From: Tubulanus polymorphus
Taxonomy: Eukaryota > Nemertea > Palaeonemertea > Tubulaniformes > Tubulanidae
Assembly: GCF_964204645.1 (NCBI RefSeq)
Contig: NC_134033.1
Span: forward strand, 15,998,155-16,062,154
DNA length: 64,000 nucleotides
Direction of reading: 5' to 3'
Shown: piece after piece, positions 1 through 64,000 of the stretch
How positions within the stretch are numbered: position 1 is the stretch's first letter
Layout: the number at the start of each line of letters is the position of its first letter
The notes under the pieces: model-generated
What the model was told of the DNA's origin: nothing
Seen by the model: only the letters and a program-made list of their open reading frames with translations
Database searches by the model: none
Program-made: the position numbers and the translations under genes

Positions 1-1252
1 ACTACTCCTACTTCTACCAATTAATCGTCTGCTTCGGCCGTCGGGCCGCGTCTTAAAAGTTTTAATAGTTTTACTTGTCTTCTGCTGGATAGGTGCGCAG
101 GGGGCCGCGTTTTAAAAGTTTTAATAGTTTTACTTGTCTTCTGCTGGATAGGTGCGCAGGGGGCCGCGTTTTAATAGTGTAAATAGTTTTACTTGTCTGC
201 TGCTGGATAAGTGCGCAGGGGGCCGCGTTTTAATAGTGTAAATAGTTTTACTTGTCTTCTGCTAGATAGGTGCGCAGGGGGCCGCTATATTTCTATTTGA
301 TTCTGAACTAATAGTTTTACTAAGTTTTACTTGTCTTCTGCTGGATAGGTGCGCAGGGGGCCGCGGTTTAATAGTTTTACTAAGTTTTACTTGTCTACTG
401 CTGGATATGTGCGCAAGGGGCCGCGGTTTAATAGTTTTACTAAGTTTTACTTGTCTTCTGCTGGATAAGTGCGCAGGGGGCCGCGTCTTAAAAGTTTTAA
501 TAGTTTTACTTGTCTTCTGCTGGATAGGTGCGCAGGGGGCCGCGTTTTAAAAGTTTTAATAGTTTTACTTGTCTTCTGCTGGATAGGTGCGCAGGGGGCC
601 GCGTTTTAATAGTGTAAATAGTTTTACTTGTCTGCTGCTGGATAGGTGCGCAGGGGGCCGCGTTTTAATAGTGTAAATAGTTTTACTTGTCTGCTGCTGG
701 ATAAGTGCGCAGGGGGCCGCGTTTTAATAGTGTAAATAGTTTTACTTGTCTTCTGCTAGATAGGTGCGCAGGGGGCCGCTATATTTCTATTTGATTCTGA
801 ACTAATAGTTTTACTAAGTTTTACTTGTCTTCTACTGGATAGGTGCGCAGGGGGCCGCGTTTTAATAGTGTAAATAGTTTTACTTGTCTTCTGCTGGATA
901 GGTGCGCAGGGGGCCGCGGTTTAATAGTGTAAATAGTTTTACTTGTCTGCTGCTGGATAAGCGCGCAGGGGGCCGCGGTTTAATAGTTTTACTTGTCTTC
1001 TGCTAGATAGGTGCGCAGGGGGCCGCAAGATTTCTATTTGATTCTGAACTAATAGTTTTACTAAGTTTTACTTGTCTTCTGCTAGATAGGTGCGCAGGGG
1101 GCCGCGGTTTAATAGTGTAAATAGTTTTACTTGTCTTCTGCTGGATAGGTGCGCAGGGGGCCGCGGTTTAATAGTTTTACCATAGTTTTACTTGTCTACT
1201 GCTGGATATGTGCGCAAGGGGCCGCGTTTTAATAGTTTTACTAAGTTTTACT
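1..1252. repeat. Higher-order minisatellite, about 60-bp units
   Basis: About 19 tandem copies of a roughly 60-bp unit. Each copy carries tgcgcagggggccgc followed by an AT-rich part with tagttttacttgtct and tgctggata. A variant unit containing gctatatttctatttgattc appears near 285, 778 and 1026; the first two are about 494 bp apart, and the blocks between them match closely. The array therefore looks amplified as multi-unit blocks as well as single units. It reaches to within about 165 bp of the POLD3 start codon. I see no coding potential in it. Confidence 0.9.
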
Positions 1253-1317
1253 TGTAAATTTCTGCATTATTGGTAAAAAATCATCGTTTCGTCTAGCATC
1301 ATATACCAGTTCTCACT

Positions 1318-1385
1318 TTACAATACCCGGCCCCCTGCGCACCCATTGAGCGCAGGGGGCCGCAGCGGCCCCCTGCGCACTCTGC
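1318..1385. repeat. GC-rich inverted repeat upstream of POLD3
   Basis: The core ggccccctgcgcac of the minisatellite occurs here in inverted orientation, then direct, then inverted again (ggccccctgcgcac, gcgcagggggccgc, cggccccctgcgcac). This can fold into a stable GC hairpin in the probable promoter or 5' UTR of POLD3, about 30 bp before its ATG. Confidence 0.7.
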
Positions 1386-1416
1386 AGACAGACCCCACTC
1401 CGAAAAAGAAACTGAG

Positions 1417-4400
1417 ATGTTTTTGGAGAATTTGGACGAATTTATCAACGATGAAAACAAAGTTGTAAGTTTAGAACGAGCTTCAATAAAACATAATTAC
1501 GAAACCACCGAAATAAAAACTTGTCAATTTATGGAATTCTGAATTTTTGGGCGCTCCCGCAAATTTTTCACTCAGCAGGGGCTTGTAAACTGGCTTGAAT
1601 TTTATTCTGGGTTGTTGATAATCTCGAGAGAATAGCGCTGAATATGAACTGCGAATAAATTCAAAATATCACGGAAATACCTTGTGTTGATATTGTTTAT
1701 TTATCCGCTACAAAGTTCCGATAAACAATTGGTCGTTACATATCCGGGGCGCCTTAGTGTATAAAAATAACAAGGGATGAAACGGCTTCTGATTTGCCGG
1801 TGACCGTATTGATGCGGTGCAATCCACTGCGCATGTTCAAATTCAGTGCCATTCTCGCGAGATTATCAACAACATCTGGAGAAAAAATCGAACCTAGTTT
1901 ACAAGCCCCTTTGTTCAAATCATGGCGGGGACATGGACTCTAAAACTCATAAGTCCATGATGTTCAAATCGAGTCAAACAAAAAGTAAAATTCACATGCT
2001 CTTTTTAGGTAACCTACAAATGGCTTTGCAGAACTCTAAAAGTACATGTGAACCATGCTAAACGGTAAGTTTTCTCGTCTCGGCGCTGCCCGCTGTTGAC
2101 ACACGACGCTACTCTTGACCCTGGCCACTTTGGTCAGAAAAGTAATGAAGCTTTCGCAATCCGTCATTACTGTGTAGAATAGAATAACTGACTGATATTG
2201 CGTTGGTGTACCCCCGCCCCCTACTGCCCCTGTACCCCCGCCCCCTACTGCCCCTGTACCCCCGCCCCCTACTGCCCCTGTACCCCCGCCCCCTACTGCC
2301 CCTGTACCCCCGCCCCCTACTGCCCCTGTACCCCCGCCCCCTACTGCCCCTGTACCCCCGCCCCCTACTGCCCCTGTACCCGGGGCATCTCTACTTCTGT
2401 CATATTTCTTCATTCCTCTTTCTCTTTCAGAATGCTGGCGAAATTTGTTGAGGAAACTAAGAAAAAGGAAAACGCACCTGCACTGCATATCACCTACTTG
2501 ATCAGCGGCACCAAAACTCACGATGCTAAAACAGTGAGTAAATAAATCTTTATTGAAAATGTTTCTGGGCAACTGAAACGGAATATAATGGGTTAGTTAA
2601 GTTGTATTTAATCGAGATCAATTTTAATTTTGGTGGTTAAGCATGCTCCAACACAGGCTCAGAGATTCTGGAATGTTGACTCTCCACACAATACGCTTAG
2701 AATGTCAATGCTTAAGGCAAAAAAATGATACCTTGTTTCTCCTAATCAGCCGGGTCATTTTGTAAACTGTAATAAAATTTGTAATTGGGTCTGTTATTGT
2801 TAGCTTGATCGTGATTTAAAAAAATTAATGTACAGTGCCCAATTCGCAAAAAAGATTAAGGTCTAAATTGGATTTAAGATAAATGAAAAAATTAAATCGT
2901 TTTAGGAGTTAAACTTTTTTGTGAAACTGGGCCCAGCTAGGCGGGTCAAAGCTCAGCAGATATATGAGAAACAAGGAATCAATTTTCTTAGCCTAAATTC
3001 GTCAAATTAAAACTGCTCACTTTAGATATAGGTAGTGAAAATTTCAGCTTTTCTATGTGCGTGGAATTGTTGCAATTGTTTTAAGATTATTTATTTATGA
3101 ATAGGTTGAAGAAGTTCGTCTGGTTTGTGGTGAGGAATTACACTCCGTTCAATCGCAGTTCGACTCCATTATAAGCAGTCAAATATACAGCGTTCAACGC
3201 TCGAAACTCAAGGTAACGATTTTTATCGAAAAAGATTTCGTTCATGATTTCTGTAAAAATGTATTATAGCAACGTTCTGCCGGATTTTGGGCTTGAATTC
3301 GACCCTCTATAGTCCCTATATCAGGGAATCAGAAAAATCTAGGAAGGTCAGGGAATTTGAGAAATTTTGAAAAAAAAACTTGAAATCTCGGGGAATTTGG
3401 AAAATGTTATCGACCATGAGTATCTTATTTCTTTATCAGTACGGGATTCTTAATGAATATTTGGGATTCTAAGGGAATTTTGCGTTTATATAACTTGGAA
3501 AACTCAGGGAATTTGTAAATTCGCGGAAAGTGGCCTTCCTGTTAAATCGATATATCTTAATTGATGTTTAGGATGGAAATGCCTTGTTTATTGTCAATTA
3601 CGAGTCCTTCAAAGAGAATATGTTTGATACGCAAAGGTAAGTTGTGCAGTATTTCTCCACTTTCACCCCCGTGTCCAGTTTGTCTATATTTTGGCTTCGT
3701 TTCTAAAAAGATTCAGCGCAATAAAGAATGCAGCAGCCGTTCGCAAATCGAATGAACAGATCAGTCATCTAGAGCAGACGGCAGTTCAGGACATCGCGGC
3801 GAAACGCGAAAAAGCGCAGGTAATTTCTGAAGTCGAGATTCCGAATTCTGAAATGCAAGCATTTCCACATGATGAAATGATGAATGTAAAATCTCACGAT
3901 ATCGTTAAAGGCTGAACGTATTAAAAATGCGCCGAAACCGAAAGGCATCGCGGGTATGTTCGCGAAGGCAGCGACCACCGCTCAACAGAAGAAACAAACC
4001 GAGCAACAGGAAAAAGCTAGTGAACAAACGGTTAAAAAGGTTTGTATTTTAAATCTTTATTCTATCTGAAGAGTTTGTGACCGGAGACAAAGCAAGTAAA
4101 TTCCACTTATGGTATCCACTTGTTCTATCAAGAAGTCTGGACTTAGACTGGTCTTAAGTTGTTAGATTGGTTATAGAACCAAAATGAGCTTAGACTGTTC
4201 GTAAGTTGTTAGATTGGTTATAGAACTGCTGGTCTTAAAACTGGTCTTAAAAGTTGTTAGATTGGCTGTGGAACTAAGATTGTGTCAGACTGGATTTAAG
4301 TAAAAGATTAGCTATGGAACCAATATGGACTTAGACTGGTTTTCTATCTAAGCTTCTACTGTACAACTGGCCTCGGGTCTCAGAAAATATATGCCCAACA

Positions 4401-6189
4401 AAGGAATGGTAATTTTTGCATTTATTTTAATGACTCGCGTTTAGAAGGGTTAATAACTCAATTGTATTTGTGTGTGTGTGTTAATAGAAAGAAGAGAAAA
4501 AAGGAATGATGGCGTTTACGGTCAAACCGACGAGCGGGGCGGGGCAGCGTGGGGCCGGGCAGCGCGGGGCCGAGCAACAACGTGAAAAAGAGAACGAGAA
4601 AAATCTACCAAACGACAAAAAGAAATCTGACAACGAGAAACCCGTTGAAAAGTAAAGTACATCGATTCATTTTACGGAAAGTTTTGTACGGTTTGTTATT
4701 TTCGATTACCGGTAATTTTTGCCGTCGTTTCAGGAAAAATAAAGGAAAAAGTAAGAAGTCAGTTCGACGCGGATCGGACCACGAAGAGTCGACTCAGAGT
4801 AAGAAACGTCGTCGAGTTAAAACTGTGATTGAAAGCAGCAGCAGCAGCGAGGACGACGGTGTGTATAATCACCTCTCTACCTCCCTCTATTCCTCCCAAC
4901 CTCTATTCCTCCCCTCTTTCTCTCTCTCTCTCTCTCGCTCCCCCTCCCCCTCCCTCTCCCTCTTTTCCATAACTTCATGTTTATTTTCCACAGGTATCGA
5001 CATAGACGACGATAGTCCAGTTCCTAGTCCGGCCGCAGCAGAACCGCGTGTAACCACACCCCCTCCGCCGGTCGCAGCCGAACCCGAACCTCCGCGAGTC
5101 GAACGGGTTACCGTGACGACGGCAGACGGTAAAGTTAAACGTAGGAAACGAGTGAGGAAGATGGTTCCGGAGACGTTCCTCGATGATGACGGATTCATGG
5201 GTGCGTACCGTTTCCGAAACCCGGGTTCATGGTTGTGATTGAGTTCAAACATCGGAAATCAACTAATTTGAGCTCGTCAAACTTCATTACAAACATAGTT
5301 AAAGATTAGTTCCTTTTCGTTGTTTCTTAACCTGTAAGTCAAGTTCTTACTAGGAACATTATAACCAGGGGCAGAATCATCCAACTGTATCCCTCGTTAA
5401 TCACCAGGGGGCAGTTGCATAGTTATGGCTTAGACTTAAGACCAGTCTAAGACCAACTTAGTTCTGTAGCCAATCTAACAACTTAAGACCAGTGTTAAGA
5501 TTTAAGACCAATTATGGACTTCTTAAGTCACAACTGGCCCCAGGACCCAGTTCTACAGTTGTGAGTTAAGATTTGACTGAAACGAGTAAACTAATGAAAA
5601 TGAGCTGATTCTAACTCTGAATTAAAATCAATGAATACTTTCAATGAGCTTACTCTGAATCAAATCTTGACTCACAACTGTGGAACTGGATCCGATTTCA
5701 TAGTCGAGACTAAAGTCTAAAAGTGGTCTTAAGTCGTGAGACTGGTCGTAAGTTGTCAGATTGGTTAAGATCTAATACCGGTCTTAAATCCAAGTTCCGA
5801 CAATTAATTGTCACTATGTCGATTATCCACTGGTTAACTCTAAACAACTTTTGACTGGTTGTTTTATTTGATGATGTCACTTCCTTGTGATTTCAGTGAC
5901 GAAGAACAAGTACGTATTTGAATCTTGTACGGACGACTCCGATTTAGAAGACGCGAAAAAACCGGCGAAATCGAATCCAGCTCACACGGCTAAAGCTAAA
6001 ATCGTACGTAAAACTGGACTTTTAAGTCGGGAGCAGGTGGAAAATTTTGCCAAATTCTTAATTCTCGATCTCTATTTGTAGGACGCGAAAGTTAAAGCCG
6101 GCGCCGGGAAAAAGAAAACGTCGCCTAGCGACAAAATGACGAGCAGCAACAAACAAACTTCGTTAATGAATTTCTTTCAGAAAAAATGA
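1417..6189 (+). CDS. POLD3: DNA polymerase delta subunit 3 (p66), 12 exons
   Basis: Accessory subunit of replicative DNA polymerase delta; acts in the nucleus and links the enzyme to PCNA. Coding exons: 1417-1464, 2009-2064, 2431-2533, 3105-3212, 3572-3636, 3711-3819, 3911-4039, 4488-4651, 4734-4858, 4994-5200, 5897-6003, 6082-6189. All junctions are GT-AG, phases join, and the product is 442 aa (human is 466). The N-terminus (MFLENLDEF, VTYKWL, LHITYLISGT) matches the family's POLD2-binding wing, and KGIAGMFAK matches a conserved vertebrate block. The middle is charged and low-complexity, with a serine-rich acidic patch (ESSSSSEDD) and a proline-rich stretch. The protein ends in a PIP box, QTSLMNFF, at about residues 432-439, where the family has its PCNA-binding motif. 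The ATG begins a frame with a family-like start and no upstream exon is needed. The exon 6 acceptor has a weak pyrimidine tract. Confidence 0.95.
2206..2384. repeat. 24-bp C-rich tandem repeat in POLD3 intron 2
   Basis: About eight near-perfect copies of a 24-bp unit built from tgtacccccgccccctactg plus cccc. The complement carries GGGGGCGGGGG and GGGG runs, so G-quadruplex (minus strand) or i-motif (plus strand) structures are possible. The array ends about 45 bp before POLD3 exon 3. It creates spurious open frames on both strands. Confidence 0.95.
2716..2993. mobile_element. MITE-like element with ~28-bp terminal inverted repeats
   Basis: The left end (ggcaaaaaaatgatacc then ttgtttctc) is inverted at the right end (gagaaacaaggaatcaatt then ttcttagcc). 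The inside is AT-rich and noncoding. A second copy of the same family lies at about 33686-33904 with matching ends and some matching internal sequence. It sits in POLD3 intron 3. Confidence 0.7.
4125..4350. repeat. 47-bp family tandem repeat (POLD3 intron 7)
   Basis: Degenerate tandem copies of a unit containing ggtcttaagttgttagattgg and a tatagaac(c/t) block, about 47 bp. The same family recurs at several other places in the window, in both orientations (see findings). Confidence 0.8.
5400..5780. repeat. Mixed dispersed repeat units in POLD3 intron 10
   Basis: This intron holds reverse-orientation copies of the 47-bp family (ccaatctaacaacttaagacc near 5460) followed by a copy of the second family (cagttctacagttgtgagtt near 5555, and its inverse near 5670). 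No coding sequence is seen here apart from the flanking exons. Confidence 0.6.
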
Positions 6190-6438
6190 TGTCGTTTATT
6201 TCATCGAGATACCACTAGCGGTTATAGGAAGTGGATATTATACCGGGGCCTAGCCCACAGCTGTAGGCAACCTGTCGAATCCTAGGACCGTATTTAGCTA
6301 GCAGGGGGCAGTTGCCCACCTAGAAATTTTGGAAAAGTGCCCTTTTCGCAAAAACTATTGTTATATTCTATAGATCTGCCCTTTTTCAGGTTTCTCTACC
6401 CCCATGAAATTCAAATATTAGGTACAGCCCAGGGCCCG

Positions 6439-6536
6439 GTTTTATAGACTGGTATTACCTTTAACCCGGGGGCTAACTCAATTGATAATGAATTGAGTTA
6501 ACCCCCCGGGTTAAAGGTAATACCAGTCTATAAAAC
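6439..6536. repeat. 98-bp near-perfect palindrome
   Basis: The left arm gttttatagactggtatt... is inverted as ...aataccagtctataaaac, with the arms meeting at aattgataatgaatt. Arms are about 45 bp with very few mismatches, so this is a foldback element. Partial, diverged copies lie near 36708-36775 and 39238-39300. It sits just downstream of POLD3, inside its possible 3' UTR. Confidence 0.85.
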
Positions 6537-6879
6537 TAGCCCCTGGACTTTTCATAAATTTTTCATTCGATGCTCTCAAGAGACAGGACTAGGAACAATA
6601 TAGCTCCTTTTGTTTAATGCCGTTAACCAATCAGAACGAACTATCCCCAGAATTGCATTTACTAGGTAACGCTACATCGGTTATACCCGGTATATTCACT
6701 TCCTAAAAATCATTCACATTCAATGTCAAGTTTATAAATGATTCTATTATACTGTTGCCGTATAAGCTGCATATATCTATTTGTCAACTCAACTTCATAA
6801 ATTAAACCATTATACTGTCACAGTATAGACTGTCTATTTTTGTAAGGCTGTTGTTCGTGTAAATTTGTACAGAATGAAA

Positions 6880-6885
6880 AATAAA
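6880..6885 (+). terminator. Candidate polyadenylation signal for POLD3
   Basis: An AATAAA hexamer about 690 bp after the POLD3 stop codon, followed by T/G-rich sequence. It is the most plausible poly(A) signal seen downstream on the plus strand, but it is not proven. Confidence 0.35.
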
Positions 6886-6944
6886 TCAATATTTCATTTG
6901 TAAATCTGTCTTTGACTTTATTATTTCTCTATAATATAAATCCT

Positions 6945-7165
6945 GGGATGGAGAACAGGTTCGAACCCGGGACTTCTTGTTTCTAGAGGGCTTTCTATTC
7001 ATCATCTGGACCACACCATCGGTTATCAATATTGGACTTGCTCGAACAAGGTACCCAGCATGGGCGCTGCTCATCGTTAAGTCAGTGCCTGGACCATTAG
7101 GTATCGCGGTATATATTGGGTTCGAACCCAGGTACACTGAACAGTGTGCTAGATGGCGGGACCAT
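6945..7165 (-). mobile_element. tRNA-derived SINE-like sequence
   Basis: Read on the minus strand there is a B-box-like GGTTCGAACC preceded by an A-box-like TGGTCCAGATGATGA, in tRNA order and spacing. A second palindromic gggttcgaaccc lies near 7120. The acceptor stems do not pair, so this looks like a SINE or tRNA relic and not a working tRNA gene. Confidence 0.45.
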
Positions 7166-7194
7166 ACGGTCCCCTAGTGGCATTTCTGCGAACT

Positions 7195-7312
7195 AATATG
7201 ATATTGCGGGCTGATGCTAGACTGGTTGCCGGTCTCTACCTTCAGCTATTCTGACTGCGAATGCAGGTGGCGCTGAATTGGACAGGCGACCAGTCTAGGC
7301 TGATGCTTAAAC
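7195..7312. repeat. Foldback repeat
   Basis: The left part (gctgatgctagactggttgcc) is inverted at the right part (aggcgaccagtctaggctgatgc). A related inverted unit, with tagactggtcgcctgtccaatt and cacctgcattcgcagg, is found near 16255-16330. It is probably a small non-autonomous transposon family. Confidence 0.6.
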
Positions 7313-8714
7313 GTTTCGATCAAATATGGGCTTATCATGTGTTAACAAATATTTATACTGATAGTGGCGAATTCAGTCACTATAATGGGGCACTATAAAA
7401 CAATCATTTCCATCTAACAACCCGACTGCCAGCAATATAACATTAGTACACGCTAACACCACTAGGGGCCCATATGGTGCTGCCACCTAGTTCATGCAAA
7501 ATTTAAAGACGTTCATTTACCTAATAATTAATTAATCGATAATCGATTGATTGATTGATTTAACACAGAATATTCAAAACTCCTTGAGCGAGATACAAAA
7601 CAAATAAGATATTTATTAGACAAAAAACGTGTTTTATTTTCCTCAGAGAATTCAATATGATTTTTCAGAAGGAAGTAATCTGACTATTTCCAATATTTTA
7701 ACTATAATCAGAACCGGTTTCAGCATTTTCTACACAGATATTATAAACAATGCCATCTAAAGTTGTTAAAATGCCCATTTAATGAATACTTGTAATTATC
7801 CATTCGCCCTTGAGGTAAACATCAGATACAATCTGTCACACTCAAGGTTCGGGCGATTATAATTTGCTCGATAACGATAAGCCCAGTTCAGTTTTGAGTC
7901 CTCGGTTTTAAGGCTCCGAATCGTGACCATATGGACCGGAGCCCTAAAAGCGCTTAACAGTTCAAGGTTCTAGATTATGTGTGCACGTATTACCCTGTTT
8001 TAACTTCAACAGAGTGAACTGTTGAGATATTCAGCAGACACTGGTTAACATGCAGGGCCGTATCTAGGGGCCCGAGGGGGTTTGGTTAAGGAGTGGACAC
8101 CCCCCGGAAATTTTCGACAAGTTTTTGCAAATATTACCGTTATATCCAACAGAACTGCCCTTTTCAGGATACTCCGCACCCCCCCCCCCTAAAAAAAAGA
8201 GTTCAAATGCTAGGTACGTGTTCAAATGACACGTGGATTCATATTCTCACTATTTATCACTGCTTTCATGAATTATATTCAACATCGGTCTCAAGTGATA
8301 CGTTATATCAATAATCTACTGCATTTAATAACCGAGTTATGAAATTATTATGGTATTATATATATTATAACAGTTCGGTTATATGCATATAATCGCGGAG
8401 CTCCGTCATCTGACCGGTTGAATTTCATTCAACTTCACAGGAGAGGACCAGACTTGACACGCAACGTGATCAGCATTACGACTTACATATTGCATCTATG
8501 TTCTACATATCGCGTGTATAATTAAATGATGATTCAACCTAAACACAATTAGCCAGGGATGAATATATATTCTATGTAAATAGCAGGAAGAGAAATGAAT
8601 AAATACTAACAATTAGTTTGACAACCAGTGTCAAAAACATCGAAAATACCGCAGAGGTTGACGGGACATGACGAATGTTGAATGGACCGGAACCTCCCCG
8701 GACGACCGTTCTTC
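7313..8714. other. Gene-free spacer
   Basis: No exon with recognisable protein similarity is seen on either strand. The stretch is AT-rich, with simple-sequence patches and some local palindromes (for example the TA-rich stretch near 8350-8390). Short open frames here (for example 8093-8314) have no recognisable domain. Confidence 0.5.
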
Positions 8715-8960
8715 AAATTTCTGATCATTCAAACTTCGCCTGTGTTCAGTATTTCATCAGAGACATTTTTAATTGAAAAATGAACTACAAACATCAGACA
8801 TAAGACATTTTATCAGCGCGCTTTCACAAACTGATCATCCACGCTTCACATGTGTTCGGTAATTCACGGGAGACATTCTTAATTGAAAATGAACTACAAA
8901 CACCAGAAATAAGATTTCATCAGCATGCTTTCATAAACTGATCGTCCACACTTCGCACTA
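8715..8960. repeat. Two to three degenerate tandem units of about 130 bp
   Basis: The sequence ttcatcagagacatt, taattgaaaa, tgaactacaaaca, ctttcacaaactgatc is repeated with small changes at about 8750 and 8880; a partial unit precedes it near 8715. Confidence 0.75.
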
Positions 8961-9123
8961 AAATGAGAAATGGCCGAAAAGGTGCAGGTCCTGACTTTAA
9001 ACTCGCACCCAAGCTATGAACAATGTTAAGAAATCTCTACAAGGCTCTATCGGATATGTACCTTACTGACTAGCATAGCCTAGATATAAATTCATTTTAA
9101 ACACCACAATACAAATAAAGCAA

Positions 9124-9244
9124 GGGATCGTTCATTTATTACGTACGCATAAAATTTGCGTTTTTCAACCCCTTTCCTGCCTATGTACGCAAAATCGGGC
9201 ACTGACCCCTCCTCCCCTAATGTGTACATAATAAATGAATAACC
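9124..9244. mobile_element. Small MITE with cattcatttattacgtacgcat-type ends
   Basis: The left end gggatcgttcatttattacg is inverted at the right end (gtacataataaatgaataacc). The inside is C/T-rich and noncoding. The same family is inserted at 10890-11050. Confidence 0.7.
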
Positions 9245-9384
9245 AAATCAATAACTGATTGAAATAACTGTCGAAAAAGGTTATCATTAATTTAGGCATG
9301 ATTTATCAGCCTTGACCTTGGCATTCCTGGACGCGAAGCAATAAACAAACTTTAATAAACTGAATACATTTAATTAACAATATA

Positions 9385-9387
<3 letters not shown>

Positions 9388-9460
<73 letters not shown>
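9388..9460. repeat. (TA)n microsatellite
   Basis: About 73 bp of uninterrupted TA dinucleotide. It produces artefactual Y/I repeat open frames. Confidence 0.98.
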
Positions 9461-9467
<7 letters not shown>

Positions 9468-9827
9468 AAAATCAAAAGAAAACACTGAGAGCGACAACGT
9501 ATACAATAACATTGATAGTCGTTTGATACGTAAATATTTAATATGCTTGAGAAATAGATTTTGAATAAATTAATACACGGCGGGCGGTCAATTCATTATC
9601 ATGATTCACGCATAATCTACGAGAAAATAAAAACAAACAACCCTCAAAACAACAACAGCAGATAATAATCATAATCATTATCATAATCATAATCATATAT
9701 ATCAATATATCATGCAAAACAATAAAAATAATGATATTTCTCATTTTTTCGAAAGTGATGAAAACAGTTCTCGGGGTCCATCCAGGTATCCAGTCGCTCG
9801 ACTGGGTCTCCTAGCGTGGAGCTGGGC

Positions 9828-9995
9828 CTAGAGTGGAGTGTCCCCACCCCTCACCTAAAATTGAGTGCCCCCACCCCTCACCTAGAGTTGAGTGTCCACC
9901 CCTCACCTAGAGTTGAGTGCCCCCTCGCCTTGAGTTAAGTGCTCCCCCTCCCCTTCAACTCTAGTTGAGTGCCCCACCCTTCACCTAGAGTTGAG
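9828..9995. repeat. Tandem repeat of about 30 bp
   Basis: About six degenerate copies of a unit with cacctagagttgagtg and ccccacccct. No coding potential is evident. Confidence 0.85.
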
Positions 9996-10568
9996 TGGAA
10001 TAGGGCGAGATTTGTTTGAATTGCTAATACAGAGTTAGTACTGATGTGTATATACTGTGGGTTTCGTTCATTCTAAAATCTCTCTCTCTCTTCCCTCTCT
10101 CCGTGCTCTTATCTCCGCTCTCCCCGAGCGCAAAGACTCGATCAACGCAATCCCTCTATTTATCGGTTATTTTAATCAGCCATGAATAGAAACGCTTCTA
10201 AAACCATCGTTGCTGCTGCTATTTCGCGGAAGCTTTTAAATAGCTTTTAAAAACTATGCTAGAGACTATAATTTTATAGAACCTGGTTCTACAGTAGTTG
10301 AACTGGAGGAAAGCTCACTCTTCATTGAAAAACATAGAGTCAACTTAATCAGGGTCACTACAGATCAGTCATTCCTGGATATAAGGAGAACTTCATTCCA
10401 AACTTAATTCCACACGATGCAAAACTGATCAAAATAACACACGACAAATATTTTCCAGTCACTGCAACAAACGGCACATTTTTCAGCTTCGAAAATTCAT
10501 CTAGTTCGCGTAAATTATCACTTAAACTCGAGCGCCGCGAGATCGAGATATCGGTCGCGTGTCGCACG

Positions 10569-10711
10569 TCACACGGTCGTGTGTTTACGGAATTCCAACG
10601 ACGCGCTGTTCACGCAATAGCGCACGCCCGTCTGCTTTTTAGGTCCGTCGTCGAAAACGTGTCCGAGATGCGAGCCGCATTTCGCGCATGTCGCCTCGAT
10701 CCTCTGCAGAC
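10569..10711 (-). CDS. MSRB3: MSRB3 last exon B, no ER signal
   Basis: This exon encodes [19 protein letters not shown], the catalytic RYCVNSASL and a short tail KHTTV before the stop. It replaces exon A in the same reading phase and is complete for zinc binding and catalysis but lacks KDEL. The acceptor gtttcag is good. A possible ATTAAA signal lies on the minus strand at 10176-10171. The tail would fit a class I PDZ ligand (T-x-V), but that is speculation. It lies about 2.5 kb beyond exon A. Confidence 0.85.
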
Positions 10712-13700
10712 CTGAAACGGGAAAAAAAAACCGAAATATTATGTCGTGTATATTACCACTCGGTACGAGTGAACAAGCGGTGCAGACCCGCTTAAATCAT
10801 TCACGGGGAAAACCAGACCAATTTGGTGTATGAAATTTCCTTTCAGGCGGTTTTAACCCTTTCAGTGCTGGCTAATTAATACCCTATGGGATCATTCATT
10901 TATTACGTACGCATAGAATTTGAATTTTTCAACTCCCCTCCCCCTCTGTACGCAAAGCGGCCATTTTTTCATATACATTAAGCATTACAGTACGTAATTG
11001 CCCTGACCCCTCCCCCTCCCTTGATGCGTACGTAATAAATGAATGACCCCTATGGTGCTGGAGATGATTTGAAAATTTTGAAAAATTCCACCCTAGTGTG
11101 TTTAATAACGGGAAAACCACGCGGCACGGTGAATCTTAGTTACTGATATTTCACTGTTTCACAGGTGCTGCCATCTTTCAATAGATATAAAAACTAATTA
11201 CTAATTACATCAATACACCATAGTGCAGTGTACTAGCGTGGTGTTCTAGCAAAATCCATCACTGATTTATACACCGCACTGCGGTGTTGATGCACTGAAA
11301 GGGTTAAGAGGAAAAACCGAGCATTAGGCTACAGGTGTGGCACATACACGTACGGTTTAATCTGATTCGAAAAGATTACCATAGTTTTATGTTTCAACTC
11401 TATTACATGGTAATTTTAATCCACATCAGTGAATATTAAAACGTTCACGTATAGCTGCGAGTTATAAAGGATCTAATTCGGCAGTTGTTACGGTTGGAGG
11501 CTAGTAACACTCATCGGTTATAGTTCATTTCAAATGTTTTACAAGCGAATATGAGATGGACATTCCTTTCGAGATGCCGATTTTCCACGGGTTCTACTAT
11601 TGCCGCGGCGAATTTACTTCAATTTCGTCAAAACGTGGAATAGCAAGAAAATAAAACATTATTCACTAAACCATTGCCGCAGCAGCTACAGTTCCAACGC
11701 CACTGTTAGCCCAGGCCCAATTGGTATAGATCGCACCTGAGTCTAATTTGGCCCGTGCTTCATAATTAGAGAGTGCACTCACACGTAAACCACTCACTCA
11801 ATACTAAACAATCCTTTAACAAAGTGAAGTGAGTCAGAGCATGGACGTATAAACTAGATTAGTTTAGTTTATACGTCCATGGTCAGAGTCACTTCCGGAA
11901 CCAGTTGCAATTTAAACGCAATAACTTGACCCTTGCTAAAATTTGGCTCGATCTGGTCTGACATTTTTGTCAGGCCAAACAGGTAAGCCGATTTGGCACC
12001 TGTTGCTCCCGGCTAAATTTGGCACGGGCCAAAAATACTCGGGTGATCACTGCTATTATTGAACACTCCTCTGTAAACACACCACTGTCTATCATACAAC
12101 TATCCACTTATTTGCTCTGCTTTTAAACATGTTTAGTTTGTGTAACTATTTTCATGTCGTTCCTAGTTTCTATCATGTTTTATTACTTAATCAGTCTCTT
12201 TGTTCTAGATTATGTATTTCGCTGAGCGTGATGACTTAGTCAGATATAGTCGAAACGACCCCTGATATACCGCGGGCCCACATCGGCGCAGAACGGTTTT
12301 GGCGGTATAGAGAGTATGGCGGTATATCGGGGGTGTTTTATTATGTATCGGTATCGAGATGTACATTGAGAAATCCTGGCGAGGCTGGCGGGGGCGGAGG
12401 TAAATGGAAGGGCGGTATATCGGGGGTTGACTGTAGTTTGAAGAAACATTTCCGACTCTTTTTTCTTTTGATTTGAGGGATTGTATATTAGCTCAGTATT
12501 TCTCGGGTCTTGTATAAAGGAACTCCTTCCTCATTGATCTCACGGAGTAGTTGTTTGTACGGAATAGTTCTGCAATGTAGAAAGCGTGCTGGAATTTGAA
12601 ACACCTGCAGCTAAAACTGTATTACTAAAAATATAGCAGCAGCAACATCAGTGGCAGCAACAGCAAGCAATATCTCATCAGATATTCCACTGACATACCC
12701 ACAATTATATACCACTAGAGTATAGGGGTTCAGATATCACTGTAACATAGGGGTGCAGATACCCCTGTAACATAGGGGTGCAGATACCACAGTAACATAG
12801 GGGTGCAGATACCCCTGTAACATAGAGTTCCAAATACCACTGTAACTTAGGGGTTCAGATACCCCCGTAACATAGAGTTCCAAATACCCCTGTAACATAG
12901 AGTTCCAGATACCCCTGTAACATAAGAGTTCCAGATACCCCTGTAACACAGGGTTCTAGATACCCCTGTAAAAGCAATTTTCCAAATATTTCCCGGATTA
13001 GCATAAAATCGATCGAATTCCCAAATATTTCCAAACACAGGGAACCGCGAGCGCAGTGTTTAAACTACTACACGATAAACCCATTAGAGAGAGATAGAGA
13101 ATTCACCAGAAAATCAAGACTTAAAAGAAAATATTCAATGTTTTTCATCATTCTTTATTTATTCAACTTTTAAAAATACGATTTACAATTCATCTTTATC
13201 ATCGGAATCGGACGCCCGAAATCTTAACGAAGCCGAATTGATACAATAACGTACTCCAGTCGGCAACGGTCCGTCAGGGAAAACGTGTCCCAGGTGAGCC
13301 CCGCAACTACCGCACAATACTTCAATACGTTCCATCCCTGTAATCAAACCTTAGTCCCATAATATCTACATTCGAGTAAGGCCAAGTCATCAGGGGCAGA
13401 TCCTGAGGCAGACTTTGACGGGGGACAAAAAATGAAAAGGGTATAAACTGAAATATGGCAAGTTAACTATCCACGCACACAAAACAAGGGTCTGGGAAAT
13501 GTCAGTGTACACGTATTTTCATACAATTTCTAGGCGCTTGATGGACATTGAAGAGAATAAGCTAAATTTTCCATATACCTATAAGTTACATATCGCCAAC
13601 CTAGAACAGGCAATGTAGGTTCATTCAAAGTAAGTGCCAATTATCATCAACAATGTGTTTTTTCATGAAGTTTGTTATCAAATGTGTAATAGGACATTTA

Positions 13701-15686
13701 CTGGTTGGTATAGGCATACAGCCTAAAATTCAAAATAGAAGGGAAATTTCATTTTGTCACCTTTTCCTGATTTTCCATACATTTTCCTAAGCCATGTAGA
13801 GAACAAAAAACAAAAATTCTATAGTTTTTTGAGGGGCTGGGAAAAATGCCCACTTTCCAGAATCTGTAAGAACCACGCTACGACTACGGGCAACCTGATT
13901 CTCCTTCATTCAACTAAACCGTTAACACCCACTGGGAACCAACTCAGGACACCACTAAATCAGCAGGTTCGGATCAAGCAACTGAGCGCCAGCCACTCAG
14001 GGAATTTTTAAAAACTGGTTCAGCATTCCTTCTTCCCCCGTTAAAAAGCCTAGACATACAGAGTAGGCCTCTGAGTAGCAGAGGTCAGGTTGAGGAGAGG
14101 CCAAGGACCAGTGTTCTACATTTTGACGACAAGATAAAATATTTCATTTTTCCAATCTAAAATTCTCTAGAAAATGAAACCACAACGACGATATGAAACT
14201 TGATCTATAGTCTACATCTACACCGACGAACTACCACTGCTTCAACAGTTATATCTATATTATGAATAATCTAATTCTATTAATTGATAATATATTTCAA
14301 AGATTACTTAAATCCGACAGTTTAGAGATTTAACCAAATTTCATCTTCAGAGAAACAGTGCTGTTACTGTTATCACTGATTCTCTGAAGATGGGGGGTAT
14401 CTATCCTCCCCAGGCAGAGATTTGAACCTGATGACCCTTCCACACTAGACCGGGTGTGCACGAAACTTGCGGCGCCAATCAGCTCCTCAGATCGCTCGTT
14501 GTATAATCGCTGAGGCAAATTTCGAGGAAAAACTATAAATGGGATCCATCGCTTAACACTTAAAAACGTTTTTTCGCGGAGAAAATGAAAAGCCGACGAC
14601 AAATGAAACGGAGTGAGTCTTACCGTGTGAGAAATCTTTAACGAGGGTCACTTTTGATTTGTCGAGCGAGTCGAAGAAAGACGGCCAGCCGCAACTCGTC
14701 GAATATTTCGCGTCCGACGAGAATAAATGATTTCCGCAGACGATGCATTGATAAATTCCGTCCTCGTTTAGATTCACGTATTTACCGCTGAATGGCCTGA
14801 AAATACAATTATTACAATTCGTTTATTCGCTACTATAGAATTCTAATTCAGCAAATCACGCAGCCTTATTAGGGTTGTTACAAATCTTAAGTAACAAGTT
14901 GTCAGTTTGTCTATGAAGATCTTCTTTTGACTGGTCCAAATGGATCCAAATCAGCCAACAGGACTTACTTGCACTGATGTAAGTTAGATTGGCTATAGAA
15001 CTAAAATGAGCTCAGACTGATCCAAATTGTTAGATTGGTTATAGAACCAAAATGAACTTGGATTGGTCTCAATTTGTTAGATTTGTGATAGAACCAAAAT
15101 GAGTTTAAACTGGTTTTAAGTTGGTAGATTGGTTATAGAACTAAAATGAGCATAGACTGGTCTCAAGTTGTTAGATTGGTTATAGAACTAAACAGAGCTT
15201 AGACTAGTCTTAAGTTGTTTGATTGGCAATAGAACTAAATAGAGCTTAGACTGGTCTTAAGTTGCTAGATTGGTTATAGAACCAAAATGAGTTGAGACTA
15301 GTCTTAAGTTGCTAGATTGGTTATAGAACCAAAATGAGTTTAGACTAGTCTTAAGTTGGTAGATTGGTTATAGGCCTAGAACTAATAATGTTCTTAGACT
15401 GACCCCCCAAGTCTAAGCCCTGACTGTTCAACAGCTTCGAAGGACAGCTGCTCCTCATCGATACTCACTTTTCAGTTCCACCCTCTTGTGTAACCCGGTA
15501 CTCGGTCGCCGTTAAACGCTCTTTCAATTCTTCTTTCGGGAATTGTTCGTTATCGCATTTCGGACGTTTCTGTTTACACGAAGCCTCTAATTCTTTAAAC
15601 GTCGCCGATTTCTCATCTTTAACAATGCGTAAGATATTCATGAATACGAACAGACCCGTCGCCGTAGCGATCAACCGTCCTAACAT
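10569..15686 (-). CDS. MSRB3: MSRB3-like methionine-R-sulfoxide reductase, alternative last exons
   Basis: Reduces methionine-R-sulfoxide in proteins. Shared exons: 15469-15686 and 14624-14796 (minus strand). They then join either exon A (13183-13337; 181 aa product) or exon B (10569-10711; 177 aa product). Junction phases fit both ways, and both give a glycine codon at the join (FSHG). The N-terminus ([15 protein letters not shown]) is hydrophobic and could be an ER signal or anchor, or possibly a mitochondrial presequence. The first zinc-binding pair is CIVC and the GWPSFF block is in exon 2. Each last exon supplies the second CxxC, the HLGHVF block and the catalytic cysteine in RYC(I/V)NSASL. 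The start chosen is the first ATG in frame; upstream noncoding exons are possible. Vertebrate MSRB3 also has ER and mitochondrial isoforms, but there they arise at the N-terminus. Confidence 0.92.
10855..11306. mobile_element. MITE (aaccctttcagtgct ends) with a second MITE nested inside
   Basis: The outer element has ends aaccctttcagtgctgg and tgcactgaaagggtt as inverted repeats, and internal cacaccgcactgcggtgt-like palindromes. At 10890-11050 it is interrupted by a 161-bp element with ~25-bp inverted ends (atcattcatttattacgtac). The direct repeat tatgg flanks the insertion on both sides. An uninterrupted relative near 40853 reads straight through at this point (taccctatagtgctgg), confirming the empty site. 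Confidence 0.85.
11840..11881. mobile_element. 42-bp palindromic mini-insertion with 7-bp duplication
   Basis: The left arm catggacgtataaacta is inverted as tagtttatacgtccatg with only a few bases between. The direct repeat gtcagag lies immediately on both sides (11833-11839 and 11882-11888). The other copy is at 18343-18386. It consists of two terminal repeats back to back with no cargo. Confidence 0.75.
12725..12965. repeat. 25-bp tandem repeat in the MSRB3 locus
   Basis: About ten copies of a 24-25 bp unit of the form gatacccctgtaacatagg with ggtgca or agttcca variants. It sits between alternative exons A and B of MSRB3. Open frames across it are repeat artefacts. Confidence 0.92.
13183..13337 (-). 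CDS. MSRB3: MSRB3 last exon A, ending in KDEL
   Basis: This exon encodes [19 protein letters not shown], the catalytic RYCINSASL and a tail ending DDKDEL then stop. KDEL is the canonical ER retrieval signal, so this isoform should be retained in the ER lumen. Human MSRB3A ends in KAEL. An AATAAA hexamer on the minus strand at 13159-13154, 24 nt after the stop, supports a real transcript end here. The acceptor is attacag with a good upstream T-run. Confidence 0.9.
14385..14560 (-). mobile_element. SINE-like repeat copy
   Basis: This copy shares long blocks (gcagagatttgaacctgatg, cacactagaccgggtgtgca, gttgtataatcgctgaggca) with copies at 54235-54375 and 60125-60430. A B-box-like sequence is present on the minus strand. 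It lies in the MSRB3 intron just downstream of exon 2. Confidence 0.75.
14905..15420. repeat. 47-bp family tandem array in MSRB3 intron 1
   Basis: About ten copies of the unit ggtcttaagttgttagattgg / ttatagaaccaaaatgag, the largest array of this dispersed family in the window. It ends some 50 bp from MSRB3 exon 1. Confidence 0.9.
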
Positions 15687-15689
15687 CAA

Positions 15690-17600
15690 CCACCGCGACC
15701 GCTGCTGATATCACTGAAAATAGATCCGCATAATACATATTAGAGTTCTGGAAATCTGCAAAGTTTGAGTCCAGGGGCCCGTGTAGAAATAATAATATAG
15801 GCCTAATAATGATAATAAGAATAATGATAATTTGTTTTCTTATAGGCCTGTAGCGCGATGCTAACCCTTAACCCAATAAAATGATTTTATTGTTACATAA
15901 TATATGGATCCGGTAAAATATCTTTTATAAGTCGGTAACCGGATCCGGCTAAATAACCACTTCCTACAATTTACATTCAACTTCACGAAGTCAGTCTATT
16001 CGTTGACATTTTGAGCTAGTTTTCCAAAACAAAACGGTTATTGACTATGAAATGAGCACTGACCTGTTTTCAGCAGTCTCTATGAGATTCTGAACCAGTA
16101 AATTCGATCTGTCAGTGCTGTAAACACTACTATTACAGCTGTCAGGAGAGACACGGTCGATTGATTTACAAAATCACCGATTATGTTGCAGAGCGCCGCC
16201 TAGCCAGTGGGAATGCTAGTTACTGTTTCGTAAGCACCAGGGCCGATCGTTTACAAACCTGCTAGACTGGTCGCCTGTCCAATTCTGCGCCACCTGCATT
16301 CGCAGGTTTAGACCGGCAACTAGTTTAGAAACCTGGGTGCCTGCCAGCCTTCATCCTCGCTTGCCAGGGGTTGGTTATCGCTACCGAACTCGGATCGCCT
16401 GACACAAAAAATTGTTTACCCCAGTATATATAAAACAATGTCTTTTCGTCAAAGAAGCCCCTCGGCCAAAAGTCCAAAACGTCAATGAGTCACGGCCTCC
16501 GCTGCAGAGGCGGGCGTTGACAATCGGATGGGTTACTAAAGTATTTTCTTTCATCGACATATTTTCTATGTAGGCTATGCAGTATAAATCATATGTTATT
16601 ACAAACAAGAGGGATGCATATAGATGGCTCATGGATGCGCGGCTTTATATCTCATCACCTGTTATAGGGATATTTCGTTTTTCTATAACATACCTCAAAT
16701 ACCGTACGAGGACCAGTGAATCTGCGCAGTCTGAATAAACCAGTGTTCTTATATCAATCTTTCACTGCGGTATGCCCTATTGAAGGATCGCCGAAAAGTG
16801 GATTTAGTCATTAAAACATTTTTTGTGCCCACGCCACATTATTGCCATGTTGGTAAAACCATTTACTATAATATTGGAGAGAGCACTTACAACACAAATA
16901 CTAAGACCAGTGAAACTGTGCAGCCCGAAAACCGTGTCGTGTTTATATTCATTTTGCAGTCTTTAAGTCGATTTTTTGTCATTAAAACATTTTTTGCTCA
17001 CGCCACATTTTCAAACTCTATATGCGATAATCAGTCAAATTTGTAAACTCCCTGGTGCAGTCTTAATAAACCATCGATTTTATCCATTTGTCGGTTTTTA
17101 AGTCGATTTCTTTTCGCATCAAAACATATTTTGCTCACACTACATTTACTCACTTATTGCTCACCGCAAGTGATAAGTATGTGATAATCAGTCATTTTAC
17201 CCCGGAATTTGGTGATAGGATGAACGGAGGTGGTGGGGGCCAGTCACACAGATTATAATGCGCGGCCTGTGTGGAATTAGTCACGCGTTTTGTTACGTCT
17301 TTTTTATACAAACGATGATTAACGACACAAAATAATAATTGGGAAATGCGGAAGTTTTTTTAAATTTTTCTATAGATGAATATATTTATATATAGTATAT
17401 TGACGATCAATTAAATCAGTTTGAAATATCTGTTTTACACAGAAACATTGAGAATGGTATTAGAATCAATAGATTATTCAATTTTGTTTGAAATCGACGA
17501 TTAAAAAATCTTCCTAGTAAGTAGCACTCACTATTATTATACGTGACGCTCACGCATTGTGTCTATTTACAAAAACTGTGTTGTTTCATTCGGGTTTTAC
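15690..17600. other. Spacer between divergent MSRB3 and Ig-domain genes
   Basis: No supported exon is seen. It contains the foldback relative at about 16250-16340 and a degenerate repeat of about 150-190 bp at roughly 16740-17200 (three related blocks around cattaaaacattttttg and ctcacgccacatt). Promoters for both flanking genes should lie at its ends; only the one at 17622 has a clear TATA box. Confidence 0.5.
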
Positions 17601-17621
17601 CAATTTTTTTCGGCGGGCCCG

Positions 17622-17628
17622 TATAAAT
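17622..17628 (+). promoter_or_regulatory. TATA box and noncoding first exon of the Ig-domain gene
   Basis: tataaat lies about 90 bp before a good donor (aaacag|gttagt, exon end 17716). The predicted noncoding exon of about 65 bp (roughly 17650-17716) would splice to the acceptor ttccag at 19209, which is 24 bp before the ATG at 19234. Both splice sites are strong, but the transcript is an inference. Confidence 0.55.
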
Positions 17629-18342
17629 ACCGTCCAATTCCCAATACCTCATCATCAGGCATTTCGCTTGGAAACAGTTGAACAACTATCGAAACAATCT
17701 CTGAATCGCCAAACAGGTTAGTCTTATGTCGTCTGATATAAATTGACGTTATTTCGAGTTCGCTTTATCGTAAACTTTTTACATATAGTTTTGGAAAGAT
17801 TTTTCATGAAATGTTTATTTTCGAACAAGTCGAAAACGATCATGTCGCCTCGCCTTAAATTCACTATTCTTATTTATGATAAAATTCAAGGGCAATTCTT
17901 TTGATTAAGAAGACTATTTGAAATAGGCAAATTCAGGGATCGAACAAGGAAGGGTGGTTGGTAAAAATCCCGGACCAGTGTATATAGGCCTTCATAGTGA
18001 TTGCGTCTGGTTATGTCGGTAACGAGTGGTCAGTGTGGTGGACCATAGCCATTGACTATACAGTATAACTCGGTTTAATTCCGTTCGGTTTTATCATATT
18101 TCACTTATTTCGGACTAAAATTTCAGTCCCGAGGTTATTTCTATTCAAACGAAAGCGCATGATTCGGAAAAATGTTTCCAGTCCCAGGTGATCCGAATTA
18201 AGCGAGTTCTACTGAATTTTTAGTGGCGCTCGGTGTACATTACTATAACTACCCGCTATCATTCCCGCAACAACCTTCACCCGGTCCTGGCAGTGGTCAG
18301 CTCTCCACAGTGATCTCCGTCACTCTATCATCCTAGTGTAAC

Positions 18343-18386
18343 CACGGACGTATAAACTAGATTATAATCTAGTTTATACGTCCATG
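18343..18386. mobile_element. 44-bp palindromic mini-insertion with 7-bp duplication
   Basis: cacggacgtataaactag is followed by ctagtttatacgtccatg around attataat. The direct repeat gtgtaac flanks both sides (18336-18342 and 18387-18393). The ends match the element at 11840-11881. Confidence 0.78.
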
Positions 18387-19233
18387 GTGTAACCTAGGAG
18401 AAATCATTTGTCAAATGATTACTCCAAGGTGTAACCGACTGTGTGGTGCAACAGACACTAAGGTTCTTGGTGAAGCAATTACCTTGATGCGTGGACTTTA
18501 GTATCCATGCTTAGAGTAATCATTTGACAAATTATTACTCCAAGCGATTACATAATTTTTGAGTCATCTCAATTTGAAGAGGTGTTGATCTGATGGTAGA
18601 TAGATAGATAGATGATGATGTGGCTTATATTCCATTGGAACACTAATAATGTCATGGTCAATCATCTCGTTACATTGCTCTCTCTCTCTCTACAGGCTCA
18701 TTAACCTAATTAGAGACCTGATTGTGCAAATATTGTCAACAGCAATTTCCCCGAGCACGAAAACCATGTATCGAATATCCCTCGATGAAACTATAGTCCG
18801 CAGTGAATATGAAATTGTAGAGATTCCGCGGCATTAACGCCGGTGAACATATTCGAATTTTGTCTTCCGTTTTCGTTGTGGGAATCGCTACATATTATCT
18901 TCACGATATATTGTTTTATCGATGGTTATCCACGGTGGAATCCGACTTATGGGCAAGAGTGCACGAATGCGCGGCAAGCAAAAACCATCTAACCCGAAAT
19001 GAAAATAGATTCGAACGATGAAGATGAAAAAGTTTTCAAAAATTCATCCCGATTTCTAAAAATGTTTATGTATGCAAAACTTGATATATAACTACCTCGA
19101 AATCATTATGATTTTAAAGCGTTTTGAGAAATATCCAGTATCAAGTTCATAGAATTCAACCCTGACATTGCATTCGAATGATTAAGATTCCCTCTTTAAC
19201 TTTTTCCAGTAGCTTGAACTCGTTGAATCCAAG

Positions 19234-21046
19234 ATGAATGTGACTCCGCGCGTCTTCTTCATAGCGCTATGCGTTACTTTGATACACGGTGAGTTTCCAT
19301 AGAAATTTCATTTGATTTAGAAAGAAATGCGAATTTTCCGTCGACTTTCATGCGGGTGCTCGTGGTGTATAGCGGCCTTCTAGCACTTGCTCGGCCCGCA
19401 TAAGAGTCTTCTCAATTTCATTTCTGCTTTGTTTGTAAATATTCTTAAAACAGGCTACCTTATAAAATGAATTGAAATTGAATGAAATTGGAGCCAGCAG
19501 ATCCATGATTTTACTGGCATTCTATTTCTTGAAAATCCTGTATCTATTTTCAGTTTCATGTTCGTCAATAAGAATTACGGCTCCTGTTATTGAATTTGCC
19601 TGCGATGAGTTCTCGGCCACTTTGACGTGCCCGGTCGCCGATAACAGTAGTAGTGTAGTATGGCATCGGCTAGTTCACGGGAACTGGCTGCCGTTACAAG
19701 TGGGTCGCTTGGGACGTAACTCCTGGAAGCCTGTCGTCGGCGATATGTCAAAGATATCGACGAGATCGGTGAACACACACATGGCCGGAAAGTATCGCTG
19801 TAGTTATCCATCCGGTGCTATTATTCACGAGGTCGAACTCAGAGTCGACGGTACGTATTTCATTGATGCTTCTTCAAAAAAAAAAAATTGAATTAGAAAA
19901 AATCTAGTTTGTTCCAGAATTCATCGTAAACGTATTTGCTGTGATCAATTCAGCTTTTCAATTTTACCGACATCAAACGGTTTAATCCATGGCAATTTTC
20001 AAACAGATTCCACCAGCGGGGCATTTCCGTAAATTATGCAAATGAAGACAGTCGTAATATGCAAATCACCAACATTGATTTTCATTCACGTATTTTCGGT
20101 CTATAAATTAGTCATAATCAGTTACGTGTTTCTAGATTTAAAACTCTTCGCATTTTCAGTTTGTAACGGTCAAGTCGGTGACTGTACTGCGAAACCGGTT
20201 CTCGGCGATTTCGAGAATTTTAAAAATCGTAAAATCGAGATCAGCAGACGACACGGCGAGTCGGTTGCGTTTAAATGTAGCACGTTGAACGACTGGTTTT
20301 GTTTGAACTCGGATTGTTCTCAATGTTCCTCTGCGAAGGCAGACGACTCCTCTTCCCCGTCTGTCGTCTCGTCGTCGTTCAGATTTAAGTGAGTCGCGTT
20401 CGACGCGAAAACGAAAAACGTTCGATTCTGGATGGACAGTATCTACACTAATAGGTATGGCTATAGGATCACGGACAAAGATCAATTTTTTGGTTTAATC
20501 ACCGAATTTATATATTATTAATTCATGCTTTCAATGAGGACAACAATTAAAATTTAACCATTTTATGCTTAAACATTTTAATGAAACTGAACCCGGATTT
20601 TGAGAGGGGGACCGGGGCGTACTGGTCCAACCCCTCCAAAACTTGAATGTTTCACCAATGTTTCACACCTGCAGCCCTCGCATTGCCAACTCGGCCCTTT
20701 TTAAATTAAGTGTCCAATAAAATGTCTAAGACCACCCCGTTCAAAGAATCCTAGATCCACCATTGGAACCCTTGTTGCACCATATCTGGTGTGGTCTGGT
20801 GTACCTCACACAAGGCTTGACATTATAAGACCCGACACCTGGGCTTTGGAATCAACTTATTTCTTATCTGAGATTTTTCTTGCATTTCATAATTTCAGTA
20901 TCGACTACAGCTCATCGGAAGTAACGCTACATAATCTGAAGCGGTCCGACTCGGCAATTTACACGTGCTTCCTACCGAATTACTACGATCGAAAGACTAT
21001 ACATCCCGCTTTATTGAGATTTGAATACGTATTGACGGTCACATAA
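19234..21046 (+). CDS. Secreted protein with two Ig-like domains, 4 coding exons
   Basis: Exons 19234-19288, 19554-19850, 20160-20388, 20899-21046 join to 242 aa. Exon 1 encodes a signal peptide (MNVTPRVFFIALCVTLIH). Exon 2 is one Ig-like domain with cysteines in ATLTCPV and GKYRCSY and a tryptophan in VVWHRL. Exons 3 and 4 form a second one, with FKCSTLNDW, then LKRSDSAIYTC near the end, including the usual D-x-A-x-Y-x-C pattern. The first two introns are phase 1, as usual for Ig modules. A serine-rich insert with extra cysteines (NSDCSQC) lies in domain 2. There is no transmembrane segment or GPI-like tail, so it should be secreted. I cannot assign it to a named family; adhesion or immune recognition are both possible. 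Its own TATA promoter suggests regulated expression. Confidence 0.75.
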
Positions 21047-21139
21047 TAATTGGTTAGAAATACGATCTGTTACAGCATCTTAACTAAAAAACTTCATTCA
21101 ATCCGATATAGTATCTTCATATGTAAGATGATAGTCACC

Positions 21140-21280
21140 CGGTTCCGCAGTTGTGGGTTTGAGTTAACTCTAAGTTAAAAACATTGTTCATTTTCAATGA
21201 GTTAACTCTGAGTTAAAAACATAGTTCATTTTCAATGAGTTAACCCTCAGTCAATCTTAATTTACAAGTGGAACTGTGTC
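21140..21280. repeat. Copies of the cagttgtg repeat family
   Basis: Two direct units (gagttaactctaagttaaaaac / attgttcattttcaatgagt) flanked by gttccgcagttgtgggtt on the left and an inverted acaagtggaactgtgtcc on the right. Related units are found in at least six other places in the window. Confidence 0.75.
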
Positions 21281-21299
21281 CTGTGTATAATGCAGATCC

Positions 21300-21430
21300 A
21301 ACCTGCTATAGATCTTAATTAAAATGAAATGCTTCAAGATTGATGATAATAATGATAATATAATTATACAATTTTCTATTTGAATTCCATACAAATCTAA
21401 CAAAACTTGTTGTTTTCACTGATAGTCTAG
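21300..21430. repeat. Left flank of the duplicated GPCR block (copy 1)
   Basis: The stretch with gatgataataatgataata, tttgaattccatacaaatc and cactgatagtctagatac recurs at about 25960-26070 in the same order. It marks sequence upstream of each GPCR gene as part of one duplicated segment. Confidence 0.8.
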
Positions 21431-21499
21431 ATACAGAGTCCCAGATACCAGGGAACCCACCAGGAGTGAGGATTTTTATGGCGCATGTATGTCACGAAT

Positions 21500-21600
21500 A
21501 AATGAAGAAATCCCACACTTCGAATTTTAACGTTGTGGTTTCATTATAATAAATTTGATCGTATAATTTTAGAATTCGGAGTGTGGGATTTCTTCATTTA
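21500..21600. mobile_element. Foldback element of about 100 bp
   Basis: Left arm aatgaagaaatcccacac, right arm gtgtgggatttcttcatt, with about 30-bp arms. The ends resemble those of the element at 40523-40830, so they may be one family. Confidence 0.75.
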
Positions 21601-21954
21601 TCTACAGTTTACACGGATTATAGTGTTTATTCGACAACTAATATGTCACGAATATCTTCTGAAAATCTATTTTCTATACGAAATCTATAATTTTCGATCT
21701 CCTGACTCTGCGTCGAATATTGTATATTCAACTTGTTATCTTAACTCTACAAAGTTTCAAAAGTAACAGATGCTTTCAATCGAATTGATTAGAAAATATT
21801 TTAAAAATTCATAAAAAGTTGTCAATCGTTGTTTTTTTGGTTCAAGAAGGATTGGTGTGATCGCTTGAAGAACTCGGAAACCCAGGCGAATACAGTAAAA
21901 GCGCTTTATATTGCTGTTACGCATATATTACAAGCTGTATAACCACTGACCAAG

Positions 21955-22125
21955 TGGACTAGTTCTATTGGTCTAATGGCTAGCATGCTCGCTTTCTACG
22001 TACTCGACCCGGGTTCGATCCCCGGTGAGTGTGCCTAACTTCACTGTCACTTCTATTAATCGTTACAATGACACTGTTGGGACCACATGGACTTGATTTG
22101 TCACAACATAAAAAGTTTTTTTTTA
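21955..22125 (+). mobile_element. tRNA-derived SINE-like copy
   Basis: A-box-like tggtctaatggctagcatg and B-box ggttcgatccc are in tRNA order, and the T-arm stem ccggg/cccgg is intact. The acceptor stem does not pair. A non-tRNA body follows and ends in a T-rich run near 22117. A SINE or tRNA pseudogene is more likely than a functional tRNA. Confidence 0.55.
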
Positions 22126-22614
22126 TATATAGTACCTAGGATACTGTGGTCAAAATCATTTTGTATCAAGTCCCTGTGGCTGGTACGAATAAAAATATGG
22201 CGTTATAAAGAGTGATATTTTCATTAAATTTGAGTTTTATTGAGCAAATTTGTTCTCTGCAGAAAATGTTGGCGTCGAGTAAGCAGTGGCATTACAAACG
22301 ATGACTGCGTTAAAACGAACTTTTGACATTGGAGTACAAAGCACAAGATTTGATTGTCATTTCACAAATTTCTACTTGAGGCAGAAACAACCCGTTCTTC
22401 CCGCCGATTCTCACAAATTGCCGGTTGCAGGTTATCGCGGCGCGCGTACTGCCATTAACTCAAAACGCGTACGGTTTAGAAACATTGTCACGACGTCTCA
22501 TTTTTTTTAAGTACCGCTCCCGAACACCGGATAACCAGTAGTTAACTGCGAGCAAATGCGCGCGTGTTCCCGCTTCGGCGTTTCCTCGACTTATACCTCA
22601 GGCGCGTCGAAGTG

Positions 22615-23667
22615 ATGAACACAGGCAATGTAACCACAGGTTGGCACCCGGATCCACGGTGCGGAGTAACGATTCATATCAATTCTGGACAATTAATCGA
22701 CCGATATCTTTCCGATGTGTCCATGACGGTAGCTAGATGCGCCCTCTATGCAGCGGGTACGGTACTAAATCTCATATCGTACGTAGTTTTAGGGATGATG
22801 AAACTGAATAATTCCAGTGTGTTGTATTTGCGGTGTATCGCTCTGGCTGAAACTGTGCATTGTTTCATGGCGTTGTTCGGACGCGAATTATACGTATTGT
22901 CCAGGATATCTCCTTTCTTTAATCGCTACAAATACAAGGGATCTTTTTTAAATATGTATCTTCTAAATATACCACTAGTCGACACAGTCTATCGCATGTC
23001 ATCAAGAGCCAGAGACTGGTTACTGTTTGGGCTTTCGTTCGATAGATATTTAGCAATAGTTTTACCGCTTGTATCTTTGAGACTGTGCAGTTTGTCTAGA
23101 ACTAAACTAATATGTGTTTTCATGTGTACGTTTGCAACTTTGCTCGAAGTCCCGACCTATTGGGACAAAGTTATGGGAATCATCCCTCATAAATGTACCG
23201 GTCTACCCACTATAAAGAGTTATAAGTATCTTTTAAAACACAGGATGTACGCGCTTCTGTACGACACTATAGTCGGCAGTCTTTTGGCCAATTTGGTGCC
23301 GGGAACTGCTGTGATATGTTGTAACGTGCACATGTTGGTAATTCTGAAACGCACGTTCAGAGATCGGGCCAAACTGCAATTAAAACAGAATGAGAAAATG
23401 ATCGAAGAACAAAACCAAGGTTTACAGATCACAAAAATTGTCCTCATATTGAATTCGTTTTATTTTTTAGTATTTTCGATGAATTTGCTAAATACGCTTA
23501 TTCCTGTTTTCGGTACTAGGGCCAGTTTTCGTCCCTTTCATTCCGGTCAACTTCTACTGGCTGTGAATTCCATGATTAACTTCTTCGTTTATATTTTCAT
23601 TCGAAAGGATTTCGGGCGAACTGCTCTTCGGCTCGTGTCTTGTGGTATACTAGGGAAAAGGGTCTGA
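22615..23667 (+). CDS. Rhodopsin-like GPCR, tandem copy 1
   Basis: A single-exon seven-transmembrane receptor of 350 aa (class A). Visible marks: an N-glycosylation site near the start (NVT), the TM3 end motif DRYLAIVLPL, and a TM7 block NSMINFFVYIF in which the usual NPxxY proline is replaced, as in many FMRFamide- and neuropeptide-type receptors. TM2 has ALAE where most have LAxxD. Extracellular cysteines occur in PDPRCG and in the second outer loop (HKCTGLP). The ATG at 22615 matches the start conserved in the second copy; the frame is open further upstream but without an ATG. The paralogue lies 4 kb downstream at 26616. Ligand unknown: a peptide or chemosensory receptor is plausible. Confidence 0.85.
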   Translation: MNTGNVTTGWHPDPRCGVTIHINSGQLIDRYLSDVSMTVARCALYAAGTVLNLISYVVLGMMKLNNSSVLYLRCIALAETVHCFMALFGRELYVLSRISPFFNRYKYKGSFLNMYLLNIPLVDTVYRMSSRARDWLLFGLSFDRYLAIVLPLVSLRLCSLSRTKLICVFMCTFATLLEVPTYWDKVMGIIPHKCTGLPTIKSYKYLLKHRMYALLYDTIVGSLLANLVPGTAVICCNVHMLVILKRTFRDRAKLQLKQNEKMIEEQNQGLQITKIVLILNSFYFLVFSMNLLNTLIPVFGTRASFRPFHSGQLLLAVNSMINFFVYIFIRKDFGRTALRLVSCGILGKRV

Positions 23668-23719
23668 TTATTAATATCAATTGAGATATTTAGTACAATA
23701 CATTCATTTTCATAACCCA

Positions 23720-23886
23720 GCAATATTTGGATACATTTTAAAGTGTAAATTAGGTAATTAGGGATTCGGTATTAGTCAACTGACTGCACTTAGAACTGCA
23801 TTCCTACTAGCTGTACTTAGAGCCAGCTGGCTAGCACTGAATCCCTCATAGCCTTAAGTGCGCTTAAAAATGTATCCAAATATTGC
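23720..23886. mobile_element. MITE-like element with ~24-bp inverted ends
   Basis: The left end gcaatatttggatacatttt is inverted as aaaatgtatccaaatattgc at the right. The internal sequence has ctgactgcacttagaactgc-like repeats. It lies just after the first GPCR gene and is absent after the second. Confidence 0.75.
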
Positions 23887-23889
23887 ATA

Positions 23890-25180
23890 CGTATGGATTA
23901 TGAGAAATAAATGTACTATACTAAATAGACAATTACAAACCCCAAATTACAAAACAGCTCCCACAGTTGCCCATTAAGCTTTATACTTATAAGAATAGAA
24001 TTAATTTTCTTAATTCCTAAGTTTTAACGATTCATTTAAAACTGTGAAACTGATCTAGGGAACATTAAGAATTATCATGTTTAAAGGACTTTGAAACAGA
24101 TATTTACGTTTACACGTAGGAATATTGGAATGCGTACAAAATAGATATCCTTTTTTCTATTCTAAAGCAGTTGAAATAATTTGATATATTTGAACATAGA
24201 ATTTTCATTGACATTTGATTCCATTACGGAAAGACCGATTGACTCAGTGTTTGTACAAGACGACGGCGCTAAGTTATTTATACCCGCAGTGTTTTATTTA
24301 CAAACTGTGACGAGACCTGTTTTTCCAGTACATATATAGATTAAATACATGTATATTGTACATTGCGCTCCAGGTGACGAAATATTCAGTTTATAAATGC
24401 AGTGTATAGATCAGAGATCATAGGTGAAAATACAGAGTCATACGAAGCAATTTGTAATAGGTCGAAATAGTGTGATTAAGAAATATAAGTTTCGAAACGG
24501 AGACAGAGGATTTCTTCACGATTTCTAGAATATATGATCAAACGGTCTCATGACCAATGGAATTTAACAGTGAACTAAAACAGAAATCTCTGAGAGGAAA
24601 TCCTGAGTTCACATACGTACACTACAGATAACACTTCCAGAAAGGTAAGCGAACTTATCGATAAAGGTGATGTGTACTTCATCGCCCAGTTAAGTCCCAG
24701 TTCATGGACTATTTTCCGCAGTTCTAGACCCAGTTCCACATGGTTTTTGGTTGAATTTGACATTAGAGTTAGATAAAAATGTTTTATTTTCCAATCCTAC
24801 CGCGGGCCACCAGCTCGGTTCCTTGTTAAAAGATTTAAAATACGTGAAAATGTGTAAAGTTTGAGCTTATTTCCCAGGCCCGTGGCGAGCGGGGATACAG
24901 GGGTAGCGAACGATCAAACCCCAAAAAATTAAAGAACTCAAAAAATTTGGATCAAGATTTTTCGAAATTTGGATATAATTTTCCTGGTATTTTTTGTTGG
25001 AAAATTAAATGTAATCCATGTTCAAATGATTTATTCAGGCACTCGGGAAATTCATATTTAAGATCAGATATTTAAGGAAAATCGGCGTAAAATTGCCCTT
25101 TTTCTTGAAATAGAGCCGCCCCTCAAAAATGCTCGGCACGGGCCTGTTTCCTTTATGCGTCTTTTAACTGATATTTTCAG
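23890..25180. other. Spacer between GPCR copy 1 and the coiled-coil gene
   Basis: No supported gene. An AATAAA lies near 23905 and may serve the upstream GPCR. The equivalent stretch is missing after GPCR copy 2. A splice-acceptor-like gatattttcag ends at 25180, so a noncoding exon of the next gene may begin there. Confidence 0.4.
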
Positions 25181-25218
25181 ATCTAGTTTTCGGTACAGAG
25201 AGAAAATACACCCCCTGA

Positions 25219-25620
25219 ATGCGTCCTGACCGCCTTCCTAGCGGCGACGACATGGCCGATGCAGCAGCCGAGACTCGTCGCGGTCTGGACGGGATTCCGG
25301 ACGCGCCCGACTCCGACAGCAGCAGCTCCGAAGACGAACGACTCGTCGGCGACATACTCCGTCTTCAGAAAGAACTGGACGATCGCGAGAACGAAATGAA
25401 ACGAATTCGATCGGCGATGAATCGTCGCAAGAGCGAACAGGAAAAATGGTTCAGAGACATGGAACTGAAAAAGAGAATGCTGTTTCATCGGCGTCAGACG
25501 TTGATCGGGCGCCGCTCGGCAAAGTCCGGAAGGCGTCAACCGGCGGCCGGAAGTGACGTCACGACAGAGCGGAGCTCAGTCGGTGAAAGTTCGAAGGTTC
25601 AATCTGACGAACAAATTTGA
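25219..25620 (+). CDS. Uncharacterised short coiled-coil protein
   Basis: An uninterrupted frame of 133 aa that I do not recognise. It begins with an acidic, serine-rich stretch (DAPDSDSSSSEDE), followed by a charged helix of about 60 residues with heptad-like spacing (residues 46-104, including LQKELDDRENEMKRI and KWFRDMELKKRMLFHRR) and a basic, serine-rich tail. There is no signal peptide or membrane segment. A TGA directly precedes the first ATG; a second ATG at 25252, in a better context, could be used instead. The codon use is GC-rich compared with the surroundings, which supports coding. An AATAAA at 25698-25703 follows. The last codons and the 3' region recur as a fragment at 27950-28190. 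Confidence 0.65.
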   Translation: MRPDRLPSGDDMADAAAETRRGLDGIPDAPDSDSSSSEDERLVGDILRLQKELDDRENEMKRIRSAMNRRKSEQEKWFRDMELKKRMLFHRRQTLIGRRSAKSGRRQPAAGSDVTTERSSVGESSKVQSDEQI

Positions 25621-25959
25621 ATAATGAAACGAAGTTCGTAGTAAAAACGAGGTTTCAATAATTCCTAAATCGGCGTTCATGTATAGAATGTAAATAGAAT
25701 AAAATACATATATTTGTGTATATTTTACATGGAATTAAACGTATTTACAGAAATCAAGTCTTTCTTAGAAATCTCATATTATATCTTATCGTATTATTTC
25801 TCGGGGGTATGATAAATTTGGGGGTATGGTAAATTCATAATCTGGATACGGAGAAAATTGAGGAAAATTGAATTGGGAAACCCGTAAGAACCCTGTTGAT
25901 ATTCACATAACTAGGCTAATACAGGTCTGATCTGTTTAGTATATGAAAAATTTGATTTA

Positions 25960-26300
25960 AGATCGATGATGATTATAATGATAATAATATGATTATAACA
26001 ATTTCTTATTTGAATTCCATACAAATCTAACAAAACTTATTGTTTTCACTGATAGTCTAGATACGGAGTTCCAGACTTTGGTTGATGGGGTCATGTGTCC
26101 TGAGTACTTGCCATATAGATTGCTAAAATGACACATTCTATATATTAATCACATCTAGAAGTTTAGTTTCATGTAAGGGACTTAGTGTATATGATGTGCA
26201 CGAGCGCAATAGAATCATCTGAATCATCTTCTGACATTTTCTGAAAATCTAATTACGATATCCTCAGTGGGTCGAATATATTGTATTCAACCTTGTATTT
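25960..26300. repeat. Upstream flank of the duplicated GPCR block (copy 2)
   Basis: Similar to about 21300-21760: tttgaattccatacaaatc, ctgatagtctagatacgg, then ttctgaaaatctaa and cgaatattgtattcaa blocks in the same order, with small insertions and deletions. The tRNA-like SINE and foldback of copy 1 are absent here. Confidence 0.75.
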
Positions 26301-26615
26301 TAACTCCATTAACTTTTAAGGTTTAATTGACGTTTTCAATTAGAACAAAATGAAAAATAACGTTTCGTAAATTCATACGGCGTTGTGTGAGACCGTTTGG
26401 GTTTTTCAAGAATGAATGTGGTGAATGCTTTACAAATTTCTGCTTCTGGCGGAGACAACGACTCATTATTCTTCTCCCGATTCTCACAAATCGCTGGTTA
26501 TCGCGACGCGTGTACTGTGTCATCGACTCGCTGACTATAGGCGGTGTTTAGTGTTACAATAACATGTTAGAATCGTTTTTGAACATCTTTGTAACCACAG
26601 GTTTCGATCGCAGTG

Positions 26616-27671
26616 ATGAACACAGGCAATGTAACCGCAGGTTGGCATCCAGACCCACGGTGCGGAGTAACGATTCATATCTATTCCGGCAGACCGATCG
26701 ACCGTTACCTTCCCGAATTGTGCATGACAATAACTAGATGCGCCCTCTATTCAGCGGGTACGGTACTGAATCTCATATCGTACGTAGTTTTAGGGATGAT
26801 GAAACTGAATAATTCCAGTGTGTTGTATTTGCGGTGTATCGCTCTGGCTGAAACTGTGCATTGTTTCATGGCGTTGTTCGGACGCGAATTATACTTGTTG
26901 TGCAAAGTATCTCCGTTCCTCGATCGGTACAAATTTAAGAAATCTTTTTTGAATACGTATCTAGTAAACGCATTCCAAATTCTCGAAACAGTCTACCACA
27001 TGTCATCAAGAACCAGAGACTGGTTACTGTTTGGGCTTTCGTTCGATAGATATTTAGCAATAGTTTTACCGCTTGTATCTTTGAGACTGTGCAGTTTGTC
27101 TAGAACTAAACTAATATGTGTTTTCATGTGTACGTTTGCAACTTTGCTCGAAGTCCCGACCTACTGGGACAGAATTATGGAAATCAGACCTCATACATGT
27201 ACCGGACTGCCCACCATATACGGCGGTATGGGCTTGTTAAGATACAGAATGTACGCGCTTCTGTACGACACTATAGTCGGCAGTCTTTTGGCCAATTTGG
27301 TGCCGGGAACTGCTGTGATATGTTGTAACGTGCACATGTTGGTAATTCTGAAACGCACGTTCAGAGATCGGGCCAAGCTGCAACTAAAACCGAATGAGAA
27401 AATGATCGAAGAACAAAACCAAGGTTTACAGATCACAAAAATTGTCCTCATATTGAATTCTTTTTATTTTTTAGTATTTTCGATGGTTTTGCTGAATACG
27501 CTTATTCCTGTTTTCGGTTCTATGGCCAGTTTTCGTCCCTTTCATTCCGGACAACTTCTAGTGGCTGTGAATTCCATGATAAACTTTTTCGTTTATATTT
27601 TCATTCGTAAAGGTTTTGGCCGAACTACATTGTGGCTCTTGTCATGTGGAATACTAGGGGAAAGGGGTTAA
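26616..27671 (+). CDS. Rhodopsin-like GPCR, tandem copy 2
   Basis: A single-exon receptor of 351 aa, paralogous to the gene at 22615. It has the same motifs (DRYLAIVLPL, NSMINFFVYIF). The transmembrane and inner-loop blocks are nearly identical at the DNA level. The N-terminal region, first outer loop (KVSPFLDRYKFKKSFLN) and second outer loop (DRIMEIRPHTCTGLP, YGGMGLLRYR) differ strongly. An in-frame TAA lies eight codons before the ATG, so the start is well fixed unless an upstream intron exists. Both copies look intact and functional. Likely a peptide or chemosensory receptor; no ligand can be inferred. Confidence 0.85.
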   Translation: MNTGNVTAGWHPDPRCGVTIHIYSGRPIDRYLPELCMTITRCALYSAGTVLNLISYVVLGMMKLNNSSVLYLRCIALAETVHCFMALFGRELYLLCKVSPFLDRYKFKKSFLNTYLVNAFQILETVYHMSSRTRDWLLFGLSFDRYLAIVLPLVSLRLCSLSRTKLICVFMCTFATLLEVPTYWDRIMEIRPHTCTGLPTIYGGMGLLRYRMYALLYDTIVGSLLANLVPGTAVICCNVHMLVILKRTFRDRAKLQLKPNEKMIEEQNQGLQITKIVLILNSFYFLVFSMVLLNTLIPVFGSMASFRPFHSGQLLVAVNSMINFFVYIFIRKGFGRTTLWLLSCGILGERG

Positions 27672-27949
27672 TGTTCAAGGTACGTACCCCAAAACCGAAC
27701 AGAACCCTGCTAGTTAGATTAGTTGTAACTATAGATTTAAAAGAAGAGGAAATTCTTAACTTACAAATGTGAAAATTGTCCAGTGATATTTAAGGCAATA
27801 ATGTTGGAACTTATACAGAAATTACTGCATCCACGAAGGAATAGATTAAAAGCATACTTGAGCATTGGCGTAGACGAAGCGTATGGTGAACATGAAACTC
27901 AAAAACGAGAAATTTAAGACGAAAGTAATCGATGTGGAGGTATTGCCGG

Positions 27950-28190
27950 AAGGCGCTAACCGGCGGCCGGAAGTGACATCATGACAGAGTGGTACTCAGG
28001 TCGGTGAGAGTTTCGACGGTTAAATCTGACGAACAAATTTGAACGAATAAAGGTCGCTGTAAAAACGGGGTCTCAAAAATTCCTTAATCGGCGTCCATGC
28101 ATGGAATGTACATAGATGAAAATACACGTGTATTCTTGTCTATTTTACATGAGATTAAACGTATTTACAGAAATCAAGTCTTTCTTATAG
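27950..28190 (+). pseudogene. 3' fragment of the coiled-coil gene
   Basis: Similar to 25530-25770: ggcggccggaagtgac, aatctgacgaacaaatttg, then the 3' UTR including gtatttacagaaatcaagtc. Only the last ~30 codons and 3' flank are present, and the acidic and coiled-coil parts are missing. It is the tail of the second duplication unit, joined close behind GPCR copy 2. It does not encode the protein. Confidence 0.8.
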
Positions 28191-28225
28191 AAATCTATAT
28201 CACGATCGTATAATAAGCCGAGATC

Positions 28226-31200
28226 CTATGAAACGGTAGCCATCTCTAAATCTGGTTGTTTCGTACGCGAAAGCCTCCAGGGAACGAACATTAGAAGCGC
28301 ACCCAGGCAAATAACACAACCTGCCATTTGGAAAGACAAGTCATAGTTGTTCGTGACATCATATAAGAGTCCTGCAAAGAAAAAAAACTCAAAATATACG
28401 ACAAAAAAAATTAAAACTCAAAATTTACCCAAAAAATTATATATATATATATAGCTTGAGGTTGTCCTTCTTATTTCATTTTACCTATTTATCTTTAGAA
28501 TCATATGCAAAGAGATTATGTTTATAATCTTGTAAATATTATAAGTAAATAAAATATTCATTCATACATATTCATTTAAGGGGTTTTATGAGGGCCCAGT
28601 TGTTCAAAGATTGGTAGAAGTTGTCGAATGTATAGATGACATTAAATCAATGAAGAATTGAATTGGACCCTGTTGCATGACCTGAATCAGCTTTTGGGCA
28701 ACAGTACCTTAATGTGTCCCTTAGAGGAATCATTTCACCAATAAGGGTTAGATACTGACCAGTACAGAGGCTTACCGTACTATCTTTTGATTTTACCTGC
28801 GAACGGGGCTCCCGCAAGAAACCCGATACCTTCCGCCATCAGTATGCAACCATAGGACGCAGAGATCGCCGCCTTACCGCAGTATCCTAATAGCAGAGCC
28901 GGTAATAGAGCGCCCCCTAGGACAGACAAACTTAAACCGATAAGTATAGCGTATGCGAGCATTGAAACCAGAGTGTGCGGAAAATACGGTAATACGACCG
29001 TGACGACACCGCCGACACCTAGCGGCAAAATGTACAACAAGTGTTCCGATACGCGCGGGTGATTGGCTAAAACGCCCAACGTGAATTTACCCAGCATGCT
29101 CATCGCACCGATAGTCGTGAGGATCCAAGCGGCAGAGTTGGAATCGAGGCCGATCTTCTGCGAAAACGCGGCGACGTGAACATAAATAATCGAAAATCCG
29201 AAACACACTAATACGTTATTCGAAAATAAAACGAGAAAATTTATATTTCGCCAAATTTTCCAATGAAAACTTTCGCAGCATTTGTCTTTCGCGGACGACG
29301 TGACGTCACCATCGACGTCACTAGTCCTCTCGACGGGTACTTCCGTCGCCGACGTGGATTCCTTATATGGTATCATCAACACGCCACAGACGACGATGTT
29401 ATAGGCGAGAGCTCCTGATAATAACAGCGAACCTGTAGGAATAACAAAATCGACATTTCTTTAAGTTAGAGATTTAGACCTTTAGACTAGGGGTTAATAG
29501 TAGAACGCCACCTATCCCAGAGAGGTGTCCTACCCATGGAGAGAGTGCTGATGCAAAAAACGTTTAGTGATAGGTTGGAGTTATAATACCAATGTCACTT
29601 TTCAGGGAGAGATGACTGATACCATCAAGTATAGTTTATACATAGTTGAATAAGTCAGGGGGTTATGTGAAAGGGGGGGGGGTTATGTGGACTAGGGGGT
29701 TATGACATGTCATATTTAATTTGTTACCTTTCCATCCGTAAGTGTTTAACAATAACTGTAAAAATGGAGGAAAAATAAAACTGCCGACCCCGCCACCGCA
29801 GCTTGCTAAACCCATCGCTAGATTCTGTTTCTTCTCAAAGTAAAAAGCACAAACTACACTGGACGGAACGTAACCCAGTCCGAACCCAATTCCTGAAAAT
29901 AAAACAACCTTACGCATTGAGATTTTAGACAGTGGGTCGGAACCTCGTCACAACGAACTTCAGGTCACCAGGACCCAATTCCATAGCTCTGAGTTGAATT
30001 GACTCGGAGTTAACTCATTGAAAATGAACTCATTTTAACTCAGGAGTTATTCTAACTCACAACTGTGGAACTGGGTCCTGAAAATCTGTTCGTTATAACC
30101 GATAGTTCTATATACAGTGGAACCTCGTTACAACGAACTTCAGGAGACCAGAAAATCTGTGTTCGTTATAACCGATAGTTCTAAAACGAGCGGAACACGT
30201 TACAACGTTGACGCTTCGAGGTTTTAGAAAGTTGATCGGAACCTCGTTACAAAGAACACCAGAATACCTGGTTATAACCGATAGTTCGTTGGCAGCGTAT
30301 GAACTTATAGAATTGTCTTATTATTTTTGGATGGAACACTAGGTCCCTGATAACCGCAATCCGAGGTCGTTATAACGAGGTTCGATCCACTGACTATATC
30401 CCACAAATACATGCCACCGGTATATATACCTGATATTAGTCCGTAAGTTAGAATTAGCCACTGTATGTTGGGCGCGAACGCGGACAATATGAGACCAGTA
30501 CCAGCCGCAATACCCGAGATTATCGTCACTATACGATACCCTAATCTATCACACATAATCCCAGAAACAGGTCCACTTAAATACCTGTAACAGAATATCA
30601 GCATCACACTTTTAATTCTGGACCTTTCCAACCATTGGTTCTCATTTGAATCCATTTTCACAAATGTGTGATTTCAATGACTCAGGACCCGTTCTGCATT
30701 TGTGTGGGTTTAATTTGACTCTGGGGCCAGTTCCACAGTTGTGTGGGTTTAATTCGACTCTGAAACCGCGATGTCCCACAGTTGTGTGGGTTTAATTCGA
30801 CTCTGAAACCGCGATGTCCCACAGTTGTGTGGGTTTAATTCGACTCTGAAACCGCGATGTCCCACAGTTGTGTGGGTTTAATTCGACTCTGAAACCGCGA
30901 TGTCCCACAGTTGTGTGGGTTTAATTCGACTCTGAAACCGCGATGTCCCACAGTTGTGTGGGTTTAATTTGACTCTGAAACCGCGATGTCCCACAGTTGT
31001 GTGGGTTTAATTTGACTTCTGAATCCAGTTCCACAGTTTTGTGGGTTTAATTGAATCGTGAACGCGGCCGATAGCCTTACTTACCCAGATGCCGATATCA
31101 ATGAACTAACGATAGCAGTTGAACCGCTACTCTGTTGGAATTCCTCTTTAAAAACTACGTATATCATCCCCGCAGACGTCGTCAGTCCATAGCTGAATAT

Positions 31201-31257
31201 ACGGAACACAAATGCTGCTAATACAATCATCCATCCCCATCCTTTATCTTTTTTCAT
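28226..31257 (-). CDS. Monocarboxylate-transporter-like MFS protein (SLC16 family)
   Basis: A plasma-membrane transporter of the major facilitator superfamily; SLC16 members move lactate, pyruvate, thyroid hormone, aromatic amino acids or other substrates. Exons (minus strand): 31085-31257, 30430-30584, 29728-29892, 28797-29432, 28226-28371. Phases join to 424 aa. The N-terminus has KGWGWMIVLAAFV in TM1, the family signature. Next come YLSGPVSGIMCDRLGYR (TM2-loop-TM3 type) and TYGWKGSLLLSGALAYN (TM6). A hydrophilic central loop (about residues 195-225) precedes the second set of six membrane segments, which starts at FLVLFSNNVLVCFGF. The C-terminal tail is short. The substrate cannot be told, and the orthologue is not assigned. 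The ATG is the first in a good frame; a further 5' noncoding exon is possible. Confidence 0.85.
30680..31055. repeat. 43-bp tandem array in transporter intron 1
   Basis: About eight copies of the unit cccacagttgtgtgggttta / attcgactctgaaaccgcgatgt, several of them identical. It is the most homogenised array of the cagttgtg family, single diverged units of which are seen near 33020-33210. It ends about 30 bp before exon 1's donor. Confidence 0.95.
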
Positions 31258-32140
31258 ATTCCTTTCCGCGGTCTAGTAGTATACTTTCATAGGTATATGT
31301 CATAAACTATGTACAAACTGCTCCTGGTCTGGAAACGTTATCAGATAAGGCCGATATATCCAGGTCCAAGTTCAAGTCCAAGTTTGTTTAATAGAAAAAA
31401 GAAAAAAAGTATTTTTATTATATCATATGAAATACAGGATACTTGAAATTGATTGTAAATAACTGTAGGCACTAAGGCGGATCTAGAAGAATTGGAAGGC
31501 AGAAGAAATGACTTAGGCATCATAGGTTAACTCAAGCGGGATATAATCATCGGTGGTGTTAATATATTTTCTTAGAAAAAAATACGTAGATATGTAATGA
31601 GAATCTTCTTTCTGAAAGGCAGGGGTTGTTCGGACTCCTGAGAGACCATCCCCCAAATCTGTCCCTGCCGCGTTGCTTTTATCATGCACGTGAATAAAAT
31701 AGATTAGGGGTAAGCTGAGGTAGGCGGAGGTCTTAAGCGAAAGAAGGCCGCCGAAGCGAGCATCCAGAAAAAAAAACCACTTTACCTGCTGCCGTGTTAT
31801 CATTAAGCAGTCTACACCGGGAACTCACTGTTTGAAGAACAAGTCGTATCTAATTCGGGAGAGCCGTTGTTTTATTGTCATCCGGAGCTACTTAGTATTC
31901 GTTGTCGGTTATTTTTGCACGAAAATCGAACGTCGGAAATTTATTCGAATAATTTCATCGTCGTTACAATCCGTTAGATGGCGTATGAGTCGACCGAAAT
32001 GAAAGATGAATACCGATAATAATCGTATAAAATTTTTTTATTTCATTTGCAACGAAGCGTGATACATTATAATTACATACAGAAAAAAATACGCACAAAT
32101 ACATAGAATAATATGAAATTCGATTTATAGCACGTATATT
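31258..32140. other. Spacer between the transporter and Ly6 genes
   Basis: No supported exon. The region should hold the transporter's promoter and the 3' end of the Ly6 gene. Short open frames at 31341-31523 and 31513-31803 have no recognisable features. Confidence 0.4.
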
Positions 32141-34031
32141 TTACAAACTCGCCAATAATAAAACAATGAACGTCGGAATGAGAAACGTCGTCCAAGGTCG
32201 CCATGATAACCGGTTACTATCGTTACAAAAGTCATTTGACCAGCAGCAATATTTCAACGCGTAAGTGCCGTCATCCGGGAATTTAGTCTTGTGCTCACAT
32301 CCCAGTGATTTCGGTTCGCAGCCGTAGAACAGTTCGAACTGTTTACCGTTCGGGTAATAGGCGACTCGTTTCTGTAATAGAAGATAACGCGTTGAACGTT
32401 CTTCAACTTTCTCGCGGCATTCTCGAACCTCGAATTCAGAAAACGCTAAGAAGTGCAGGATGTGGGAACAGGGCATCCTCGCAATCAGATGCGTGGTATT
32501 TATAGAGAAAACTTCGTGCCGGTAAAAACGCATCTGATATTGAATAAATGATAGGGTCAATCTCTACTTTACGATAAAAAAAACGCACCTGATTGGCTAG
32601 ATATATAGACTGATGGGCGCTGAGCGGGAACCAGTCCGCCCAAGAAATCGTGGGCGATGTAATAGGCCAAAGAAGGGTTTGCGGTCAGGTTTGTGTTGGC
32701 GTGAGCTTCAGCGGTCGGTAATCAAACCCTGGCAAGCGAGGATGGAGCAGAGTTGAGGGGTTGCGGGGTTGCGGGGTTGCGGGGTTGCGGGGGTACAATG
32801 GTAACACTTACGAAACAGTGTCCATTCGGTGTTTCACAGGTTCTAGTTTTATCGGGTTCACTCATACATTTTTTCGACATCGGCACACCAACTACTGTCG
32901 GATAACCTTCTTCATACTCTGAGTTATAGGCGCACAAATTACATTTAATTCCTAGCGTATCTGAAACAAAAGAAACGTTTCGAAATTTCGTGTAAAAAAG
33001 CCAGGGTGAAATTTCACAGTTGAATTTGTGGGTTATATTTGTCTCTGAGCCCGGTTTCACAGTTGTGCGGGTATAATTTGACTCCGGATCCAGTTCCACA
33101 GTTGTGTGCGTTTAATTTTACTCTGAACCCAGTTTCACAGTTGTGTGGGTTTAATTTGACTCTGGATCCAGTTCTACAGTTGTGTGGGTTTAATTTGCCT
33201 TTGGTCCCAGTTGTATGGGCTTCACGACTGCCTAGATCCTGGACCTACTCCTTGGTGAAGATTTGACTCTAGATTTATGGAAATATATAACAACTTTCAA
33301 ACTATACGACAATAGGAACCGGTTCCTGTGTTGGCGATTATTACTGACAGGAGAAATGTGCCAATCATCCATTCATTGACTTAATCGTGTTTATTGGACT
33401 ATAATTGATATGGCCCACAAATTTGTGAATAAGAATTGCCGAAAAAATCTAATCGAACCTTCGTTAATCGTTGACCTTGAACCAGTTTCAACGAGTTACC
33501 GATCAAACCTGACTCGGATAATGAACAACATACCGTGTATTTTGATACCAGAATAGAACTGAGTCAAGAATACAATCAGAAATGATCAGTTTTTTTAAAG
33601 TCATTGTGTTTTCCTATATCAAATGAATTAAACGCCATGATTATGGTAGTAATAAGCTAGACTAAAACTGAAACTCAACTGATTAGACCAAAATACAAAT
33701 GATATCTTGTTTCTCCTAATCGGCAAGATAATTTCTAAAAACGCAATGAAATTTGTAATCAGTCCATTTCTAAAGCTGCCCGATCTTTAATGGTTAGCTT
33801 GATCATGATTTCGAAAAAAAATTAAATTACAGGGTAGAAAGGCGGCGGCTGGGTCAACTTTTAAACGCAGTAGAAATGAGAAACAAGGTGTCAATTCTTT
33901 AGCCTTCGAGAATGATTCAACACAATTAGAAAACTCGGTCTCGTCTGACAAAACTAACCTTGGACCAAAACTAATACGACAACAGAAAAGAATCCAAGTA
34001 TATGATTTGTTATCGTTGTAGATGATACCAT
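32141..34031 (-). CDS. GPI-anchored Ly6/uPAR-domain protein, 3 exons
   Basis: Exons (minus strand): 33959-34031, 32812-32960, 32141-32428; phases join to 169 aa. Exon 1 encodes a signal peptide (HILGFFSVVVLVLVQ core). Exon 2 begins the mature domain with GIKCNLCAYNSE. Exon 3 carries the Ly6 end signature YCCWSNDFCND, followed by a hydrophobic tail (TTFLIPTFIVLLLASL) that fits a GPI-attachment signal. I count 11 cysteines in the mature part; the family usually has eight or ten. Exon structure with a signal exon ending in phase 1 is typical. It should sit on the outer cell surface. Function is unknown: Ly6 proteins act as receptor modulators, adhesion molecules or septate-junction factors. Confidence 0.85.
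33686..33904. mobile_element. Second copy of the 2716-2993 MITE family
   Basis: The ends gatatcttgtttctcctaat and gagaaacaaggtgtcaatt are inverted relative to each other, and internal gttagcttgatcatgattt matches the copy in POLD3 intron 3. It lies in Ly6 intron 1. Confidence 0.7.
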
Positions 34032-35360
34032 CTCGACTGTTGTTGGCAGCTCCCAGGATGCGGAAGAGATGAATTGGACGCGCTTCTCTGCACTTTATAG
34101 TGATACCTCTGCCTGGATTCAGTCTGGTTGTTTTCCGTTGTTCCCGGTTAACTAGTATATATGTTATGTATGTATGTACGTATATTCTGTGGCTGAGAGT
34201 ACTGAAATATGCCGGGGTAAAGCAGCTAAATTTATATGATAAACACACCATTCCGCGCTCACTGAGTAACGGCATAAATTCACTGATGAAAAATTCAGTC
34301 TACAGATCGCGGAACGCCGCATTCGTTTTATTTGCGTTCGTGCGGTTTTGTTGTAATAACAGAGAAGTAGAAATATTTTTTGAAGTGGAAGCAAATAGAT
34401 GACTTGTGTGTATCATAAAAAATTTTGTTAGTGTGATTGTTTAACTGAAGAGGTAGTTTTTTAAATATGTAAAAAAAACTCCAAAAGGTCGCTAAATTTG
34501 GAGACTGCACGCGTGTTGGCCGTCACGAAAATTCCGTGGGCCCTTTTCATTCATCTCCGGCCCTTTTCATTTCATTCATCTTTGCATCAGGACTTCGGTT
34601 GCTTGGAAAATGTACCAAAAAGCAGATACATTTTCGGCAAGAACCTTCTGTGAGGGAGGACCCCCAGAAACCTGTATGAAGCTGTTCTTTTTCTGCTACC
34701 CTCAAGAGTGGTTCCCTGGCCCCGCCCCTGAGTTTACTGGGTGGAAAAACTTCAAGCTTATAACGGATCAGCTTATAGTTTTGTCCGCCACATTTTAGGA
34801 GCAACCAAAAGCAATTAAACCAAAAACTAAAGTAGAAGCTTGGCAAATAGTGCCAGAGCAGTCGGGGGTTCGATCATGCTGATATTGGAGGTTGGTAGGT
34901 TGATATCTGCAGAAGCTAAACTCGCCTCTCAGGGCGAATTAGATGATCGGCTAGAATGGATTAGAAAAAACAAAGTTTAGTTCAACTGCCAGTCCTTTCT
35001 GAAGACTTCTATCAGGTTTCTACCGCAGAAAAAAACATGATTGAGCTTGGCCACCCGGCCTGAAATGCTCTCAGAAGTCAAACGTTGAAATAGACAGTAC
35101 CGTACCGCCGGGCCGCCCCGGTCGGGCCGCATACGCGAGACGCCTCAAGTTTATCAATCATTTTTATCCCCCCCCCCCCCCGAAAAAAAAATCATACAAC
35201 AATCGGATTTTTTTATATGAATGTTACGGGGCACTCGGTGTAATTCATTCAATATTTGATTATATTTGAAATCAGCAAGGGCTGACAAGGCTCTCGCTAA
35301 CTGGGAGAGGCACCGATTATTCATAATATCGACGAGAAAAGTTATCATTTCTCGCATGAA
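34032..35360. other. Spacer upstream of the Ly6 gene
   Basis: No supported exon on either strand. It contains homopolymer runs (C-run then A-run near 35168-35190), a duplicated ggcccttttcattcatct near 34538-34575, and frames without known domains. Confidence 0.4.
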
Positions 35361-35369
35361 AAGGTCAAA

Positions 35370-35650
35370 AGAAGTTTGAAACTGGGAGGCATGCCTATCC
35401 TAATACCCCTATCGAAAAAAGAATCTGCCCTCTCTTTGATACTAGCAACTCCGTAGAAGACGTGAGGCACTTCGTTTTAGAATGCTCGCGCCTCTCTGTT
35501 ATCAGGAATGCCTTTAAAACTCTCTAAATTTACAGATTTCAACCTAGGACACTCATCTAAATTTTCTTTCTTAATGTCGTGCAACCATAATGACAATGAG
35601 ATCAGTAGAATCGTCTGCAATCTTGCGGTCGGACTTTTAAACTTTCGTTC
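35370..35650 (+). mobile_element. Relic of a non-LTR retrotransposon
   Basis: A reading frame from about 35417 reads RICPLFDTSNSVEDVRHFVL followed by ECSRLSVIRNAF. This has the C-x2-C...H-x4-C look of the region after the reverse transcriptase domain in many LINE elements (here one Cys is replaced by Phe). It is interrupted by a stop and lacks the upstream reverse transcriptase, so it is a dead fragment. Confidence 0.5.
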
Positions 35651-36016
35651 CCAATCACTCGCAATTTAGGCATCTGAAATTGGAGGGATGCTATACATTG
35701 TTACGGCGCAGGAAATTCAAACCGCCGTTTCGGGGTTTGAATCTCTCACGGCCAGCACTACTGATTAGTGCCCGACGGTGAACAATTTTCAAAGTCGTGT
35801 TTCACCAACTGTGACCCATAAGAAGAGAGATTGTTAAAAGTTTTCTTAGAAACAACGTGGCGATAAGGTCCTTTGGTCCCCAAGTCATTAGAACTCCGAC
35901 CGAAACTCAGCACGAAGACACAAATAGTAATCCGGAGCCATCCCGAGTAACACAAACTAACTTCGGCAGTCGAGGGTTCAATTCAATTCAATTTAATTCA
36001 ATTGACAGTTTCCAAA

Positions 36017-39000
36017 ATGGCTGCCTTGAAGAATTATTTCCGGGTTTCGAAATGTTCAGTTTTTGCCGTGATTTCGGCAGTTTTATCCCTACTGAATGCG
36101 GGTAAGTGAAGGAAATATTTGGTCCGATATATCCCCGATCGAAAGAATGCACAAATTGAAATAGAACTGCGTTCTATTGAGCCTTTAGAACTGGAATGAA
36201 ACTCCAAAAGTCCTGTCAATCGTCCTCCGACCAAGTCATGTGACTGTTGACTCTATTTTTTCAGTGAACGGTGAATTGATATTCTCGCATTTACCGCAAC
36301 ACGTGAATCTGAATAAAAACTCTGGTGAAATCAAAATCAGTGAAGTTCCCGGCGTCCTGTCGTTATTGATGGGTTTCACACCGAACAAGGTAAGAAATTT
36401 AGAGTAATGTCTATTTCACATTTTGACATCAGCAGGTGGCCTGATACTAGTAGATAGAAGACCTAAACTGCGGTCAGACCACAATTCAACTTAAACATCG
36501 ACCATCGCGTTTGATCCGTTGGCCGATATATAACGTTTGATGATGTTATCTCTATTTTAAGGATATCGAATGGAACGGACTGTTGGATTCGGACCCGTTT
36601 AAACGACCGGCGGCGAGCGTTACGTTTACAGTCACAGCTGCAGCAGACGCGATTAAACCTCACTCTAAAGCTGCTAGTTTTAATACGAATGTCGTAAGTA
36701 TTATTTACCATAACCCGGGGAGCTAACTCTATAATTGAGTCAAAGGTAATACTGGTTTATAAAACCAAGCCCAGGGTCCAGTTTCACGAAAAAGTTTAAG
36801 GCTCAAATGGTTAAGTTTGAATTGTTGTCCTCATTGAAAACATGAAGTAACCAATGGCAATTACACCAAAAATTTGAGTTTAACTTTTTCGTGAAACCAG
36901 GCCCAGAAGTCAACTGTTATACTACTTCCACCCCATAAATCCACCCTTGTTACTGCAGAGTCTACTATATTTTACTTCGTGCATTTTCGTTAAATCGCCA
37001 TGTTGTGGTTTTTTTTCAGGATATTCCGTTTATAAGCGTTGATCAGATGATCAATCACATACAGAGAACTTTCATCGGTGAAACTCCTCTAATCGTTGAT
37101 CTCACTGCTGACAGAATGGTGAGTGTGAGATGGTGAACCGGCCACGATATCTATTTTACAACTCATCCATAATAAAAGTCGAGTTTAGATTTAGATATTC
37201 AATAGGGATTTAGGCTTTTTAGGGGAAGAACTATGGTTGAGTCGGAGCCTAGACTATAATCAGGGACCAGAGACTTAAGTTCAAAAAAAGTGGTCGTAGA
37301 TGTTAAGACTGATCTTAAGTGATTGTCTACAGAACCAAAATGAGCTTAGACTGGTCTTTAGTTGTAAGATTGAATTTAAAACCAAAATGAGCTCAGACTG
37401 ATCTTCAGCCCTGACTGTGAAACCAACCCTGAGGGTTCTTACAAATCGGGCAATTCATCGTCGATGAGGATAAGATTTTTTTTTGATGCGGGTATTCACA
37501 GTATTGAATTGTTTTGTTTTTCAGTTGTCCGATTTAAAGAATGTTTATCCGGTCGTATTCGAAGATTTACCGACTTCGTTCGATGAGATGTTAGTTCGAT
37601 TGCATCGGTCGGCGTCGATCCTCGAAACGTCGTTGAATCGAACTCGTAAACCCGACAATCTGTTACTAGTCGAACTGCAAACGATCACCGAATTACTCAA
37701 CTCCGTAAGTTTGATATTTAGAAGTTCAGTAGACTCTGCCTAAATCGGTATACCGGTCTCTCCGGTCAATTCAGTAAAATGAAAAAAAGCTGATGCTCTC
37801 TCTCTCTCCCGCTCGGTCTCCCTCTCCCTCCCCCTCCCTCTCCCTCTCCTGGCTCTCCATCTCCTGGCAGTCCATCTCCCTTTCCTGGCTCTCTCTCTCC
37901 TGGCTCTCCCTCTCCCCTCTCCTTGCTCTCCCTTTCCCTCTCCTGGCTCTCCCTCTCATGGCTCTCCTTTTCAATGTCCTAGCCTTCCTTCTCATATACT
38001 TGATTCTGATTTGCTTTGAATTTCAGTTGAAATCGCACGCGAAGCTGACGAACGACCGAACGCCGGACGTGTTTAATTTCGAGATCAAATCCCTCGACCG
38101 TATCGAATCGGAATACGGCGTCGATTCACTGCAAGTTAAAGACGCCAAAAAACTTCTCAACAAATTCTTTGAAACGGTACGTCGGGTCTTCATTCGGAAA
38201 CAACCGTGGCCAAGCTCCGTTTCAGAATTTATGAATATGTGCAATTTATTGAAACCCTGGTAAAATGGACACAAATCGAATTAGAAATACAGATTTGGGC
38301 TCAAAATTAGTGATGACTCAATGAAATGTGACTAACAAATTTTCTGATGATGACTTGGCTGGAGTTAAACTGAGATTTCATGAGTTAAATTGTAGATTTC
38401 ATGAGTTAAATTGTAGATTTCATGAGTTAAATTGTAGATTTCATGTGTTAAACTGTAGATTTCATGTATGATTTTCTAGGTAACTGAACAGTTCAGTGAA
38501 TTGTATAATGGTAACGTTGTAGTGAGTGTTATAACTCTACTGACCGCCGACGCTGCGTTAGTGCGAAAATCCCGTAGTCTAATGGCTGCCGCCGATCCAA
38601 CTCAGGTACGTAATAACCACGTTTTATCTCAAATCCGATCAATTCGTCAAATACAGTAGACTCCGCCTCATTCATACTACCGGTCAATTCTCGGTTAACT
38701 TCTCGAGTCTGGGTGAAATTTACTAAGATCATTCGTGGAGAACCTGCTAGTAACCATTCTAGATGGCATGCTCCCTGCTGTAGCAACTTCCCACTAGATG
38801 GCGCGCTACAGCCAGCAGCTTCCCACTGAATGTCTTGCTCCCTGCTGCAGCAGCTTCCCACTAGATGGCGTGCTCCCTGCTGCAGCAGCTTCCCACTAGA
38901 TGGCGTGCAGAACTGTTAGAATACACTTTACAGAATTTAGTTCATTCTCGATGAAATTTCATGTAGATTTTTAGCCTCCCACATCAGAAATTAGGCAAAT

Positions 39001-42000
39001 CTCTTCCCGAAGATAGAAGTCAGATCGATGCTTTTAGGTCCAAATATAGTTCGATTTTAATAATTCGTCATTCGTAGAATTTGAGAAAATATTGATAGAT
39101 TTTGATAATTTAATCCGAGCAGAAATCTGGGATCGTATTCCGAATGCTCGTACACTAGCGCCATCGAATGGATCCTTGCTTGCCACGGTACAGGGATTCC
39201 TTGATCGTCGCAATCGAGGCATTAAGTTAACCCTAGGCACTGGTTTTATAGACTGATATTAGTGTTAACCTGGGGGGTTACGACTCTATTAAAAATGAAT
39301 CACTCGTCTGACTGGCTCCAGCTGACCTTGTGCAAAAGCTACATTTCCATCGTCAAGAAAAACAAATGTAACAAAAACATTGATCTGTTATTAACATCGA
39401 GTTTATTCTCATTGCTACAGTTTATCAACTAGTCACTAGGTGGCGTGATGTACGCTATTCATCCAGACCAGGTTTTGATCTTTCATTCAAATACATCACA
39501 TACTACAGTAGCAAGTGTATATAATATATCAGTAACAATTCATATACTTCATCGTAACAGATTTTTAAAAACGGCGTCAAAGTTCATATTCAAAGGTCTT
39601 TATTTAGCTCCAAGCTAGGCGTGTGTCTCTGAACTGAACTGATGGAAACTGGAAAAAATACTACGCAAAATTTCTAACAAAAATACAACTTAACTTATGT
39701 CTCAAAACTAATAAAACAATGGAAAAATAATATCAAAATTACTACCAAAAATACTACAAGAAAAACAAAGCTTATGTTTCAGCACTAATGAAACAACAAT
39801 ACAAAAATACTAACAAAAATACTGCTAAAACAACTGAACTTATGTCTCAAAACTGATAAAACAATGGAAAAATACTACAAGAAAAATTCTTCGAAAAATG
39901 CTACAAATGAAACTACAATTGTTTATATCATTTTCAAATAAACTTGAAAGTGCTGCGTGTGAACTAACTGATTGAGTCTTTTAATTCGCTGAAATTCTAC
40001 TTAAATCCTTCCGATTACGTCCATGGCCAAGGTAACGACGAGCGTTGCTACGGACAACCTTGACGCAGTAGCGCTGTTGCACCAGTCCCTGTCATCGCAA
40101 CACACGGGGGTTTCTACAGTCGCTACTTGTGAGGCTGCTGGGACTGACGTTGCTCCTGTGAGAACAGCGTAGGCGTGGGTTTTTATTTCATCGGCGAAGG
40201 ATTTCTTCGCCTCGGCCACGTTATACTTGTAAGCGCCGTCATCGCATTTCATGGCTTCAAGGCACTGTCGTTTCACGTAGTTGATACCATTAGAATTGCC
40301 TCTCAAAACCTGAAATTATAAGAGACATTATTTCATACATTATACACCATATATATCTCGGGTCCAGCTTATTCATCGGCGACCTGTAAAACTAGGGACT
40401 TCGAATCGCTAATTTCCGAGCAGATCTGCAAACCGAACCTGTAGTCCTGGTTCCATAGATATCTGCATTCATTTTGAGTTCAAGTTATCATTTGTATCGA
40501 CGAATCCATGCAATGTCGTAGAATAATTGAAGAAGTCGCACAATTCAAATTTTATATAAGATAATTCATTAGAATGTAACCAGAACGTTTCAGCTGTTGA
40601 CTAACAGCCATCATCGGGAGGAATGACCAGAAAAACAGAATGTAACGTAGCATACAAACTTACAGGACATAAACAAATGTGTCAGATTACATGTAATCAA
40701 ATTACATGTTCAAGTCTCCATCTTCGTCTGGAGAGCGCCTTTGATAATAGCCCTGCTATTTAAAAGGCGCTATAGAAATTTACAATCCTATCCTATCCTA
40801 AGATTTGAATTGTGGGACTTCTTCAATTATCATTTGTTGTTTCACTAGTTTAAACCTTTCAGTGCTGACTAATTAATACCCTATAGTGCTGGAGAAAATT
40901 TGAAAATTCTAAAAAATTCCACCCTAGTGTGTTGAACAATGGGAATACCACTGTAGTGCGTCTACACCGCGGTGCGGTGTATCGTTAGTTACTAGTATTT
41001 CACTATGTTTGACACTTTCTGCCATTTTTCAATTGCTTGGTTACTAGAACTAGCAGCAAAAACACCTTTTTGTTCCCAACGCGCAATCATCTTAAGATGT
41101 TTCCACGTTGCGTTGCGTTGCCACGAACGTTAGCGGTTCCTACGATCAATTTACGTTTAAAAGTATTTATGTCATTTTTCATTCCCGGGTAGCAATATCC
41201 CTCGGAAACCACTACTTTTATTTCTGAGAGGGATCTTTTGTTAGTTTTTTTCTTCATTTTCAAACGACTCGAACTGCCTTTTAGGCCCCCTCCATGCCTT
41301 GTACTCATTTGTACGCACAAGTTTACCCTTCCCACGCCTGCCACCCCTCTCCTCCTCCACTGATAAATGGATTGGCCCTGTATCATATTTCAGCCCCCCA
41401 GTGCGAGGGATAAGCGGGTGGGTTCATGTTAAACAGCAGTCCCAACTATAGTGTAAATTCCATATTTTCATTGTGTACAGTTTGTTGCTACATGTTGTGG
41501 GTGAATTATTAATAAGCCTTTTATCTGTCTGATATCTCATTCATTGTCTTTGTCTTACTATGTCTCTGTCCTGCTCGAACTGTTTTTCGAGGTTTGCAAC
41601 GATCAATTATTCTCGTACATATAAATATAGCTGAAAATGTAACAACTGGTTAGTAGTTGAAGAATGATATGTCTTAGCTACAAGCAAGCAAACATCGCTT
41701 CTAGTTCCAAGTTGGAATTAAACAACGATACATAATTTACAGCAACTCGTCCGTCCGGACATTTCAAACCTGTCACAGGTTTCAGACGACAACGACCGAA
41801 GTCAGCTTCTCAAGAATTATGCGCTCTTTGTTTAAAACTATCTACCTCATCTCGTAAAAATTTGCCCTTTTCTACTTAGGGCATGAAAAAAAAGGCAAAA
41901 GATTTTCGTGGCGGCACTTGCCTAGGGTGCTACTGTCAGAACACCCACCCGCCCCTATAAAAGTCTTGAGTTGATTAAATATAAATATCTCTTTCAGGCG

Positions 42001-42192
42001 CCGAAAAAACCGAATCTGAATCTGGCCGCCGATTACGGTTACGATTTCCCGGTGATGTTCAATATCATATTATGGATGATGGTTGTGTTAGGGGTGACGG
42101 TGTTCGGTATCTCGGTTTGTATGTGGCATATGGATCCCGGTCGTGATAGCATCATTTACCGTATGACGAACACACGCATGAAGAAAGACTAG
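36017..42192 (+). CDS. ATP6AP2: ATP6AP2, V-ATPase accessory protein 2 / renin receptor
   Basis: A type I membrane protein that assists V-ATPase assembly and signals in Wnt/PCP pathways; in vertebrates it binds prorenin. Exons: 36017-36101, 36265-36389, 36562-36693, 37020-37118, 37525-37704, 38027-38176, 38480-38605, 41998-42192; product 363 aa (human 350). An N-terminal hydrophobic signal (SVFAVISAVLSLLNA) opens a long extracellular domain. The VRKSR site in exon 7 lines up with the processing site RKTR of the human protein. Exon 8 carries the conserved membrane end: YGYDFPVMFNIILWMMVV, then HMDPGRDSIIYRMTN and the short cytosolic tail ending KKD. The conserved exon 8 lies 3.4 kb beyond exon 7. 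That intron holds repeats and an antisense Ly6-like exon. Confidence 0.95.
37800..37990. repeat. C/T-rich low-complexity tract in ATP6AP2 intron 5
   Basis: Long runs of ctctcc / ctcctggctctccctctc, a polypyrimidine tract immediately upstream of exon 6. It produces repetitive S/L open frames that are not genes. Confidence 0.9.
38755..38905. repeat. Tandem repeat of about 35 bp in ATP6AP2 intron 7
   Basis: About four copies of cttcccactagatggcgtgc with tccctgctgcagcag. Unit borders vary. No coding potential. Confidence 0.9.
40001..40309 (-). CDS. Terminal exon of a second Ly6-like protein (partial)
   Basis: A 103-codon exon with a good acceptor (ataatttcag) at its start and a stop at 40001, lying antisense inside ATP6AP2 intron 7. 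It ends with the Ly6 signature CCDDRDWCNS and a hydrophobic tail (LSVATLVVTLAMDVIGRI) like a GPI signal. Cysteines in KRQCLEAMKCDDG resemble the matching exon of the gene at 32141. The phase (0) at the acceptor is the same as in that gene. I could not find convincing signal-peptide and first-domain exons upstream on this strand; they may lie in 40310-45100 or the exon may be an orphan. So the gene is only partly annotated. Confidence 0.65.
   Translation of the reverse strand, partial: VLRGNSNGINYVKRQCLEAMKCDDGAYKYNVAEAKKSFADEIKTHAYAVLTGATSVPAASQVATVETPVCCDDRDWCNSATASRLSVATLVVTLAMDVIGRI
40523..40830. mobile_element. MITE with ~30-bp inverted ends in ATP6AP2 intron 7
   Basis: The left end ataattgaagaagtcgcaca is inverted at the right end (tgtgggacttcttcaattat). 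The inside has aatgtaaccagaacgtttca and gaatgtaacgta near-repeats plus a ggcgctatagaaattta motif. No coding frame. Confidence 0.75.
40853..41060. mobile_element. Truncated copy of the aaccctttcagtgct MITE
   Basis: This copy matches 10855-11306 without the nested insertion (taccctatagtgctgg is continuous) and carries acaccgcggtgcggtgta. The right end is missing. It lies antisense to ATP6AP2 intron 7. Confidence 0.8.
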
Positions 42193-44580
42193 GAAACCAC
42201 GAATGATCGAACTGCTACGATGACTGAATTCGCGGATCAGTCCGAAATTCATCCGCCAATTTACTGAGTCCGATCTAAGGAATTAAAAGCCACCTGCCCG
42301 TGGGACAAGTATATCTAGAATTCACTTGACCGCTAAAAAATTTGGAATTTGGCCCAAGCAGTCCGATCGGCGGCACAATCATCCGTTGTGTCGAGTGGGA
42401 TAAAAGCTTTGAGACATAAAATTGCACTCATCCAGTTGACAAGTGCTGAGCTGTCAACTTTACCTAATTTTCAGTATTTGTTACTATTTTTAAAACGAGA
42501 AATACTGATTGGTTGTTTGATTGGTACGGAAATATGAAAGATGTTACTGAGGGTCTCACTGTCGATTATTAACCTCATTTTGCCCTAATGAGAATATACT
42601 TGTCCCGGGCAATCAGACAAGTGCTTAGATCGGACCCTTGGTTTATGAGAATTCGGAATCATTCATCGTACAGTTGAATCCGCTTAATTCTGATCATTTT
42701 TGTACGGTTGACGGGAAATTCGGATTTTAACTCGGAAGTGACTGTAAACTCACAACTGTAGAACTGGATCCTGAATCTGGTTCGACTGTATTTTATGGTC
42801 CATTTGGTGATAGGTGGATGGTAAGTCGGATCTGAATTACAATCGAAATTTGGATTAAACTGATCGGCATTAAGTGGGTTTTGTACGACTTAGTGAAAAA
42901 ATATTGTGAAAAAATAAATTTGGCCTCATAAAAAGATTGACTGTTTCACAGGGTTCTGCTGGGTAAATCAGGGAATTTGAATTTTTGGTGTCTTGTTGTT
43001 CTTGCTGGTGATGAGTGACACAAGGAACCTCTTGATAAGAAACAGCTCTCACTGAGGATATCATTAATTTAACGAGGGAATCTTTGGTTAAGGGCTGGGG
43101 CAAAAGGAATTTTAGATTCCCTGATGCGTAAGAACCCTGATGACAGTGTATAGAATATGTTTAAACAATTGCCTAGAACAGTTGTCGAATTGAAAAACGA
43201 TCAAAACTTGATGAAGTGAAGATGTTTAAATTTTTAAACGGATTTGTTTGTATAAGACATTCCAATATTATTGAATTATTGTGCGTGTGAATGTGTGACC
43301 GATGTAGATAGATCAATTAGAAATGATAAATATATTGTAAATAAACAAACTACAGGCAATTTACAGCAGACTTCGCTGAAAATAGGATCAGACCAACAGG
43401 GGCGAATCCAGCCTATCGCTACTATCGCTTGAATCTCACGATTGTAGAAGTGCCCAGTTCTATTTTGCAAGTTCTGCAGTTATTTGAAATGATCAATTTG
43501 AATATTCGAAAATGGGTTAACTTTTTATCTCTTATGAATGATTTTTCTTTAACATGTCAAAATTTCATAGATAGTGGATACAGATTTGATGCCCCGAATT
43601 GACTCAGATTGCATCTCAGAGCCCTGAACATCCATACGTTATAGCCCCCTTCCACAGCTGAGCGGTACTCAAAAACCTAGGCTAGATCTACCCCTGACAA
43701 ATGCGTCGCCAACTTTGGAGTGATATCAGAGTTGGTAGGTTCAGATGGATGAACTGTTATCCCCCAGTTAGGGGCCGGGTGGGTGGTCATGACGTAGATT
43801 TAAGACCTACTTTGTTCTGTGGTCAATCTATAAATCTTAGACCAGGATTAATTCAATCTTAATTCAGGACTAGATTCAGGACTACTTATGGACTGAAGTC
43901 ACGACTGCGCAACCTGGCGCCTAGAACTAAAACATTGTGCAAAATGAACAAATTTCAATCTCCTTTCAAACTAAACGGGGAACTGTGAAACTGGGTTCAT
44001 CTTTACGATAATGCTTTAGTTAATTATCTGAGATATTTGAGATATATAGAATATACGTGATAGAAACTGTATAAAGAGTTTAATGACTGTACTGTATTAT
44101 CTAGTCAGTAGAAATGTAAGTTTTTTTTTTTCGAGGGTACGTAAATAATAAATAAGCAATGAACATTTTCAATTGAAGCGCTGCTTATATTACAGTAAAC
44201 CTCGTCTTACGCAGGCGTAAAATTGACAAAATCGGACTAATACGAAATCATTTTCCCTGATTTCCTAACGTGTCTGTCGATCCTTAATTCGGACTTCGGT
44301 CCCAGTTTGTCGGAGTAAGGAGAGGTTTACTGAAGTATAAACGAATTATGTCAGGTTTGTGTATAAATTATCAAGTATTGAATCATGCTGTGAATGTATT
44401 TATTTAACTACGTGGATAGAAGTATGAATAAATGAAAATTGCAGAGATTGAAATTTCTCCTCGTTCTAGTCTGTGGATGGGTGCTATTTATATCAATTCA
44501 ATACATGGAGCAAAGAAAAGTTGGATCAACCGAATTTTATAAAATGTGTGAGGATGATCGACCCTTTTCCATAACACCCC
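42193..44580. other. 3' region and spacer between ATP6AP2 and MCCC1
   Basis: No supported exon. It contains dispersed-repeat units (near 42720-42780 and 43800-43920) and a block at 42955-43090 (tttttggtgtcttgttgttc, gtgacacaaggaacctcttg) that recurs, twice in part, in DZIP1 intron 9 near 56500-56720. Confidence 0.5.
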
Positions 44581-44584
44581 GAGT

Positions 44585-44885
44585 CGGGTTACAGACTTGT
44601 TAGATTGGCTATAGAACAAAAATCAGTTAAGACTGGTCTTAAGTTGTTAGATTGGCTATAGAACCAAAATCAGCTTAAAACTGGTCTTAAGTTGTTAGAT
44701 TGGCTATAAAACCAAAATCAGCTTAAAACTGGTCTTAAGTTGTTAGATTGGCTATAGAACCAAAATCAGCTTAAGACTGGTCTTAAGTTGTTAGATTGGC
44801 TATAGAACCAAAATCAGCTTAAAACTGGTCTTAAGTTGTTAGATTGGCTATAGAACCAAAATCAGCTTGGTCGCAAATCTAAGCC
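44585..44885. repeat. 47-bp family tandem array (six units)
   Basis: Six copies of ggtcttaagttgttagattgg / ctatagaaccaaaatcagctt, more uniform than the arrays at 4125 and 14905. It lies downstream of MCCC1's stop codon. Confidence 0.92.
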
Positions 44886-45141
44886 ACACTGTGTAACTGG
44901 AGGAGATTACGGATATCATTTCAACTTGAACAAGGTCAAGTCGGCACAAACCCAAACAACAAAATCATTTTCACATTTCCAGAACTCGTTTCAGTATTTA
45001 CACAACGTTATTTATCTTATACACAGAAATCATATATACAGAAAATGACTACAATTCTGAGGTTATTTCAAGCACGACAAACCTTAAACTAGGTCACAAC
45101 CGAACATGCACATGTCAGAGATTCGCACATGTACATGTTAT

Positions 45142-48100
45142 CTAATCGGAATCTGAATTCTTTGGTTCGGTTTCGGGTTGTTCGACAAACGCGACTAAAG
45201 CCTGATCTTTATTCACTGTATCCCCGACATTATACAAAACTTTATCAATCACTCCGGAGTGAGGCGCTCGAATCACATACTGAAAATAATCAGAATATAT
45301 CATCAATATAACTGGGATCTACTGAGTTCGTGCTTAACATTGCAAACAAACTTATTGTGAGGGCTTTAAATGTGGAACTGGGTCCTGAACTGTGGAACTT
45401 GGCCCTGAACTGTGGAACTGGATTTTGAACTATGGACTGTATCCAGAACTGTGGAACTAGATCCTCAAAGCCAGAATTAAAAGATTCTGAATGATTCGTT
45501 GATATGTTGAATTTACCTCCATTTTCATAGCGATCATCACTAGAAGAGGGTCACCCTGTTCTACCGTATCACCGGGTTTTACAGACACTTTCTCAATAAC
45601 TCCGGGCATCGGAGCTACCGCAGCGCCAGCGCCACCTGTCTGACTATCGCTCAACATGAACTTCGGAGTCGGTAACTCAAATTTGTGAGATCCTTCCTAC
45701 AAAAAGTTTAAAAAAAACTTAACAATAACATGCATCAAGTTTACAAGGATCTTGTATGATCGATATCGAATACTCACAGCTGTAAACAGATGTATCGTAT
45801 TGTCCAAAATAACGACGTTCGATTTCGTAATTCTGCCGTCTATATGAGTAGTTAACACCGATCTATTCTGATCGGCGACCAGGTTACCGGTAACGGCGTG
45901 CGAGGAGGTATTGTCACCTATAGTGATAGCGTAAGCCTGACCGGCGACAAAATTAACCGTTACAGGAATATCTGAAACAGAAATACGCGAATAAATTGAA
46001 ATATATCGATCGGGAGGGAGTGGCAAAACTACAATAAGTTCAGGGTGGCCGCTTTTATTTTACTTTTCCCTTACTATTTCCTGACTTGATTTGCTAAGAA
46101 TTCAACCAATTAACGCAAGTCAAATACGTAAGACATATAGTCGGAAACTGTTTGATCATATCGATAAATTCCCTGACTTTTCTCTGATTTCCAGGTAAGT
46201 GGCGCCACCCTGTGAGTTCTACAACAGTTGGCAGGTTAGATTTGATTAAACACAACCTGTGTGATAGTTACCTTTATTCTGCGATTTGAGATTGAATTTT
46301 GTCATCATCGAATCGTTGACCCGGATGGCGACGCCGGCAGAAAACGGCGAAAACGGATCTGAATAATTAGATAATTTCATGTATAGAACGTATTCGATCA
46401 AAGTCTGAAAGATCTTTCGAAATTCTTTGGATGTAACAGATTAATGTTTGATATTTTCACAGTCCTGATTCACGCTGTTGTACCTGCTGTCAGTGATTTA
46501 CGCTGTAACGTACCTGCTGTCAGTGATTTATGATATAATGTACCTGCTGTCAGTGATTTACGCTGTACGTACCTGCTGTCAGTGATTTACGCTGTAACGT
46601 ATGTGTCTGATCATGCAGCAGATGCGCGAGTACGGCCTGACATACGTGGTCGTCGGTGCACGTAACCGTCGGGAACAGCGACTGCTGGTGTTGAGGTATG
46701 AAATCCGTATGAACGTTACCGGCCTCGAATTCACCGTGCGAACTCAAATCTTGTAGAAACCGAATGTTCGTATTCAAACCAACGACCTGTGAATACAAAC
46801 TCAGGCAATTCAATGAGGTCATAGGGGGATTAATGGTGATCATCCATCTTTATATGACACAACTTGATGACGTCATAGGGGGAGCCATCTTTACTGCAAC
46901 TGAAAATTCAATGACGTCATCTAGGGGGATTTGTGGAGATGAGCATCTTTACGCGACGGACAATTTGATGGTGTCATAGGGGGATTTATGGAGGTAGCCA
47001 TGTTTACTGTAATTGACAATTCAATGATGTCATGGGATATTAATGGAGGCAGCCATTGGGAAGAGAGGTATATGGGTAAACAGGATATCTAATGATGTCA
47101 TAATGGGGTTATTCATAGGCAGCTATCTTTTTTGAAAGGGTCAATGGATTTTATCACGATGCATCTGGTGATGTCAATGGCAGCGGTAAAAGATGATGTC
47201 ATAAGGGTAAGGATGGAGAATTACCTGATAATCAGAGAGCGATGTTTTCAGTCGTCTCAGGGCAGACGGACGATCTTTCGCCCAAACGACCAATTTAGCG
47301 ATCATCGGATCGTAATGTACGGAAACGTCGTCTCCTTGACGAACTCCGGTCTCGACGCGTGTGTTCTCGTCCGGAGTCGGAGTCGACAGGTGTAATAGAG
47401 GTCCCGCTCCGGGCATGAAATCATTATCCGGATCCTCGGCGTAGATACGAGCTTCGAACGAATGACCGTTTAATCTTAAATCTTCCTGCGATTTCGGTAA
47501 TTTCTCACCGGCCGCGACCTACAAATACACGACGACAAAGTTTGGAAAAGCTTTTTAATCCAGCTAACTTTGGTAGTTCCCACTTTTAAATGAATTCGAA
47601 ATTCGTGAATTTTTCCTAAGTATTTTACGGGTATTTGGTGATTTGGAAATGGAAATAAACAGATACATCGTACACAACAGGGACTGCAGGATGAACGTGA
47701 TTTTCAAGAAAATGTTCTGAATAAAATTAGCCAAAGGGTCAGCAATCGACACACGAGAACTAGGCTACATGATGTGTAAAATGAATTTCGCGAATATTTT
47801 CTGGATGAGAGGAAAATCGATCGAATTCCCAAATACAGTAAAATCCTCTCAGGTCATTAGGATCAATGACAAATATGACGTCATAACGAATTTGAGGGAA
47901 TTCGAGGGGATTCACAACTCAAGTTAGCTGAAGGGGTGTATTGGTCTGTGAAACCGATGACGGATGATCCACTTACCCTGAGCTGCCACTCGACGAGATC
48001 GACCCCCGTTATCATTTCCGTAACGGGATGTTCCACTTGTAAACGCGTATTCATCTCCATGAAATAAAAGTTCTGCTGTTTATCCATGATGAACTCGACG

Positions 48101-51100
48101 GTACCGGCGCCGACGTAGTTAACGGCTCGCGCCGCTCGTACTGCCGCCTCGCCGAGAGACCGACGTACCTCAGCTGAGATCCCCGGCTGAAAATACGTTT
48201 CAACGGCGAAAATTAAAACACTTTCAGTTCGTCTACAATGTGGTGTGGTGTATATATCAGTGATGACTTTGCTAGTACACCGCATTGCAGTGTATCGATG
48301 TTATTATAAAAATTAGCTGAAAATACGTCAACGTCGAAATTAAACCCTTTGAGTTTCAGTACGTCTACACCGTGGTGCGGTGTATAATTCAGTGCTGCAC
48401 TTTGCTGCTATTACACCACATTGTGGTGTATCGATGTTATCAGTAATTAGTTTTTATATCTATTGAAAGATGGCAGCACCTGTCAAACATAGTGGAATAT
48501 TAGTGATACTAATACTCATCATACTAATGATACACCGCACTGCGGTGTAGACACACTAAAATGGCATGTACATTATTCAGCACACTGGGGTGGAATTTTC
48601 AAAATTTTCAAATTATCTCCAGCACGTAATTAGTCAGCGCTGAAAGGGTTTTAAACAAACAACCCGATAAACTCTCGAATAAGGCGTAATAATAAAATTC
48701 CACAATTCTTCGCACACTTACAGCCGGCGCTTCTTCGATGATTTTTTGATGTCGTCTCTGAACGCTACAGTCTCGTTCGTACAGATAAACGTAATTACCG
48801 TGTTGATCGCCGAATACCTGCACCTCGACGTGTCTGCAAAAAACATTTCACTTCGATTTATAATTCATCAAGCTACACTTTTTGCCAGTCTACTCATATT
48901 TTTCTAAATCTATTCGAATAATTAAGTAGTAATCAAGCTAGTAATTATATAATAAGCTTGGAATTTACAACTTGTAGTATCAACTCGTATTGCATGTTAA
49001 TATCTGTAGTTTTATTCATTTGATTCACATGTACTGAGAGAGTAATGAGGGTACCTGACGAAGGGGACATCATGGAGGGAGATGATCTCACCTGATGAGA
49101 GGGATATGACCTCACCTGATAAGGGGATATAACCTCACCTGATGAGGGAGATATGACCTCACCTGATGAGGGAATCTGACCTCACCTGATGAGGGAATAT
49201 GACCTCACCTGATAAGGGGATATAACCTCACCTGATGAGGGAGATATGACCTCACCTGATGAGGGAATCTGACCTCACCTGATGAGGGAATATGACCTCA
49301 CCTGATAAGGGGATATAACCTCACCTGATGAGGGAGATATGACCTCACCTGATGAGGGAGATATGACCTCACCTGATGAGGGAAAACCCGTATTACACCC
49401 ATTATTGCTATTGTGGATTTAAGATATTCGTATTTTTTACCTGGGAGTCTCGACAAATTTCTCAATGAGCATCACATCATCTCCGAACGATTTGATCGCT
49501 TCTCTTCGTGCCGATTCTAATTGACTCGAGAATTCATCGGCGTTCATAGCTATACGCATACCCTAATAAAATAGAAAACAAAATACCCCTATGACATCAT
49601 CAGCATTCATAATACGCATTCCCTAATGAGATAAAACAACATCAAAGATGTCTGCCTCGACGAGGGTGGATGTTGGGGGTTGTCTTGCGGGTCTGAACCT
49701 ACGTTAAAACCTGAAAGTCTGATACTGCATTCGAAATATTTCTTCAAAAAATATCTAAAACCAACGGCGTAATCACGCGGAACCCCGATAGAAACCTTTG
49801 ATTTGACTGCTTTCGTTTCTTCAGGACCCCGACCATCCAATTTCCCAACTCCATAAATCAGTAATCATTTCGGTTAAAATTGCAGTTAAACTGCGGTTAA
49901 TATTTGAATACAGACGGACGGGACGTACCTTTCCGCCACCGCCGCGAACAGCTTTTATCATCACCGGGAACCCGATCTGTCCGGCGACCTCGGCTAGTTT
50001 TGAGTCCGTCTGCTCGTCGCCGTGGTAACCCTCAATAATCGGTACTCCGGCCGCCGACATGATGTGTTTTGATGTGCTAAAATAGATGTTTTTCATATAA
50101 CAACAAACTAATAATACATTTTACAGCCAAAAATTCTGAAATCATAATATTTTTCTTCAAATCTTTCTGGGCCAAGTCTAATAGTGGTCTTAAACCTTAT
50201 AAGTGGTCTTAACGTTGTTAGATATAGAACTAAGATCTACAAAACTCAGGGGCTGGTTGCATAATTGTGGCTTCAGTCCAAAAGTAGTCTTAAAATCTTA
50301 AGACTGGTCTTAAGTTGTTACATTGGCTACAGAACTAAGTTGGTCTTAGACTGGTCTTAAGTCAAAGCATTTCCTGCCCCTGAAGTATTTCATCTTTACC
50401 TTTTGATGCCCATGTCTCTGATAGCTGATGCCGGCGGACCGACGAATATAATTCCGTTCTTGGAGCAGAGTTCGGCGAATTCGGTATTCTCAGAGAGGAA
50501 CCCGTAACCGGGGTGGATCGCGTGCGTGTTCGTGGATTGCGCTACATCTAGAATACGAGATTGATTGAGGTAACTGTGTTGAGACGCGGCCGGTCCGATG
50601 TGGAACGCTTCGTCTGCCTAAAAATAGAAATAGTAATCAGAACTCAGAAGTCAGAGCGGGACTAAGTCGAATTCCCAGATTTCTCTCTGATCTGATGAAC
50701 CCTGCTAGATTAACAATGAGATATTTTTTATTTTTGGAAAGATTTCAGGTTTTGAAATAGGCGGCTACTATCCTAGCTGTTGTTAGGGGTTACCTATTCA
50801 TCATCATGATCCAGTTCTACAGTTGTGAGTTAGAGTTAACGCTGAGTTAAAATTATTTCGTTTTCAATGAGTCAAATCTTAACTCACAACTGTCAAGGCT
50901 CCTACAATTCCTGGTATCCAGAATTCAAGGACTTTTCAAGGACTTTTTAAGGAGTAATTTTCAAAATTCAAGGAGGTTTTCGCGGTCATATTTAAGGAAA
51001 TTCACAAACAAAATCCATGTTTTTCTCAAATTTTGATCAGTTGTTGTGTGTGCCGTTTTGGTTTTACATGTTTAAATGTTTTAAATCTCAAAGTGAAACA

Positions 51101-52472
51101 ACTTTCACTCACAAGTCACACAATGAAGAATAATAGAATACACTGTCTTCTGAAAAGGACCTTTTGGAAATTTTTAATAGGACTTTCCCAGAATTTAAGG
51201 AGTTTCAAGGAGTTTATGGATATTTCTCAAAATTAAAGGATTTTCAAGGACCTTGAAAAATATATTCAAAAATCAAGGAGTTTTCAAGGATTCAAGGAGT
51301 TGTGGAACTCGGTCGCGGAATTCAGACTTGTTTTGATTTATGAGAAAGAGAGAATATTTACTAGCGCTACGTGCATCGATGCTTTATCCGGATCACTGTA
51401 AACGGCCACCGTTCGGATTCCGAGTTTCTTCGCCGATTTGATCACGCGACACGCGATTTCGCCGCGATTCGCGATCAAAACTTTATCGATCGGTCGAATT
51501 TCATCTGCAAAAATAGAAAAATATAATAATACAACAGTAACACGGGGTCCCTATAGATCAGTCATTTATGAATAGGGAGTAAAAGGAGTTTCTTAGGAGG
51601 ATATTTCATATTACAAGGATGTGGCTGCATCATTTCCACTTACAGTAGACTCCTCCTAAATCGGTATTGTTTATCTCGGTAAACCAGTAATTCAGTGGTT
51701 TTGTAAGCTAATTCTTATTTTCACGCTACCTAAACTTGGTTTCTAATTCAGTAACCGCCTAATTGGGTAAGAAAATCCTGGTCTCAACTGTATTGATTCA
51801 GGGATAGTTTACTGTAGAACTTCAAACTACTAAACATAATTGTTAATTGCCTTTTTCTCAAAATCTAAGGAATTTCTAAGGAGTCAAGAAGCTGTGGGAG
51901 CCCTGTAATAAGTAGCTGGGATTTAATGATTGTCGATCCAAAAGATTTCGATTCTAAATCCTACTTACTGCTGATGTATCTCAATGAAGCTGCTGCAGTT
52001 TTGCAGCATTTCGTCAGCAAAAGCTGAGACCTGAAAATAGATGTTCAAATGTTTTGTTGACTAAAACCACGTTATAAAATTAAGAAAGTCAACCCTCATT
52101 TTCTATTTTCTGACAATCAATACACTTCATATAAGCCCATCATTTTAGAATTAATTTGATAAACATACTTTGGGTTTGAGAATGTTAAATGAATCAATTT
52201 ACATATTTTTTTTAATTAGAGGTATTGATAGTGTTCCGTTTATCTGATAGATGGCAGCACTGCGTGACAGAGTTTTCAGTATTTCAACGGCGGTTCTATC
52301 AGCTATTCGATAATTTCAACTCATTCGAATTAATTTACAGATGTGTCCGAACTTTGCTTGATGCCCGGGTGAAATATCAAGCCGATATGAATAGGTTAAG
52401 GTAGTTTAATCGGTAAAAATGTTCGAAAATTTACCTGAAAATTCGGTTTCGCACCGCCACAATCGTAGCCAT
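45142..52472 (-). CDS. MCCC1: Methylcrotonoyl-CoA carboxylase subunit alpha, 14 exons
   Basis: The biotin-containing subunit of the mitochondrial enzyme that carboxylates 3-methylcrotonyl-CoA in leucine breakdown. Exons (minus strand): 52435-52472, 51969-52030, 51362-51504, 50400-50617, 49929-50076, 49441-49562, 48722-48833, 47977-48186, 47225-47518, 46573-46786, 46272-46358, 45778-45971, 45517-45696, 45142-45279. The phases join to 719 aa (human 725). The first ~33 residues are Arg/Ser/Leu-rich, fitting mitochondrial import. Visible blocks: [23 protein letters not shown], the ATP-grasp glycine loop [25 protein letters not shown], and the biotin site MIAMKME with the biotinyl lysine at about residue 672. 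MIAMKME in place of the EAMKM of PCCA favours MCCC1. It is divergent from, and about 300 bp from, DZIP1. Confidence 0.95.
46481..46600. repeat. 30-bp tandem repeat that copies an MCCC1 splice donor
   Basis: Four tandem units of tacctgctgtcagtgattta plus cgctgtaacg-type sequence. The rightmost is the 3' end of MCCC1 exon 10 with its donor (exon end 46573). The other three repeat both the exon end and the donor, giving further potential exon ends at 46544, 46514 and 46484. Confidence 0.9.
46800..47220. repeat. Degenerate repeat with gatgtcata blocks in MCCC1 intron 9
   Basis: Roughly seven diverged units of about 55-60 bp containing (ga)tga(t/c)gtcata, gggggattta and ggaggcagccatctt. The same unit appears in tandem at about 54930-55250 and singly at about 62500-62540 in DZIP1 introns. 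Confidence 0.75.
48343..48650. mobile_element. Inverted copy of the aaccctttcagtgct MITE family
   Basis: The right end agcgctgaaagggtt and left end aaccctttgagtttcagt are inverted repeats. It carries the internal tacaccgcactgcggtgta palindrome and tgaaagatggcagcacctgt as in 10855-11306, but in reverse orientation. A partial second piece lies at 48230-48300. It lies in MCCC1 intron 7. Confidence 0.8.
49060..49385. repeat. 24-bp tandem repeat in MCCC1 intron 6
   Basis: About 13 copies of acctcacctgatgagggaga with ta(t/a)ga or ggatata variants; a three-unit higher-order pattern is repeated. It ends about 55 bp from exon 6's donor. Confidence 0.93.
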
Positions 52473-52777
52473 ATTTCTCGGAGTACTAATTGACGGAATC
52501 AGCCCGAAGCCGAAATCCAATAGACACGGACTGCGGCAAGCGAGTGTTGATTGCCGACTGCGGCAAGCGAGTATTGGAAACGGCTTCAAAATGGCGGCGA
52601 ATTCCTTTCTATCGTGAATTAGAGCGAGTAAAAACCGGAATTTACGCGAATATCTCGAGAATTCGGGTCCATTTTCGACGGGATACTGATTCAACGATTA
52701 GGGTCTAACAGTTTGGGACGCTGGAATAATTTATAGATAGCAGCGATTACTGATAATTACTGGGAATCACGGTGAAA
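52473..52777. promoter_or_regulatory. Shared bidirectional promoter of MCCC1 and DZIP1
   Basis: The two start codons face away from each other with 305 bp between them and no TATA box in sight. It is relatively CpG-rich near 52490-52700 and contains a direct repeat of gactgcggcaagcgagt (near 52531 and 52557). Divergent housekeeping genes this close commonly share one CpG-type promoter. Confidence 0.6.
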
Positions 52778-55700
52778 ATGGTGAGTTTTTTCCAACAAAC
52801 AAACATAAATTCAATTTATTGAGTCGAAAAATGCGATTATGGCCTGTAATGTTAACCACCACTGCTGGTTAATCTTGTGTCATTTAACCCCAGACCAAAT
52901 CCAGTCGATCTCTGTGCTAACTGTGGCATTGATTTGTTAAGCCTAAGTCTAAAATAAAAGAAACTCAGTCATTATTAATATTGAGTCAAGTCCATCCCCC
53001 TAAAAAAAAAGAAGTCAAACTCCTTGCATACTGTTAAGCACTGTCCCCCTTGTTTAGTCATTGACATTGGTGTCACCTTTCTCCGTAATCTGCCTTTCAA
53101 TCAACTGACCCCTCTGCCCCTCTGCTCTTGTGGTTCTGTTGAATCAAAATGTGAATCAGATTCCACAGTGTCCTGAGTCCTGACTCAAATCACAGCCCAA
53201 AACATGGTTGTTCTCCGCGAACACTTTAGAGAAACTGCGCTTTGAACATCGTAACATGGACTAAGGCGCTAAAATTCTTTATTATTATCACTATTGTCTA
53301 TTATTTCAGCCTGGTTTTACTGGTTACCAATACGGTGACGGTTCTCCAAACAGCAGACTCAACAACATGCAGCAGTACGCGGCGTCGTATCCATCCTCAG
53401 CTGCCAGTGCTGGAATCAACATGATGGGCGCCGGTTACCAACAGAATAATAACGCGATGTTTCAACCCGATCGCAACGGGATCGGATTCGCTTTTAAAAA
53501 GAGGGTCGATCGCATTGACTGGAGAAAAATAGGTATGAAATACGGTTAGTCATCGAAGAAAGGTTTTTGATCGAACGTATTTCCGGTTCAGGAACAGAGC
53601 AATTTCGGATTACAAACTCTCAGAAAGTTTTTGCTGGAAAGTACTTCTTTTTCAGTCAAAAAGTCTTTCCTCTGGGGTTTAAAATTTCCGAAAAAGTCCT
53701 TCTTAGTACTTCTTTTTGTCCTGGCCTAACAACCCTGTCTCTACCTGCCTTATGCAGTGAAGCAGTGAAACATTGTTATGACAATTTATCGGTTTTTAAA
53801 AGACCTAGAATTTCATCCCCAATAATTTTGATAATTTCATACTGGATATAATGAATAAATTTTCTGGTCCGCTGAAGTCTGTTGTTCCACTCTATCAGAT
53901 CTACAGATGCTATTCCGGAATAGTTTGAGCGTGTTCTGGTCGAAACGAACGCGCCAGTCGAGAATCTCCAGAATCAGTCGAGTCCGGACCAATTGAAACC
54001 TGTCCAAGATTCTGGAGGAATAGATCTAAGATCTATATTTAAAAAGATTGTTTACGTGATGTTTGTTGTTTTCAGCTGCGATTGACGTCGACCGAATTTC
54101 CAGGGAACTCGATTTCAACACGTTACAAGAGAACATCATGAACTTAACTTTCTGTAACATCGAAAGTGAAGTGGTGAGTTCGCATGAATTAAAGAATTAA
54201 TTAATTCCCCATTCCTCCAATATCTCCATCCTCCCTCGGCAGGGATTCGAACTTGTTGACGTCGACGCTCGCCACGGTACGAAACCCTGCCACACTAGAC
54301 CGAGGATGTCATTATTAGCCAATCAGATATCCTGGTTCAGATGCCACCAGGTTCAAATCCCTGATGAGGGAGGATGAAATTTCTCCGACTATCAACCCTT
54401 AATCGATGATTTTCTATTTCCAGGACGTTCACACGATTGATCCAAACTTTTTAAAACTTTTCAAGATGGCTCAGTTGACGATCGAGTATTTATTGGTACA
54501 AACGACGTGTAATTTTTAAACGCCTGGTTTGGCAGTTGACAGTCCGTTGAATTTGAATTTTGAATATTTTTTTTTCTTCAAATTTCAGCATTCTCAAGAT
54601 TATTTGACCAATGCGTTGGCCGCGCAAGAGGGCAAATTTCAGAAGTTATTGCAGGTGAATTAAGCAGAATGTATTTTGAATTTTGTGAATTCTTCACGAA
54701 TGATTGATTTTTTGTTTCGCAGGAAAATGAAGAATTGACCAATCGGATGGCAGCTAGCAAACAGGAAGTGGTTGACGTGAAGAAAGAATGTCACAAACGT
54801 AAAAAACTGCTGGTCGCCCAACAGCAAATATTACAGGCCGGACCCGATACTTATAACAAGGTAAGAGACACCATCCAGAAACCTTGGCTGCCTATGACAT
54901 CTATCACTAAATGGTCTTCGAAACCTTAGATGATGTCATATGGGGATTTATGTAGGCGGCCATCTTTTCGAAAAGTGTTTATAGGGGTAATTTGATGATG
55001 TCATAAGTGGATTTATGGAGAGGCTGATCTGGAATTGTCTACAGGGGTAAATTAATCGATGATATCATTGGGGGATTTATATGGATGAAGCCATTTTTCG
55101 GAAGTGTCTATAAGGGTAATTTGATGTTGTCATAAGGGGATTTATAGACTGAGGCGGTCATCTCTTCTGGAAGTCTCTGTAGGGGTAGTTTGATAATGTC
55201 ATAGGGAGAGGAAGGCATCTCTTATCTATAATGATGATGTCATAAGGAGTATTTTGTGTTTTTTTCGCAGTGTCCGTTTTGTCAGAAAGCGTTCCTCAGT
55301 TCGAGCTTCCTGCAGAGTCATATCGTGCGTCGTCACGGCGAGTACGCGTCCGCGTTCAACGGACATGTGCCGCACCAGCAGCAACAGCAGGTACCGGTCG
55401 CTGCCTCGTTATCGCCGACCGGATCGACCAATCATAACGAGTTACTGGAGCGGGAATTACGAGAGATTAAAGAGCGGCTGATCGCGACAGAATCTCAACT
55501 TCAAAAAGAACGCAACACGCTACAGATATTATCGCAGAAAGTCAGTCTCAGTCGAATCCGTTTACGAGTTCAGCGTTTTTGCCAAACGCAACAATGATTT
55601 CTTATTTTTGTTTCTGGATTGATTTTTTTTTTGTCTAGGAAACGTCGAAAGAAGTTATCAAAGAAAAAGAAGTTCGTTCGGAAATCGAACAATGGAAGGA

Positions 55701-58084
55701 AACTCAATTGGAGGAGCGAAAGGTAATTATCGGATTGAGGTACCGGCGGTGTACACCAGATGGCGTGATGATACACTCAGTCAGGGGGGCCACTTACCTT
55801 GTAATCGGGGAAGAGTGTGAGCATTTTCATTGCTTTAAAAAGTCAGGTTATTTTGTAAAAAAAAAAAGCTAAAAATGAAGGAAAAGTGAGAGAAATTTAT
55901 TGAGATAGTTGCGTAAAATGAAACAGTTTCCGTCTATTTGACGGCAGACGGCGTTAATTGATTTGATTCTTAGCGGATTTAAGTCAGGGAAAGCGGCGCG
56001 CATGTCAGGGAAGAGTTGGGGGAAAAGCAAGTCAAATAAAAGTGGTGTCACCCTGTCAGTTATTCGTAGTCGAAATAAGTTCCGTTTTAATGAAAATTGA
56101 ACTGAACTCTTAAAAAATACTGGATATTTTGAATGAAAGCGTTTTTGTTTGAACGTTGGTCGAACGTTTTGTTACAGAACGAACTGGAAAACGTTCGCGA
56201 GATGTTCATGAAAGAATTGAAAGAGATGAACGCGAAGTACGAGATGTCGGAGCAGGCGCTGCTCGAGTTGCAACATCGCTACGGTCGCAAGTCAAACCTC
56301 GGCCAGCTACAGGACGACAACGATGGCAGTATCTCCACCCCGGGTAACGAACTGCTCGGCAGTCAGAAAGAGGAGATTTCGCTATTGAAACAACAGCTTA
56401 AAGAACAGGTCAGAAAACAGATGTTTATTTATTCCATATGGTTCGGGGGAAAATGAGGATTCTAACTGTTTTCTTGAAAATCAGTGAAATATCGGGATTT
56501 GAATTTTTGGTGTCTTGTTGTTCCTGCTGTTTATGAGTGAAACAAGGAATCTCTTGATAAATAGACCTCTCTCAAGATATATAATAATTTAATGAGGAAT
56601 TTGAATTTTTGGTGTCTTGTTGTTCTTGCTGGTGACGAGTGGCACAAGGAACCTCTTGATAAGAAACAGCCCTCGCTGAGGATATCTTATAATTTAATCA
56701 GGGAATTTTTGTTCATGATTCAGGGAAACATCAGGGAATTTTATATTCCCTGATTTCACACGGTCGTTGAAACGATTCTATGAATTGTTTCACGTTTGTT
56801 GTTGTAGATTGAGTACGTCGAGTCGTCCGTCCGTACGAGATTCGACGACCAGGAAAAACGCATGAAAACTAAAATGAAATCGATGGCTCGAGATCACGCT
56901 CAGGAATTAGCGCGGGTAAGATTATACGAGAAATGTCGTAAGGTTTGTGTGAAATAGTCGAATTCGATCTAATCGGCGCGGCGTCGTTTTCAGTTGAACT
57001 CCGCTCTCGAGCAAAGTTCGAATATGTTGAAAGAGGAGAAAATGAAACGTGGCGAAAAAACGGAGAAATACGAACAAGCAATCGAGGATCTGTTACAGGT
57101 AAGAGAATAAACCCCTCACCGCGGTTCCTCGCCGTTCAACCCTCGTCCCTCGTTCACTGATCATCGTTGATTTAAAAAACTGATTTCTGTAGCATTCCCG
57201 CGATCAGGAGAAATTACTACGAGATTTCGAGGCTGATGATAATTTAGTGGAGGAATTTGTAAGTTTCAGATATAGATTTAGCGAAACCGGTGGCTTCAAC
57301 GCTTCTACCTTATATACATACAGTGCTCTCTCTCTCTCTAGAATCATCTCTCCCTCAAACAGCTGTCCATCTTAGACAGCTCTATCTCAGACAGCTGTCT
57401 ATCTTAGTCAGCTCTATCTCAGACAGCTGTCTATCTTAGACCGCTCTCTCTTAGATAGCTGTCCATCTTAGACAGCTCTCTCCCTCAGACAGCTGTCTAT
57501 CTTAGACAGCTCTATCTCAGACAGCTCTATCTCAGACAGCTGTCTATCTAAGACAGCTCTATCTCAGACAGCTGTCTATCTTAGCTCTCCTTTAGATAGC
57601 TGTCCATCTTAGACAGCTGTCTCCCTCAGACAGCTGTCCATCTTAGACAGCTCTCTCCCATGGACAGCTCTCTATTTTAGACAGCTCTCTATTTCAGACA
57701 GCTGTCTTTCTTAGCTCTCTATTTTAGACAGCTCTCTATTTTAGACAGCTCTCTATTTTAGACAGCTCTCTATCCTAAGGCTCTTTTTTCAACGGCTGTG
57801 CTTCCAGTGTACCTACCTACTTATTTATCGCTAATAACAATTTTCCGTTTAGACACTGTTCCTATCATACTTAGTACATAGAATATATGATTAAACGCTC
57901 AATTGCAACTGTTCCAATCTATGTGAAACGGGCTAAGTTTGCTGGTTCGAAAAGATAATTTTTGTTTACCGTACTGGTATGTACAAACAAAGTACCTGGT
58001 AAATTGATGGGAAATTTCAAAATGGTGCATATGAGTGCGTTATGAACAGTTAGTCAAATTTCTAATCTCTATTAAATATGTATG

Positions 58085-58144
<60 letters not shown>

Positions 58145-61100
58145 GGTAAGTTGGTAAGTATAGTGCTATGATAATGTAGAGATGTAGCTCTTTAAACTGA
58201 ATATAGAGGGCGTCTCCGCTCACTATTCTCTTTATTTTCTGTTGTGCGTTTATTTCGACAGCGAAGCGAAACTCAACGAAACGAACTCTCGAAACTTCAA
58301 CAAAATAAACAGAAAAAACGGTCGCCCAACGACGACGACGAACGCAAAAACGATAAACAAAAAAAACATAAACGTGTTTCATCCCCGCCGGTATGTGGTT
58401 GTTGTGGTATTGTTGTTGTTGTTGATTTGGTGTTGTGTGATTTTGTTTCGTTGTGAGCTTAACTTAATGGACAATTTCATTTTGATGAGTCGTCGCATCA
58501 CCGAAGTTGTCTCTATATTTTTTGAGTCTCAATTCGTATTTCTTCTCCAATTTACTAAGCGTAAGTCATCATTTGGATAAGTCCTCGACTTACGTAGGTT
58601 CCCCTGCGCCTCTAACCTTGCTTTCACTGCCCGCTTCATTCGTAGAGTAGCCTGGTGTTAACCTACTGTAGAATAAATACAACGAGATAGAGATTTTATA
58701 GGTTAACTTTTATTTGACGCACAAGCTTTTGATACTAGTGAATAGAAGCTTCATCAGGTGAATCAGTATAGTATGAAGCCACTATTTACACTAGTAGAAG
58801 CTAGTTAAACTAGTTAACCATTAAACTAGTTAACCATTAAACTAGTTAACCATTAAACTAGTTAACCATTAAACTTGTTAACCATTAAACTAGTTAACCA
58901 TTAAACTAGTTAACCATTAAACTAGTTAACCATTAAACTAGTTAACCATTAAACTAGTTAACCATTAAACTAGTTAACCATTAAACTTGTTAACCATTAC
59001 GTTACTATTTGTCTCGTTGTATTTGGCCGCTTTTTGTATGTTCTATATTCATTAGTTTTATTCTTCTGCATTTTCTATTTTGATCAAATGCCGAAAATGA
59101 TTTGAAAAGTTCTTGAATCGATTTATTTACGTATTTTGTTAGTTGATCGAAGCTCGCGATGATTCGGGGTTACGAGCGGAATCCTCGGTCGCCGCGGCTG
59201 CGGTTAGGTCGCCCCGCGTCGCCGCCTCCACTGGGAGTAATAAACAGCAGAAACGAGACGTCGTCGATCACCGCAGCAGCGGCGCCGCCTATCAGCAACA
59301 AACGGCAAAATCGACTCCGAAGATCGTAGAACAGCCTCCGTCGTCGCAGGCGAGCGAACCGGGTGAAACTGACGAGGAAGAGACAGGTAACAGGGTCCAT
59401 ACTATTCCTTAACTCCTTCAAAACAGAGAATACATTTAGACGTGCTTGAAATTCCTTTAATTTGAGCAAAATGCTGAAAAACTTCAATTTTGAGAAATAG
59501 GCAACTTAGCAAAGTCGGTCTTCTAGGATTTAAGACAAAAAATGACTTAAGACTAGACTTATTTTAAGTCTCGACTATGGAACCGGCCCCTGATACTTTA
59601 GTAGTTATACTTTAGACTAAGCGTAAGTCAGTACAGTTGGAATCAGGATATTTTTCTTACCCAATCAGGTGGTTACCGAATTAGAAACAGAGTTCATGTT
59701 GTGTTAAGGATAGAAATTTGCTAACTCAAACCACTAGATAAACAATTTACCGAGATAAACAGTACCAATTTATGAGGAGTCTACAGTAATTGGGATTTGA
59801 AAGTGATGCAGACACTTCCTTGAAATTTTCTCCTCGAAAGCTCCTTATATCGAGGAATGACCGATCTTTAGGGGCCCCGATAATATGGTAAAATCGAATG
59901 TCATGAAGAGTGAAATCGTTTTTGTGAATTGTCAATTACAGAAATTCGCGAAGAGTTAGAAGCGTTACAACACAGAGGTACAATACGTATCTTATACTAA
60001 AAAAAAACAACTCATCGTGAACTCACCTTGAAAAACAACTCATCTCTTCATTAATAATAACTCTTACTAATACATGTATTGATTTATTTTGATGTAATTT
60101 ATGATTTGATTATCTATCTATTATCCATCTTCCTCTGGCGGGGATTCAAACCTGATGGCATCGCTACACTCAGCCACGGCACAAAACCATTCCACACTAG
60201 ACTGGGTGTGCACGAAACTTGCGCCACCAATCAGATCGTGCGTTGTATAATCGCTGAGGCAAATTTCACGGAAAACTATACATGGTAAAATGTGGTGCTA
60301 AAATAAATCAGGATTTCTGATTGGCTAATGATAAGCTGCGCACTCGGTCTAGTGTGGCAGGGTTTCGTACCGTGGCAAGTCTAAATTCAATCAGGTTCGA
60401 ATTCCTGCCTGGTGGAGGATGCTATTATGCAATAACCTTATAACTGTTTACCACGTATTTAGTAGTTTCCCTAATGAAATTGATTTTATTATGAAATCAA
60501 AGGTAGTTGAAAACTTAATTGTATATTTAAACGTTAAATCACACTCTTTCTTATTATTATTATTATACTAACTTTGAATTTAAATGATTGTATAAGAGGT
60601 TTTGATTTGATGTATATTTATTTCTCTGTAGAACTGGAAGGAGCTTATGGAACAGCAGCATTCAGTACATTAGGCAGAAGTGCAGAGTGAGTAAAACATC
60701 TTCACTTATCAGTGTTAGAACAGGTTTCAACTTATAGACTATGGAATCACGCGTGAGGGGGATAAGGGGGTAGTCCAGGGGAAGTCCTGGATGGATCAAA
60801 CATCGGTGACCAATCACACGGTCATCGCTTTAAGATTTAAGACCAGTCTTTGACCATCCTAGTTCTATTTCCAATCTAACTACTAAAGACCGGTCTAAGA
60901 CCACGTTAGTTCTACGGCCAATCTAACAACTGAAGATCGGTCTAAGCTCATTCTGGTTCTATGATCAATCTAAAAACTTAAGACCAGTGTAAGATCCTCT
61001 TACCGGTAGTCCTTTAGACGAGCTTACAACAACTTTTGAGATTTAAGACAACTTTTGGACGACTGGGCCCTGAATTTCTCTTGAAATATGAGGAGAGAAC

Positions 61101-63976
61101 AATATAATGAAATTGTTCGATTTTCATTTATTAAACCGTTGATTACAGATTGAGTTATACGACCGACGATTTGGTCGGAACGTTGATTCGCGGAGCGCGA
61201 CTTCAACAACATCTACGCAAAGACCCGAACATTCTGCAGGGAATGAAAGGCGAACTGTTGGATTTGTTGCGAGATCAGTTGGACGAACGCGGTATCACGC
61301 CCGATACGACCGGTATCAGCAACGTCGTGCTCAACAATAAACTAGACTTACTGGACAAAGAGAGGCAGCTGTTGTCGAAGGTATTTATCTCGGTGTTCTC
61401 CTTACGCCGGAATTTCAATCAAAGGGGCCGCATTTCAACTGCAGGCTGGGCTGCATTCATTGTTGAAGGATTTCAACTGCAGGCCGGGCTGCATTCATTG
61501 TTGAAGGATTTCAACTGCAGGCCGGGCTGCATTCATTGTTGAAGGATTTCAACTGCAGGCCGGGCTGCATTCATTGTTGAAGGATTTCAACTGCAGGCCG
61601 GGCTGCATTCATTGTTGAAGGATTTCAACTGCAGGCCGGGCTGCATTCAATGTTGAAGGATTTCAACTGCAGGCCGGGCTGCATTCAATGTTGAAGGATT
61701 TCAACTGCAGGCCGGGCTGCATTCAATGTTGAAGGATTTCAACTGCAGGCCGGGCCGCATTCATTGTTGAAGGATTTCAACTGCAGGCCGGGCTGCATTC
61801 ATTGTTGAAGGATTTCAACTGCAGGCTGGGCTGCATTCAATGTTGAAGGATTTCAACTGCAGGCCGGGCTGCATTCAATGTTGAAGGATTCTGTAATTCT
61901 GTAAATTCGACCGCCGATCACACAATTATATCTGTACTTCGATTCCCGATTTAAAAATCGAACCCCCTGTTTCGCTCCCGGCAGGAGTGATGGATTTGTA
62001 AGGGAAACCAAATCAAATCCAAAATCAAATGAAATCTACCAATTAGATAAATAACAGGGTCAACCTTATTCTAAGATCGAAAAAAGCCCTAAGTACAAAA
62101 CGATGCTTTTAGGGTAGATTCCCCCTATGATGTCTCGTATCTCATAGACAAATTATGATTCGTTTCTAATTCGTCGATTGACGTTTTCGATTTCCGTAGA
62201 AATATAAGAAGTTTACGGAGATTCGATATCAATACGAGAAACGAGTCGATCGGCTCGCTCACGAGCAAATCAACCGCGATAAACTTAAACAACAATCGTC
62301 GCCGGCGCCGAATCGCAGTCCGCCGTCGCCGAGGAAGAGTACCGGCACACCGAAACACAGTCCGAACGTCGCGAGAAAGAGTCCGCGATCTCCGTTACGT
62401 CGTAGCGCGCCAGAGGGCAGCACCGAATTACCGCGACCAGCGCCGCGAACTTCTCAAACCATGTCGACTGAGGCGTAAGTTTTAGTTACCGGGTTACTGA
62501 TGATGTCATAGGGTGATTCGCGGAGGCGGCCATGTTTAAAAATGTTGGTCGCGTATTTTTAGGTCGACGCTCCCGACCGGTAGTCAGTGGGATACCGAAG
62601 ATGAAACTGATGATGAAAGCGATGCCGAGGATGCATCGGCCGCTATTGGTAGTAAATCGGCAGCTGCAGGTGCGACCGGCGGTACGTGGCCTCGTCGCGG
62701 AGGACCTCAATATCCGGTTATCGATATGAGACCGAGAGCGAAGTCTGATAATGAGGACAGCGAGTGGGACAGCGAGGATATCAGGTACGTAAACATGGCA
62801 CCAATCAGCACCCAGTCCTACAGTTCTCAGCCAATCAGTACCCAGTCCTACAGTTCTCAGCCAATCAGCCCCCAGTCCTACAGTTCTCAGCCAATCAGCA
62901 CTCAGTTCCATAGTCCTCAGCCCAATCAGCACCCGGTCCTACAGTTCTCAGCCAATCAGCACTCAGTTCCATAGTCCTCAGCCCAATCAGCACCCGGTCC
63001 TACAGTTCTCAGCCAATCAGCACTCAGGACCATAGTCCTCAGCCCAATCAGCACCCAGATCTTTAATTCTTTACTTAGTTTTACTTATAACTTTGGACCC
63101 AGCCCCGGGTCAGTTTTCCTTTGTGATTCGATCCTATGGTTCGGATATTTTCTGCAGTGCCAGTTATGAAATGTTTATAAAATTATTATTTGACGCAGTG
63201 AACTCCAAGAGAAAAATCCTTCAACGAAACATTCAAATTTGACGCAACCGAAAAATTCGTCGGTTACTGAATTGAGTCGTTCGATTGAAGCTCAGTTACA
63301 GGTGAGTAGCGTTTCAGGGGTTAGGGCGGTGTTAGTTCTCTCTCATCAGAATATTGTAATTGATGCGGTGTGTTGTTTATTTTGAAGAATCGTACCGGTA
63401 AGAGTAAACCGACCGGAGCGGTTGATACCGTACCTCAGAATAATGTGTCGACTACCGCTGCCGCTGCTGCTGCTGCAGCTGCAACTAGACCGACCACTAC
63501 TAATCCTCAATCAAAAAATCATTATAAGGTAAATATCGTATTGAAATACAAACTGGTCTCTCAGTATGCCGGGATTTCAGAGGGGCTGAATTTATTCTTT
63601 AGTCTTACATCATGCACGTCGAATGCTAAGTTTTTGGAACATCGAAATTTATGATTTATTTTATCTAAATCTCTTACTTTATGTTGCTACTGTATGTTTT
63701 AAGCAATGATAGAACATTGAGAATGGAACATTAATATTAACTCAATTCATGTAAAGGTGCAGCAGAGTTCTGAACAGGGGTGGCTTATTTTCATAGGGGT
63801 GTATGTAAAATTGACAGGCCAGGGTACTACCACCCCTTGAGAAATGCTGAAGTCAGTTATTAATTTGACTCAAATTGATTCACCGATATTATTTTGCAGT
63901 TTGATTTTGACGATGACGATGATGATTTGTCCTTGTCGATTTCCTCTTTACAAGACCAACCGAAACCAGCTCCGAG
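52778..63976 (+). CDS. DZIP1: DZIP1 zinc-finger ciliogenesis protein, 22 exons, 3' end beyond window
   Basis: A basal-body protein for ciliogenesis and Hedgehog signalling (Iguana). Exons: 52778-52780, 53310-53532, 54076-54173, 54424-54495, 54589-54654, 54723-54860, 55271-55540, 55639-55722, 56178-56408, 56808-56915, 56994-57098, 57193-57258, 58262-58390, 59143-59386, 59942-59977, 60632-60686, 61149-61380, 62200-62474, 62563-62784, 63199-63301, 63388-63528, 63900-63976. All phases join; about 992 residues are encoded before the edge. The N-terminal block RVDRIDWRKIAAIDVDRI and LTIEYLLHSQDYL are family hallmarks. One C2H2 finger (CPFCQKAF...FLQSHIVRRH) lies at about residues 201-224. Coiled coils follow (QLEERK, ELREIKERL, LLKQQLKEQ), then a Ser/Pro-rich basic tail with WDSEDISELQE. 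Exon 1 is only the ATG. A polyalanine run is in exon 21. Confidence 0.94.
54235..54375. mobile_element. Palindromic SINE-like repeat copy in DZIP1 intron 3
   Basis: The left half (ctcggcagggattcgaac, cacactagaccgaggatg) and right half (caggttcaaatccctgatga) are inverted relative to each other. It is the same family as 14385-14560 and 60125-60430. Confidence 0.7.
54930..55250. repeat. gatgtcata repeat units in DZIP1 intron 6
   Basis: About five degenerate tandem units with gatgatgtcataagggga, ttatggaggcggccatctt and ggaagtgtctataggggtaa. Same family as 46800-47220. Confidence 0.75.
56500..56725. repeat. Repeated ggtgtcttgttgttc blocks in DZIP1 intron 9
   Basis: Two copies of gaatttttggtgtcttgttg with gtgacgagtggcacaagg and ctgaggatatcttataatt, also present near 42955-43090 in inverted or direct pieces. 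No coding evidence. Confidence 0.7.
57330..57785. repeat. agacagctgtc tandem repeat in DZIP1 intron 12
   Basis: More than 20 short units of about 18-20 bp: agacagctctctatctt, agacagctgtctatctcag and variants. The agacagctgtct core is itself palindromic. Confidence 0.93.
58088..58140. repeat. (AT)n microsatellite
   Basis: About 53 bp of pure AT dinucleotide in DZIP1 intron 12. Confidence 0.98.
58800..58998. repeat. 16-bp tandem repeat in DZIP1 intron 13
   Basis: About 12 near-perfect copies of taaactagttaaccat, with two or three taaacttg variants. Confidence 0.95.
60125..60430. mobile_element. Inverted pair of SINE-like copies in DZIP1 intron 15
   Basis: The left copy (minus: gcggggattcaaacctgatg, cacactagactgggtgtgc, ttgtataatcgctgaggca) faces a right copy (plus: cggtctagtgtggcagggtt, aatcaggttcgaattcctg). 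The right copy has an A-box-like and a B-box-like sequence in tRNA order. The two can pair as a long hairpin. Confidence 0.75.
60780..61065. repeat. Reverse-orientation 47-bp family units in DZIP1 intron 16
   Basis: Four to five units with ccaatctaacaactgaagac and gaccagtctaagaccac. The pattern is the complement of the unit at 44585-44885. Confidence 0.8.
61430..61890. repeat. 38-bp tandem array in DZIP1 intron 17
   Basis: About 12 copies of a 38-bp unit, aactgcaggccgggctgcat plus tcattgttgaaggattt, with ordered variants (cattg/caatg, gccggg/gctggg). It begins about 50 bp after the exon 17 donor, and the first units extend the exon's open frame as an artefact. Confidence 0.95.
62795..63060. 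repeat. agccaatcag repeat array in DZIP1 intron 19
   Basis: About nine copies of cagttctcagccaatcagca with cccagtccta variants, about 29-31 bp per unit. Each carries ccaat, in a perfect CCAAT-box sequence. It immediately follows the exon 19 donor. Confidence 0.92.
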
Positions 63977-64000
63977 GTCAGTAAAATATCAGAAATGTCG

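Follow-up and report, generated by a model that had tools for sequence, protein, structure and literature searches.

An MSRB3-like gene with two homologous catalytic last exons, proposed to be used alternatively with and without a KDEL end

Direct reading of the DNA reveals an MSRB3-like gene on the minus strand, comprising common coding exons and two homologous last exons, A and B. It lies in the window (the whole stretch of 64,000 nucleotides analysed here, positions 15998155-16062154 of contig C9 in an assembly of 267.8 Mb and 77 contigs, whose gene content is that of an animal). We propose, with a probability of roughly 0.6, that this is one MSRB3-type gene in which an old tandem duplication copied the last, catalytic exon, and that the two copies have both been kept as alternative terminal exons, with the choice of the tail deciding whether the enzyme is retained in the ER. 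That exons A and B are both genuine alternative last exons is highly probable from the sequence, and that the main consequence of their exchange would be a loss of ER retention we give a chance slightly below even. The features on which this proposal is built are the following:

15713-15711, minus strand: in-frame TGA right after an acceptor-like tttcag (read from the sequence; acceptor score in the top 9%)
15686-15469, minus strand: common coding exon 1, with the hydrophobic N-terminus, a CX6C pair (SCKQKRPKC) and the first part of the SelR domain (read from the sequence; single genomic copy found)
15469, minus strand: donor of exon 1, AAA/gtgagt (top 1.6% of GTs)
14796-14624, minus strand: common coding exon 2, with the first zinc CxxC and the GWPSF block with a bacterial-type proximal cysteine (STSCGWPSF) (SelR match, E 4.7e-17)
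14624, minus strand: donor of exon 2, ACG/gtaaga
13337-13183, minus strand: putative alternative last exon A, with the second zinc CxxC, ending in DDKDEL (SelR match, E 1.2e-14; translation; weak acceptor)
13154-13163, minus strand: overlapping poly(A) signals of exon A, AATAAATAAA, with hexamers that begin 20 and 24 nt downstream of its stop codon
10712-10731, minus strand: acceptor of exon B with its polypyrimidine tract (tttttttttcccgtttcag), scoring highest of all acceptors in 9,000-20,000
10711-10569, minus strand: putative alternative last exon B, with the second zinc CxxC, ending in RKHTTV (SelR match, E 3.2e-15; unique in the genome)

Anatomy and family membership of the gene

The existence of two last exons, with and without KDEL, had been proposed in a sequence-only reading of the same DNA, and its anatomical claims are borne out. 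Both splice junctions that it named, 14624 to 13337 and 14624 to 10711, agree with the DNA to the nucleotide, and the glycine codon split after its first base, claimed to be regenerated in the same phase by both exons, is read as GGG with exon A and as GGT with exon B. The spliced products comprise 181 aa with exon A (KDEL end) and 177 aa with exon B (KHTTV end), and their translation confirms that the second zinc CxxC and the catalytic RYC(I/V)NSASL are intact in both exons. The AATAAA noted 24 nt past the stop of exon A is indeed present, overlapped by the second hexamer at 20 nt, and the gap of 2.5 kb between the two exons amounts to 2,471 nt. Two tandem repeats accompany these exons: a 47-bp repeat in 8.3 copies (14983-15373) in the intron that separates exon 1 from exon 2, and a minisatellite of about ten 25-bp units (12722-12971) between exons A and B, whose units hold TTACAGGGG, a near-match to the exon A acceptor TTACAG/GG. 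A plus-strand frame at 4510-5238, convergent with the MSRB3-like gene, resembles DNA polymerase delta subunit 3 (a weak CDC27 match, just below the cut-off), and the window also contains two adjacent, very similar rhodopsin-type GPCR frames (7tm_1), at 22546-23667 and 26595-27671, each open for about 360 codons.

Both products contain the SelR domain (PF01641), matched over 115 of its 116 positions with E-values of 1e-48 for product A and 4e-49 for product B, and with scores of 164.5 and 165.9 bits, respectively, against a curated cut-off of 24.9. Their zinc motifs are CIVC plus CGSC or CAKC, and the catalytic motif reads RYCINS or RYCVNS. In comparison with the solved mammalian MSRBs, product A scores 166 bits with MsrB3, 128 with MsrB2 and 64 with MsrB1, the corresponding values for product B being 158, 114 and 63 bits; chains of human MsrB3 rank among the top solved-structure matches to both products. 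In the alignment, the CX6C pair sits where human MsrB3 has its CX5C resolving pair, and a KDEL-like C-terminus, absent from the product of exon B, is found in that of exon A. The human MsrB3 matches and the KDEL-type end, and more tentatively the N-terminal CX6C pair, support the MSRB3 identity that had been claimed for this gene.

A search of the whole genome with the SelR model returned exon 2, exon B (63.6 bits), exon A (61.8 bits) and one exon on contig C4 (E 1.2e-8). Exon 1, searched for with a protein query, was found once, and the DNA of exon B likewise occurs once in the genome; thus, there is one set of upstream exons for two last exons. The scores of exons A and B, obtained genome-wide, rule out a chance ORF. 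Apart from the exons of this gene, the searches showed one separate SelR gene, which leaves exon B without alternative upstream partners; a second upstream gene half that would feed it was found nowhere in the genome, by a search that can miss weak matches. The separate SelR gene (contig C4, region 23927418) reads GPKEGQSRF-TGA-IFSESMKFLP, and it resembles selenoprotein MSRB1, with a TGA where vertebrate MSRB1 has Sec; Rfam found no SECIS element in 3.2 kb of this region.

Processing signals and divergence of the last exons

Splice sites were scored with a generic PWM, and the acceptors were ranked among the 595 AGs in 11 kb. The acceptor of exon B (cggtttttttttcccgtttcag) ranks best of them all and that of exon 2 falls in the top 4%, while the acceptor of exon A (ggactaaggtttgattacag) is weak (top 17%, with 7/16 pyrimidines) and was counted against the proposal. 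The acceptors, both described as sound in the sequence-only reading, therefore deserve this description in the case of exon B but not of exon A. Also counted against the proposal is the absence of AATAAA in the 1.4 kb past the stop of exon B, where the nearest ATTAAA lies at about 390 nt. Judged by these signals, the layout is one of weak-proximal and strong-distal alternative terminal exons. Genes with a regulated choice of terminal exon typically set a weak proximal acceptor and a strong poly(A) signal against a strong acceptor farther downstream, and by analogy the choice of terminal exon may be regulated in the MSRB3-like gene too.

Over 41 aligned codons, the two last exons show 11 differences at first, 9 at second and 28 at third positions, an excess at the third (Fisher P 4e-6), so that third codon positions are near saturation, with 29 of the 41 amino acids (71%) identical and 12 different. 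The value of pS is 0.87 (saturated) and that of pN 0.24, which gives a pN/pS of 0.27 (bootstrap 0.15-0.46), and this pattern of substitutions fits purifying selection on both exons. The residues invariant in 66 prokaryotic MsrBs are all kept in exons A and B, two pattern-fixed positions aside; these 66 proteins, whose residue frequencies are biased at positions inside the search patterns, come from a scan of genome contigs that returned prokaryotic MsrBs alone, and a scan of viral contigs returned no relatives.

This conservation bears on the possibility of exon B being a relic of the old duplication that has ceased to be spliced or is spliced very rarely, with exon A alone functional, which we consider unlikely. 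Had one copy drifted freely for half of the divergence, 53% of first and second positions would be expected to differ, compared with the 24% seen (P 2e-7), and simulated drift never retained 27/40 residues; moreover, exon B combines an intact ORF with the best acceptor in 11 kb and the purifying pattern. A relic would agree with the lack of a canonical AATAAA near exon B, and the substitutions are compatible with a very recent loss of function, or with a much shorter branch leading to exon B (drift with only about 0.2 of the divergence on that branch gives P 0.23).

As the identity between exons A and B is about that between exon A and human MSRB3 (68%), the exon duplication is probably old, 41 sites being too few to date it. 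The same similarity of distances speaks for another origin, in which exon B would be what remains of a separate MSRB gene, e.g. a lost MSRB2, captured as a last exon with no tandem copying of exon A, and so does the SelR model search of the whole genome, in which no separate MSRB2-like gene was seen. We regard such a capture as more improbable still than a relic: the intron phase and position of exon B are exactly those of exon A, and the MsrB2 scores lend no support to a captured MSRB2 exon, given that product B is no closer to MSRB2 than product A (114 vs 128 bits, with exons 1-2 common to both).

The common N-terminus and the predicted location of the two forms

In the proposed mechanism of alternative terminal exons, recognition of the exon A acceptor and use of its poly(A) signal would end the mRNA there and yield an enzyme with KDEL, while skipping of exon A would join exon 2 to the distal acceptor of exon B and yield an enzyme without KDEL. 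Presumably both mRNAs are made, and both proteins would enter the secretory pathway via their common hydrophobic N-terminus. Form A would then be retrieved by KDEL receptors, and form B would escape retrieval and be secreted, exposed at the surface or located later in the pathway, possibly anchored in the membrane. Retention of A in the ER and escape of B are plausible. Of the earlier suggestion that a duplicated catalytic exon could switch the enzyme between compartments by 3'-end choice, the duplication and the 3'-end choice are well supported by anatomy, uniqueness and selection, and the switch of compartment is what we infer from the tails.

The shared N-terminus is hydrophobic, as had been claimed: from Arg4 to Arg20 it encloses a core of 15 hydrophobic residues with a KD mean of 2.0 and a low hydrophobic moment, for which a signal peptide or signal anchor appears a better fit than a classical presequence. 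Inspection of the N-terminal sequence revealed no obvious small-x-small cleavage site, which was counted against the proposal. Because of the in-frame TGA at 15713-15711, a coding exon joined at that acceptor cannot extend the frame upstream; an upstream coding exon altering the N-terminus is thereby blocked, as far as this one acceptor is concerned, and both tails probably have one common N-terminus.

In favour of the proposal, human MsrB3 pairs a signal sequence for the ER with a KDEL-like C-terminus; when cut before its KAEL, however, it is reportedly still localised to the ER (PMC7475093), so that loss of KDEL need not mean secretion. This report favours a different account of the two exons, according to which both are used but differ mainly in catalysis or regulation (substrate, reductant, tissue or stress), with both products remaining in the ER or the secretory pathway. 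The 12 residues that differ, and a loop before the catalytic Cys that is one residue longer in exon B, point in the same direction, as does the alternative oxidase (AOX) of oyster, in which a duplicated last exon serves the stress response and the changes adjoin functional sites (PMC5589949). On the other hand, the invariant active-site residues are alike in both exons, and the tails differ most sharply in the exact KDEL, present in one and absent from the other. We hold this account possible, with the odds against it.

The proximal Cys of exon 2 (within 14680-14703) coexists with the N-terminal CX6C pair of exon 1, and since both lie in common exons, both forms would have both. A Cys occupies the proximal resolving position in 34/66 prokaryotic homologs, while in human MsrB3 the resolving cysteines are the N-terminal CX5C pair, the proximal position being Ser/Thr in mammals (PMC7475093), which have kept the N-terminal pair only. 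It is conceivable, if doubtful, that one gene supplies two forms of methionine-R-sulfoxide reductase, one resident in the ER and the other secreted or at the cell surface, the two resolving-Cys systems of the common half allowing recycling in different redox compartments. The HTTV end of exon B (10583-10569) matches the consensus of class I PDZ ligands (S/T-x-hydrophobic), which is short enough to be matched by chance.

Relation to known systems

Human MsrB3A/B (PDB 6q9v, 6qa0; PMC7475093) resembles the gene described here in its SelR fold, in a Cys pair close to a hydrophobic N-terminus, in a KDEL-like end and in the RYC.NSA active site. However, it is the first exon that varies between the human isoforms, with no known difference in the last one, whereas here there is a further last exon, catalytic too but lacking KDEL, a CX6C in place of CX5C, and in addition the proximal Cys that mammals replaced by Ser/Thr. 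The location of Msr enzymes in mammals and Drosophila is set by alternative first exons (PMC1431549); there, too, one gene serves several compartments through alternative splicing, but the choice is N-terminal, while here it would be C-terminal and would swap a part of the active site.

Outside the Msr family, the tandem duplicated exon 10 of oyster AOX (PMC5589949) is likewise a catalytic last exon of an oxidoreductase, of about 40 aa and similar divergence, subject to alternative 3' splicing; it carries no targeting tag, however, and one oyster variant retains both exons in the mRNA. In crld-1 of C. elegans (PMC6245729), one gene likewise yields C-termini with or without KDEL through the choice of its last exon, but the exons encode unlike tails (transmembrane or KDEL), there are no duplicated catalytic exons, and both forms are in the ER. 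Homologous exons are also swapped in the tandem duplicated exon substitutions of human genes (PMC9741552), at the C-terminus in 77/236 events; those swaps seldom overlap ligand-binding or functional residues, whereas the exon swapped here carries the catalytic Cys and a zinc CxxC. The sequence-only reading had regarded the gene as a solution different from that of vertebrates, and this holds in relation to known MSR genes with their alternative first exons (PMC1431549), but KDEL/non-KDEL last exons and a duplicated catalytic last exon are already known from crld-1 and oyster AOX, respectively. In the part of the open-access literature covered, we found no Msr with alternative last exons or a C-terminal switch, and predicted isoforms may already be in the databases; each part has a precedent, and the combination appears to be unreported.

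If the proposal is true, a C-terminal switch that replaces the catalytic half would meet, at the opposite end of the gene, the same need as the choice of first exons. The two forms would also make a natural matched pair with which to ask what KDEL adds to an enzyme reported to be ER-resident without it in human cells, and they raise the possibility of extracellular methionine-R-sulfoxide repair.
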